Below are positions 1 through 64,000 of a stretch of 64,000 bases of DNA, piece after piece. The notes under the pieces were generated by a model. It saw nothing but the letters and a program-made list of their open reading frames with translations. It was not told the origin of the DNA and did no database searches. A program made the position numbers and the translations under genes. The stretch is taken from positions 274,320-338,319 of the forward strand of contig JAVXUO010001926.1 in assembly GCA_033065855.1 (NCBI GenBank), written 5' to 3'. How positions within the stretch are numbered: position 1 is the stretch's first letter; each line of letters opens with the position of its first letter. The DNA is from Escallonia rubra. Lineage: Eukaryota; Streptophyta; Magnoliopsida; Escalloniales; Escalloniaceae.

Positions 1-213
1 GCTACAGCCGAGAAGGATGTTAGATTTAAAGTGTTGTATTGTGGAATTTGTCACACTGATCAACACCTATTTGATGCCAAAGAAAGTGGGTTCGCAGTTG
101 ATGTGGAGGTACCACAAGGAATGCAGTTCGAGTCAGATGCCAAGTATGCTGATGTGGGATACAACAAGGATGAAGCAAGGGCAGAGACCAAAGGCATCCC
201 AGACAGAGCCTGA
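1..213 (+). pseudogene. Fragment of a cinnamyl/mannitol-type alcohol dehydrogenase exon fused to unrelated sequence
   Basis: From base 1 the frame reads EKDVRFKVLYCGICHTD, the hallmark of plant zinc-dependent alcohol dehydrogenases of the CAD/mannitol dehydrogenase type, where the Cys in GICH(S/T)D is a catalytic zinc ligand. The resemblance fades after about base 95: the expected continuation towards the GHE zinc motif is absent. The frame runs on without family similarity to a TGA at 211-213. The rest of the gene could lie left of the window, but no splice donor is obvious at the point where similarity stops. I infer a captured or broken exon fused to transposon-derived DNA rather than a working gene. 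Confidence 0.6.
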
Positions 214-279
214 GGATGGCAGTGCTGTGAGGGCGATGGCACGGGGTGAATACACGATGGCAGTCACAGTCTGATGCTT

Positions 280-950
280 AGGTTCAGAGTCAAGGTCCTG
301 TATGTTTCCCTCTCTAGAATTCTAAAGTGAGAAAGTGAACGTGAGAATGAAAGTCTCCAAAATGTGAAGTCCTGAAAATGAATTCTCAAGGCCTCTATTT
401 ATAGAGTTTGAGATGATAATGTCATCAACCAACAGGTGCCAGTGCTCCACGGACTATTAGATCGCATATTTATCTAACCTGTCCCGCATAGCGTTGCTCT
501 GTATGTCTAGAAAGAATGGCCCGTAACTTATCGGTGTGGCCAAAGAGCCTCCTTGATCTAGCCACCAGTCTAAGGCCCTTGTAGAGTCCCACATGGCGTT
601 CAGAGACGACGAGGACCTGGCAGCGGTGGGGAAGACCCGACGCCCAACTGCCAGGCTAACTAGGCGTGATGCCCTCTGGAGACCTGCTCCCGTCTCGGTT
701 TGACCCGGGGGTCATAATCCCTAGAGCTGCCGATGAAAGCCCCCAGTGTCGGAGCATGTAGGCTAATCACATAAACACTCTGGCAGAGATAGTGTCCCGG
801 AGGAGTCGTCTGTCCCGCCCATGAGTCCTTGTGCCGGAGCACTCGGAGCATCCTGAAGGAGCCGTCTACCTGGCGTAAGGGGAGTTAAAGCTCCCTAAAG
901 GAGATAGTGTCCTGGAGGAGTGGCATAAACACAGTCAGTAGTTGATATAA
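280..950 (-). repeat. LTR-retrotransposon-like sequence, minus orientation
   Basis: On the minus strand a TATA-like CTCTATAAATAGAGG (near 400-414) is followed by a pyrimidine-rich leader with TTTCATTCTCACGTTCACTT and CTAGAGAGGGAAAC, the usual layout of an LTR promoter and transcript start. The stretch 500-950 is GC-richer and contains the repeated phrase GAGATAGTGTCC(C/T)GGAGGAG (near 785 and 901). I could not fix the LTR ends and saw no coding domain. Confidence 0.4.
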
Positions 951-1750
951 AAAAAGGCATTTTGTATAATGCTAGCAAGGCAAAGAAGCGGCATGCTTTT
1001 GGATTTTATGTCCCAATGATGATTCGGTAGATTTTTTAGCTTCTAATAATAGTATATTGACAGGACTGATTTTGCAAGTGTATAACATAAATAATTGCAA
1101 GAAATTCAATGTTTTTATTTGATCAATCAGAACTTTTTTAAGAAATTGAAAAGTCTAGCATTTTCTGAAGGTAAGATGATACTTCCTTCTTCTTCCTGTT
1201 TTACTTGGGTGATTCGATGTCTTTAGTTTAGTTTAATTGTTTAAGTATTCCACACTATGCTTTGGATTTATTTATGCTTAAGTCATGCACATCAATATTT
1301 GTTTATCATTTTTAGAGTTGAAAACCTCATAGCTTTACTAACCCTCCATATTTTTAAGCTTCAAATTTGAAATTTAACAAGTAGGTTTCTTCCATTCACT
1401 TTGTTCATTATAAATGAATTTGTATAACTTATGCTCCTTTTCAGGTTGTGATCGACAATGAGAAACAAGTAACAATTGTGGATAGAGAGATATTGTGTAG
1501 GCTGCCGAGCAAGGATCTTGATTTATATTTCTTTAGTTTCAAAGAAACTTGTTATTTTGTTTTTGGTATTTGTACAATGTGATATATTATATTTGAGAAA
1601 CATGTAATTTGTTGTATTGAGTGTTAGTTGGTGGTGTATATTATTTAAATTTTATTTGTATTACTTGAAATTCGGTAAAGAATAAATCCTAGTTTAATAA
1701 ATTAAATTGTTGTTGGATTGATTGGTTAGTGTTAATTGTTTGAAATATGT
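951..1750. other. Intergenic or transposon-interior DNA, no gene recognised
   Basis: AT-rich sequence with no reading frame of recognisable family. A short minus-strand ORF at 1757-1978 lies mostly in the CACTA-like subterminal repeats and is not a gene. The stretch may be interior to the CACTA-like element whose end lies at 2187, but nothing here proves that. Confidence 0.5.
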
Positions 1751-1779
1751 TTGAATTTATTCAAAATAACAACAAAAAA

Positions 1780-2187
1780 ACCATTTTTTAACTTTTAGCG
1801 ATGGAGTGACGGAATTCCGTCGCTTAAAGTTCTTTGCCTGATTAATAAACGTATTTAGAGACAGATTTTTAGCGACCAAAAAATGTTCTAAAAGTCTTTT
1901 GCGACGGACTTGCAATCCGCCACTAAAAGTGTTTTTCCTGAAAATTAGACAAATTATAGAAAGTACCTTTAGCAACAAAAAATTCCGTTGCTAAGAGTAA
2001 TTAATTCCGTAGGTAAAAAGTGATTTTTTGCCAACGGACTACCAATTCCGTCACTAATCTTTTGGCGACGAGGATATTACCAACGGACTTTTAGCGACGA
2101 ACAGTCCGCCGCTAAAAGTCTTTACCGACGAATATCCACTTCTAGCGACGAAATTTACCGTTACTAAAAGTGAATTTTCTTGTAGTA
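1780..2187. mobile_element. CACTA (En/Spm)-like terminal region with subterminal repeats
   Basis: Variants of TTTTAGCGACGGA occur about ten times in both orientations (for example near 1795, 1877, 1905, 1970, 2040, 2065, 2095, 2140). The block ends at TTTTCTTGTAGTA (2175-2187), one base away from the reverse complement of the canonical CACTACAAGAAAA terminus. Dense short subterminal repeats next to such a terminus are diagnostic of plant CACTA transposons, where they bind the element's DNA-binding transposase subunit. The partner end was not found. Confidence 0.65.
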
Positions 2188-2808
2188 AAATGCACCTCAC
2201 AACCTTCAACACCTATTTATTATCTCTTGGGGTGACTTGTGACATGCTTGATACAATTTGGTTTAATTTAGTGAGTGTAATGAAAAATAATTTTAAAATC
2301 TAATTTAACGTGGTTTGGCTTTAATGTCTTCCACCTAAAGGATGACGTGAAAACCCTGGGTACTGGGTAGATGTCACGCCCAACTAATTTCAACCCCTAC
2401 GAACCAAGCCTATATCTTATGTCATTGCGTTATGTTTTAGGAACCAAGCATGTAAGACTTGCCAACTAGGAAGTAAATTTGGTCAAAAGTACAAAAAAAT
2501 GTTGAGAACATAGAGATACAAATAATTGAAATAGCTGTTCCCCCTTTGATTCAAAGAATTCAACGTTTGCATAGTTTCACCCAGAATAAAAAGGAAAAAA
2601 AGAAAGATAGATAGCGTGAAAATTGAATGGCCACTCCATAAAATCCAACCTTATTGCAGTCCGATTTAACTGTCCATTTTCCCGTGATTGACGCACATCG
2701 TACAAGAGTGGGTCACACTAAGTTTTATACAATGTTTTATACAACAAAGATGTCATAAAAGCACGCACCATACTTGCAGCCATGATTCCGTAAATTCTAG
2801 TCACAGCC
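2188..2808. other. Upstream region of the TBL gene
   Basis: No coding signal. The interval between the CACTA-like terminus and the TBL start codon holds AT-rich sequence and presumably the promoter and 5' leader. I could not place a convincing TATA box or transcription start. Confidence 0.5.
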
Positions 2809-4835
2809 ATGGAAACTGCAAACGAGAGATGGAAGCTCTTTACTTTTGCAGGCTTAGCAGGCTGCTTCATCTTACTGCTGTGCCATAATCGAAGCCGCCA
2901 TGTCGTAAATTTGTGGACTCTCCAAAACATCAACTTGATAACCATAGGATCATCATCTCCCACTCCTACTCTGCAGTGCAACATCTTTGAGGGAAGATGG
3001 GTTTACAAAGAAATGGAAAAGCCACTGTACGACGAGTCGCGGTGCCCGTTTCCTAGTGATCAAGTACGCTGTTACAGGAACGGGCGGCCGGATTTTGATT
3101 ACCAAAAGTGGACGTGGGATGCTCATGGGTGTGAGATTCCTAGGTAACATTCGAACAGACAAGACTAGTTTATTCCAGCTCTATTATGTACTACGTTGAG
3201 TACATTTTACCGTACATAATTTAGCAGAATTGGCACTAATCTTGAGCGCTTTTTTGTTTTTCGGAACTTCAAAGGTTTAATGGAGAAGAGATGCTGGAGA
3301 GGCTTAGAGGGAAGAGAATGATAATAGTTGGAGATTCACTTAACAGAAACCAGTGGGAGTCTCTTGCTTGTCTTCTTTATTCTTCTATACCTCCTTCGAG
3401 GGCAGATTTTAACTTTGAAAGTGGTTCCTACAAAGTTTTCAGAGCAATGGTAATTATATCAGCCTACTTTAATTTCTCCGTTCTGTTCTGTTCTTTATTT
3501 TGTTCTTTTTCCTTCCTGGGATCAACAGGAAGGCCACTTCAATTTCATGTGTTGCACAATTGAGGTAGCTTCCAGTTTCTAGCCTCTCCTGATCTTCAAG
3601 CCCCTCCACTCCGGATATAGGTGGTCCTATTCACCTTAAATCATGAGTAATTGTGGATCATGTATATTATCGTTGCTATTGTAGGACTATAACATTTCCG
3701 TGGATTTCTACTGGAGCTCATTTCTAGTGCAACTAGATACAGAACAACCCAATGGTACAAGAGTTTTGAGGCTTGACACAATTGATGCCACGGCTAGGCG
3801 TTGGCAAGGTGCTGACGTCATGGTATTCAACACGGGCCATTGGTGGGTGCACCATGGAAAGTTTAGAGCGTAAGTTCAACTTCGTCCCTTTAAAAGATAC
3901 ATAATTTTGGGATAAGCTCTGAGTAAGAGACCACTGTTTATTAAATGTAGAGCTGGTGAAAAGTGCCTTCGCATTTTTGTTGTTGATATGTGCGTGAAAA
4001 ACTTATTATTGTCCAAAGAATTAACGACTTTCAGAAAGAACGTAATGTAGCTATGCAGTTGCGCAAACAACTTACCTGTACAAAGAATTTTAATGCTTGT
4101 ACATGCTCGCATTTCATGGCACTAGCTTTTACAAGAAGATGGCATATAAGTTGCGGAACAGCTTTCTTGTGCATGCTCGCGTATCATGTGATACACTTCA
4201 AACAAAGATTTTTTAGAACCTTTGAACAGGAAAGTTGTTTGTCATTGCAGAAGATACATTATTCCCTTCAAAATAGGGTCTCTTTTAATGGCACGGAATT
4301 CAGTAAATCAACAACAGCATTGCATAATGAAGTTTCTGCAGTGGATTAAAATTGCAGGTGGAACTTGTTTGAATTCAAGGGAAAGCTGGTCGAGGAGATG
4401 AACATAGAAACAGCATTTGAGATGGCGATGAAGACTTGGGCACGTTGGATTGATGAGAATGTTGTGTCAACCAAAACGAAGGTGTTTTTCAGAAGCGTCT
4501 CTCCACAACACAAGGGGAAGCTGAGTTCATGTTACAACAAGAGACAACCCATCACAAATGAGTCCATTGTAAATTCACTATCGGATCCCCTGATGGAGAT
4601 AGCTGAGAGAATTATAAGTTGGATGAGAACACCAGTAAGGTACTTGAACATCACAAAGCTGTCAGGGTATAGAGTAGATGCACATCCTATGGTGTATACA
4701 ACATCGGAAGGGAAGAAATTAATTAGTAAACAAAAGAAGCCGGAGAATTTTGCAGACTGCAGCCACTGGTGCCTCCCTGGGCTGCCTGATACATGGAATA
4801 GGCTTTTGTATGCATCTATGGTGTTGGATTCCTGA
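2809..4835 (+). CDS. Trichome birefringence-like (TBL/PMR5, DUF231) protein, four exons
   Basis: Predicted exons 2809-3143, 3275-3449, 3685-3869 and 4358-4835 join in frame to 390 codons; every intron is GT-AG. Residues about 8-25 form a hydrophobic signal anchor (type II, Golgi). A Cys-rich PMR5N domain (about 57-112, starting CNIFEGRW) is followed by the GDS block [12 protein letters not shown] (131-142) and, near the C-terminus, the DUF231 DCSH motif at 365-368 followed by [14 protein letters not shown] and DxxH supply the Ser-His-Asp residues of the esterase-like fold. Members studied so far are Golgi O-acetyltransferases of cell-wall polysaccharides such as xylan, mannan, xyloglucan or pectin; the substrate here cannot be read from sequence. 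Length and domain order are typical, with no stops or frameshifts. The first ATG precedes the anchor directly. Confidence 0.93.
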
Positions 4836-5212
4836 ATAGACTGCTGTTTTCCTGTTTGTTTCTCAGAATGGTTATTCGGGAACTGTTACTTCAGCTGTCC
4901 CCTTCAAAGTGACATCCTCAATTATGCACTCTTAAAAAGAAGTAACATGAAGAAACAAATGCCATGATCTTCTCAATCCATCCTTTGTTATGACAAGATA
5001 AAACATGTACCACAGTTAGGGAGGAATGGAAGAAAAATTATCTGTGAGCCTGTTGACTTCTAAAATAATGTCATCAATTCTTATAAGCGGGTACTTTTAC
5101 TTTTGGATTTGATCGGTCCAATCCAATTAGGTGGCCTAATGTTAACTATTTATTTGGGCATTAAGTAATTAAATTGGCTAAATAACATGATGTGCCTATT
5201 TAATTTTATCAT
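4836..5212. other. Downstream flank of the TBL gene
   Basis: AT-rich non-coding DNA that should contain the 3' UTR and polyadenylation site of the TBL transcript. No ORF or repeat boundary was recognised before the Helitron-like start near 5217. Confidence 0.5.
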
Positions 5213-5216
5213 CCAA

Positions 5217-5340
5217 TCTATATCTATATCTATATAATATATAATAAGCGAAGCGTGACTTTATTTGCGCGACACATCATCACAGAAATATGGTTTCTTT
5301 GCTTGACACGTTATCACATTATGTTTTCAATGTGAAATAG
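5217..5340 (+). mobile_element. Helitron-like 5' end
   Basis: The sequence opens with TC following A, then an AT-rich run (TCTATATCTATATAATATA) and AATAAGCGAAGCGTGAC, the style of many plant Helitron 5' termini. The inner part (CACGTTATCACATTATG..TTCAATGTG) recurs with small changes at about 16010-16043 in the Helitron-like tract, so both belong to one repeat family. The 3' end of this copy was not found, and later CACTA sequences may have disrupted it. Confidence 0.45.
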
Positions 5341-5649
5341 AATTATAACTATTATAAGTATCACTAAAGGTTTAAAATATTATCTTGGATGGAGTTCTTA
5401 TTTTTTAAACGAAGTCCCCCGCCCGATGTGCATCATCCTTATCCTTCTTTCGCACTTGCGTCATCGTGTATGTTAAAGCACATACCTCATCCTTCTCCAA
5501 GTTTGTGTGCTCAGCCGCATTCCTATATCGGACGACGTTGTGAGGCATCGCCCCCCCCCCGGATGTGCATAGGATCCTGATCTTGTTTGTTCTCCGTCCC
5601 ACTCTTACTCTTCGCTTCCCAAGATTGATCACTGATCCCGTATCAACCA

Positions 5650-6500
5650 TCTACCTGCATACAGATGGTGAGATCTAATGAGGGGGATACCCTTTCCACT
5701 CCTCCATCGAGACACCCTCGGGTAGCATCTTCCTCACATGCTCCCGTGCGTCGTGTAGCCATCGCAGGTTATTTTTGGCAATGTAGCAAAAAAAGCGATC
5801 ATTCCCAGTGCTTGTTGCTCAGACGACCCAAACTCGAACCCACCTACAAGGCATCCAATTAAACAATTAGTACGATTAATTTAAATATAAGGTACTATTT
5901 AAACAAATAATAGCTTATAAAAAGGAAAACCATACGAGCCACTCCTCCCACAAGGCCTCCCTTGTCCCGACATCCTAGTCCTTCCAATACAACAGTGGCT
6001 CAAAGAAGCGGCCCTCCACAAGGACATCGATTTTCATTTTTGCCAGAGACTCCAGGATCCTAATAAAGAATAACATTAATATCATTAAAGAATCGAACAA
6101 CAATAACTATAGGAATCATTAAAGTGTCAATTAGTGCATTAGTGATTTTTTACTTACTGGCCCTCCTCCCTGGAGTAACTCTCTGTTTCTGCTGGGGATC
6201 GATGCGCATCCCGCATGTCGGTCCACGACCTCGACGAGATCCTACTAGGCATCAACAAAAATATAATTAAAATATAATTAAAATATAAGTCTAACATTAC
6301 GACTAAATGCTAATATCAAATATACTTGAGGTCGTCGAACCCACAGAAGAAAGAGAACCAGGGTACGGGTGGGAGGACTCGGCCTGGGGCTGCGGCAGCG
6401 GCCATGCCTACTGGATGCTCGTGCTATGTGCCTCGGGGTTGGATGCAGCTTGGTGTCCACCGCGACCACGAATGGCCCGTAATCTATCCATAACTAATAA
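5650..6500 (-). pseudogene. Remnant of a CACTA-associated transposase (PF03004-like)
   Basis: On the minus strand 5670-5785 reads LRWLHDAREHVRKMLPEGVS followed by MEEWKGYPPH and a stop, resembling the central part of the second protein of plant CACTA elements (Transposase_24, PF03004). Upstream on the same strand (6160-6490) are short proline/arginine-rich frames in several phases. The gene is broken by stops and phase changes. The assignment is a family-style judgement; a profile search would decide it. Confidence 0.4.
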
Positions 6501-6764
6501 CACGAAACTGACTTTGTATAGATGAAGTCCAAAGAAATTAACACATTAAAATGACAACACGAAACTGCCACCACATGGTTTCGATTACATAAAACTGCAA
6601 AAACGCTATATAAACCGGATGAACAAGTAAGTTAACATATTGCTACGAAGTAACAAGTACACGTCACACTGGGAAGATGACTTCGTTATGTCCTACATTA
6701 CGTGAAATATTCAAGTTACTTATTACATGAACATGCATGTTTCAATTTTACAAGTCAATCATCT

Positions 6765-7911
6765 TTATTTTTAGAATCATCATCACCTTCATAATCAGAC
6801 TCATCATCCTCTTCTTCTTGAGAATCATCATCATATTCATCTTCAGACTCCACATGAAAGTAGCCTTCATTTGAAAGTTATGTTTAAGGGATGCATCATA
6901 AGTTTCAACTCCACGACCCATCGATGTTTGAGCTCATCAATCAACGGCCTTAAATACACATTTATGTCTTTGCCATGACTCATCGGCCTTGGAATAAGCA
7001 ACGGAAAAAATATGTACGGCTTCTTCATCCACATGCCTGGTGCAAGGTTATACGGGACAATAGTAACAGACCATGTGGAGTAAGGCGTGCTAGACTGTTC
7101 GAAAGGACTGAACCCATCGATTACCAAATCGAGTCTAGCATTCCGAACTTCCTGAGCAAAGGTGGGATGCCTGCGGTCAAAGTCCTTCTACGCCTCTCCA
7201 TCAGCGGGTGCGTCATCACATCGGCATCGTTGCTAGGAGTCTCACAGGGAGTCCTCATATGTTCAGCCGTACTAGAGGAGTAGTGCATCTTCTGAAGCCT
7301 TGGCGTAATTGAGAAATATCACAGTACCTTCCATGCAATATTTTTCTTTTTCCCTTTATCCGGTTTATACCTCGAACGATCACATACCGAACACCTTGTC
7401 AAGTCCTTATTCTCTTTTGAAAACAGTACACAGTCGTTATTGCTCACATCTATTCGCTCATAACCCAATTCAAACTTCATCATCGTTTTCTTCGCATAGT
7501 AGTATGACGGGGGCAGCTTCTCTGCCTCTGGCAAAATTTCCTTGATAAAAGAAACGAAATCGTTAAATCCTTCTCACTAAGCCCGTGGTCCGATTTCAAC
7601 TGTAGTAACCTACTAACCCCAGAAAACCATGTGTGCTTCCTAATACCATCCCATAACGGCTCTTTGGCGTCTCTTAACAAATCATAAAATTGATGAGCCC
7701 TCTTCGTTCGGCTATTGGGGATTGTCATCGTCGCGGTACTTTCCCTAGTCAAGATTAGCATTCCCAGCATCTATAATTATATATCGATAATCATAATACT
7801 ATGCCTCCACCCTAACTTCGGCTTGACTAGCCGGGTTAGATGACAATACTACTGTTTTCCCGTGCTGCATCCACTTTGTGTATCCACCCATAAAACTGTA
7901 TCGGGAGAAGA
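6765..7911 (-). pseudogene. CACTA transposase TNP2 (PF02992) remnant
   Basis: In successive minus-strand frames the order matches TNP2: GGYTKWMQHGK (about 7860-7890), AHQFYDLLRDAKEPLWDG and LLQLKSDHGLSEKD (7560-7700), LPPSYYYAKKTM (7480-7515), CSVCDRSRYKP (about 7350-7390), then MVIDGFSPFEQ..YSTWSVTIVPYNL and INVYLRPLIDELKHRW (6900-7127) and YDASLKHNFQMKATFMW (about 6845-6895). TNP2 is the catalytic transposase of En/Spm-type elements. The frame shifts several times and ends in a short highly acidic stretch (6765-6870) where the catalytic half should follow, so this is a truncated, dead copy. Confidence 0.85.
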
Positions 7912-7943
7912 TGCCATTTTACCACCATTCTTTTTCTCCAATG

Positions 7944-10900
7944 CAACAACAAGAAAATTGGTCATTAGTGACAACTAAACTTCTCACAATAAAATGAAAA
8001 TTTGTCACTTATTGCTATAGTGACGAGAATTTGTTGTCACATTAATTGTCAGTATAAGTCAGTCACCAAAGACTTTAAGTGACGACATTAAAAAAGTTGT
8101 CACAAAATCTTAAAGCTATGTGACAACATCAAAGTTGTCACTGATTCATCACATTTAGTGACAACTTTATTGTTACTAAATGTTCTCAAATGTTGTCACT
8201 AGAATGCCATGTGTCGCTAAAGAACCCTCCCATTTGACTTGGATTGAGATCCAGCGACAAGAGTCCTTGTCACTAAATCTGTAAGTGACGACAACAGTGG
8301 TGTCACAATTTCAAATGTGCGACAAGTTTGGTGTTGTTAGAACTTCAAATATGTGACAATTTCAGTGTTGTCACAATTGCCATGTGTCAATTATTTGTGC
8401 TGTCACTAAAACATTCATCGGCAAGTTCTCGTTGTCACCGTTTTGATTTTTTCTTGTTGTCACTATACTCATTAGTGACGAACTTATATTGATGTAGTGG
8501 CGACCACAATCTTTTCTTTTTACGATAATGGTGACAATTGTAAATTGCCACAAGTTTGTTAAATCTTTTTCCCTGTGCATATTACTCTTGTACAAAATAA
8601 CGAGAATAAACTTTTAATTTAAGAGAATTGAATTCAAAACCATCCATTATAAAGACACCATCCATTACAAGAATCTTCTCAATGTCAATAAAAACTAAAA
8701 TGGTTCTAGTTACAAAATCTTTAAGTACAATAATCTAGAATAAGCGTGTCGCTGTGTCTTCATTTTTAATACCTCATACTCAATCCCAATCATAATTTTT
8801 TTCTGCATGAAAAACAATAACATGATCATCGCACTATAAATAGGACAACTATAAGCATACTAGAGAAGCCTTTGTAGCGAATATTGACTAAAACATACAA
8901 ATCCACCGTACAAACCCAGACATATCATGCCATATTTTCATTTGCCCGAAAGATTACCAAATTCACTGATCATGTCAACCAAAGTCAATAGTCCTCAAAG
9001 GTGATCTAATCTAATGAGACAATATGGCAAATACAATACTAATGCAAGGCATGGACTAATAAAACCGATTAGAAACATTGTCAAATGTCAGAAGGGGAAG
9101 AGATGATTTAATCTAATGAGACACATTAAAAGCATTGTCCAGTAAGTTATAGTAACTCACCGTCAAGAGGAAGAATTGCTGCTGCCATTTTGCATTTTTT
9201 CCAACAAAGATTGGAGCTGCTGGTTCATCTCCCTTTGTGAAGCACTCAATTCTTGCACTTCTGTAGCCAACTCATTTGATCGTTATTCGGCTTGTTCTGC
9301 CCTTTTCTTTGTCTCCTCCAACTCCATTTCTATTTGATGCTTGGATGAGGACAAGCTAGACTACTGCTTAGTCCCACGACAACGTAAATAACTTGATTTG
9401 GGGCCAGGAACCTTTTCAACAATTGTTTCCTCATTCATTGGTTCTACACCCTCTGCTTGGAGACTGTGCCAACTCTTGTTCCATCTCTTCCTGCAATTAC
9501 ATCCAGGGAAGAAAAACAAATTCATATGAAGTCGAAAGATGTAAAGAGGAGCTTATAATCAACCGATATGTTACATGCTCCTTTTTGGCTTCTTCAGTAA
9601 CCCACGTTCTCTTTTTCTCATTATATTTTGTTAACTTAAAGAACTCAACCGGGGTAGGGGTACGTCCGGTCTTAGTTGCCTACAAAATGAAAGGGAGTCT
9701 ATAATTAATAATTAGCTTGCATTTTATGTTACAAGAAAGAAAGCGTAACAATACAAGTACCTCATCCTAAAATTTTCAGTTATAAGACTTCGTTCCCATA
9801 GAATGAGGTGAGTTTTGATTTTGTCGATTTTTCTTATTGCCATAATTTATTTTCTACATTCAAAGACAATATATAGGATAAGAAATTTGTATAATCAGCA
9901 TTAAAAAAATCTATCAACATTTAATTAACACAAAGACCTTGAATTCAGGTGAGGCAAAGTAATGGCAAATGTGCTGCCATTGATCCTCTAGCATGCTAAC
10001 CATACTCACTAGTTAATATCAACCACAAATATAAACCACCAAACACAATATGGATCTGCATAGCAACAGGGTTAACCACTATATGCCTATTCTCACAATA
10101 TTGTGATTGGTTTTGACAAAACTTTTGTTATTGAAAAATCAACCTTAATGTAACTTGCTTTCCTCTATATATTCACCTTTGTGACAATAAGGGACTTGCC
10201 AACAAGCAATTCCTACAACAACAAACTTAACACTCTCCAGACATGTATACTTCTACTGTACACTTCTGCTAAAGAAAATTGCTATTGCACACCCCCCCCC
10301 CCCCAACAATCAGCATGAATCATGAAATGAAGAATCATTGTACCCAATTAGTTCTTACTACAACACACTTAACACTCTCCAAACATGAATCATGACCCAG
10401 TCATGTTCTCCAAACATGACTTTGGACAGAGTTTTAGCTAACTAGAAAAATGAATTTATAGAAGCATACATGGGAAAAAGAAAAGATTGATTTCATCTAA
10501 ACAGTCCAATATATACACCTTCAATGATCGCCATCTGGAACCCGACAAGTGGATGGAAATATCTTCAACCCCAACTATTGTCCCTGTAAACATAAAGAAC
10601 CATAAGAGCTTTAACCACTAAGTGACATGAAGTATTTTATTTCACATGTACACCATGTGGACATACTATTATCTTCTCTCGGGAGAATTCTCCCTTCAAA
10701 CCGTATCTTGAATCTCACGCCAACTGCAAACCCATTATGTACAGCTTCTAGATATTTGTTCACGCCTACTATGAACTGACTTGGTCCTGACTACCATGAT
10801 CTACAACCAGTCATGTTCCGGTCTTAAATTTATAGAAGGTACTACCAGACATGTTCTCCAATGCCTAGTCACTCTCCAAACATGCATCATGATCCAGTCA

Positions 10901-11847
10901 TGTTCTCCCGAAAAATTTAATTTATATAAGGCACGGGTTCATGAGCAAGTCAGGTTCTACCATGATTCCTGCTTGGGCACGACAATCCATTCACGTTCTC
11001 GAAACATGACTGATTCATTGATGTACTAACAAAGGAATATAATCATGATTTCTACTTTCTTAGTACATCAATGAATCTAGTCAACATTATATCCCTTCCT
11101 TCTTCACTTTGCAGCACCAGTTTACTAGTGGCTCAACGCAACTTCGTATGAAGAATCGTGAAATGAAATTCAATGAGTGAGGAGAAGAGAGAGATATCAA
11201 ACTATCCTACTTTCTTTCTGAATTTCAATATATAAGAGAGGAGAAGAGAGAGATAGAGAGGGAGGAAGTTAGTTTGTGGGTGTTCTTTATGAACCTAAGA
11301 AAACCCGGCGGAATCTGAGCGGCGAAATCCGAACGGCAAATCCGAAGACATAGAGATCGTGGGATATCGATTGTGGATGGAGAAGAACGTATGAGACATA
11401 GAGAGAGGAATTGGGGAGCCTATGGAGTATGGACTCTCTTGAAATTTCTGTGTATTTAAGAGTGTTGAGAGATATGTAAAAATTAACCGGGAAAAATTAT
11501 TTGGCAACCTGCTTAAGATTTTGTGACAACTTCTTCTTTGTCAAGAATCCATTCTCCTTTTTCAAAAGTGACAACATTTTGATTTTGTCACTATCTATGG
11601 TTAAAACAATGACAAAATTTTTAAGGTTGCCACTGTTGCTTTGTCAAAAATTTCCCCCCTACACACGGATGATCCTGCGAAGTAATAGTGATGAAATTGA
11701 GTGATAACTTCATTCTTGTCACTATATATTATACTATGGCAGGCCAATTGTGACGACCTACATACTTATCACAGTTGGTGATCAGTAGTGAAAACTTTTA
11801 TGTTGTCAATAAAAAAGTTGTCACTGATGACACTTTTTCTTGTAGTG
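7944..11847. mobile_element. CACTA-like element with subterminal GTGACAAC repeats
   Basis: The right end is TTTTTCTTGTAGTG (11834-11847), a canonical inverted CACTA terminus. The left end CAACAACAAGAAAAT (7944-7958) is a degraded match to CACTACAAGAAAAT. Both ends are followed inward by dense copies of TTAGTGACAAC / GTTGTCACTA (7960-8500 and 11510-11830). The interior holds remnants of the second CACTA protein at 9175-9700. A further terminus-like ATATTGATGTAGTG at 8486-8499 suggests a small nested CACTA element. The flanking 3-bp target duplication is not preserved, so the left boundary is tentative. Confidence 0.6.
9175..9700 (-). pseudogene. CACTA second-protein (Transposase_24, PF03004) remnant with coiled coil
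   Basis: On the minus strand 9575-9700 reads RTPTPVEFFKLTKYNEKK then RTWVTEEAKKEH, matching the TPVELFKxTH..NEKAKxxH block of PF03004. Further along (9175-9350) a heptad-rich stretch QIEMELEETKKRAEQAE, one stop, then RSNELATEVQELSASQ and MNQQLQSLLEKMQ is the typical C-terminal coiled coil. Stops and phase changes interrupt it. In En/Spm-like elements this protein is thought to bind subterminal repeats and cooperate with TNP2. Confidence 0.65.
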
Positions 11848-12600
11848 AACTCACATTTACTACACAGACACCTTATCTTATTAAAGTCAACATATGCAGG
11901 ATGCGCGTAAGCGAACTCGAGAAATTAATTGACACAACCCTCGAAATCATCATCATTTTTCCTTTTTATCCAACTTCGATCGACCGACATGACGACTGAG
12001 ATTACTATATACGACCTTAAATTAAAACCAATAATTAGTCAGGGTTGATATGAAAATGAATGCATGCATGTGACAACATGTCTATACCCCCTTCATTCTC
12101 TAATAGGTAGTGGTCATATCCCATTCAGAAAAGCATATGTCTATAAATAAGTTACCGACTTATGCTTTTGTCCTATGTTTACAGAAAATTCGGCAGCACT
12201 TCCCCGTATTTTTTCAAGTACACGATATCGATTAGGTGTTCTAACATTCGCTAATCTTGCTCTTGCAAGATTAAATATATGTCAGAACACCAGATCTATA
12301 TGCCACCAGATAAACACTGAAGAAAGTGTTCCAAATATCCAAGATATTAAACATGGAGCATGAGTCGATACACTGTTTTATAAACACTCAGCTTTTCCAA
12401 ATTATCCAAACTAGACATCTAAATGCTCATTACAAAGCATTAATACTTTGTATTGAGTACCTTTGAATGGGAACTAAGAGGTTTTATGCATGCATGCGTT
12501 TAAAAATTGACAATATATGCAACAATTTTTTTGAAATATCAAAATTTCGAAAAGATGGAATCATTAGGTTAATTTGCAAAAACATGCCATAACCAAAATG
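11848..12600. other. Intergenic DNA between CACTA-like blocks
   Basis: No recognisable gene. A short plus ORF at 12175-12363 has no family signature. A perfect inverted repeat AATCTTGC/GCAAGATT lies near 12254-12275. Confidence 0.4.
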
Positions 12601-12604
12601 ATTC

Positions 12605-13630
12605 GCTTTAAAATTCATTGACAACGAGTTATAACGTTGTCAATGGGCTTTACAATATAACAACGAATATTCCTAATGCGGGAAGCTGCCTCACATTTCT
12701 CAGTGGAATATGGAGTACATTTACGAAGTTGATATTGTCTCACCTGTGATTGTGATGGGGTTAACGGTTTAGTTAGGGTTAGGTTGTATTTACGCTTATT
12801 AGGGTTAATTAGGAATATCATAGGATTTAATTAGTGTAATTAGGACTTAATTAGGTTAATTAAGTTCATTAGGGTTAATTAAGGCTATTTAGGGCTCATT
12901 TAACTATGGTAATTGCAATTTAATTAGGTTAATTAGGTCAATAGAGTTTGTTTAGGGTTTATCAGGGTAATTGGGTTTAGTTAGAGTTAATTAGTGTTAA
13001 TTAGGATTAATTAAGAGTTAATTATGTTAAGCAGTGTTAACTGGGTTAACACTGATTAAGGCTAATTAGAGCTGATTAGGGTTAATTATAATTAAATGGA
13101 TTTAATTAGGATATATTAGTGTTAATTAGGGTTAATTCAAGTTTAATTAGGGTTAATTAAACTTACAACATGTAACAGTTTACACTATACATACAATATA
13201 TCTATACATTATAACAAATTAAATTAAACTATACGATATAACAAATTCAACATAACATACATTACACTATAAATTGTAGCATGTGATTAGGGTTAAAATG
13301 TACATACTGTTAGAAGTAGTGGTGGTGTGGCAGCGGCGGCGGTGGCGTGGATGAGTTGTGGGGGTTGTCGTCGTGGGGAAGCTGTCATCGGGGAAAGGGG
13401 TGTCGCCAAGGGTGGGGTGGGGTGGGGGAGGGGGCTGTCGCCAGAGTGCAAGAGAGAAAAGAGTGAGAAAACAGAGAGAGAGAAAGAAAGAGGGGAATTA
13501 ATTTTTATAACATATGACTTTTAGGAACAGACTTCCCCGTTGCTAAAATCATGTTTCAAAATTTTCAATGACTTTTAGCGATAGGGATTTTAGTGACGGG
13601 TACTGTTCTTGGCTGTCGCTCTCTGGATTT
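12605..13630. mobile_element. Degraded CACTA-like unit containing a TTAATTAGGG-type array
   Basis: The left part (12615-12670) has GACAACGAGTTATAACGTTGTC and TAACAACGAATATTCC; the right part (13510-13620) has CTTTTAGCGATAGGGATTTTAGTGACGG, both in the style of CACTA subterminal repeats elsewhere in the window. Between them 12760-13165 is a degenerate tandem array of TTAATTAGGG(T) and 13320-13500 is a G-rich, coding-poor stretch. Termini were not found. Confidence 0.4.
12760..13165. repeat. Degenerate tandem repeat, unit about TTAATTAGGG
   Basis: About 25-30 diverged copies of a 9-12 bp unit, TTAATTAGG(G)T, GGGTTAATTA and relatives, follow each other over some 400 bp. The unit resembles the plant telomere repeat TTTAGGG with extra TAAT, but unit length varies and no run of true TTTAGGG units is present. 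Confidence 0.7.
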
Positions 13631-13635
13631 TGAAC

Positions 13636-14172
13636 ATGTGTAGGTACTATCCTTTATGGCTTGTATTATCCGACTACCTCCTCTATACAAGTCATTGCCT
13701 TTTCTGGTGCAGACTGGGGATGTGACCTTTCGGATTTTCGCTAGCTTTTTTTCTGGACAATATTCTCATCTCTTGGCGAAGCAAGAAACAATTCCTTGTC
13801 TCTCGTTCCAGAACTGAGTCTGAATATCACGCTCTTGTTGACATTACCTTTGAATTAGTTTGGTTGCGATGCCTAATTGGTGACACGAGTTTCCTTTGTG
13901 ACTTTACTACCGCCATTCATTGTGACAATCATAGATCTATCCAGTTTATTCACAATTATGTTTTTCATGAGAGGAAAAAACACATTGATATTAACTGTCA
14001 TGTCGCGTATACCCATCTCACTCATGGTGCACTTCAGCTCATTCATGTCTCTTCCTCCGATTATCTTGCAAATGTTTTAATGAAGTCCTTCTCAGCAAAT
14101 AACTTCTTACGCTTTGTTTCCAACTCAACCTGGTCTCTGGTCATCCACTTTAGGTTTGAGGGGGGATGTTAG
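13636..14172 (+). pseudogene. Ty1/copia reverse transcriptase-RNase H C-terminus
   Basis: The frames read GTILYGLYYP..IAFSGADWG, NILISWRSKKQFLVSRSRTE then SEYHALVDITFELVWLR, CDNHRSIQFIHNYVFHERKK HIDINCH, and HVSSSDYLANVLMKSFSAN. These are the copia RNase H signatures (D-A-D-W, E in SEY, D in CDN, FHERTKHI..DCH, STxxQxAD). One phase change near 13735 separates the first part. Everything upstream of this point is missing and the reading frame ends at the LTR, as in copia elements. It is a 5'-truncated, non-functional copy. Confidence 0.88.
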
Positions 14173-14520
14173 AGTCAACAGGAATCCGTAATCTAATCCT
14201 TGTCTTATGTCAATGTTGTACTATGTCAATCATTGATTTACTTATTCTAGGTGAACTGTAATGGCTAGATATAGAGGTTGCCTATGTATCTTTATAGAAA
14301 AGGAAATACATAAACAACTTTTTGTTCCAAATAAGATTACAACTGCAAGTAGAAATTAAAGTTTAAGGTTAACTAAGTGTAGGACATGCCGATGTTCAGG
14401 AAGAGTTAAGTATGTAGTCCTAGCCTAAGTTCATTACCCCTAGTATCTACTAGATTATTTCATTCATCTTGATCTCGTAATCAAGACTATTAGAATCTTA
14501 CAATAGCATAAACAAAAGAA
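14152..14520 (+). mobile_element. Copia polypurine tract and start of 3' LTR
   Basis: The polypurine tract GGTTTGAGGGGGGA (about 14153-14166) immediately precedes TGTTAGAGTCAACAGG (from 14167), the expected TG start of an LTR; the pol stop codon overlaps the first LTR bases. A TATA-like ATCTTTATAGAAAAGG lies near 14287. The LTR's CA end could not be fixed; the right boundary given is approximate. Confidence 0.65.
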
Positions 14521-14815
14521 CAATATGGTTTCAAACTCACCGGAATCGTAGGAAGTCATAAATTGCCAAAAGCTTTATTCCGATGATGAATGAACACAAA
14601 GATGCGGAAGCGAACGTATCTCTTTGGTATTGATCTTCACTACTCTTCTCTATTCTTGATGATGTAATAAAGTTGTGTATTTTTTTCATTAGTCTAGGAA
14701 GCAAAAGAGTGGTCAAATATTATCATGCCCTAGCCTCCAAGAAAAAGAGATATTTATATAGAGAGGGTAGTATGATCAATCCTAAGTCTTTTATACACCA
14801 TAAATTATTAGTGTA
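14521..14815 (-). repeat. LTR-like promoter/leader segment on the minus strand
   Basis: Reading the minus strand, CTCTATATAAATATCTC (near 14750-14766) is followed by a leader containing GTTCGCTTCCGCATC and CCGGTGAGTTTGAAACC, a layout like the R-U5 part of a retrotransposon LTR. No termini or coding sequence were seen, so the class is uncertain. Confidence 0.3.
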
Positions 14816-17429
14816 CTAGCCCAGAATCCTGTGCCAAGCACGGGACGATTTTATAACAGTCATTTATTTTAGTAGTTTTGAATTGTATAACAATATTTAT
14901 TGCACAATTTTATTATTTCATGGTTATTCTTGGGGAGAGTTTTCTTTTAATAAAATAAATTAACCCACATAGTAAAATATCAATAAGCAATGTCCATGTG
15001 CATATTTGCTAATTCTGATTTGGTAACTATATAGATAATAAAAAATTAAAAGTTCATCTAGTACAAAAAAAAAAGGTAAATTTCACAAGAAAAAAAATAT
15101 GCGTAGAATATATTGAGATGAATTTGCTATGCATAAGACATTTTTATTATGTTTTAAGTATATTTTAAAAATAATTTGTACATTTCAATGGATTGCCCAT
15201 ATTGTTAACTACTGCATATTAGTTTAATTTTCAAAGGAAAAATTTTGGTCTATATATATTTTCTTATAGCATGTGATTTATAAAAGTTAAACAATACAAC
15301 TAAATAAATAAGGATGATGTGACATTTGTAAAAGCAAATGAAATCTACCAATAAATTATATAGAAAAAATAATTATTATTATATGAGGTAATTATATAAA
15401 GTTTACAAATGTTAACTAACATGATTAAATAGGATAGTTCAAAACCTTGTAGTAAGTAAATTGTTGAACAAAATATAACCATCATTTAACGAAGTACTCC
15501 GTATATAATAAGCATGCCTACTAAGTCAGATTTCTTCAAATATAATAAGATCTTCATTCTAAGTTTTAGACTACATTCATCACAACATAACTAATATTTT
15601 CCTCTTTTCATATGTGAAAGAGTCTTTAGTAGTATAAAACTAATATAAAATTATAATGTATTGATATATTGTTAATGCAGAATTTAGAACGTTTAAGTGT
15701 TTAATTACTCACAATAAAGCACTATAGAAACATATTTGTTCAATCTAAGTCTTGCTATATCTCATATGGAATTTGCATAATATGATATTTTTACATTTGA
15801 CAAATACGACTGAATACGATAGCGCAAAACCTTAAAGTAAGGAAATCATTGACTAAAATTTTTAACCAACATATTTATCAAGTTGAATTCATCTTTGAAT
15901 TACGAAGGTTGACAATCCAGTTGAAATCTGACTTAACCATGCTAACTTTGTTTCGTCTTGTACATATCTTTACAATGAAATTGTATAATAGCTTCTTTGT
16001 GCGATACGTCGTTGCATATCATCACATTATGTATTCAATGTGTTACAATATTGTCGCTAAATATTTGCATTCTTTAAAGTTTTGTTTTACATCGTCAAGC
16101 ATCATTTCAACTAATATGTGCTTAGCATTTAGAATAATTGAATAGTCCTGCTGGTAACATGAACCCTAATTAGCATATATAATAATAACTATGAGTGACA
16201 CTTTTTACATATACATTTTAATTTTAAATGCTTATATATAAATCATATCCTTTAGGTTTAAAGAGTTTTTATGGTCCTAATGATCGGAAATATCCTCACA
16301 GGTGTTATGAGTGAGTATACAAAAATTTAGAGGACTTACAGACATCTCATTAATTTCAAGTAAGTTATTCACTTTTGTCGAAATAATTTTAACAAAATGA
16401 CAAAATAATATCATATATATATATTTGTGAAATGCATGCGTGAGGACGTTCAATCAGCAAAAATATGTACTTTTGTTGGAGTGCTTTTGAGGTGTTAATA
16501 ATTAAAAAATAATACCTAATATGCAAGTACATTGATAAGCTATAGTTTAAAAGAGGTTTAAGTTTAAAAGATTGTCTTAGCTTTCCACATATTATAAGTC
16601 CACTATTTATCACAAAATTATTGTCTTACATCAAAGAGTGTATTAATATGTACCATACATCGTGAGACAAAAAAGACAATAAAATTATTAAAAAAAATCT
16701 TATTTTGTTATAAAGAATAGATAGCGACACAGTGGAGCCGCTAGATACTTGTCTTCTTTAAACTTTTACTTTAAGTTGTCAATTAATATTTCAAATGAAT
16801 ATTGGCTTATCACTTATAGTAGTAGAAAAGTCACGTTGGTCCCATATAGAGTTAAATAATGAATAAGATTGTGGTTGAAACTAAAAAGTAGTGAGGCTAT
16901 GACGTATCCCTTTTGAATTGTAGATGTTATGGATGAGTATAATTCTTTAACTTCAAAATTTTTTGAGGTGTTACCTGTCTTTCGAAAGTTATTATAATGA
17001 TTAAGTAGGAATCTATATGGAATAAAGTTGCGTTTCAAATTTAACAGGACTTATGTATACATCTTAATATTTTTAAATAAGTTATTATTGTCTGCAAAAA
17101 TAAATTTGACAAACGACCATGTAACATTCAATATTTTAATGGTTTGTGTGCGTGCGTGTGTGTGTGTGTGTGTGTTTCTTCAATTCTTGTAAGATGCTAG
17201 TAATGATAAAATTAAATTGATGTAGATGATGTGTCCTTGTTTTGAAGTGTTAGAATTATTTTTTGCATCTTTAATGACTTGTCGCCAAGTTATACTTTTT
17301 ATATCTAATAAGTTTTTTCTCTTCATGAAAATATAATTAAGTATAAATAGAAAAACATTTTCATTGATCGTAAGGCCCTGTGAAAAAACGAACTGGTTAA
17401 TCGTTTGTTTTGTATAATTACATAGATAT

Positions 17430-17612
17430 ATTTTTACATTCTTAAGGTTTTAAATATTCTCAAATATAGTAATTAAGAATTATTTGATTTAATTGTACCT
17501 TTTTTCCTAATACGTACGTGATTTCTTTTCAAAATCTCTTATATGCGATGCAGCCACTTTGATTATTGTGCGGTGCTATCAAAACAAGAAACTGTCCTAT
17601 AATTGTACTATT
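17430..17612 (+). repeat. Copy 1 of a ~180-bp direct repeat
   Basis: Shared landmarks in order with the copy at 18553-18739: TTTTAAATATTCTCAAATA, TAGTAATTAAGA, TTGTACCTTTTTT, GTGATTTCTTTTCAAAATCT, and a diverged GGTGCTATCAAA (GGTCTTATCAAA in copy 2). The copies are clearly related but carry scattered substitutions and small indels. Confidence 0.8.
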
Positions 17613-18552
17613 GATCTTATTTATTACAATGATAAATTTTTGCAATTATTATGTTATGTGTGTATATAAATTACATTATAATAAACTTAAATTAACTATA
17701 ACATGGTTTTTTCCTTCTAAATCTCATATATAATTGTTGTTTTCTATATACACGATTTTTTTATCATCATATGAGAGAGTTAGTTTTAAGGACACAATAG
17801 TCAAAATCAAATCCTCATAAATTAGTATATATATATTTTTAGAATTAGTTCTCAAATTATATAAGACTTTTAAATATAACCCTCACATAGGTCCTACAGA
17901 ACTAAATAAACTTAAAAGTATGGATCACAACCAAAATAATATTTGCATACCTTTAGATACACTGACATGTTTAGTATATAGCCGTAAATCCTTTTCAACT
18001 ATCAGATTTATGAATAAACTTTATCATTATTATAATTTTGATTAATAATAATTAGACAGTCATTTGTTGGTCGTGTGGTCACACCCCAAAAAAGATGGTC
18101 AACTTTTTATTTTAACAAAAGGATTCTAACAGCGATATATTATTTGATAAATATTTTTATCGATGCGGTAAGCACATATTAAAATAAAATAGATATGAAT
18201 CAATTGTTATATTATTTTTATTGCTTCAATCTCAATTGTAACATCATTGTTTTTCCCTCATTTAAATGTAGTATGTTATTTTCATTTTTTTGATATATGA
18301 ATTTTCATATTCATATTTGAAAGTGCTTCTAAGAATTTAATAGTTAAAATCAAGTCCTAATAAGTTAGTTTATTAATTAGTTAGAGTTTTAGAATGTTTG
18401 AATTAGTTTTTCAGTTATAAGGCTTCCTGATATGCAAATTAATTTATCAAGAAATAAGGACTCCATCTAAGATAATACTATTTTTATTTTTTCAGTATTT
18501 GAATTCTTATATTCATATTACAGAGTAGTTTTAAGGATACAATAGTCATATC

Positions 18553-18739
18553 ATATTTTTGCATCTTAAAAGTTTTAAATATTCTCAAATATAGTAATTA
18601 AGACTAATTAAATTTGGTTGTACCTTTTTTTCTAATACATATGTGATTTCTTTTCAAAATCTCATATGCTTATATAACCACTAACCATTTTGTTGATCAT
18701 CCGGTCTTATCAAAGTAAAAAATTATCCAGTAATTGATT
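18553..18739 (+). repeat. Copy 2 of a ~180-bp direct repeat
   Basis: Diverged duplicate of 17430-17612, about 1.1 kb further right, ending where the MULE at 18749 has inserted. The sequence between the copies also contains related short phrases (TTTTAAGGACACAATAGTC near 17785 and TTTTAAGGATACAATAGTC near 18530), so the tract seems built from repeated blocks. Confidence 0.8.
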
Positions 18740-18748
18740 ATTATTTTT

Positions 18749-19731
18749 GGGTTAATTACTCACAGCACCCCTGAGGTTTACCCTAAATTACATACGGACC
18801 CCCCTATCTTTTGAAAGTTACACTCCGCTCCATTTCTTCGACGGTGTTAATGGTGGGACGCAAAAAGACATTTTTACCCTTGGAGGGACTGTCTGGCTCT
18901 TCACTCCTGGCTACACTGGTCGGAATCGGCCATCGAGGACCGGATACGTTGCCGACAGTAGTGATTCCATGGTTGTTTTGGAGGTTGCGGTGGGCGGTGT
19001 TTCCAATGGAGGGCGATGGTTCAGTGTCGCAGTGGTGCGCGTGGCCGGAGAATGAGGGGTGGTTGACCAGGAGATGGCACCGAAGATGGTGCCGGAGATG
19101 AATCCCGCGCGGTGGTGGCTGCGGCGCGATGGTCGCCGCTGTTGTGTCGTGGTGTACACTGTAGGCGACGCCGGAGTCCATCGCCGGAGAAGAAACTGGC
19201 AGAGTAGAAGAAGCCCACCGTCGCGAGAAGGCCCTCGCCGAGAAGAAGCGCCAAGGAGGTTGGCTCCGCCGAGAATGAGGGCTGGTTCACCACGAGATGG
19301 CACCGAAGATGGTGCCAGAGATGAATCCCGCGCGGTGGTGGCTGTGGCACGGTGGTTGCCGCAGCTGTGTCGTAGTGTACACCGGAGGCGATGCCGGAGA
19401 AGAAACCGGCAGAGGAGAAGAAACCCACTGTCGCCGTGAAGGCCCCTGTCGAGAAGAAGCCCAAGGCCAAGGAGGCCAGCTCCGGCGCCACCGGAGACAA
19501 AAAGAAGAAGAAGTCCAGGAGTCTTTAGACAAAAAGAAGAAGAAGGGAGGGCAGTTTGGGGATGAAAAATCCAAAAAGAGAATTTTTAGACGGAGTTAGG
19601 GTCCCCGTCAATTTTCTGGGGCTCTGTGAAATGCGGGTACAAACTACAGGGGGTTTAGTGTAATAAAAATTCTTAGGCCCAGCCGTGTGTAATTTAGGGC
19701 AAACCTCAGGGGTGCCGTGTGTAATTTACCC
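18749..19731 (+). mobile_element. Mutator-like element (MULE 1) carrying an H2B-tail-like segment
   Basis: Terminal inverted repeats: left GGGTTAATTACTCACAGCAC then CCCTGAGGTTTACCCTAAA, right complement GGGTAAATTACACACGGCAC then CCCTGAGGTTTGCCCTAAA. Flanking 9-bp duplications are ATTATTTTT (18740-18748) and ATAATTTTT (19732-19740), one mismatch. Long TIRs with 9-bp target duplications define Mutator-like elements. There is no transposase. The GC-rich interior holds a ~223-bp tandem duplication (about 19043-19266 and 19267-19488), which includes the H2B-like frame described separately. Such non-autonomous elements with captured gene pieces are called Pack-MULEs. Confidence 0.8.
19391..19528 (+). 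pseudogene. Histone H2B N-terminal-tail-like ORF inside MULE 1
   Basis: An ATG-initiated 45-codon frame reads MPEKKPAEEKKPTVAVKAP, VEKKPKAKEASSG, GDKKKKKSRSL and then stops. Alternating EKKPAE and APVEKKPKA motifs followed by a GDKKKKKS lysine block are the hallmark of plant histone H2B N-terminal tails, just ahead of the histone fold. The fold itself (starting ETYKIYIF in typical H2Bs) is absent. A second, older copy on the same strand at about 19184-19260 reads PEKKLAE, a stop, KKPTVA. I infer capture of the first part of an H2B gene by the transposon. Lysine/alanine-rich low-complexity drift is the alternative. Transcription is unknown. Confidence 0.65.
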
Positions 19732-19757
19732 ATAATTTTTTATATATATTATATAAA

Positions 19758-19913
19758 GGGTAAATTACACACGGCACCCCTGAGGTTTGCCCTAAACTAC
19801 ACACGGCTCCGCCTAAGTATTTTTATTACATTAAACTACACTTATTTTTCCATTCAAAGATTTAACAGAAGTAAGAAAATGACGGTAATACCCCTGATAA
19901 ACAAGTTAATTTA

Positions 19914-19963
<50 letters not shown>

Positions 19964-20824
19964 GAAGCCAAGGTAAGCAGCCCCGCTAGTGCGCCCCCAC
20001 CCCATCACGGTCACTGCCACACCAGTTCCTCTGAGAAAACATCGGCGCCATACCATCGGTTATATTATTGCCGTCAGTATATCATCGGCGTCGTTAATGG
20101 ACAACTTCTATCTGAAAAAAAGACAGAGAAGCCTCAATCCATGACGGCATCACAACAACCACCCCAATCGGCGCCTCCCTAAACCTCCCGACCGGCGCCC
20201 CCTGATCTTATGTCCAAAGGGGCAAACGTAGTGCCTCATCCTTCTCCGGTCACCCCCGCCTCAATCGGCGGCTCCACCGTCCAATCAACAGATAATTACA
20301 ATACAAAAAAAAAGGACAGGAACATTGAAGACGGAGCATCACCGCCACTACAACGGGCCTTCGACCCTTCGTCGTCATGGCCGGTACAACCGTCGTCACC
20401 AAACGACGGGCTACCACAGCAACACCAAACGGCCCATCACCGTGGGCCTTCGTCTACAGGGACTACCGCCAAGCACACGCGTCGTTGCCTCCACTGCGAC
20501 TGCCTACACCGTCACAGCCACCAGAGGTGCGACCTTCGGCGTCCTTGGAGAGGGCTTGATCAGATGCAATAGACATTGAGGGGAACAAATACCCAGATCT
20601 GGGCGCAGATCTGTGAATGCCTTGTTTTCTTAGCGTGCTTTGGCCAGAATCTGGAGTCGTTGGTGCTCTTGGATTGTGCAGAATCTGGATGGAAGAAAGA
20701 AAGGGAAAGATCTAAGGACACTTTTGTTATATCATAATAAATTTGTCTTTCCTTACATTTTTTTTTACGGTTCCCTAACGGAAGTGGGTTTTTATGTAAT
20801 ACAATGATAAATCACAGGGGGCAG
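19758..20824 (+). mobile_element. Mutator-like element (MULE 2), right end truncated
   Basis: The left TIR (GGGTAAATTACACACGGCAC then CCCTGAGGTTTGCCC, extending about 100 bp) is the same family as MULE 1 and lies only 26 bp from its right end in opposite orientation. At the right, AAATCACAGGGGGCAGTGTAA matches the inner part of the inverted TIR but breaks off at 20824-20829 where LTR-like sequence begins. The interior (20130-20580) is GC-rich, with frames open in several phases but no recognisable gene. A (TC)n(AC)n microsatellite occupies 19917-19962. Confidence 0.65.
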
Positions 20825-20998
20825 TGTAACACCCCGGTATTTCCAGAGCGTTAACCAATTGTTCACAACCTATTCTGGGCCGTACCCTGGGGCCCGCTAA
20901 GAGATCCTAGTGGCGCGACACGTCACCCATTTGGCGGTCAACATCGCTCAACAAGATTGCTCGGTCAAAGTACTCCGCGCCTCGAGCATCCGGACGGC

Positions 20999-21140
20999 GA
21001 TCAAAGGGGTGCTCCCCCCAAGGGGGTCGGCCACCCCAAGGGGGTCGGCCACCCCAAGGGGGTCGGCCACCCCAAGGGGGTCGGCCACCTCAAAGGGTCG
21101 GCCACCCCAAGGGGTCGGCCACCCCAAGGGGGTCGGCCTC
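20999..21140 (+). repeat. 18-bp minisatellite, CCCCAAGGGGGTCGGCCA
   Basis: Seven consecutive copies of an 18-bp unit, CCCCAAGGGGGTCGGCCA, with two copies shortened by one or two bases. Each unit contains a CCCC..GGGG inverted pair, so the array can fold into repeated short hairpins. It keeps frames open on both strands, which creates long spurious ORFs. Confidence 0.9.
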
Positions 21141-21274
21141 CATTGCCCCGCGAAGGGGGGAACCTGCTGCACGGCACTAGCTTCTCACTCCAACAACACA
21201 CCCCCGCTATCTTCAGTAGTGCGACGCTCATTGTTGCCGGCTCAATCAAACTCGCGGCGGGACGGGCTCGCAAC

Positions 21275-21440
21275 CCTTAAGCCCTCGCCGGCTCAATCAA
21301 CCGACGGGCTCCGGCCCTCGCGGGCACAATCAACCGGAGGCTCCGGCCTTCGCCAGCACAATCAACCGACGGGCTCCGGCCCTCGCAGGCACAATCAACC
21401 GGAGGCTCCGGCCTTCGCCAGCACAATCACCCGACGGGCT
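21275..21440 (+). repeat. GC-rich ~36/72-bp tandem repeat
   Basis: Alternating half-units GGGCTCCGGCCCTCGC..GGCACAATCAACC and GGAGGCTCCGGCCTTCGCC..AGCACAATCAACC repeat about two and a half times with a higher-order period near 72 bp. Part of the LTR-like segment; no gene content. Confidence 0.75.
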
Positions 21441-24059
21441 TCAGGGGGCTCCGCTCGTAGTGCCCCGGCACGAGGACCCACCGCTACGGACTCCGAGCAT
21501 CAAGCCATGAACATGCGCGCTCATATCACCGTTGATTATCGACGTCGTCAGGGCAATGAACCGCGGGTCACTCCGGGATGGGAGCAGGTCCTCGGAGGGC
21601 ATCGCGTCCGGCACGCCTGGCAGTTGGCTGCAGGGGCAACCCTTACCGCTGCCAGGATCTCTGCGCGTCTCATGACGCATCTCGTGGGATTCAGTAAGGG
21701 CTTGGACTGGAGGCTGGGGCAATGGGCTGCTCTGACCATGCTACCGCAGTGTGGTCAGTCTCCTCAGACAGGCAGAGGGACGCTGCAAGGGCAGGGCGGC
21801 ATGAACTCGGGGGCCAGCATATCCGACGAACGATCAATACCGCAGGACCCCCTACGGCGACGTGTCACTCCCGGAGGACGACACGTGTCGGCTGATGACA
21901 CGCGCATATTTGTGCCTATATATAGTGGATGCTGTAGCTTATTCAAGGACTTCTCTCTCATTTTGGACATTTCACTTTCTCTCTCTAAAGCTCATTCTCT
22001 CTGGATTTCTAGTGAGAGAAAGACATTTGGACTCCTGTCATCGGACTCTTGACGCTGCACCCTTGACGCGAACTGTCGGCTGTTGACTGTCGCCCCTGCT
22101 CGTCGTCTCCCTGCTTACGCGGCGCTGCCAGCCCTCGCGACCTGCCTGGGGAGCCTTGCTCTCAGCCCTTACTCCATCTTTGTTGTTTCCCACTTTGTCT
22201 AGCTGGAAGCCAACGCAGACTGCATCCTTTGTGGCACCTCACGTGGCATGCGAACCAACTTTCCTCGGCAACACCAATCAATCTATCGAATCCTCAATTG
22301 TTCAATTAATTCAATACGACTAAGGATAACCCAACAACATTCATATCAAAGCACTACAATTCATCAATTGTCTTAACAAACCCTTCTCATCACCAAACAA
22401 TTGTAAAGTACTTAATTTATTATGTTATGCATTGTTTCCCTCGCAGGGGCTTAAATAACAAACAATGAAAATGCTAATCTAATCCATAATCAAGCTCATT
22501 GGCTCCAAACTCTTACTGACGATTATTTCCTGTAGAAAGGAACAGAAAAGGGAGTGAGCTTTCGAGAGCTCAGTAAGGTCGCTCAGAATTCAATAGAGAA
22601 TACAAACGATTTGGAAAGAATATATCAATGCCAATATGAAAGAATATTCTCAATTTCTCAATTTAAGATTCAATAGATACACTTTCGATTTCACTGAAGC
22701 AATGCAAATGATATTGAACATGAGTATAATGCAAAGCCACACATGTTGTGCAGGGAAATCACTTAGCAAAGCCACAAAGGCGATGCTCAATAATACTGTA
22801 GTTACATATGCATATGAACACTAGCTAGACCTTTAAGGTACTAGCATCACCCGACAATAACAGACCATCCTTATAATGCTCCCGATACAGACCATCCTTA
22901 TAACTCCTCAATACAATAACTCATGTCAATATGCAGAGTGCAAAAATTGATGATGCAATGATTAGATCGATGCACAAAGAGAAATAAATATGTAGCATCG
23001 AAAGGAAATTTTAATAAACGTACAAGGCTTAAAACAAGGTATTAATGGCAATTGATGCAATTTCATCACAATTATAAATGAGTCCAATGGAAACATCAAA
23101 AATAATTTAGAAAGAATATTTATGATGTCAAATAGATGAAATAAGATTTCGGAAGAAATCCCTTACCTCAATCCAAGCGCTGAAGCTAAAAATGCTCTCG
23201 ACCAAATTCCTCAAGGTTAACCTAGGTTGGCAGAGTCATTTATCAGAGCACTTATTCATACTACTACATTAAAATCTTAATATAGTTATCCATAGTGTAC
23301 CCATTTCTCTACCCAGACATGATGAAACTCGGAGCGGTTTCCCACACGGCCAACCTACCCCGAAATTCATCACACTCCCCGAGACTCAAAAATATTCCAA
23401 AAATATTCTAATCGTTCATTAAACATTATTTATAGCATAATATAGCATATGTGATAAAAATATCATTTTTAAATATTTTTTATTATTTTTGAATTATTCT
23501 TAAATACACTAAAACCAATAAATTGCCAAAATTTCTTCTAGCTGGAAATAAAGGCTCATAATTTTTTTTAGCAGCTTTAGAAGACTTATAAAAATTATTG
23601 AAATTGAAATCAGAAATTAAAAGGCATTAAAACTATTTTAAAATTGTTCATTTGTTAAATCCAATGCGATAGAGAAACGATAGCAAAAGAACTCTAAAAA
23701 TCACCAAATTTATATTGAGTCTTTATTATACTATAAAAATATTACTATAATGTTTCCTAGAACATTTTCAGGGTTTAAAGGCTCCAAAAATATTTTATAA
23801 GTCTGAACTTTTGAAAAATATTAAAAATACATACATTGTCAGAAAAATATAAAACTTTACCAGAAATTCTATTATAAGCTAAGGTGTTATATTCTAAATT
23901 TTCATGTGCTAAGGATAACTGTAGACTATCGAATGCTCACGATGTACTTAAAGCTAACTCGATACTTGCTCTGCACTATGCTATCTTGTTCAGTGCACTT
24001 AGCCTCTACTTCACTTACACACCCTCACAACTCATGAACCTCACCTAAACATGCATTTC

Positions 24060-24217
24060 TTCATTCCACACCAATAGCTACACACACGCAGACACACACA
24101 CACACTACCTACACACACAAATGCACATAGCATGCACACACAGGCTGTCTTCAAGGCAGCCTCACTCACCCACTCTCAACATGTACACTAGCTCCCCTAT
24201 CTTTTTTACTCCTTTAA

Positions 24218-24263
<46 letters not shown>

Positions 24264-24270
24264 TACACTA
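24060..24270. repeat. (CA)n-rich tract and (AT)20 microsatellite
   Basis: 24073-24120 is rich in CACA with interruptions, and 24221-24260 is an uninterrupted (AT)20 run. The 160-codon ORF spanning this region owes its length to these repeats. Confidence 0.95.
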
Positions 24271-24648
24271 CACCCGTCAGTCTATACACTCAAACAACCA
24301 ACATCCCAACACTCCCTCATTCAACCTTTTAGCCACCCATCAAACCTCAAGCACACACTCACATCAAGCCTGCACTACCCAGGTAAAACACCCATCTCTT
24401 TCACTGTATATTCCACATATGTACACATCTCACACATTCAAGAATTAAACCTATTAAGCACCCTACACTACACCAGTTCACCATACCAAAGACACATAGA
24501 AATTCACTCACGCAACACACGCAAAAGGAGATCAGCAAGATTCACACTAGCGTGTGTAGGTTTGAGAACTTCATCCCGTGCAATGTCAGAGAGAAAGTTC
24601 TAGAGCGAGAAAGTTCTCCCGATAGCCTTTCATCCACCATCATCAGCT

Positions 24649-26284
24649 ATGGATACTGAGGCATCTCATGATGCCCTTCATGGAAACCAACCACCTTCCC
24701 CTGGGATTCTCTAATTGAACCCAGATCCAACGGAAGAAGTAGACGCTGATGCAGATCCTCTAAGAAGAAACTCAAAGAAACCCAGAAATGGACTCCTAGA
24801 GAACCATTGTAGTGGGATGGTTCCAAATCCGCCACAGTTCCAAGGTGAACAGTTTCAAGAACAGAGAATATAGAATCCGCATGATAGTTTTATTCGGGGT
24901 AATTTACCTGGCACCAAGTCCTATAGAGAGGCTATTGCTTCCAGCTCTACGACATCGGCAATACCTTTTGAGTCGTTTATCCAAGACACATCGTCAGATG
25001 AAGGAAGTGACGAAGAGGATATGTTAGATACTGAAGACATGGGGGAAGATGCAGATGGTGATCCTACTATCCCCAAAGTTAACCTCTCACCCAATCTAAT
25101 CAAGAAGATCAGGAAACCATGGAGGAGTTGTCTCATACTCAAATTATTGGGGAAAACAATTGGGTACAGAGCCCTAACTACAAGATTGCGTAACCTATGG
25201 AATCTACAAGGTGATTTCGAGATGATTGACCTAGATGAAGGGTTCTATCTGATTAGATTCAACTTTATGGAAGATTACCATTATGTATTCAATGGTGGTC
25301 CATGGATCATTCTGAATCATTACATGACTGTGAGGAAATGGGAGCCGGATTTCAAGCCATCAGAAGCAACTGCGATCAAAACGGCAATTTGGTTACGATT
25401 TCCCGAGCTACCAATCGAATATTATGAGGAAAGGGTTTTATTCAAAATTGGAGAACAACTTGGCCGTCCGATCAAGATCGATATAAACACAGCTACTTCA
25501 ACGAGAATGAAGTATGCGCGCATCTGCGTAAAAATGGATTTGGCAAAACCTCTAGTTCCTGCTTTTACGTTGAGAAATAGGAAATACCATATTGAATATG
25601 AATACATTAACAATTTGTGCTTTCTTTGTGGCAGGGTAGGACACCGAAAGGAATGGTGCAGGGAAACTACTGCCGAAAATTCCAAGAACGCATCATCGGA
25701 GAAGATGTACGGAACTAATTCTAGCGGTACCATGGCCAACGGTAACCTGAGTAACGGTAAGAAGGTTATCGGGTCAGGACCAGCCCAAAACCATGAAGCC
25801 TTGGGTTAGGCTGAAACCGAAGGAAGTGGATTTGGTCCCTAGATGATGGTCAAGAAAAAGAGTCAAAAATTAGTGCCCAATAAACCTTTGGGGGATAATG
25901 GCCCAACAAACAGATTCAGCCCACTACAGTTGGACCAAGAGGAGACGAATAGAAACAAGCAGAAAGAAAGAAGAGGCCCAAAGAAAAATTCTGACCCAAA
26001 TACCATGGATCCAAAAAGGTACCCTATTAATGGGCAGGATAAAAGGCGCACAAGGCAGGATGAAAATTCGGACAGTGCAAGAGAGTAGGATGAGCCAATT
26101 AGTGTTCAGGCCCAAGAAGCCTGTCAAGGTATCCCAATCAATGTTAAGTTTTGGTCCAACATCGAAGGGATGGAAGAGATGGATTCGGAGGATCATCCAA
26201 CTGTGGAGATAGAGCTAAACGAAAATATCCCAAATGGTGATAAGTATAGGGCTGAAATAATTTCGGAAAGGCACCAGAAATAAT
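24649..26284 (+). pseudogene. L1-type LINE ORF1 (DUF4283 plus zinc knuckle), several in-frame stops
   Basis: One phase runs from ATG at 24649 (MDTEASHDALHG) to 26284. DUF4283 lies at about 25080-25480 (LGKTIGYRALTTRLRNLW, MEDYHYVFNGGPWIILNHY, FPELPIEYYEE), then a CCHC-type knuckle CFLCGRVGHRKEWC (25618-25660), then a polar tail ending RAEIISERHQK. DUF4283/zf-CCHC_4 proteins are the RNA-binding ORF1 of plant L1-like LINEs. The frame contains stops near 24712, 24871, 25807, 25841 and 26086, all TAA or TAG, while similarity continues across them, so it is a dead copy. ORF2 does not follow; instead an LTR-like piece and a LINE in the opposite direction come next. Confidence 0.85.
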
Positions 26285-26800
26285 AGTTATTTTTAAAATA
26301 GTGCCTTTAATGGTTGTGTCCCTTCATGAATGGGTGGTTGTTAGTCCATATATAAGATTCTGAAATTCAGAATTAAAGTTGAATTTTTTCTAACTTCAGA
26401 ATCTCATCTTCTCTTTCTCAGTTACATACACAATTTCAAAGAGTAATTCTGAAACGAATCTTCAGAATTGCTATCTGCACATTATTGGTTTGAGTATAAT
26501 CTTGGAGGTGATTTACCATTAACCCGGTAGCAAAATTAGAATGAGTGGGAGCAAATATCGCCTTAAACACAGTGTTTTTAGACGCACCTCAAGTCATAAA
26601 TTTCGTTCTTTTTCTTCCATTCTACATTTTTCTCTCCAACAATTTGCACTATCGAGTATTTTGTGCAGTTCATCAAATTATGCCTTCGTTTGTCGACTAG
26701 TTGGACTTCATAATTAAGTAGATTTTCATCTTAACTTTTCACACACTATAATTGGTCTCATTAAACAATGGAGGCCTAGTGGTAGAACTACCCTCCATAC
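26285..26800 (+). repeat. LTR-like or other insertion between two LINEs
   Basis: TCCCTTCATGAATGGGTGG and CCATATATAAGATTCTG (about 26320-26357) followed by a leader with AACTTCAGAATCTCATC resembles the TATA and transcript start of copia LTRs. The remainder has no ORF. The ends are not defined. The element's position explains why the LINE on its left lacks ORF2 and the LINE on its right lacks its 3' part. Confidence 0.35.
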
Positions 26801-26829
26801 CCTCAACGTAAGCCATGATCGATTAACTC

Positions 26830-29240
26830 TATTGGCGTTACCCAATATAAAGAACTCCCTTCCAGGTAGCACACCGAGCCCTGATGCGGTTAACAAGTTC
26901 CCGAAAAAAGGTTGTCTTGTGAGTAAGAAGATCTAAAGTTCCGCCCAAATATTTGCCAAATTCACCAGTAACTGTGAAACTCAGTTTCCGCCGAATAAAG
27001 ACGTGAGTATATAAAGAGGTATTGGGGCTCAGAGTAATAGAGGATTTTTTTAAAGTTAATTAGCTGGCCTGAGTCCTGACAGTAGCGCTGTAAAATCTGT
27101 TTAATCGATAATATAGCCTACTTGCTTGTTTTGGTGAAGATCAAAGCATCATCCGCAAAGAAGATATGATTGATCGACGGGCTCCGTTTCCCGGCTTTAA
27201 TACCAGGGACAAGTTTTGAATTTTGAGCATATGTTAGCGCAGAAGAGAGAGCTTCTGCACAAAGAATAAACAGATATAGGGATATAAGGTCCCCTTGACA
27301 GAGGCCACACCTCGGCACAAAGCGTGGTGACGGCGAGCCATTGATAAGGATTTCATAGGAGACTGTAGAAACACATCGCATAATGAGTTGTATAAGGTGT
27401 GAAGGAAAGTTCATCTTCCGTAGGACGGCCTCGAGAAATTTCCAACTAACCCTATCATAGGCTTTACTCATATCCATTTTGATGACTCATAATCCATCTT
27501 TGGCCTTTTTCATGCCTTGAATTTTATGAGTCAGTTCCTGAGCAATAAGAATGTTATCCACAATATTGTGATTTTCAACAAAAGCATTCTGGTTAGGGGA
27601 GATAAGATCATTGAGCACTCCCTTCAATATGTTGGATATTGTCTTCAAGATAACCTTGTATATGGTATTACAAAGGCTGATGGGCCGAAAATCACTAGGG
27701 GTGCAAGGTTCTTTGCACTTTGGGATAAGTACAATGAAAGCTTTATTCGTTTGGCTGAGCATGTGACCTGATCGAAGGAAGGAAATAATAGCGGCAGTAA
27801 TCAGACGTTCCATAAATTCCTAGCACTGTTGATATACAATGGTAGGAATACCATTCGGCCCCGGGGCGTTAAGGGGTTTTATTTGGAAGAGGGCTGCACG
27901 GATTTCTTTCGGTGTAAAAGACCGGTCAAGGAAGGCTCTTTGGTTGTCAGATAAGCTTCGGGTAATATCATGGACCATAGATTCTGCTTTGTTGAAGTCT
28001 GTGGTAGTTGTTGGCGGATCGAAAATTGATTTGAAATGGTTAAGTAAACATTGTACAATGCCAGGCTCAGAGGTATAGGTGAGGTTGTGTTCATCCGTAA
28101 TGGTCAGGATGCAATTGCGATTTCGTCGAATAAGTGTTCAGGTATGAAAAAACTTGTTATTCCGGTCCTCGAGTTGCATCCATTTGAGTTTAGCTTTCTG
28201 AGCCCAGAGGAGTTCCTCACAATCCAACAGCCATTCAAGCCGTCAGCCGGCTTGTTGTTCCAGGTGTTGTGCCTCCATATTAGGGAGCCTAGACTGGTAA
28301 TGTTGTACCATAGTTTTGGTATTATTAATTTGTGTTTCCAAAAGACCAAAACATTCCTTATTCCAAATAGCCAGATCCTTCATCATGATTGAGCCCCATG
28401 AAGCCATCCTAAATAACGGAGATCCCTAGACTGGGGTCTGCCAAGCTCGAAGAATGATCATTTTGCACATCGGATGCTTGAGCCACATGGCTTCGAATCG
28501 TTTAGGGCGGTAACCTGACGGGGTGTCTGGATTGAAGTAAAATAGGATGAGGGCGTGATCAGATGCTTGAATCCCCAGGTTGGTTATTATGGCTGCGAAG
28601 AACAAGGTGATCCAAGCTGGATTTGCAAATCCACGGTCGATACGCTCATAAGGACATGCCAAATCCTGTCTATTATTTGTCCAAGTGAAGGCTTGGCCCA
28701 CCCATTTGATGTCAATCAATTGATGTAGCTATAAGAAGTCAGCTAGAAACTCATGGCCAGGAGTGTTCTGAGAATGGGGACCAGTTTTGTCGGCCGGTCT
28801 CAATACTTGATTGAAATCACCTATTACGACTAAGGGGACTGTGTAAGCAGAGAGGGCAGTTGATATATGTGCCCAGGTAGTTTTCCGTTTGGCCAGGGTG
28901 GGGTGCCCGTAGATAAAACCAGAGATCTAAGACTCCCCACTCCCTAGCTTAAATAAGACCAAAATACAGTTCTTGTATTTGTGCAAAACGGAGCCCATAA
29001 GGTCATCCGTCCATCCAACCCAAAGTCCACCTTTGTTTTTCCACTCACCACTAGGGTCGATCCCCGTGGAAGAGGTGTATCCGGATTTCAGGAATTTTTG
29101 CTTAACAAGATGAGCTTCGGTTTGGTTTCTTGCAGAAAGATACAGGAAGGCTTATATTGCCGGATCAACTTGAATGTTGTAAGAACTGATAGGGCGTGAC
29201 TTAGCCCACCGCAGTTCCAGCAGAGTTGAATCATTTATGG
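26830..29240 (-). pseudogene. L1-type LINE ORF2 (endonuclease-reverse transcriptase), broken
   Basis: Reading the minus strand from 29240: LWNCGGLSHAL (endonuclease start, an L-W-N-C-R-G block in intact copies), FLQETKPK-like, VVIGDFNQVL (about 28830), QAFTWTNNRQ, PYERIDRGFANPAW, and GIQASDHALIL (28560), the EEP endonuclease motifs. Reverse transcriptase follows: IPKCKEPCTPSDFRPISLCN (27700), QNAFVENHNIVDN, DMSKAYDRVSWKFLE (27430-27477), GLCQGDLISLYLFILCAEAL (27270), HIFFADDALIFTK (27130, the catalytic FADD box), QDSGQLINFKK and GEFGKYLGGTLD (about 27000). It is interrupted by stops (for example TGA at 27487) and ends near 26830, so the zinc-knuckle and RNase H regions are missing. Confidence 0.9.
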
Positions 29241-29499
29241 TGAAGGGGTTGTTTTGGAACAACACCCGAAACCCATTGCACAGGGTACATAGCATCAACG
29301 TGGTGCCCGAAGGGATTGTCCCGCTTGGCAGAATTCCGTTCCCTCAGACTACAGGGAGCGGCATCCAGGCTAAAGTACAAGCAATCAATCATCTCACGAT
29401 TCAAGATTTCACTAAAATCAGGCAAGACAGTGTGGCCACTACACGCTCGACGTCTTTTTAGCCATGGAGACAGGCCCTGGTGGGCTGGTTCGTGAGGAA

Positions 29500-32300
29500 C
29501 CAGTCACAGGTGTGCGGTCCAGGGAGAAGGCGAGTGTAGCCACAGATGGACAGGAACATCATAAGGGTAGTCACTCAATTTAGGCCGTTTACGATGAGGT
29601 GCAAACGAACCAACTTCCGCCACAAGTTCATAAAATAGTCTCTTATTTTTGTTAACCATGTTCATACGGATATCTTGTGGTGCAGAATCATAATTAGATT
29701 GACCAAGTATTGTGGAATAAGAGTCGTAGTAGGAACCTGGTTGAGGAGATAAGGGCTCAGAAGAAATCGCACTGTGCTTTTTACCACTTGAACTGCTGTC
29801 AGAAAGTTCGGCAACCATATAGCTTCGTTTCCCATTGTTGTTGTGAGCATCTTGTTCCTCATTCGGTGCATGGTCCTGAATATACGCATGTTCATCTGCT
29901 GATTTGGAATAACATTTGGAATAGGGTCACCCATGATGCTGTCATCCTCTGAGTCATATTCCGGGGCAGAGAAGCCGGTTCCTGTAGGAATTTAGATGCC
30001 TGTATCCACAACTGGGGCTCGAGGGAGCATGCGATTAAAAGATTCCTGCATTGGAAATTCATTTACACAAGGTGCCATTTTAACATGAGGGGGTGAATAA
30101 ATTGCAAGTGTGAGGTCCCTGTGCATTTTCTTGAGATCAAATTGTATGTTCTCTATCATGGAAGGCCCTGGAATTCCGGCCATATGGCTGCGGTGCCCCA
30201 TGGATAGCAATGCCATATCACACGGCACAAAAGGCCCCGAAGGAGGTACGATCTCAGTTTCCTGAGTAGACGGAATAGTGTTTCAAACTTGGTTCATAAA
30301 GTCATTCACTGCAGGTACCTGGAGAGAAGGGGCCGAACTGGAACTAGGAATGTTTCAACGCTCCATGGCTGGATTGGCTGGTGGGAAGAATGTCCAGAAG
30401 GGCCGAAAGTAAAGGGTGAGTTATGTTGGGATTGTGGGCTCAAGAGTAAATGTTTTCCAAAATCAGAGAGGCCCATGACAACATTAGTTAGGTTGATATT
30501 TAGGAAAGGGAAATTGGGTCCAGGTCCAAAGGCTTTGGCCCATTGGGATAGATGGGGTCATGGACGCAGGCCCACTGCTGGGCCCTTGTCGCTTGGAGGC
30601 CCATGAATAGCCTGGCACGGTTCAGGGGTAGAAGAAGTGGCAAGTGGGTCTGTGATTGAGATTTCTCAAAGATATGAGAATCTCTGGCATATATGGCAAG
30701 TGGCATGGTTAGGGGATACGTGGCAGCAGATGGTGGGTCTTGTGGTGCAATTGGGATAGACAGAGATAAGGGAAGAGCAGGTTCCCTGATATGAGTATCG
30801 TCAAGCAATGATATTGTCGGCGCGTGTGCAACAGTGTTTTCAGTCGCCAACATCGATATTGCGCCGACGGACGGAATAACTTCAAAACCCGAGCTATCCG
30901 ACGATCGTTCATCGGCTGGAGAGCCGGCAATACTCAGTTCATCTTAGTCGTCATGGTCGTCAGTTGAACCATCCTCCACCGTAGCTTCCTCCGACGTGGT
31001 ATCCTCCTGCGCCAAGGCCACAAGCCAGTCTTCAATTTCCTGTACAAGAGGTTGGCCCAGATCATCCACTACCATGTCAAATGTAGCATCAAGGTCCATG
31101 TCGTTTGCTAGTGGTACCTCAGGTACAGGCTCCACCTCCTGTGGTAGATCCATGTCTACTTCTGCATTTGGGTTTATATCATCCTCCATAGGAGCAACTG
31201 ATCCAGCTAAAGAACTAGAGTCCTCCGAAGCAAAACCATCTGATTCCGTATCCGTCTGGAAGGACTCAGTCGCCATAGCAAACGATAGATCATCACTAGA
31301 TGCCACGGATTGGGCCGGGGAAAATGCATCATAAAAATTATTCAAATGTAATCCAGCATGATCCATGGAGATTGATATTACCTATTCCAGTCAGAGTTCG
31401 GTAAGGCACAAAGCGGATAGGCGAACATAGGTGGGCCTCACGAGTGGTAAACCGGGAGCATATTCTGTTCCGTTAAACTCGCATTCCGACGAGCCAGTAA
31501 CGCCTCTATTTCAGCTTAAGTCAACATGACATGAGATGTTATCATGTCCAATTCGGTCACAGGGAAAACAGGCTCGAAACACTCTTTCGTAGCTGCACCG
31601 GAGCATAACCCATCCCATACCTTCAAGCAGTGAAAGAATGACTGCTGGGAGGAGGGGAAGATCCACAGGAACGCGCACCTTGATACAGAAGTAATCGGTG
31701 TTTGTCACTCACTCTTTATTCAGACCAGTCAATTGCAAGTAATGTGCCAGCCACCTCACCAATTCTTTCCGCAATCGAGTAAATGTAGCAATCACTCGGT
31801 ACATTGTTAACCCGCATCCATAGGTTAACAGTGGGGAATTTGACGGCCCATTGTTGCAAACGAGCCGGGCTTGAGCCGAAGAAGAGAACGTGAAGAGAAA
31901 AATAATGGGTAATTTTTGAACTCGAACAGGACCATGCATGAACCAACATTCGTTGACCCTGCTCTGGATTTTCCTTTCAGAAAAGTGTTGATTATCAATG
32001 AATTTACCAAGTAAGACTCGGTCTTTGCCCACACGCCTGTTGTGGATAAGAGTGGGAGCATGACAGTGCGTAAATTCAAATGTTCTTCCGCGACAAGATT
32101 CCCGTTAAAGTGGAAAGGGTGAGCCATTGAAGACAATAAAGCAGCAATAAAGGCAGACAAAGTACACCAGGCAGTGGTCCAAGGAAGTAAAAGCTATGGA
32201 AATTCAGGCAGAAGGACGAAAAAGTGGGGGAAAAGGGAAGGGGGCAGTTTGAATCAACAGTAGAGGCCAATAAAATAAACCCCATATTCCGCAATGTTGT
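29500..32300 (-). pseudogene. L1-type LINE ORF1 (DUF4283 plus CCHC) belonging to the ORF2 at 26830-29240
   Basis: In order on the minus strand: frames at 32160-31825 and 31949-31716 match DUF4283 (FLKGKSRAGSTNVGSCMVLF, RLQQWAVKFPTVNLWMRVNN); 31708-31511 carries VPVDLPLLPAVI and the knuckle CFPCDRIGHDNISC; then 31366-29504 is a long acidic and polar tail (for example MDHAGLHLNNFYDAF at 31366). The phases change several times. The order ORF1 then ORF2 on the same strand, with 5'-most sequence near 32390, indicates one nearly full-length LINE that has lost its 3' end. Confidence 0.8.
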
Positions 32301-32392
32301 TAGTGCAAAAGTGAAAGACTACACTTGGCTGCTTGTGCTGTAATAGTCACCGCAGGAAGAAAAAGTACCACCAGTGTGATAGAAGGACAGAG

Positions 32393-32512
32393 AGTATAAT
32401 TTTTGTCTGACCTTAAGCTAAAGGGAAATAAGATATTGCGTTATAGACTTTATATTAAAGACAGATGGAATATAACTTTTGTTTGACCTTAAGCTAAACG
32501 GAAATAAGATAT
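32393..32512 (+). repeat. Two 44-bp direct repeats at the LINE 5' boundary
   Basis: TGACCTTAAGCTAAAGGGAA (within 32393-32436) recurs as TGACCTTAAGCTAAACGGAA (within 32469-32512), with the flanks matching to about 40 of 44 bases. Spacing is 76 bp. Confidence 0.85.
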
Positions 32513-33485
32513 GGATGGGCTCCCATTTTTCATGTATCGTCATTCATATCTCTAATGTTACTATTAACGATGTTTGAGAAGAAAGAAAAAAAAAAAACTG
32601 GCATAGGGGTTCATCATACATCTAAGATATGCTACAAGTACACATCTAGGCGATATGATCGATGCTAATTAATCATGTGTAACTTCTGTAAAAATTCATA
32701 AACCAGCGTCCTAACTCATCTTTTATACAAACATAATACTTCTTATGTCCCAAATTATTTGATCAGATTTGCCTTACACGCTTATTTAAGATAAAGTCAT
32801 ATTTTATGAGATTCTCATTCTACCCCAAGAGAGAGGGGAAGAAGAAAGAAGAAAGTGGACCACAAGAGAAATATGTGCTGGTGAACAATTAAATGTGAAG
32901 AGAAAAATAAAATAAAAAAACATAAAAAAAGTAAACATGAAAAATCACCTACAGAATCATTCTTAATTTAGAAAGTGATCAATTTTTAAGGCATCTCAAA
33001 AAGAAAAATATCATCTCTTTTTTTTTTTGGACCGAAGGGGTAGAATATAATGTGATTATAGTTACTATTATGTAATAGTGATTCCAAAATCCAGGATAAG
33101 TTCACAATTCGTGCTCTGTACAAGAATACATCATCTGAATTTAGAAACCTTCTTGACATTAGGGAGAATTTGGTATTATGCTCTGTGGAAAATATTTTAT
33201 CTCGTTGTCCTCTACCGTATCCTCTTCATACTGATCAAGAGCCTTTGAACTCCAAATAGCCCATGCTATTTCACAGCTGACTAGAAGCTTAAATAGGTAC
33301 TTTGGCATCAACAGAGGAGTTCAAACAAGATGAGGAGTTCCATAGGCCAGGGAACTGCTTCATAAATCAAATGTAATATGTATTATCATCTGTCCGCCCA
33401 GAATACAGGGGTTCTTCGCTGAGTTACAAATTATTGATAGGCTAAACCCCTTAAACAGCAAGGTTTTCCTGTTTTCTACTTTCCC
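32513..33485. other. Intergenic DNA between the LINE and gene 2
   Basis: AT-rich, no ORF with family similarity, homopolymer runs only (poly-A near 32588 and poly-T near 33020). No element boundary was recognised. Confidence 0.5.
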
Positions 33486-33615
33486 GAGGTTAACCGGGGT
33501 CGTCTATAAAATATCATCGTCTGCCCTTATTCACACTCAGCACAGTGGTCGAGGTTAACCGGGGTCGTCTATAAAATATCATCAGCTGCCATTATTCACA
33601 CTCAGCACAGTGGTC
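33486..33615 (+). repeat. 65-bp tandem duplication just 3' of gene 2
   Basis: 33486-33550 and 33551-33615 are adjacent copies of one 65-bp unit beginning GAGGTTAACCGGGGTCGTCT; they differ at three positions. The duplication lies 77-206 bp beyond the stop codon of the minus-strand gene, so probably within or just after its 3' UTR. Confidence 0.95.
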
Positions 33616-33691
33616 GTTCCTTGATCGGCTCGGGAAAGCCAGTAGACATGGTCGACCGTAGTACCATATACAGAGGCGCCAAGAATGGTAT

Positions 33692-36600
33692 CTAGAGAAG
33701 TTCCCACTCTGATTCACATAAATCATGCGTTGGTATCTTCTTTGTGTTGGAATTCAAGGAAAGAGTGGGCATCTGACTGCCATCATTGTTTAGTTTTGAT
33801 ACTGGATCAACAACTCCATATCGTGCTGCAAGTTGCTTGTACTCCGTCGTCCTTGCTGACTTCGTTTTCAGAGAAAAAGCATCCCGAATCTTTTTCTAAA
33901 GGGAAATGCACAGTCAATAAGATGTACACATGCTTGCATGCGAGCACAGGTGCGGAGGGAGAGGGAGGGGGAGAGAGAGAGAGAGAGAGAGGTGCGTACC
34001 TTATAGGACTTTTGTTTGCCTTCCCTGTGAGGCATAAAATGAAGCCTGTCGCTATCCACCAAGATACAAGTTTCCTCCAACTTTGACAAGTCGTCACATT
34101 GTTCCATGGTTTCAATCCATGGTTCGGCACCATCATTTTGAATTACATCGATGCTAGGGTCACCTGAATTTCATGAAAATTATCATTAACTTGATCTCTA
34201 AATTCAAGCATTAAGAAAACAAGAACTCAGAGGAAACCATCGTAAACTTCAAATTTTAAGATTCACTAGCTTTGAGAATTATCATGGCATACACATCAGA
34301 TTCTGGAGAAGCATTATTCGAAATATGGGTTTTTATTCACATAGCAACTGAACTGAATTCATCATGGTGTTTTTCAGAAGGGTCAATTACACTAGGCACC
34401 CCGAAGTTTTCATGCGGTAGCGCTCTGCACCACAAAATTTTTTTTAGCTATATGTCACCCCAAATTTTCATAAGTGTGGCACCCAACACCCTCCGTCCAA
34501 ATTCTGGCAAAAAAAATTTAATAAGCTGAACTTAGGAGGGCATTTTTAGAACATCACAGAAACCCTAATCTCTATCAGTCGTTTGCGCCGCCAACCCCCT
34601 TGCGCTGGCATCTCACGCCGGTGTCCCCCCTCATCCGGCAGCGCCCCTCCCCCCGTCGGCGACGCCGACCTCGTCCCCTGCCTTCCTTTCTCTTTTATCC
34701 CCCTCGCCCCGCGCCCCTCCTTCGGCATCTCACGCCGGTAAAGTCTCTTCCCACCCCACGGCCGCAACAACCCTGCGCCGTTGTCCCTTGCCCCTCTTTC
34801 GCATCTTAGGCCGGTGCCGCACTCTCCGCCGGCAGTCCCTCCCTCGTCGGTGGCGTTGACCCCCCAACCAGTCCCTCCTCCGTCACGGCGTAATGCATAT
34901 CAACAGCCAAGAATTTGCGGCTGCAACAGCCGCACTCTCCGTCGGCAACGTCCCTCCCCCCGTCGGCAATGCCGGGCCCCTCTCTTCCTTCCTCTTCTCT
35001 CCCCCGCCCTCCACAGCGGCAACAGCCTCGCGCCGCCGCCTGACAAACCCATTGCAATCTTCCCTCCCTTTTTTTAATCTTTCTGACCAAAATGCCCCCT
35101 TGTTTAAGTTAAATTACTTATCCGGTGAGGCTGTTGGCCGGAATTTGGACAGAGGGTGTTGGGTGCGACACTTATGAAAATTTGGGGTGACACATAGCTA
35201 AAAAAAACTGTGGTGCAGAGCGCTACCGCGTGAAAACTTCAGGGTGCATAGTGTAATTGACCCTTTTCAGAACATAATCCTTCACGATGCGATGGAGCGC
35301 ATGTTTCAAGTTTACAATTCCACCTGCCCTGGTAAGACTTCTGTGCTGAATCTAGTTAAATTTACACACACAATCACACACCGAACAAAAGAAATGACTC
35401 CATTTCAACACACTAACAAGAAAGCCACTTTCTAATTCAATCATGAAGCCGGCTGACCAACCTAAGAGAAAGTTCTATCATCCAACCAAGTACTAGTATG
35501 GGCACGCGGTTCTCATTTTCTTATGACATTTGCAAACGTGCATTCAAGGAATTAGATATATAACCAGAAGCAGTGATTGCATATGTTGCTGCAAAAGCGA
35601 GTTTAACCTTATGAAAACTTTTCACAGAAATTCACTATCAGCCGAGGGGAACAAGTAAAACAATATAGCCTCAACCTTCAGCATAAGTTTTAGAACCAAC
35701 ACCTTTTATTCCACTATACTAGAACCAAGTTCCTCTAGTCAAAAGATTATGGACAACAAATTAAAGAAAGAAGACCTTCCAGCGTGAACAGTATAGCGAA
35801 GTAACAATGAAAGCCGCAGATTCAAACTCGAGAACATTACTCAAGAAAGAAATATAAATTGAGCTTCTACGAAGCAAAAGAGGGCACATTGCTCAGTCTT
35901 CTCTTGTAATATCGAGCACTAAGTAACAAAATTTCAAAACACCTCTTAAAAGGCAAAAGTAAATAATTCACAGGCTCGTCTACTTCAATACAAAAAGCAA
36001 AAGAAACAAGCTACATAGATGCCCATACTAATACTTAGCTGGATGATAGAACATTCTGGTAGGAAGCTCACATGCCACAGCAACTCAAAAACATGCACAT
36101 CTTCTTTTCCTTCTGTTTTGGTAATTCTCTTCTTATAATAACTATAAGTTATTACTTATTTTTTTGGGGGGAGGGTGGTCGGGGGGTGAGTTGGTCTGTT
36201 TATTAAGAGAGAGGAGTTGATGTGAAGAAACAGGTTCTAGACAAGGAAATACTAGATCAACAGTAGAAGATGAAGACATCCAACTTCTATATGTAAGAAT
36301 TCTTTTGGAAAAATCAATCATCCAAGAAATTTCATATTATCCCCTTGAATGACCAACCATACCTGTATGGGACATAATAGCCTCCTCATCAGCAGCTGCA
36401 TTGTGCTGTGCATCACGCCTGAGGGAAGGATCTACTCGCCAGACCAATTCACTGTTTGTACATGTGTCTGCAGTAGCCAGAGAAGAAATTTAACAACAGA
36501 ACAAGAGGAAATGCGTGAAAACATAAAACAATACAGTGAGGAAAATAGTCACCTATACCACTCAATAAAATAGTCTTCAGTTTTGTTCCTTCCTTGTCAC

Positions 36601-37691
36601 TCGATTCGATGGACGGAATGGTATCAGATAATGGAGAACTAACTGCAGAGTCAGCTGCAGAAACATGTGCAACCATACTACCAGTTACAAGTTTCCCTTC
36701 ATCCTCTACTTTGCTGGCGTCGCTTCCTGAAACTCTAACTGAAGCTTGGGGAGATATCATGGCTATCTTCTGACAAGCTGCTTCACAAGTGTCATTCATT
36801 CGACAGCAAAATGATGATGCTCTCCGATCCTCAGGCATGGTGTTTAAGCTTGATGTCTCTGATGGAGGATGAAAACATTTGGGCTTTTCAGAATCGCCAT
36901 TGTTATGCACGTTTGAACGTACATGAATTTTACAATCTTTATTTTTTCCTAAATACAACTCAGAGTATACTTCCTCAGGACAAGCCCCAGAATATGGTTG
37001 TAAAACATGATTCACTTTGAGCTGTCTATTGCCAGACACCGTACTTTTTGCATCCACACTAGTAACTTGAGATTTCTCAATTAATAGCTTGTCAACTTTG
37101 GTGCTTGCTTTTGGCTTTTTATCCACTACAGTGTCAAGATATGGGTTCACCGACAAGTCAGCCGCAGCCACTTTCACAGGATCAGTAGGCAGTGGAGGAA
37201 GCAAATCTTGCACGACGTCTGAATAAAACTTTTTCACACTTGCACCTACAGTCTGCACCTGATTTTCTACGAATTTTGCAGTGTCCTGAGGACAGCCTTA
37301 ACTAAAGTTACGATTAAAGGTGTAAGCTTCATGATATATGAAACTCAAGACTACTACTCTGATGAGATGATATCGAACACCAAATTAGAAACTTACGAAA
37401 CTCTAATAACAAAAGAAATTGACCATATTCACATGTAGTCTCGATCTTGTAGTAAAGATAGAATGAAAGAGAAATATCTTGCAAGAACAGTATGCAAAAG
37501 CAATTGGGAAGTAACAGAGGTTGGAGGAGTAGCACTCGAAAGTTATAGAGTTCAACTACCACATCACAGCTTGAAGAATGAGGTAGAAAAAAACGAGGGA
37601 TTACCTGGTACATAGATTCTTCCACCTCCAAGCACATAGATTCAAACTTCTGGTATACATTCCCGACCCAAGCTATACCCTTGAAATCCAT
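33692..37691 (-). CDS. Conserved plant protein of unknown function, five coding exons
   Basis: Predicted coding exons (minus order): 37691-37605, 37285-36553, 36467-36363, 34163-34000, 33895-33692; all junctions are GT-AG and the 1293 bp keep one frame (430 residues). The N-terminus MDFKGIAWVGNVYQKFE, LEVEESMYQDTAKFVENQVQ and SVKKFYSDVVQDLLPP is the most conserved-looking part; an alternative ATG nine bases upstream adds MTT. The middle is Ser/Glu-rich and probably disordered; the end is basic (KKIRDAFSLKTKSARTTEYK) and finishes ESEWELL. I recall similar uncharacterised plant proteins but no named domain, so I assign no function. A likely untranslated exon near 39616-39860 ends at a GTAAGT donor, giving a ~1.9-kb leader intron. 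Intron 4 (34164-36362) contains a MULE. Confidence 0.85.
34380..35263. mobile_element. Mutator-like element (MULE 3) in an intron
   Basis: The ~124-bp terminal inverted repeats (34380-34503 and 35140-35263, starting GGGTCAATTACACTAGGCAC) are flanked by a perfect 9-bp duplication TTTTCAGAA (34371-34379 and 35264-35272). The 884-bp element has no transposase. Its GC-rich interior repeats phrases such as CATCTCACGCCGGT and CCGCACTCTCCG; no gene could be recognised in it. It lies wholly within intron 4 of the gene at 33692-37691 and does not touch a splice site. It shares the GGGTxAATTACAC start with MULEs 1 and 2, so it is a related family with longer TIRs. Confidence 0.9.
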
Positions 37692-39615
37692 AGTGGTCAT
37701 GTCTAAGGTTCTGTTCCACAAAGATGCTACTACTTGACTGCATGATTTAAAATTAAAGCACCATCAAGCCTTGCATTAATGGCAAGGTATACATCATTAA
37801 GTTTTGTATCCTAGCTAAGTAAATGCACTTTGTACGTTGGAAACGGAAGTTTGGAAGACAAAACACGCATCATCAAAAGGGACTAAACTAGTGACCATCG
37901 ATTGCGAAAGTTACTTCAACTCTTACCCTCTAAAGCGTTGGATACATCAGTCCCAATAATAGAATGGAAAATAACTTAAAAAACCACGAATACATTAACA
38001 CTGTTGTAACCGAAACTGGCAGAAGTGTTCTTAGAGAAGGAATAACATGTCTGCCTAATTATCAACCTGTAAAACGAACTGCTAATTTTCCAGAGTAAGA
38101 ATCAAGGACTTAGGTATCAAACAAGCTGCTCCAAACTCTAAGAAAGCTTTCTCAGAGTAATGGACCATGAAATAAGAAAAACACTGCTAAAACTTAGGGG
38201 CACAAAATAGAAGAATAGATCACTAAGCAGCTCCAGTACTTTGAACATATAAACAATCATCCTATCCCATATACTTTCATTAGATAATGAAGAACACTTA
38301 TAGCCAGAAAAATCTGGTGTCTGTGAAGCTACCTAGGGAAACCTGCTTATTTATTTAGTTTCCCTCTTGTTGTTGGAAAGAAGTCGGGGGGGTGGGATTT
38401 TGAGTAAAATATATAACAGTTTGAGTTAGCTCTCGGCAGGCGACGAGAACAGCAGAAGTTTGGCAACAAAATAGTAATTTGGAGACAAACATGTTACATT
38501 TCATTTCGAACGTAAATAGAAACCAATGCATCCAAGAAGCTATTATACCTTCCATCTACCAAGGTTTTTAATCATTGTCAGCAAATTTTTGCAACCACAA
38601 TAATTCAACACTACATAGATATGTATTCACGTGTGTGTGTGTGTGTGTGTGTGAGCGTGCACTTGCATCTAATTGTACTTCTACAGGTTCTTGAACACCT
38701 CGGAAACTGCTTGTAAATCAACCAAATAAATAAGAATAGGGTCACAAGTTTGTATCTGTTATAAATCCCTTAAAACGATAAAGTGCTAAAGTTTCAAACT
38801 TCACCCAAAGGGAAATTTGTGTAAACGTAAGAGATACCAGTGAAGTAAATTGATAGACAGAGTTTCCAGAACTGAGGACGAAGCAATTTTCACAATACAG
38901 CATCATCTGAAATCTGAATAGCATGCTCATCAAAAGATTAAGGTCACATGGCAATACAATAACTTGTGTTGGACTTTGAAGAGTTTGCATTTAACTTTGA
39001 CTTGAGACCACGATGACAGGGTTGGAGAATATCACGTCTTTGGGTGCCAAAGAGCGTAGCAAACTACAAGCGTACCGCATAGATATCGAACAGCATAAAC
39101 TAAAAGGGCATACTAACCTGATGCTAGACAAGAGTCATAAACCACTATAGAATATCTTCAATGTTCTCTTAGTTCATAAAGACACTTTTTAGGTCTTCCA
39201 ATAACCATGGCCACGAGTTTTGCAGAGTGCCCAGACATCAAAACTCACACATACCTAAATTCTAAGCAAAGTCTACTAAACCCACCAAGTAATCCACTGA
39301 CCACAAATTATGACAAAGCAAACTACTCAAAACGTTAACAGAATTTAACAAAATCAGCTCTTTTAAACAAATCATCTTTTCATTTATTCATCTCCAAAAC
39401 CCTATCATATCACACCTCCTAAATTTAATTGGAAATAAACATATACTAGTGATCAGTAACTCAATCGATAAAAGGAAACCCACATGTAAAACCTCAATAT
39501 AAATAAAGAAAAAGAGATATCTTAAGTGGGAAAAATCAAAAAAAAGAAAATCAGATAAAAAAGGACACAGAAAGAAAGAGAATTACTCTGGAAAGAAGAA
39601 GGGAACGGACTTACT

Positions 39616-39862
39616 TAAGGTAAACGAGGGGCACCCAGATGGATAAAATTTGAGGACACGACGGAGTTCAAGTACTAAACCCCAAAATCTAGTTAAACCT
39701 TTGGAGGTAGATGATGATGATACTGGAAAGTACGAGAAGAATACAAAGAGAGGGTGGGGGTTTTGGTTGTACAAATGAATAATTTGTTGAAGTTGGAGTG
39801 GGGGAATCAAAAACGTAGAGACGGAGTTCATCTGGGTGGGGGCTTTCTTTCGACTCCAGTTT
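39616..39862 (-). promoter_or_regulatory. Probable 5' UTR exon of the gene at 33692-37691
   Basis: On the minus strand this pyrimidine-rich segment (GATTCCCCCACTCCAACTTC, CCCCCACCCTCTCTTTG) has no downstream ATG frame that joins the gene and ends in TTAA|GTAAGT (39615-39610), a consensus donor. The next acceptor, CATGCAG near 37744, lies just upstream of the first coding ATG. This supports a non-coding first exon and a promoter just right of 39862. A transcript would settle it. Confidence 0.45.
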
Positions 39863-39954
39863 CGGACACGTGTAGGAGGTATATACGCTACGAGGTAATG
39901 TAATGAAACCCCTACAGAATTAGAAATATGGAAGTATCAAAATGAAAAAATTGT

Positions 39955-40060
39955 GACCGCTAGACGTAGGTAGGGCTGGCAAAATATGATTTAATCCATA
40001 CAACCCAACTACTAGACGTAGGGCTGGCAAAATATGACTTAACACATACAACCCAACCCA
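39955..40060 (+). mobile_element. hAT-like terminal sequence, duplicated
   Basis: TAGGGCTGGCAAAATATGA followed by ACATACAACCCAAC occurs twice (39972-40010 and 40018-40055). TAGGGCTGGCAA with downstream ACCCAACCC is a widespread terminus of plant hAT elements. TAGACGTAG precedes both copies, compatible with the 8-bp target duplication of hAT transposons. Confidence 0.5.
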
Positions 40061-40147
40061 ACCCACCTGTTTTTGGCTTCTGCGCGTCAACCCAATCCAA
40101 CCCGTCGGATAGTAACTCCACTTGCGGGTCAGAAACCGGTGATCTTA

Positions 40148-40148
<1 letters not shown>

Positions 40149-40204
<56 letters not shown>
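40149..40204. repeat. (AT)n microsatellite
   Basis: Uninterrupted AT dinucleotide run of about 28 units between the hAT-like terminus and the hAT transposase fragment. Confidence 0.97.
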
Positions 40205-40207
<3 letters not shown>

Positions 40208-40302
40208 GAGTATGTTAGCCTTTATTCCATGCCCTCTGCAAGTGGTGTTCAAACATCCAGTTCAATCATGTTATTGGTTGTGAACGTAACGATGAGATGA
40301 CC

Positions 40303-40413
40303 AATTTTGACGATTTTGAGAACGAAGTTGGGGTGAGGGTGAAGAAGTCGCAGGCGGATATGTACTTAGAGGAGTCTTGCCTTGATTGGAAGCTGCCTTT
40401 AGATGTTTCTTGA
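40303..40413 (+). pseudogene. hAT transposase C-terminal fragment
   Basis: The frame reads NFDDFENEVGVR, KKSQADMYLEESCLDW and KLPLDVS before a stop. The pattern S-x-L-D-x-YLEE-x-x-L..DV is the start of the C-terminal dimerisation (hATC) region of plant Ac/Tam3-like transposases. Only this piece is left, between an (AT)n tract and a copia gag in the opposite direction. Together with the hAT-like terminus at 39955 it suggests a collapsed hAT element. Confidence 0.55.
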
Positions 40414-41565
40414 GTTGAAATCGCACGTACTTGTTTTTTTAAAAGCACAATTTTTCTTGGCTAATTTCATGGATTCTTCACATAAAAGAGCGTAAAAATC
40501 ATAAATATCATCATTGGAGCAATTGCTATCACTATCACTATATGAAGAATTTACCTCATCTTCTTTTTGAGCCATGAAGCATAAATTTGAATCTCTATCA
40601 TCGAAATCACCACATTCATCTCCACTTGAGTCATTATCGCTCCAAATAATGGCTTTAATTGATGTCTTTATGGAGTGCTTCTTTCTTGCCTCGTTCTTCT
40701 TCTTATTCTCCCTTGAGGTACTCTCTATACTTGACTCGTTCTTGCTCTTGTGCAAGTTTCCATCTTTCTTCATTTTGAGATACTCATTAAATTCCTTTGC
40801 AAGTATATCAATCTCTTTGTTATTCAAGTCTTTCTCATCCGCACATGAAGATTGGTCCGTTGTTGATGAAACTTTAAGAGCAATGCACTTCTTCTTCTTC
40901 TTTGGAACTTTTTGCCCGGATGATTCGAGTTGCATTTCATAGGTCATCAAGGAGCAAATTAATTCATCCAACGGAAAGGTATTAAGATCCTTTGATTCTT
41001 GAAGTGCGGTGATTTTTGCATTCCATTCTCTAGGTAATGACCTAATTACCTTTCTCACAAGATCACCGTTAGAGAAATCTTTTCCTAATTGTTTCAAAGT
41101 ATTAACAATTTTAGTGAAACGAAAATTCATTTCCATAATAGATTCATCGGAAAATATTTGAAACAATTCATATTCTCTATGCCATAAATTCATCTTTGAA
41201 TCTCTTAGAAGAGAAGTCCCTTCATGAGTGACTTGAAATGTATTCCACATACTCTTAGCCGAATCACACGCAATAACTCGATTGAGTTCATTTGCGTTTT
41301 AAGCACAAACAAGACAGTTCTTAGCTCTAGAATTCATGCAAATCATATTTCTATCATAGTCATTAAATTCGGATTTCTCCTTTGGCACAAGCTTATTCCT
41401 AATCCTCTTGGTTGGAACATAAGGGCCATCTTCAACAATTCCCCACATTTCATAATCTAAAGATTCTAAAAATACTCGCATCTTAATTTTCCATATACTA
41501 TATGAAGACGCATCAAAAAGTGGAGGTCTAGTAATAGAACTCCCCTTAAGACTAGGAAACCCCAC
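40399..41565 (-). pseudogene. Ty1/copia gag (UBN2 family), interrupted
   Basis: Minus-strand frame 41565-41299 reads MGFPSLKGSSITRPPLFDAS, YSIWKIKMRVFLES (the N-terminal copia gag block), a stop near 41301, then AKSMWNTFQVTHEGT, LFQIFSDESIMEMNFRFTKI, VIRSLPREWNAKITALQE (UBN2 domain) and a Lys/Glu-rich tail. It ends at 40399 before the CCHC zinc finger, protease and polymerase, so the 3' portion of the element is lost. The start lies 47 bp from the primer-binding site. One stop interrupts it. Confidence 0.85.
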
Positions 41566-41611
41566 GATCTTTTAACTCTCTAGGTGTTAACCAAAAATTC
41601 AAGAGCCGAGA

Positions 41612-41622
41612 CTCTGATACCA
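41612..41622 (-). promoter_or_regulatory. Primer-binding site for initiator methionine tRNA
   Basis: The minus-strand TGGTATCAGAG lies two bases after the LTR end and is the standard copia primer-binding site complementary to the 3' end of plant initiator tRNA-Met. It fixes the orientation of the element and the inner boundary of the LTR. Confidence 0.85.
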
Positions 41623-41624
41623 CT

Positions 41625-43065
41625 TGAAACCAATTAAACAACCCTAGAGGGGGGTGAATAGGGTTTTTGAAATATAATGAGGAATTTAAACTAAGCACAA
41701 TCATAAATCTCAAACAAACCAAGTAATACTTCAATGAAGATGCTAACTAAACAATCTCAAACAATTAAAGAGCAATAAGTAAAGAGATTGAGTTAGAGAT
41801 ACTTGACAAGGAGATTTAAATGGTTCGGCTTGATATACCCTCAAGCCTACATCCACCTCTTCAAGGAAGTCCCTTGCAAGAGCACTAGAATCCACTAGCA
41901 ACAATCTTCTTCCGGGTCAAGATCAAAACCCTTACAACACTTGGTGATATCCCCACACCAAGCACAAGCCTTGAATCCGCAAAGCTCACCCAAGACTTGA
42001 CAAACCCAAGCCTTGATCACAATCATTTTACAAAGATCAAATGTGTACAAAGAAACCCTCTTGAAAGGAAATGAGTACAAATGAAGCTCTAGTGCAATAG
42101 AGAGATGAGAGAATTGGTGACTTGAAGGATGCTCACTCTCAATCAAAGAATTGCTCACAAAGATGCTCTCTTTAATGATGTAAAATCATGAAGATGAAGA
42201 GAGAAAAGTTTAATCTATGAGCCTTGATGTTTCTCTAATGAATGAAGGCTTAGAATGTGATTTCCATGATGTATAATGAAGCCCCAAATCATTTATATAG
42301 AGAAGAGATCAAATATAGCCGTTAGGCATAATATGGCCAAAACTGCCATTGCAGTCGACTGTAATCCCTCTAATATAGCCGTTGGAGTTTTGTCCTCGAA
42401 AATAGCCGTTGGAGTCGACTGCATTCCAATATAGTCGACTGCATTGGAATGCAGTCGACTATATTGGAATGCAGTCGACTGTATTACCCTACTGCCTATC
42501 GGCTGCCTCACGAAACCCTCTTTCCTATTTTAGGCATAACTTTCTCTAGAAAAATCGGATTGAGGTGCCGTTTTTTGCGTTGGAAAGCTAATGAAAAGTT
42601 TTATCAAGATATGAAAAGATTAGCACCAAAAACAGTTTTGAGAAAATCTGAGTGAGCTCCAAAGTTCACTCATTTTCAAGAACCACACTCGTGTGAAAGG
42701 TTATGAACTCACATGCAATGCACAAGGTGTCCTAAGGTCTTTTTAGGTCATAGTCATCAATCCAAGCATCAAACCAAGACTAGTTACATAATAGGAAAGA
42801 TCAATTATAATCGATAGTAACTTAGCCGATGCATTATTTGTTGCTCTTCGACATTGGACTTGATGAAGCTTCTATTAGCATGTCCACTATAACTTTAAGC
42901 TTCTTTGGCTTTAATCCATCTATCCAACTTCTCAAATGTGTCTTCATGAGTGTGCATGTATATACCTACTAAGAATACACTCAAAGCACACATTAGAACA
43001 TAATCAATGTGTAGTTATCATCAAAACAAGATGTAAGCCTAGGTGATCCAACCATAGGGCTAACA
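41625..43065 (-). mobile_element. 5' LTR of a SIRE/Maximus-like copia element
   Basis: The LTR starts TGTTAGCCCTATGGTTGGAT (43065 leftward) and ends GGTTTCA at 41625, next to the primer-binding site; length 1441 bp. CTATTCACCCCCCTCTAGGG near the end (about 41645-41665) is a recurrent motif of SIRE-type LTRs. A cluster of GTCGACTGCATTGGAAT palindromes lies at 42410-42485. No 3' LTR was found in the window. Confidence 0.8.
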
Positions 43066-44345
43066 AGTACCATTTCACTCTCATATGACAAAGTCTTTCC
43101 ACCTCTTCTTACGGCTGGTTCGTCCATTAGAGTATTGGGTCAAGTCTTTTCACCTCTCTCTCCACCGGCTCTTCCAGTATACTGTATTATTCACTTTAGA
43201 TTACGGGTTGGATGCAAACGTGATATGTCTGTCGTATCGCACCCCCAATACAAAGTTATGAGTACGTACTTTAGCTTGAATTCGTACTTCAAGAAGAAAA
43301 ATAACTATTATCTTGATTATTCAAGTTATGGTGTAACTTTTGTTAATGTCGNCTTTTTGAAGTACAAGTGAGACAAATCTTGAATTATTTACCAAATAGA
43401 AAGAAGAAAACAAATGTAAGTAAATTAGATTATCTTGCGCTTGTCCATGTTCGTAAGGCTACACTAACAACACTACGTTCTGACACATCTACATATATGT
43501 GTTATGATGAGTTGTCTACCGCTTATACAAACGTGGGTGGATGACATTTTAAGGTGAGGGCTGATAAGTGTACCTAATTTTTAGCACTTGTCCTCCATCT
43601 TTGTCGCTGAAGGTTTAAAAGTTCTATTAGAAGGGTGATAAAAATATCTTCACCAATCAATAGAGTGGAATAATCAGCTAAGGTGAAGCGGGTCACCATC
43701 TCGCAAAGAATTAAAAACCTTTTTTCATATTATCTACTAATTGACATTGAAATTTTAGACATGAAATATATGTTAAACTTGTACATATACAATGAGAAAA
43801 TTGATTATTCATATTGTCTGATCTATTTAGGTTTGGCCTTCCCCAAACTTTATTTGGCAGTCTAAAATTGTAGTAACACATTTATTGGGGGCTTTTGTGG
43901 TTTTTGATATGTGATTCTGTGAAGCACTAGGAGCAAAAGAAGGCAGCACTAAGATAACTATCTATGAAAACAATGCTTCAATTTTGTGCCTGATTACTTG
44001 TATAAAAAGATGTAACTTGTTTTGTTAAAATTGCAAACTTAGTGATGACTCTAATTCCAAGTAATGTACATGTAATACATGATGCTTATTTCACCAAATA
44101 GTTTCAAGAAAAGTGGCAATGGCTATATGGGGAGATAAAAAAAAGAGCTGAATTTCACCAATCCATATTCCATTGATCTCGGTTCTTCTTTGAAGCCACG
44201 CACGCAGTAAGTTATGATTAGACGTAAAATCTAATGTCATATTTTTGTTCCTTTAAGTTTCCTAAACATACGTATTTATTTGTTCTGAAATTGCACTTTA
44301 ATAGGAAAATATCATTGAGAATTGAGAAGTATTGAAAGTCGCTCT
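43066..44345. other. Intergenic DNA with one undetermined base
   Basis: No gene was recognised. The undetermined base N at 43352 lies inside a short frame. A fragment LNYLPNRKKKTNVSKLDY (about 43380-43440) continues as LALVHVRKATLTTLRSD but matches no family I can name. Confidence 0.5.
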
Positions 44346-44351
44346 TAGACT

Positions 44352-46805
44352 CTTTTTTTATTGGTTAATAAGAGAATTGCATTTAAAGTGAAATATCGTC
44401 CAGCCATAAGGCTAATACAACAAGACAGAAAAAAGAGTTCGTAAAAGGAAATACAAGCCAAATCCGGAAGACACCCTGCAAAAGTCTATGAGTCAGCATC
44501 ACTACGAACCAAGGCTACCGCCCTTCACTTTGTCATCAATCCAGTCTTGATAAATATCTATACGGGCCTAACATGCAAAATGAGCTAGGATCCGTGCTTC
44601 AGTCAAAAGGTGAGGGGCTGCCCTGGCCATACTAAAGTGATGATAATCTGTTACACTATAGCAAAAATCATAGATGATGGGTGCCACCGTATCTAGAATG
44701 TCGTCAGAACCTGCCATCTGGTTGAGGAGGAAACAAGATTCAGTTAGAACCTTTATATGTAGAAAATTATTTTTAAGAGCCCATAACGATGCAATATGCA
44801 GACTAATGGCTACAGCAGTATATTTGTCCGAGGTCAAAGAAGAAAAAGCCGCCGAACCACACCTCACACTATTTACATAACAAGATACGCCAATGCCTAC
44901 CCGAAGACGAGAGCTATCAAAACAGGAAAAAAGAACCAAGGTAAAATTAAAAGGATTTATACAAGAGCAAGGCACAGGACAACTATGAACAATGATCGGA
45001 TCACAACGAGGATTTGGGTTATGGTATGTAATTGGTGAGCAATTTGGTTGAGGGAGAGAAAGCGGTTTTGAAGGCAAATGGTTTAGATCAGTGAAAATTG
45101 AATTAGTCCAGGTGAGAATTTGTGGAATAATCTCCCACGGGTTAAAGGGTATGTTAGAGAAAACTAGCTTGTTTCGATGAATCCAGATAAACCAAAGGGT
45201 AACGAAAAAATAAATTAGGTTGATGGAATTTGCGGGCCCAAATTTCCGGTCAAGCCAAGCTATAAGCCATTCCCTACCGGTACAGCTGATGTCCTCACTT
45301 CGGATACCAAGGGGTATACCGAACCAGATAGGTCTAATAGAAGGACATTGTATAAACCGATGGGTGGCATCTTCTATGTGTAAGTTACAAAGGGGACAAC
45401 CAGCACTTGATTGAATCCCAAGGCGGTTAAGATTTGATTGTAAGGGTAGACGGTCCCATAGAATCTGCCATACCAAGAACCGAATCTTGAGCGGTATCGG
45501 TAATTTCCATAATTTTTTCCAGATATTCACAGAGAAATCAGAAATAGGGTAAGGTAGTTTGCAAAATGAATTCATATCCTCCGCTTTGGCCATATATAAC
45601 ATTTTATACGTCGAAGAGACTGTGAATTCGCCATTCGTCATTGGTCCCCAGACCATCTGGTCATCGTAGTCAAGCCTTGGAATATGAATAGCAATAATAG
45701 AGTTAGCAATAGGAGGGGTGAAGAGCGCTTTGATCTTTTGATGATTCCACCTGCCATTATGAATCAGATCACACACAAGGTTAGAATTTAGGTCCGGTTG
45801 ACTATTCTGCGAATCCGGCACCAGAAGAATCTTGTTATTTGCAGGAATCCAGTAATCGTTCCAGATAGATATACTCCTGCCGTTGCCAACTTGCCACCTG
45901 AGGCCATTACGAAGTGTTGTCCTTCCCAAAATAATGCCCCGCCATCCTTTTGAGAATTTGCCAGTGTCCGGAGAGTTGATGAAATTTTGGCGAGTGCAAT
46001 ACTTACCTTGCATTACTCGGGCAAGAAGAGATTCTGGGTTGGCCATAATCCTCCATGCAGTTTTGGATAGTAAAGCCTGATTAAAGAGCCTAGTGTCTTT
46101 GAATCCCAGCCCACCAAAATCCAGCGGTCCACATAATGCATGCCAATTAATCCAATGCATGCCGCGACTGTTCTCATTTCCTGACCACCAAAACCTACCA
46201 AGCAAGGAGTCAATCTTGTGACATACGTGGGCGGGAAAGAGATATACCTGCATGTGGTAAATGAGTAGCGATTGAAGAACGGATTTGATAAGAGTGGCCC
46301 GTCCAGCTTTATTTAGAAGAACCCCTTTCCAGCTTGCACATCGATCTCTGACTCTGGCGATTAAGTCTCAAAATATTTCTTTCTGCCGGGTAGTAACATC
46401 AAGCATGGTTCCCAAGTAGGAGCCAAATTCAGTTGCTGCTTTGAAACCCAAACTTTGGGTGACAAATTCAATATCATTCAAACTGGCGTTTGGACTCAAA
46501 GTCACGGAGGACTTTGTAAGGTTGATCTGTTGGCCTGATTCCGAGCAGTAAGACTCCAGGGTTGTTTTAATCGAGTCCACAGATTGGGGGGTTATCTTGG
46601 TAAAAATAATGGCGTCATCAGCAAAAAAGAGGTGATTAATAGGAGGGCTCTTCATGCCTGCTTTGATACCAGGAATCAAATGTCTATCTTGGGCCTTTGA
46701 AAGGGCTGCTGAGAATCCCTCAGCACATAGGATAAAGAGCAAAGGAGATAACGGATCCCCCTGCCTGAGGCCGCATTTAGGTTGAAAACGTGGCAATGTG
46801 AGACC
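44352..46805 (-). mobile_element. 5'-truncated L1-type LINE
   Basis: The insertion starts inside the reverse transcriptase (46796: FQPKCGLRQGDPLSPLLFIL then CAEGFSAALS) and runs through HLFFADDAIIFTK (46620), QQINLTKSSVTLSPN, the maturase-like block KIDSLLGRFWWSG and GGLGFKDTRLFNQALLSKTA (46060), the zf-RVT region CPLCNLHIEDATHRFIQC, and an RNase H-like C-terminus ending ILAHFAC at 44568. A 3' UTR and short A-tail (AATAAAAAAAG, complement near 44350) follow. Stops near 46368 and 46253 break the frame. 5' truncation is the normal outcome of incomplete target-primed reverse transcription. Confidence 0.9.
44568..46796 (-). pseudogene. LINE ORF2 C-terminal part: RT, zf-RVT and RNase H
   Basis: Coding part of the LINE just described. 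A 561-codon frame (46253-44568) is open and still keeps zf-RVT (residues about 215-300) and RNase H-like sequence (about 440-560), while the RT part lies in a separate frame (46796-46368). The RNase H-like end reads RVGIGVSCYVNSVRCGSAAF and FLHIKVLTESCFLLNQMAGS; the acidic residues of an active RNase H are not clearly conserved. The enzyme would lack the endonuclease, so it cannot drive its own retrotransposition. Confidence 0.85.
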
Positions 46806-46809
46806 TGAT

Positions 46810-47446
46810 ACGAAGACAAGTATGCCAAAAAGTGGAAGGGACTCCTAAATTGCTAAATCTTCATGACTTTAATCCCTATAGAACTTGTTGTTCTTTAGTG
46901 CTCGGAGTTTAATCCCTATAGAACTTGATCATAAATGTATGTCTCCATCAAAATTCGTATATGCAAAAAAAATTGTATAGACATCGAAGCTATTTAGCGT
47001 TCAATCACAAGGCTTTACATTGATAATTTTCTTTTCTCAAATATGAATCGATGCTGTGATGGCACCTTTGTTGTAACAAAAGCGTCATCAAAAGGATTTT
47101 AACCAAACAACTAATTCAACATACATCTCCATCTACTAAATCTTTTAAGCGACAAAAGATAGTCTTTAATGTTTAGAAAAAAAAACGTAACGTTTAGAAG
47201 ATCTAAAGAAATTACGACTGAATGCCACAACATACATGCAATTAATTTATTTAGTGATAATACATTTCAATACACGTGAAAAACAAGTGCATCACAATTA
47301 ATACTTACAATGGACCATAAAGTTAAGAAATACTTTCACCGTTTGTCGCTGCAATGCATTAGAAGTGGCAATTGCTTGCTCCTTATATAGAGAGGAGAGG
47401 TGGATAGCATATTAAGGAGTGGCAATGGCATTTCCAGTTAAAGAGG

Positions 47447-47477
<31 letters not shown>

Positions 47478-47771
47478 TCCCCCCCCTCTCTCTCTCTCTG
47501 ATATACACGCACGCACGCACACACCTGAAGAATGAAAGTCTAGACATGAGGGCGATTTCTTGCTCATCTAGGTGTTGGACACGCTGTGAAATGAATCTCT
47601 CTCCTCTTGCACTGATCTGATATGCAAGGCCAAACGTGTGAACCCAAAGAAGAATACATGTTAGATATGAAAGAAAAAACAAGTCGACAAAAAGCACCAT
47701 ATACAAACCAATTAATCACAGGACACACTTGAACTCGAGTATAAACATAGCATCCTTAAATGCCACACACA
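46810..47771. other. Intergenic DNA downstream of the NECAP gene
   Basis: Contains a (CT)n tract with poly-C interruption (47450-47500) and two copies of TTTAATCCCTATAGAACTTG (46871-46890 and 46908-46927). No coding signal other than repeat-generated frames. Confidence 0.6.
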
Positions 47772-50700
47772 CTACACTGCCGTTTGAAAATCCCCGAAGT
47801 CATCATCCGGTATCTCTTGTTGGCTCTGATTTTGAAGAGGAGGCTCTGATTCTTTTGACTGTCCTTCTGCTGAACCTGAGGATTTCTCTATAGATGGTTC
47901 CTCGAGATTTAGATTTGACGGTGATTCTGAGGGGAACTTCACACTGGTAGGAGAAGGTGAAAGCGGGGACAGTGGAGGTGGTGGCGGTTTGATAGATATC
48001 ACGGGCTCCTTTCCGTTGCCCTTCTCCTCTAGTGAGACATTATTCAAACCTTGCTCAAAAAACTTTGATCTTGAACTGCGACCTCCATTCTGTTGACATT
48101 AGAAAACAGACTTACTTCTATGTGACAAGCCAACATACATTTCAAAGAGCAGAAGGTTATTGGCAACTTTACATTTTTTATCTGAAGAACAAGGGTCTCT
48201 CCATCTTTTAAACTGTAATCTGCTGAAGAAGTTTTCTGGTAGTGCTGTTCCATCTCTTCAGCAGCTTTCTTTTTGTTCAGATATCTTTGTATAATTTAAG
48301 AAGTTGGTTAGTCCAATATCGGTTACAAATGCGAAGAGAGAGAACAAGAGTCGGAAGTGGGGAGGGGGAAGAGAAGACGGAAAATGCAAGTGAACAAACA
48401 AGACATACTTCATATGATCATGAAGGGCAGCTTGGAAGTCATAAGCTTCAGGGCGTTCTCGAAAACCTATGCCGATGAAAGCATGCCGAAGGCGGCCACC
48501 TGCATGAGTTCAACATATGAGTTAGATGTAGCATTACGTTATTAAAACGTTTAAATGGAAAGCTAGGTACAAAGGCCGAAGGTCCAGCTTAAAATTGTAA
48601 CAAAAATTTACTAACGTTTTGTCCTCAAGGTGAAAATGAGAGAGAAGAAGAATAAGGAAGATAGAGACTAGCGGACGTCCTTTATGGTTTTTGTTCTTGG
48701 TTCAAATTCTCTAGTTAACTTGACCATCAAATGAAACAAAGTACTGACGAATAGGTTCAGTGAATTCATGCTCCACCTAAGTGAAACATTTACCAGTGTA
48801 GGTGAACAAATTCCAACTCCCAGTCCTCAAACCCTCTCTAACCGTATGTTACAGGCAAAGTTGCCTCCTGAATTCTCCACATAAACCACCACCCTTCTGT
48901 CTCTAGTGCAAGCATGGACAGGGAATCTAGATCAAAGTGTCTCCTCCCAACAGTATGTATCCCGCCAAATCACACAGCTCAAGTTTCCTAATACCAGAAC
49001 TGTAGAAGGACATATCTCTAAGCTCCCAAAGCAATTCCTGCCAAAGGCCTCCATGTTGGAAATGCACCTTCTTGAAGATCCTTCCCTGTCTGATGTAAAC
49101 CATCCATCAACCACTCCCCTCTGGAAGAAACATCCCCAAGAACTGCCACCATTGACCAAACAAAGCCTGACTGGACAAACTCGCTTAATAGATCCCGAGG
49201 CCACTGCCATAACCACCTACTTGCGTGATCAAGTAACTCAATTCTTTGGTTGCAGGCCTTGTATCGCAGTTGGGATACCTTCCACAAGAATTCCTCCTCG
49301 GCTATATCCATGGTAAGCTGAACATCTCCAGCATTGGAAATAAGGACATCAAGTGGGTGAGGAAACTAGACAAAGAACTCTTACTAAGAGATAACCTACG
49401 CCATTTTGATAGAAACTGTTCTTTCCAACTAGCCAACCCTCTTCCAAGTACTTCAGCCACAGGATCATGGATCCAAACGGACTCCCATTTAACTTTGCAC
49501 AAAAAATAAAATATGCAGCACTCTTCTTCAGTTCCCTCATAATAACTTTTAAGGACTTTCCTCAAATTACTCCCGATTAAAACAGCATTTCCGGCAGGCC
49601 CCCAAGGGAAAAGCACACTGAGAGAGGGAGACGACAGTCTCGATATCGAGTACCAAGAGAAATGAGCAGCTGCAACTAGATAAAACAACAATAAGACTTC
49701 ACTGAGAAAAACCCTTAGGAGCTCCCTCCAACAAAACCCTATCCCAATCTCTGACCTCCCAGACCGAGTAGATCCTTTCAAAACAACACCTTCAGCTGAT
49801 TTATGCAGACATACCGTTACGAATGCCTCTTTTGCGAGCACAAGAATATAGGAAAAACCCTCCTAGCTAATCTCCTCCACACCAGGTAACCAACCAAAAC
49901 CAAACCACGAGCTGTCACCAATTTGAAAATGGATAAACTGCTCAAACAAAGCCCGCCTTTACTCATGGCCACTGCCAAGCTGCTACTGCACAACTTCTAC
50001 GAGCCCCAGGGCTAATATCAGCCCCGCATCCACCACTAGCAAGTGTCTACTTCACAGTGCATCTGTAGCCACCATATATCTCCAGTCCTACATGCTAAGC
50101 AGGGACACATCAAACCTTCTCAAACCTCTTGAGCTCTTATTACCTTCTATACAGGATCAAGATGTCTAAAGGGCGACTATGCCAAACCTCAAAATTCTGA
50201 CAGTCCACATCTCCTCTGCCCTTCTACCCGATTTCTACCTAGCCCAGACATAGGTTGGTTGGTTTTCCTCTTCTTTGCATCTATTGGATGGATACAGATC
50301 ATAACAAACTGCCTCCTCCCTTCTAATTTCTTCCGCACCCCAACTCAGAAGCAGCCCGCAATAACTAGGAATTTGGGAATCATTTCTAACGTTCCCAGTC
50401 ATAGAGATCCAAAGGGGTGCTGAAGACCATTAGCTATTCCCTTACGTATTTCTAACCCAGTTGAGTACAATTCTTTAAAAGATTTCTTAAGCTAAGATTC
50501 CATCAGTTGAGAGACAAAAGAGTTTATGACCTAAATGTGAGCAGGAACAGGTTATCTACATGCTACTCACCTTTGTAGATTCCACGTGATAGGCTTATTG
50601 CCATGACCTCTCTACTACTGCTTTTGGCTGCAGTAAGAACAAGGGGCCGTCAAGAATCATATGTTTCGGTCAGCCTCTCAGCAGAGGAGTCATCAAGGCA

Positions 50701-53700
50701 AGGATTCATTCTTCAGTAAGATAGGGTGCTAGAAGCCCCAGCTTAAGGAGGATGCTCTTTCGTCACCGCTAAGAAAAGCACCCTCTGGTGCAACTTTCAC
50801 AATTGAAAATGGAATCTGTCATGATTAGCGTACTGAACAGACTTTTATTCTGTTATTTTAGGATGGATTTTCGTTGATCGGATCGGATCGAGCACATAGA
50901 GTGCAAGCCCAAACTCAATTAATTCTCTCTGGCTTACACCATGACAGCTGAGCGGTTTACCACTTCAATTCAATGAAGGACTTCACCTACCTTTGTCCAT
51001 CCCCTTTCGTTGCTTTCAGCGGCCAATGAATGTTTAGGCTTTTAGCAAAGGGAGCAACTAAAAGCTTGGGGTCAAAACGAAGCGGCACATAGTCCACCTT
51101 ATCTGCTAAATTCTAACCCTGCCGACAGGTTCACAAAGTCCATCTTATCAGGCCTCAGATATAATCGAATAGCCGCAGTCTTGATCCCAATCTTCTGATT
51201 CTTCTCTCTAATTCCTTCCCTTATATTATTTACAAACATTTGACTGGCCTCACCCTAATGGCAATTCTGTATTTGCAAATGTTACTCTCATGCAGAACCA
51301 CTTCTGCAAAATGTGCAACAATGCACTTTGTGCATAGATGGGGAAGGGCCAATAGGTACTAATAGGTCCAATAGCTACCTGGAGTGCTATTAGCAAATAC
51401 AAGTACGTTTCCCAATTGTATGATTTCATCTTCATTCTATCCAAAAGCTTCTGCTCTGTGTTCAAAGTACACTGTTTGAGATTTCCAACAGAATATCAGA
51501 ATCCATTAATTTCTGACTTGCTGCACCAAAGAACTCCGATGGAAAGCCAAATCAATCCCACAATGGATTTGGTGAGCCTTAATAACATCCCAAGTCCTAC
51601 ATCTAGGCCTGTGCTAAAGGGCGACACCCAAATGCTTAATGTCTTGGCTGGCTTATGACAGATACTTGCATGGCCCTTACCCAACTTAGCACAGCTGGCC
51701 GTGGTGAGCATATTCTGCGTGCGATCTTTCAAATTCAAAATCATGAAGATATAACCCACTTCTTTACTTAAGAAGAATAAGTGTCCACCATGGTGTCAAA
51801 AGTCAAAATTCCCTAAGGGTTCCGGGTGAATGCCTACCCGCACTACTCCTTTCCCAGTCCTCCACCAGTGCAACTCATTATCAACTACAGATCTGAACAA
51901 ACTGCTGGTGTTTTCTGCCAGATTTGATAACTTATAACCAAGATGCCAATTGATTGTTCCTCAAAAGTTAAGCAGCTAATCACCTATTCCTCCTAGAACT
52001 TTTGTTATGTTTTCTGGCAACACTTTCCCTTACCAGGGAGCTTCCATCTTGCTCCTTAAATACATTAAACTTTTTTACAATAAAAGTTTCGGGATCAGGT
52101 GAACATGGGGTCTTTACATGTCTATAGAGGTGGCTGTTTTCTGTTCACTCATTACTTGGGTTACTCGTATTGATGACAAGACGGTTAAAGAAAATTTTAA
52201 TTGAAGCTCAGTTAAAATTGGCTAGAAATACCAGGAACTGTTATGCTGTTGTACAAAGATGATAAAGAGAAAAACTACAGCGAACAAATATACAACTAGA
52301 AACAAATTGACACATTATGGACTACCAATATTCTCTTCAACGCGTAGAACGAAGTATCTGCAGACAAATGAAACAAGAAAAGAATTTACACATTATTAAT
52401 ATGTCAGGTCAAATCTCTGTCATAGCGTAACATGCATTTTAAAGGTACTGAACAAACATAGACTTCCGTTTAGTAATAAATTGACTAAACCTGCTGCTAT
52501 CAATTACAGGCTCAACTGGATGTGGCTCTCCGTCTCTAAGAAATGCCCGAGCATACAGTTCACCTGTATTGAGCTTCTCCATTAATAAAGCTGAACCACG
52601 TGTCAATGCTACAGAATCAAGCACCCACCCACCCAACCCAAAAAAACAAAAGAAAAAGGACCATGAGGGAAAAAAGCAAAGGATATTCACCTGTTGTCTT
52701 ATCTTCAAGTTTGATAATGCATTCTTCTCCCTTGCTAGTAACCTTTAGTATCCCCTCCCATGCCCACTTATTGATATCCCATTCGTCAGCCCTATAAAGA
52801 ATGAATGGAACTAAGATCACCATCTCCACTGCGTTGAAAATAAGGTTAACAACTAAATTGCCACTCTATCCATGTCTACCTATGACTTTAGGGCTTGAAG
52901 CATAAAAGCGATAAGATACAAGCCTACGTAACTGAAAAGTAGTTACACCATTCTACTTGATTAACTACAAAATGGAGGATATATCTTCAAACTTACGAAC
53001 GTAAGCAGGTGCTAATAACAGCAATAACAATTCTTAGTGTGGCTTTTCATAAAATTCTGAACCATAGAACAATGTTTTGCCTCACTGCTGTTCTATAACA
53101 TTTTCCCTTCAACTTGAGAAGAATGTTACAATTACACCACAGCCCAGAGCTATGAAGCACAAACACCTCTAATGGGTCAAGCTATCATGTATGACACTAA
53201 ACAACATCCTGACACTTCACCGAGACTTTCAAACACATGTTGAACACCACTGGGAGGTGTCCAATTTTTTTAAAATTTACTTAAATATCGGACACTGTGT
53301 CGGGGGCTCTCCTAGATTGTGTTGGACACTTCTTCAAGAACTGTCGGACATGTATGGAGCTGAAATATAAACATTTGAAACTTACATCGCGAGTTGGAAT
53401 ATAATATTAAGGAAAGAAGGGACTCTTTTTAGGAATCAAAAACTAAGCAAATCGCAAAACAGCAATGGATCATATACTAAGTTCAGCTAGGGCAGGTGAC
53501 CAAGGTAAATCTTTGAGGAGGAAACTTGAGTTAAGAGTGCAATTTAAATGTGAATGTGCTTAAAACTTGGTAAAATGCATGTATACTATCATGTAAAAAG
53601 AATCTGTGGTGTCTAAAAGAAAGTTTCTAGAAAATGCGGGTTTGGTGTCAGATGCGGTGTCCATGTCCAAGCTACCTAGCCCCAAACTCAGATCTCCACT

Positions 53701-56700
53701 ATAGCAAACCTGCTCCTAACCCATGGCCAACATCCTCGTCAATCTCTACCTCCCATCCAACATAGCTAAAAGAATCTTTCTTAGGTACCTATTAACCGTA
53801 CATACTTACCTCCTTGCCAGACCTCCTCCTAGTTTTCCAATATTGTAATCCAAGTACTCCATCTTAGTCCTGCTTAATCTAAAGCCTTTGGATTCTAAAG
53901 TGCTTCTTTAACTCTAACTTGACATTAGTCCTACTCTTGTCTCAACAATTAAAACTATATCATCCCCAATTATCACATACAATTGGACCTGATCCTGAAT
54001 ATTCTTACTAAGCTTGTTCATAACCAAAGTAAAGGGATATGTGGCTTAAATCTGACCCTTAGTGAAGTCCAATCATAGTAGTCTGTTCTCGCACTAGTAC
54101 TTGCTTCTTCATACGTATCCTTAACCAAATCAACTCCTTTAGAATATTAAAGTATGTGACTGTGTCTGGCAATCTTCACGTGTTGCAACATCAACCCGTG
54201 AAACTTAAATGGGAATAGTTTAAAGATGACAAAAATTTCAGAATAAGATATCCTTCTCTACACTGGCAAAAGTTTGAAGAAGAATAAGTCATGAAGATTT
54301 ATAGAGGAGTTCAAAGCATTTGTCTTCAGTTATGGCGTCATTTTTTGTTATCATTGGTAAAAATCTATAGCACATATCTACTGCAGCGCGATTTGTCAAA
54401 GTTTCGGTTTTTGCGTGGTGCTCCGTCTTCAGATAAAGAAAGAAGATTTGAGCTAATTGTTGTTGACTATGCAAAAGAATAGATATATAAGCCATCTACT
54501 CTTGCATTGTAATGTGGTGTATACTTTTGCATGTTTTTCTCCTTTTCTGGTATCAAGTCGGTCTAGCCATGTTTGGTGAGAGTTTCCTTCAGTTGGGCCA
54601 CAAAAAATTGCTAAGAGCAGGCAAAGGTTTGAAAATTCACTAGCTGAGGGGATTGAGAAATCATCAACTTATATATCCGCTTTAACTACCGTGGGAACAT
54701 ATACTGTTGTACAGAGTTTCTAATTGAAGTCTACCCGTAGTACAGAATTGCATAATTTGGCTGTACTCTGAGATTTTAGGTGGGAAATAATTTTGCTCAA
54801 TTTTAGCTCCATAGCCACCTCACTCCCCATCCTGCCTCCATTTTTCCTCTTTTTTCATTTTTCATCAAACTTCCTCTCATTATTTAGAACTCAGATTGCT
54901 TGTGAGTTGGTAATATTACGATAAAATAACAAATTAGTCACGGTGATCAAACAAATTTGTTAATAGTAAATCTTCATGTAAAGCAGAGAATCTATTGATT
55001 AGCAACACATAAACCGAGGTCCCCAAGTTGTGTAAAGATTATCGAACAAATTTGCAAAGTAAGAACCTGTAAGAAGCAGCACTTTTTCTGGGAGGGATCT
55101 GCAGAAACAATTGGTAGGATAATATTAGGGAGCAGTACATAATTTCTTGTTGTCTCAAGCATATTTGCAAAACTATATATACCATTGGTACCAGATATTC
55201 TACTCAAACAATCAGATCTGATGATCTCAGAGTATGAAGTGAAATGTTTGCAGTTGCAGCAGGCTTATGTAGGACTAAGGTTGTCTCTGAAGCTGACTCA
55301 AGTAAATACGTAATATGCACTAACATTTTGGTAGAAGACACATCCATGAATTACCAGACAAGCTTTATATATCACTAGGAACAACTAGGCGCAAAGTGCA
55401 TAAAACCTTACACACACAAGTGGAAGGTGGACATGCGAAAAGGATGTCTAAACTTAGCAACCCACAAATAAGTCAAATAGATGACGCCAGTTCATAGCTT
55501 TTGGACAATTTACCAGATATGTTTATGCAATCGCAAGAAGAACCAACAAGCAACCACTGCACATGGATACCCAAAAGATAGAATACTTTTCAATGAACAA
55601 CTATGATATCCATCATATAACGAATAGGTTCTATGCTTGTTAAAAGCATGAACGCGCCAAGAGCCAAGAGAAACCAATGTGCTGGCGTGGCCAGACATTG
55701 ATTAAGGTGGGAACTCGCCCACCTTATCTTTCGAATTCCTTTTTTGTTCAAGTACTAATAATATTCTTTTTCAAAAGAAATAATAAGAAAATTTATTTCT
55801 GTGCAAGCTTCCCCCTTCTTAATTTGAATTTTCTTTCCATTGAGATTAAACTGTGCCACCGTATTGATGAACCATTTCCTCGCATTGCCTAGACAGTAGA
55901 TAAATTACATAGCAGGTAAAACTGTCATTTACCTTTTTCACATCCCTATAAACATAGTATGCATGTTAAAAGCATGCATGCAGAAAGTAGACTTTCTACA
56001 CACAACACCAGGAGAGAGACTTAGTTTTGCAACCGCCCTTTCAACCATAGAAACACAAGTATAAGAGTTGTTACTCCATAAACAATAGAAGTAGCATTTG
56101 TTTGGCGGATAGAGAAAAGGAAGTGCAGAATTAATTAGATATTAAAATTTTCAATTAATTGACACATATTGACACCATTAACAGGTAATACAACAGCTTG
56201 ATCCCAGTTTAGTCTACAAACAAAGGATAAACAAATGGAAAAGTTTTTACTAACTAATATCACGATTAAGTAAAGCTTGAACCATGGTACCTTAAACGTG
56301 TTTTGAACAGCTAAATTTCTTATATATTTGCCCCCACGAAATTAAAATCACCCTTAAAACTTCATTTACTTACTTTTATTTTCCTTTAATCCTTATCCAT
56401 GATTGGCTTCATTACTGTCTTTAAATTTTTTTCCAATTGGTCCTCTTCCCTTATACTCACGATTATGAATAGCTACTTCGTATAATAACCTGTATAGGGT
56501 TGATGGCATCTCACTCCACTAAATAAAACTTAAAGTCGCAATTGACCCAGACACAAGAGGTCGTAGCAGCACCAGTAAATGCAACAGATCTCAGAAAGCC
56601 ACAAACGTCCTTGTCCACCCTCCTCAAATATGCTTATCGACCCCACAAGTGAATTAACTTTTTCAAGTAATAAGCCATTGAAGCACAGGTTTGACTGATG

Positions 56701-57560
56701 AAGGAACATAACTCAAATAGAACGTTGAACTGACACGCTTTCCACCCGAGAATGCGGAGCAATCCGTACACATAGTTGAAAAACACAAGTCCTAAATGGG
56801 TGTTTCTCTAAATCATAAAGTTCAAACTAATTAAGCATGAAAAGATATACCCATCACTAAAATACACTTAATTTCACGATAAACACATAATGGCAAACAT
56901 CACTGATAAAACTACAAACAAGAAAAAACAAACTACACTGATACACAAGCACAAAATTTCAAGATCGGTGTCATCAATCACGATTATATAGTCCATGTCT
57001 ATCCCTCTTTTATTCAAGAATATGAATAGCTACTTCTGACAATTATCCAATGAATTTAAAGACTTGAGAGCTGATGGCAACTCACTCCACTAAATCAGAC
57101 TTACATTAATATTTTGAAGCGGAGATGACCTAAATAGAGAGAAGCTCTAACACCATCTCTAAATGCGACAGTTTTCTGAGACATAGGCTTGACTGATCAA
57201 GGAAAGAAACTCAAATCCAACATTGAACTCGCACAATTCACAGCCTAGAACATAGAGCGATCAATATACATTCATGAAGATACATAATCCTAAATGGGTG
57301 CTTTCCGAATGTTAAAGATCATTAATTAAAGCATAAAAGAAATACCCATCAGTAAAAAGAATGAATTTGGCCACACACATATAATTTCCCAAACATCACT
57401 AGTAAAATCACAAACAAAAAAAAAAATCCACAAGCACCTATAGCATGCATCAAATATGTACCAAATAGACGTAGCATTCGGAGGCTTGAAAGAGAACGAG
57501 CTCCGCGGCTTCTTCTACGGCGTCGTCTGGCTGGGTTTGTTCCTTGTGCTCTTTCTCCAT
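47772..57560 (-). CDS. NECAP-like adaptin-ear-binding coat-associated protein, eight exons
   Basis: Exons in minus order: 57560-57462, 55098-55067, 52791-52691, 52563-52491, 52357-52326, 48499-48409, 48284-48173, 48089-47772, all GT-AG; the 858 bp stay in frame (285 residues). The N-terminal PH-like (PHear) domain reads LVLFQASECYVYLIPPRKSA, ADEWDINKWAWEG, ECIIKLEDKTTGELYARAFL, SRYFVLRVEENIGGRLRHAF, IGIGFRERPEAYDFQAALHD. A KKKAAEEMEQHYQK stretch and a Pro/Ser-rich tail end with DDDFGDFQTAV; DFGDF is a gamma-ear-type adaptor binding motif. NECAPs help clathrin-mediated vesicle formation at plasma membrane or trans-Golgi. Length and domain order are normal for the plant NECAP-1 class. Introns 1, 2 and 5 are 2.3-3.8 kb and TE-laden. 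No lesion was found. Confidence 0.92.
48900..49560 (-). pseudogene. Degraded L1-type LINE ORF2 fragment in NECAP intron 5
   Basis: On the minus strand: GRGLASWKEQFLSKWRRLSL, SKSSLSSFLTHLMSLFP (49310-49400) resembles the WKxxFLSKGGRxxLIKSxLS block after the LINE reverse transcriptase, followed in shifted frames by EEEFLWK and VLVLGNLSCVIWRD (about 48960-49010), like VGNGxxIRFWxD. Many stops and shifts. Similarity is by eye only. Confidence 0.5.
49561..52325. other. Rest of NECAP intron 5
   Basis: Repeat-like sequence without recognisable protein family on either strand. ORFs at 49842-49302, 51759-51496 and similar are short and unsupported. It may be further LINE sequence too decayed to read. 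Confidence 0.4.
53690..54150 (-). pseudogene. RTE-type LINE reverse transcriptase remnant in NECAP intron 2
   Basis: The minus strand reads VKDTYEEASTSART (about 54095-54140), then MIGLH and in shifted frames VMNKLSKNIQDQVQ, DDIVLIVETR (about 53920-53950) and KGFRLSRTKMEYLDY-like wording (53870). The order DMYEG..TSVRT, GLHQGSxLSPYLF, ADDIVL, SKTEYM is typical of plant RTE-clade LINEs. Broken by stops; decayed. Confidence 0.7.
54151..55066. other. Remaining part of NECAP intron 2
   Basis: AT-rich DNA without coding signal. Short frames at 54289-54495 on both strands are unsupported. Confidence 0.5.
55099..57461. other. NECAP intron 1
   Basis: No recognisable gene or element boundary. Two roughly similar blocks, about 56460-56860 and 57000-57300, share phrases such as CTCACTCCACTAAAT, GAGAATGCGGAGC-like wording, CTAAATGGGTG and GATACCCATCA-like wording, which suggests an old ~450-bp duplication. 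Confidence 0.45.
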
Positions 57561-58982
57561 CGTACAAGACTTGAACTGGAGATCACCTGCAACTCTACTT
57601 CTCTGTGGAGTATATTTACGAAACTGGGACTCGTTGGGGGAGATGCATCAGGGGTTCTAAGGAAATGAGCAACTTTAGTGGGCCCAGACCAGAGGGTGTG
57701 GGCCTGAGCTCTGAGGCGTTGGAGGTCAAATACATTAGTTGAAGAGATCTGCTTGTATTTTAAGGAAGGGAGATTCTTTATGCCGACGCCGATTATTCCG
57801 TTTCTAAATTACTGAATTTAAATGCTTTTTATCAGCTCTTTGTAAATATGTGAAAAACAGTTTTCAAAAGTAAAAGCATTTTTATATGTTAATTATTGTG
57901 TTTAATAAAAAAAATCAGCAAAAACCAAAAAAAGAAGAAGAAAGAACATGGTAATTAAACAAAGCTCAATGCGTAATAGCATTTTGAAGACAAGTAATAA
58001 TATATTCAATTTGCTTTAGAACAAAATTTAGTGCCATAGACACAGACTCAAGGGTCCATTCATTTGTCCAGAATGTCACATAAAGTTAAGTAAGAGAAAA
58101 ATAAAAAAATTCCTTGTCGTGGTAATTTGGCAAAAAAAAAAAAATCTAAAGTGAAATTTTGGTTTTTTTTTTTTTTTTTCCCTTTTGGATCTCCAAATTT
58201 TGGTTGATAAGGTACGGAAAATTTATAGTATTCTAAACAAAAGAAATTCACTGATTTCTATCTCAAACGAAAATAACCATAGTTTATGTCATCTTTGTAT
58301 CTTTAAGAATATAGTAGAAATGATGTTTATCTTGTACCCCCCCCCCCCCCCCCCAAAAAAAAAAAAAAAGAGGAAACTACTCTTATCGTTAAGATACATA
58401 AATAAGAAATTTGAGTTAAAGCTATCTGATACATTATAAACAGAGTAAGAACTCAAAGGTTTATGTTGACATTAGTATACAATAACTTTGCTTTGATTCT
58501 TCTTGAAAAATCTTGTGAACTTAGCAGGACAACCTTTTTGGAAAAGTCGGGAAGAACGAGTCCACAACTTTCTTGCTGAATGAATAATTAAAAAATGCAA
58601 TAAAGTAAGAACCTATTCATCTTGCCATTTTGTGGTGTTATTAGTTCTTGCTTTCATATTCATTAATTTTGTATTCACTTAGAAAATATATGGTTTGTAG
58701 TTTTCGCATTTTTGGAGCTACTTTTCTGAGTGATTTGTGTACTCATGTCAGTTCTATGTTGAGTCACTTTTTGTAACATATCGTGATATTAATCGGTTTC
58801 TAAAATCTTTCGTTTCACTCTTTCCCATGCTGCCCTTACAATTCACATGAATATTTATCATGATATCCTTACTTTCCCTTCAAAAGTCAAACCTATAATT
58901 GCATATGTGCCCATGTATCAACTTCGTCTACGGTTCCAACCCTCCTTTCTCCATTTTCAATAAACTGGACATACGATTGTCC
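57561..58982. other. Upstream region of the NECAP gene
   Basis: The 5' leader and promoter should lie within the first few hundred bases. No clear TATA box. Homopolymers include a poly-T run near 58160 and the joined poly-C/poly-A stretch at 58338-58369. No other gene. Confidence 0.5.
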
Positions 58983-58999
58983 CCTGCCCTTTTCGATCA

Positions 59000-59641
59000 A
59001 ATTTTTTTTTTTTTTTGGTTGGAAGGATAAAGATAGCATTGCACTAAACAGGAAGGATTACATCATTGTTCCTAACTTCTAAAAAAAAAAAAAAAAGGTT
59101 GGAAGAAGGTGGAACAAAATCAAAATGTTCACAATAGAAACTATGGGCAGCTAGGTTGTGGGCTGCTTGGTTGGCTAATCTGGGAACAAACACAGCATCC
59201 CAGCAAACAAACAACTTCAGGAGACGCCTAGCTTCGGCAATGGTCGAGTGGATCAACTAATTAGGAGTAGACGAACTGTCCAAAAGCAGATTAATAATAA
59301 CTTTAGCGTCGCCTTCAAAGATGACAAATCTCTTCCATTGATTTAAAGTTGTTTTAATGGCTAGAAGAGCAGCAAGGGCTTCCGCCTCTTCCGGAGTGTC
59401 CGAATTCACCAAAGCTATGTGGCCAAACTCGAAAACTTTGTCTGAGTTCACACAGACCATTGCAATGCAGTCTCTAGGGCCTCTAATGGCTGCGTCAAAA
59501 TTAACTTTAACCCAACCTACAAGGGGGTACTTCGACGCTTCTGAAAAACTCATACCTTTTGCCGGTGCTTCTATCACATCCAGGTAGGTTGTGACTGCCT
59601 TGTTGATTTGCTCCGAAATTTTGTTGGGATCCGGCTGGATT
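59000..59641 (-). mobile_element. Short 5'-truncated LINE with target-site duplication
   Basis: The minus-strand insertion ends with poly(A) (poly-T at about 59001-59016 on plus). It is bracketed by 17-bp direct repeats CCTGCCCTTTTCGATCA (58983-58999) and CCTGCCCTTTCCGATCA (59642-59658), one mismatch. The content (59577-59044) is the RNase H-like C-terminal domain of an L1-type ORF2: GWVKVNFDAAIRG, EEAEALAALLAIKTTLNQW, VIFEGDAKVIINLLL and AVFVPRLANQAAHNLAAHS. A single stop at about 59257 separates two in-frame parts. Confidence 0.9.
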
Positions 59642-59658
59642 CCTGCCCTTTCCGATCA

Positions 59659-60416
59659 CTGTGTGTGTGCGTGTGTGTTTTTCATACACGTCCATTGTTT
59701 AAGTAGAGGCGAACCCAAATCCACGTCAGATACGTCATCATCTCAGGGATGAAGTAAAATTTAACTATGTTGCCATCCAATTTCAGGTTTGTCGACGTCC
59801 ATCCCAACCCAGTATGCTATATATGTGAAATACCCTAAGCCTTGGTAATTTTCTAGCCGGTTCTTTTATTTCTTTAGTGACATTTTTTATAAGCAATATT
59901 TAGCGTTAATTGACATGAGCGATTTTATTGACATCCTATAGTGACAACTTTTAAGAATCATAAGTTGTAATTTCATTATAAATAATATTAATTGAGGTCT
60001 TTAGTGACGATTAGCGTGACCGATCGGCAACCTTTAGCGATAGTTTTTAAAACGGGGTACAATAGAGTTAAAAGGGTTAGTTAAAAATTTAAATTTAAAA
60101 TTGGGGTTACTGAAGAAGAAAAGAATACAAAAATCTGATTTTTAATGTTAGTCAACTCTTTATTTTTGGAAGCAAAGTTAGAGCGGGAACAAGGGAGGAG
60201 AATCAGAAAGAAATGGGTGGAAATGGTTTTTATATCCCGTTTTGGGTTACAAGTCACAGAGAGAGAAAGAGAGCGAGAGAGAGGACTGAACGACAAACTT
60301 GGCGCAAGAATTCGACGAGTTTGGGTCTGATTTTCGGTAAGTTTCGAACCATTTTCTTCCTTGTAATTTCAGTATATTAGTGTGTGGTGTATGAGTCTGC
60401 AACAGTGTGTAAAGTG
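59659..60416. other. Intergenic DNA with CACTA-like subterminal motifs
   Basis: 59865-60050 contains several TTTAGTGACA, TTTAGCG and GTGACAACTTTT words in the style of CACTA subterminal repeats, but no CACTACAAG terminus. A (GA)-rich tract lies at 60260-60282. No gene. Confidence 0.45.
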
Positions 60417-61836
60417 GTGAAAGGGGGGTGAAATCCTGCTGTTGCTAGGGTTTCAGCAGGGGGTGAAATCAACCGTGTAACCGTAGGATCGAGTTGGATG
60501 GAGAGAGGACGGCACAGGAGTTAAGCCACTCAGTTGTTTAACAACTCATTTACTATCCAAACAAACCAAAGTAGTTGTTGTATCTCTCTCTCTCTCCAAT
60601 TTCCTTACAAGTGCAATTCTGGGTCCTCCACGTGTCCATTCTGGGGACCCACATCCACCTTCTGGCTATCCGACGCCGGAAGGAATGTGTGTTCCTCCGC
60701 CAAACTCTGCAAGGCATGGCGACGGCATCTGGTGGTGAAATCGATGGCCGGCCTCTTCTCGATGGTGGGCCCACCTTCGATGCATGGGCCTCACCTTCCT
60801 GCAACGACACAGCTGGACGGCACGTCACCTTCCGGTTCCCTAGGACTTCATCAATCTTTCCTCCGAAAATCAATCTACATAGGTGCCCCTGCTTTGTGTT
60901 AGTTCCTGCTCCAGCTGAAATTTCACGGCACCTTCCGGTGGTGAAATCGACGGCTACCGGCCTGAAATCAATGGCCACTTTGCCTGCTTAAGCATATAGC
61001 AGGTTCACACTAGCTAATCTTTAAGGTTATTAAACAGGTTACCAACGTACTAAGGGTCATAAAAAAGAATGATGTAAACATTAATGCCCCATGTAAGTAA
61101 CTATATGCCAAGTTTTTTTAGCTTCACGCTTGTATTTGCTGATAGAATTGTGGATTGTGTGCCTTCTTAAAATTCTGTGTGTTAATCTTATGTTTCTAGT
61201 GATATGGCTTGCTTATTTTCTGATTCAGCTTTCTTTGGTAGTATCTTGTTTGTGGATTGCGTGCCGTTCGATCAAGTGTGGCCGAGATTTCAGGGCGACG
61301 GGATTCCATGGCGGCGACATGATTTCAAGGCGCTTCGATGTAGAATTGTAAATCGCTTACCGGAAGTGAGTTGAATCATCGTTGTTGGAAGGTGGTCCCA
61401 TTGTCGCCGCCGGAGATGGAATCAGGGAAAGATGGATGGACTGTCTGGCTGGGTTTGGAGAGAGATTGAAGCAGATTCAGGCCGCTTCGATTTTCGGAGG
61501 AGAAGAGAACATGTGGTGGTGTCGCCGGACGGTGAGATGAAGGTCAATGGCCGGACGGTGGGATGAAGCCGCGTCGCCGGTAAACGGACGGCGTTGGAAT
61601 TACCGTGGTTTGGGGGGAGGGAGAGAGAGAGAGAGAAAGAGGGGGAGGGAGTCATTAATGGAGAAGAATGGTCTCCCGATGTAAATGCTGTCTGGGCCAA
61701 AATTGATGACGTGGCCTCATCTCAGCCGTTATCCTCCACTTATCTCGATTCGACGGCTATAACAGTGGTTACAGCACCCCTGCTGTAACCCTAGCAATAG
61801 CAGGGGATCCGGATCCGTGAAAGGGAGGGTGAAATC
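60417..61836. mobile_element. Unclassified inverted-repeat element
   Basis: Left arm CCTGCTGTTGCTAGGGTTTC (from 60435) with AGCAGGGG pairs with the complement of the right arm, CCTGCTATTGCTAGGGTTAC with AGCAGGGG (61776-61806). Beyond the arms the imperfect inverted match continues (for example CGAATCGAGAT / GATCGAGTTGG). Direct repeats GTGAAAGGGGGGTGAAATC (60417-60435) and GTGAAAGGGAGGGTGAAATC (61817-61836) bracket it. The interior is GC-rich in CGCCGG and GGCGACG words. ORFs at 60575-60991 and 61422-61700 lack family similarity. A MULE-like origin is plausible but no 9-bp duplication was seen. Confidence 0.5.
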
Positions 61837-61939
61837 ATGAGTGAAGTGGGTGCGTTTCAGTGTAAGGAGAGTGAAATCAATCGGTCTAATTGGTAGGGAG
61901 GCATTGTGTGAGGAAGGAGAAGAGGACTACACAGCAGTC

Positions 61940-62300
61940 GTGAAGGGTGCTGTGAGTGTGTGTTACGGACACACTACAGGTGAGTATAGCTGTGCAAAAA
62001 TGTGTGTGTGTGTGTGTGTGTGTTGTAAGGACATGGTGTGCATGGTGTGTCCTTAGTGTGCAGTCTGTGTGGTTTGCATGTGTGATTGTGGGGGTGTTTC
62101 AGTGGGTGTTGTTTGTGTTGATGAGTGAAGGAAGTGTGTGTGTGTGTGTGTGTGAGGTGTTGTGCAGGTGTATGAGTGATGTGAGGTGTTGATTGTGTGT
62201 GCCGGTGTGTGTGTGGTAAACACACAGTTATGTGCAAGGAGGTAGTATAGCATGGTCCAGTGTGTAAAGCGTGTGTGAGGTGAAGGAGGGGGGTGCCAAA
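61940..62300 (+). repeat. (GT)n-rich low-complexity tract
   Basis: Runs of GT (61999-62022, 62133-62152 and others) separated by GTGTG-rich non-repetitive DNA over 350 bp. Frames in this region on both strands are artefacts of the repeats. Confidence 0.95.
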
Positions 62301-62307
62301 CAGCCCC

Positions 62308-62310
62308 ATA

Positions 62311-62372
<62 letters not shown>
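62308..62372. repeat. Left (TA)n tract
   Basis: About 32 TA units with one CA interruption, directly bordering the inverted-repeat element on its left. Confidence 0.97.
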
Positions 62373-62373
<1 letters not shown>

Positions 62374-62483
62374 CTGTTCCGTTGAGAGCGCTAGCAAAAT
62401 GAGTTAAGTTGCTAGCGCGATCTGGCTGTCCACGCGCGATCTGTGGACGGTCCAGATCTTTTTTTTGCGTTTTTGTTAAGTTC

Positions 62484-63512
62484 GTCTGCTACATAATGTA
62501 GCGGACGTTTCTTTTGACAAATATTCCCTTGCCTGCTTAACTGATAGACTGGCGAAAGTGTTTGTCCACTACATAATGTACCGGACATAATATAAAAATG
62601 GCATATTCTATCACCAAACAAACCCACTCATTTCAGTTTCATCTCTCTCTCTCTCTCTCTCTCTCTCTTCATCCTCTAAACTATGGCCTCATCTGTCAGT
62701 CACAAGATTGCATCTAAAAGTCGCGAGATCGCCTCCTCCTTGGCGACTCCACAGTTGCGGTACCGCCACGAGATCGCCGACATGGGTTTTGATCCCCGAC
62801 GACTCCGCAGTCGCAGTACAGCCGCAAGATCCCCGATATGGGTTTTGATCCCCGCTAACTCTGCAATCGTGGTACAGCCGCAAGATCTCCGACATGGGGT
62901 TTTCTCCTCGGCAACTCCGTAGTTGCGGTCGCCGCCTCCTCAACAACTTCGCCGCGATCACGTATCATATATTTGTCATAGATCTGTTTCTAGAATTTAT
63001 AGTTTCTCCAGATTTCTTCTAAATTCATATTTGTTTAATTTGTATTTTCTATTGCGTGGAGCTTTGGATGGTGATAGCTGGGGCGGTGGTGGTGGTTTTT
63101 TTTTGGTTAATCGATGGGTGAGATGGTGGAGGTGGACGTTGGTGGTGGCCTTGGCAAAAATGATGGAAATATGGTTCCACTAGGAGTTATGAACTGATTT
63201 GTTTCTTTGCTTCTTCTTCTATTTCTTGTTTCTAATTTTTGATTACATCACAAGCCGAATGCGGAAAGTAAGAAGCCAATAAAATATTTTTTCTATTCGT
63301 GAGGGGGTACGGTTATTGGATGAAAGTAGAAGAGCACAAAATTGAACAAACAACAACAAAGTACAGAGACAGAACATAGAGAACACACGCAAAATTGATT
63401 TGGATCATCCGCTACATAATGTAGCAGATGAACATTGATAATCAATATAACACAGAGCAAAGGGGGGCAATATGGTAAAAAAAAAATAATCTGCTACATA
63501 ATATAGCGGACA
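62484..63512. repeat. Four copies of a 23-bp palindrome
   Basis: Near-perfect palindrome GTCYGCTACATAATGTAGCR with GAC at its end, present at 62484-62506, 62564-62586, 63407-63429 and 63490-63512. The copies form two pairs about 80 bp apart, one pair in each arm of the inverted-repeat element. The second copy has CC in place of GC in its right half; the fourth has AATATAG. Confidence 0.9.
62764..62931 (+). repeat. 56-bp minisatellite, three units
   Basis: Units at 62764-62819, 62820-62875 and 62876-62931 share AGATC..CCGA(C/T)ATGGG and TTTTGATCCCCG, ACTCCGCAGTCG-type wording; a partial fourth unit precedes at about 62720. Because 56 is not a multiple of 3 the reading frame differs in each unit. 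Confidence 0.85.
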
Positions 63513-63584
63513 ATTTTTAAAAAAACGCAAAAAAAAGATCGGAACCGTCCACAAATCGCGCATAGACGGCTAGCGCACTAGCAG

Positions 63585-63587
<3 letters not shown>

Positions 63588-63643
<56 letters not shown>
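63588..63643. repeat. Right (TA)n tract
   Basis: About 28 uninterrupted TA units directly after the right arm of the inverted-repeat element. Confidence 0.97.
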
Positions 63644-63645
<2 letters not shown>

Positions 63646-64000
63646 AACAATTCCCCCCACTATAAATGGAGAATCTACTTTTTCAAGAAAAGACAAATGC
63701 TCCAATGCTTTATAAAAGTAGAAGTGGCAAATGCAAGGTGTGCTGGAATGCTTTATGAAAAGCCAGAGAGGAATACTTTATGGAAAGCAAAAAAAAAAAA
63801 ATTGATGTTATAGGTCTGATCGACTCCATCACATATCCAGGACACCCGGCCGACATCATCATCAAACTATGGTTTCTTTAATAAAAGTAACCAAAGTTAC
63901 TTTTCTAACCATAGTTTCTAGTTGTCTATATAATGGGCCTTTTCCCATTGTTAAGGGCAGGCATTAGACAGTTCAGGAAATTTTCTAGCAATTCTCTTGT
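63644..64000 (+). other. Promoter-like or LTR-like sequence at the right edge
   Basis: A strong inverted repeat (63864-63917; AAACTATGGTT..AAAAGTAAC / GTTACTTTT..AACCATAGTTT) lies just before TCTATATAATGGG (about 63926-63938), a TATA-like box. The following sequence to the window end could be the leader of a retrotransposon LTR or a gene extending beyond the window. No coding frame is visible. Confidence 0.35.

Follow-up and report, generated by a model that had tools for sequence, protein, structure and literature searches.

PMC8903248 gives more than 3000 annotated Pack-MULEs in rice, and accounts of such elements in rice and other plants (PMC8903248, PMC4858842) describe features that recur at the locus reported here: terminal inverted repeats (TIRs), target duplications of the 9-bp class, a gene fragment with an identifiable donor, no transposase found inside the element, and multiple copies. 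The present family differs from those accounts in that its cargo is the gene of a core histone with the fold included, in that it has been multiplied to dozens of sites and comprises numerous deletion derivatives, and in that no link to an autonomous element was found.

Histone genes have been taken up by fungal DNA transposons. According to PMC6710886, a hAT element of Pseudocercospora fijiensis captured and amplified the core histone gene H3, the copies decaying and the original remaining intact, which history resembles the one proposed below; that case, however, concerns a fungus, a hAT element, H3 taken up apparently as a spliced transcript or a retrocopy, and RIP, whereas ours concerns a plant, a MULE, and H2B captured as a segment that includes the donor 3' UTR. 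The H3-like transduplication of Pyrenophora tritici-repentis, as PMC3538342 describes it, likewise involves a DNA transposon that carries a histone gene and exists in two forms, one longer than the other, but its H3-like genes are full-length, ESTs are recorded, and one form is likely autonomous, whereas here the donor start codon is missing and no autonomous partner was found. In the literature searched, which covered few subscription journals, we found neither H2B in a Pack-MULE nor any plant H2B capture, and the portions available of PMC6710886, PMC8277862, PMC8903248, PMC4858842, and PMC3538342 yielded no plant H2B capture either. In view of these fungal precedents with histone H3, we consider the find only mildly notable.

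The reading that we favor, to which we assign a probability of about 0.92, is that of a Pack-MULE carrying an H2B gene captured from one donor in the C1792 cluster and present at many loci, with the copy studied here being a decayed deletion derivative whose ATG is private and whose H2B sequence is passenger DNA.

Structure of the element

The window, by which we mean the whole 64,000-nt stretch of DNA analysed, contains on its forward strand a non-autonomous MULE of 983 bp (18749-19731), classed as a Pack-MULE deletion derivative from its ends, its target duplication, and its eight near full-length siblings. The 5' TIR (18749-18824, forward strand) and the 3' TIR (19656-19731, reverse strand, inner end approximate) can be aligned over about 76 bp with 60 of 73 positions identical; in the siblings L018 and L050 the alignable TIR extends to about 165 bp, with 133 of 159 positions identical in L018. 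A repeat search of the window returned inverted arms at 18745-18797 and 19683-19735 that were 89% complementary, and the TIR pattern occurred three times in the window as against a mean of 0.00 in 100 shuffles. The element is flanked by ATTATTTTT on the left (18740-18748) and ATAATTTTT on the right (19732-19740), identical at eight of nine positions. The MULE termini claimed by an earlier sequence-only reading were accordingly borne out by the inverted arms, the TIR alignment, and the target duplication, while the 9-bp duplication that it had also claimed is present though imperfect. Among 49 distinct two-ended elements, the duplications agreed at 9/9 positions in 29, 8/9 in 12, 7/9 in 3, and fewer in 5, so that 41 of the 49 stood at 8/9 or 9/9; two mismatches are tolerated in target duplications of 9-11 bp in PMC4858842. 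No transposase was recognized inside the 983 bp, in that 8 of the 10 ORFs of at least 30 aa gave no Pfam match (the 31- and 35-aa ORFs being left out), and the element does hold captured cellular gene sequence whose donor we identify below.

The interior contains a tandem duplication, in which unit 1 (223 bp, 19048-19270) and unit 2 (19271-19490, end approximate) share a 129-nt block at 89% identity with a spacing of 223, followed by 42 nt at 90% with a spacing of 210. Each unit contains an H2B-derived tail segment on the forward strand: that of unit 1 (19185-19256; element positions 437-508) has an in-frame TAG common to all nine copies of the subfamily, while that of unit 2 (19395-19520; element 647-763 or 649-772 in the matches to host H2B genes) lacks 15 bp of the tail. 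Both the 223-bp duplication and the stop in one of its units had been noticed from the letters alone, and both stand.

Further MULE sequence lies nearby, a second TIR at 19758-19788 (31 nt, 0 mismatches) beginning 26 bp past the element end and having no partner end up to position 24000. Two tandem repeats follow in the window, one of 18 bp in 6.9 copies (21016-21138) and one of 65 bp in 2.5 copies (21281-21440).

Siblings, copy number, and donor gene

In the genome searched (566 Mb in 3222 contigs), a whole-element DNA search with 40 of 2197 candidates scored returned the window copy and eight near full-length siblings at 90-94%, these siblings being 95.8-97.5% identical to the window copy. 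A second subfamily of ten copies (L038-L047) is also without the fold. A protein search with an H2B sequence as query gave 120 matches (150 of 161 candidates scored): the best six (L009-L014, on C1792 and C1793) are open H2B frames with no TIR in the DNA fetched, and in the next 14 (L015-L028) an H2B fold is accompanied by the same TIRs, with both element ends found in 11 and one end in L019, L022, and L024. The insert that the sequence-only reading had proposed seeking in sibling MULEs therefore exists, in the eight near full-length siblings and in the 14 sampled fold-bearing copies.

With a 40-nt capture-junction pattern (at most three mismatches) we counted 75 sites as against 0 for the reversed control, some of these sites being close neighbours separated by 106-124 bp, and none of those listed belonging to the window subfamily; a 48-nt TIR pattern gave 521 sites and 0 in its control, each such site being an end and not an element. 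Two or three H2B-tail junctions stand about 106-124 bp apart at C1235:119914-120195, C1041:336745-337025, C1674:278711-278874, and C1726:182937-183082, and the tandem duplication of the lysine-rich tail thus seems to recur. At C2685:106971-111421 three junction sites are spaced by about 2.2 kb, which points to either elements arrayed in tandem or a segmental repeat. No autonomous partner was identified by the TIR pattern among the matches listed; in a search for MULE transposase domains all 150 scored of 3309 candidates exceeded the cut-off, and none was linked to these TIRs. A facing pair of the same TIRs 7.5 kb apart at C1254:47031-54530 is a candidate autonomous element.

For all 14 fold-bearing copies the best of the six host genes was L011, on C1792, at 89.6-96.4% over 410-469 aligned nt, the matches starting at coding nucleotide 27 or 31 in 13 of the copies and at 48 in L015. 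The latter (C333), which at 1652 bp is the longest element extracted, matches L011 at 447 of 469 nt and reaches about 66 nt past the L011 stop into the 3' UTR, with sharp edges; a 199-nt end piece of L015 matched nine places, and its first 69 nt matched only C333, C1080, and the C1792 gene. A 133-nt stretch adjoining the 3' UTR in L015 has full-length matches at five further places and a partial one at another, none of them with the UTR, and may perhaps be element sequence or a second captured piece. From these alignments we identify the donor as the H2B gene at C1792:392204 or an ancestor of it. The captured segment, as the edges delimit it, starts near codon 10, takes in the histone fold, and in the longest copy reaches the 3' UTR, the start codon of the gene being absent. 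The sharp-edged match of more than 80% to an H2B gene that the sequence-only reading had named as support was obtained for the siblings (at the identities just given) and not for the window copy, whose tail reaches only about 78% (78.3% over 129 nt, E 3.6e-23; 78.4% over 139 nt), its best host gene among the six being L013, at 78.4%.

Loss of the fold

The copies differ in how much of the captured gene they retain. Many lack the fold. The H2B 3' UTR survives in L015 alone of the MULE copies read (the unread C1080 copy also matches the UTR), and an upstream block is kept in 5 of the 14 fold-bearing copies (L015, L017, L020, L023, and L026) and absent in the other nine. The 15-bp loss in the tail is common to 9/9 window-type copies, to 10/10 of the second subfamily, and to L048, which has two mismatches there; the tail of L048 runs straight into a later part of the fold, whose 3' half is retained along with the remainder of H2B. 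In the window copy the tail is followed by an 11-nt remnant of the fold, CCAGGAGTCTT (19515-19525), which recurs exactly within the folds of L018 and L027 and was joined to the tail by deletion; next come a 19-nt filler (19527-19545), identical to the tail's own AGACAAAAAGAAGAAGAAG at 19495-19513, and element sequence that is not H2B. These observations, namely the fold-bearing siblings and the fold remnant at the deletion junction, lead us to reject the capture of a tail alone, and the original description of a captured tail without its fold is not supported.

Because the window's tail-fold junction occurs in 9/9 copies of its own subfamily and 9/10 of the second, we infer that one ancestral event probably produced it; L047, the one copy of the second subfamily in which the junction is missing, counts against our main reading. 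The point at which the fold was lost differs in other copies. By its shared junctions, as opposed to a dated tree, L048 has the appearance of an intermediate. The history that we propose would begin with a single H2B capture followed by stepwise deletions, to an intermediate of which L048 may bear resemblance; the copies would have spread through a transposase supplied in trans, would have undergone methylation and silencing, and the H2B cargo would have drifted without function.

Small-RNA potential of the family

The alternative that survives best, though we still consider it unlikely, is that the H2B-carrying MULE family feeds 21-24-nt small RNAs that would act on the host H2B genes. Taken together, the shared 21-mers from the 37 sampled elements span 396 of 447 nt in the coding sequence of the donor and 156-403 nt in each of the other five host genes, and the five fold-bearing copies listed have 136-221 21-mers in common with the donor gene; in rice, furthermore, 24-nt small RNAs have been linked to MULE methylation, as PMC4858842 reports. 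Against this proposal, the six host H2B genes keep open frames, and the window copy shares with the six coding sequences a single 21-mer (with L012 and L013) and no 24-mer, for which reason it would be a poor small-RNA source. Should some part of the family act on the host H2B genes, it is probably not the window copy. The suggestion, made from the sequence, that the element might feed small RNAs against H2B genes is consequently weak for the window copy and is possible for its fold-bearing siblings.

Mutation and selection on the cargo

C>T and G>A together account for 50 of the 76 private substitutions in the nine window-type copies. For the 14 fold-bearing copies pN/pS was 0.42, compared with 0.022 among the six host genes, and a GY codon model preferred an omega below 1 (free lnL -1248.0 vs -1276.4 at omega 1, with a kappa of 6 that was the best of five values tried and was not optimised). 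Since plain pN/pS and codon models ignore methylation-type mutation, and since the 14 copies had been picked by protein similarity, which choice biases toward apparent constraint, we attribute the low pN/pS and the codon-model signal to those two causes. In a context-aware test, with rates by context taken from the non-H2B parts of the same elements, the private changes comprised 34 nonsynonymous or stop and 32 synonymous as against 48.5 and 30.4 expected (p 0.10), while distinct alleles gave 57 and 43 (p 0.36); the nonsynonymous deficit considered alone (34 vs 48.5) does count against neutrality, with a one-sided Poisson p of 0.018 that ignores the error in the rates. Over codons 17-79, the 23 truncated copies, which lack part or all of the fold, had 21 nonsynonymous or stop and 10 synonymous changes against 16 and 12 in the fold-bearing copies (Fisher p 0.43, on small numbers). 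Strong selection on the cargo, as the codon models had suggested, was therefore unsupported by either the context-aware count or the truncated-copy comparison; the context-aware test shows no significant constraint, weak or past constraint being possible.

These numbers bear on the proposal that some fold-bearing copies encode a selected H2B variant, having an upstream fusion or an altered C-terminus, which we regard as very improbable. The H2B frame is open in 8 of the 14 copies, a stop or frameshift interrupting it in the remaining 6, and in two of the 14, L025 (C1574) and L027 (C2741), an in-frame ATG precedes a complete open fold within stop-to-stop frames of 179 and 186 aa; to these facts may be added the pN/pS and the codon models below neutrality. 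The other 12 copies, however, have no in-frame ATG before the fold, and the context-aware test, the lack of a significant difference from the truncated copies, and the far lower pN/pS of the host genes all speak against a selected variant. The broader notion that the near-identical copies act on the host at all, either by small-RNA tuning of H2B dosage or through a fusion H2B from copies such as L025 and L027, would in our estimation have a slim chance of being correct.

The 45-codon frame

The sequence-only reading had drawn attention to a lysine-rich frame of 45 codons with an ATG and a stop of its own, which frame is indeed present on the forward strand at 19391-19528, from ATG to TAG, and whose proposed H2B origin has been upheld by the match to host H2B DNA and by the fold-bearing siblings. 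Since the frame searched alone had no Pfam match, we base its identity as H2B on the DNA and on the siblings and not on a protein domain. A functional H2B gene would have a start codon, a tail, and a complete fold; the window copy is without the fold, and its ATG is private. The codon aligned with that ATG is ACG in all eight siblings, and the alignment with them points to a private CpG C-to-T transition at 19392 as the change that created the start.

That the frame might be a functional, expressed H2B-tail microprotein is, then, exceedingly improbable. No stop interrupts the frame, and the stretch from start to stop is likewise uninterrupted in 8/8 siblings; such openness, however, is to be expected because the copies are young, as their identity of 95.8-97.5% to the window copy indicates. 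The ATG is missing from every one of the eight siblings, and the TAG (19526-19528) spans the edge of the filler, so that the stop sits on the deletion/filler junction, and a start and stop of its own are accordingly no sign of function. On the strength of the private ATG we reject a functional tail frame. Because of that ATG we judge the 45-codon frame to be an apparent accident of the window copy, and most likely it does nothing.

The notion that the resemblance reflects lysine-rich low complexity and not H2B, in favor of which one could cite the simple composition of such tails and the failure of the frame alone to match Pfam, has next to no probability and is already refuted, together with the corresponding objection foreseen by the sequence-only reading, by a contiguous DNA match in a sibling that runs through the fold into the donor's own 3' UTR.

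Meaning of the finding

The captured H2B gene and its decayed derivative in the window provide a traceable plant case of a DNA transposon that captured and multiplied a core-histone gene, with the donor, the edges, the deletion junctions, and the decay all within one genome. The case also carries a caution, in that methylation-type mutation acting on young copies can yield both a neat small frame in a transposon and a naive dN/dS far under 1.
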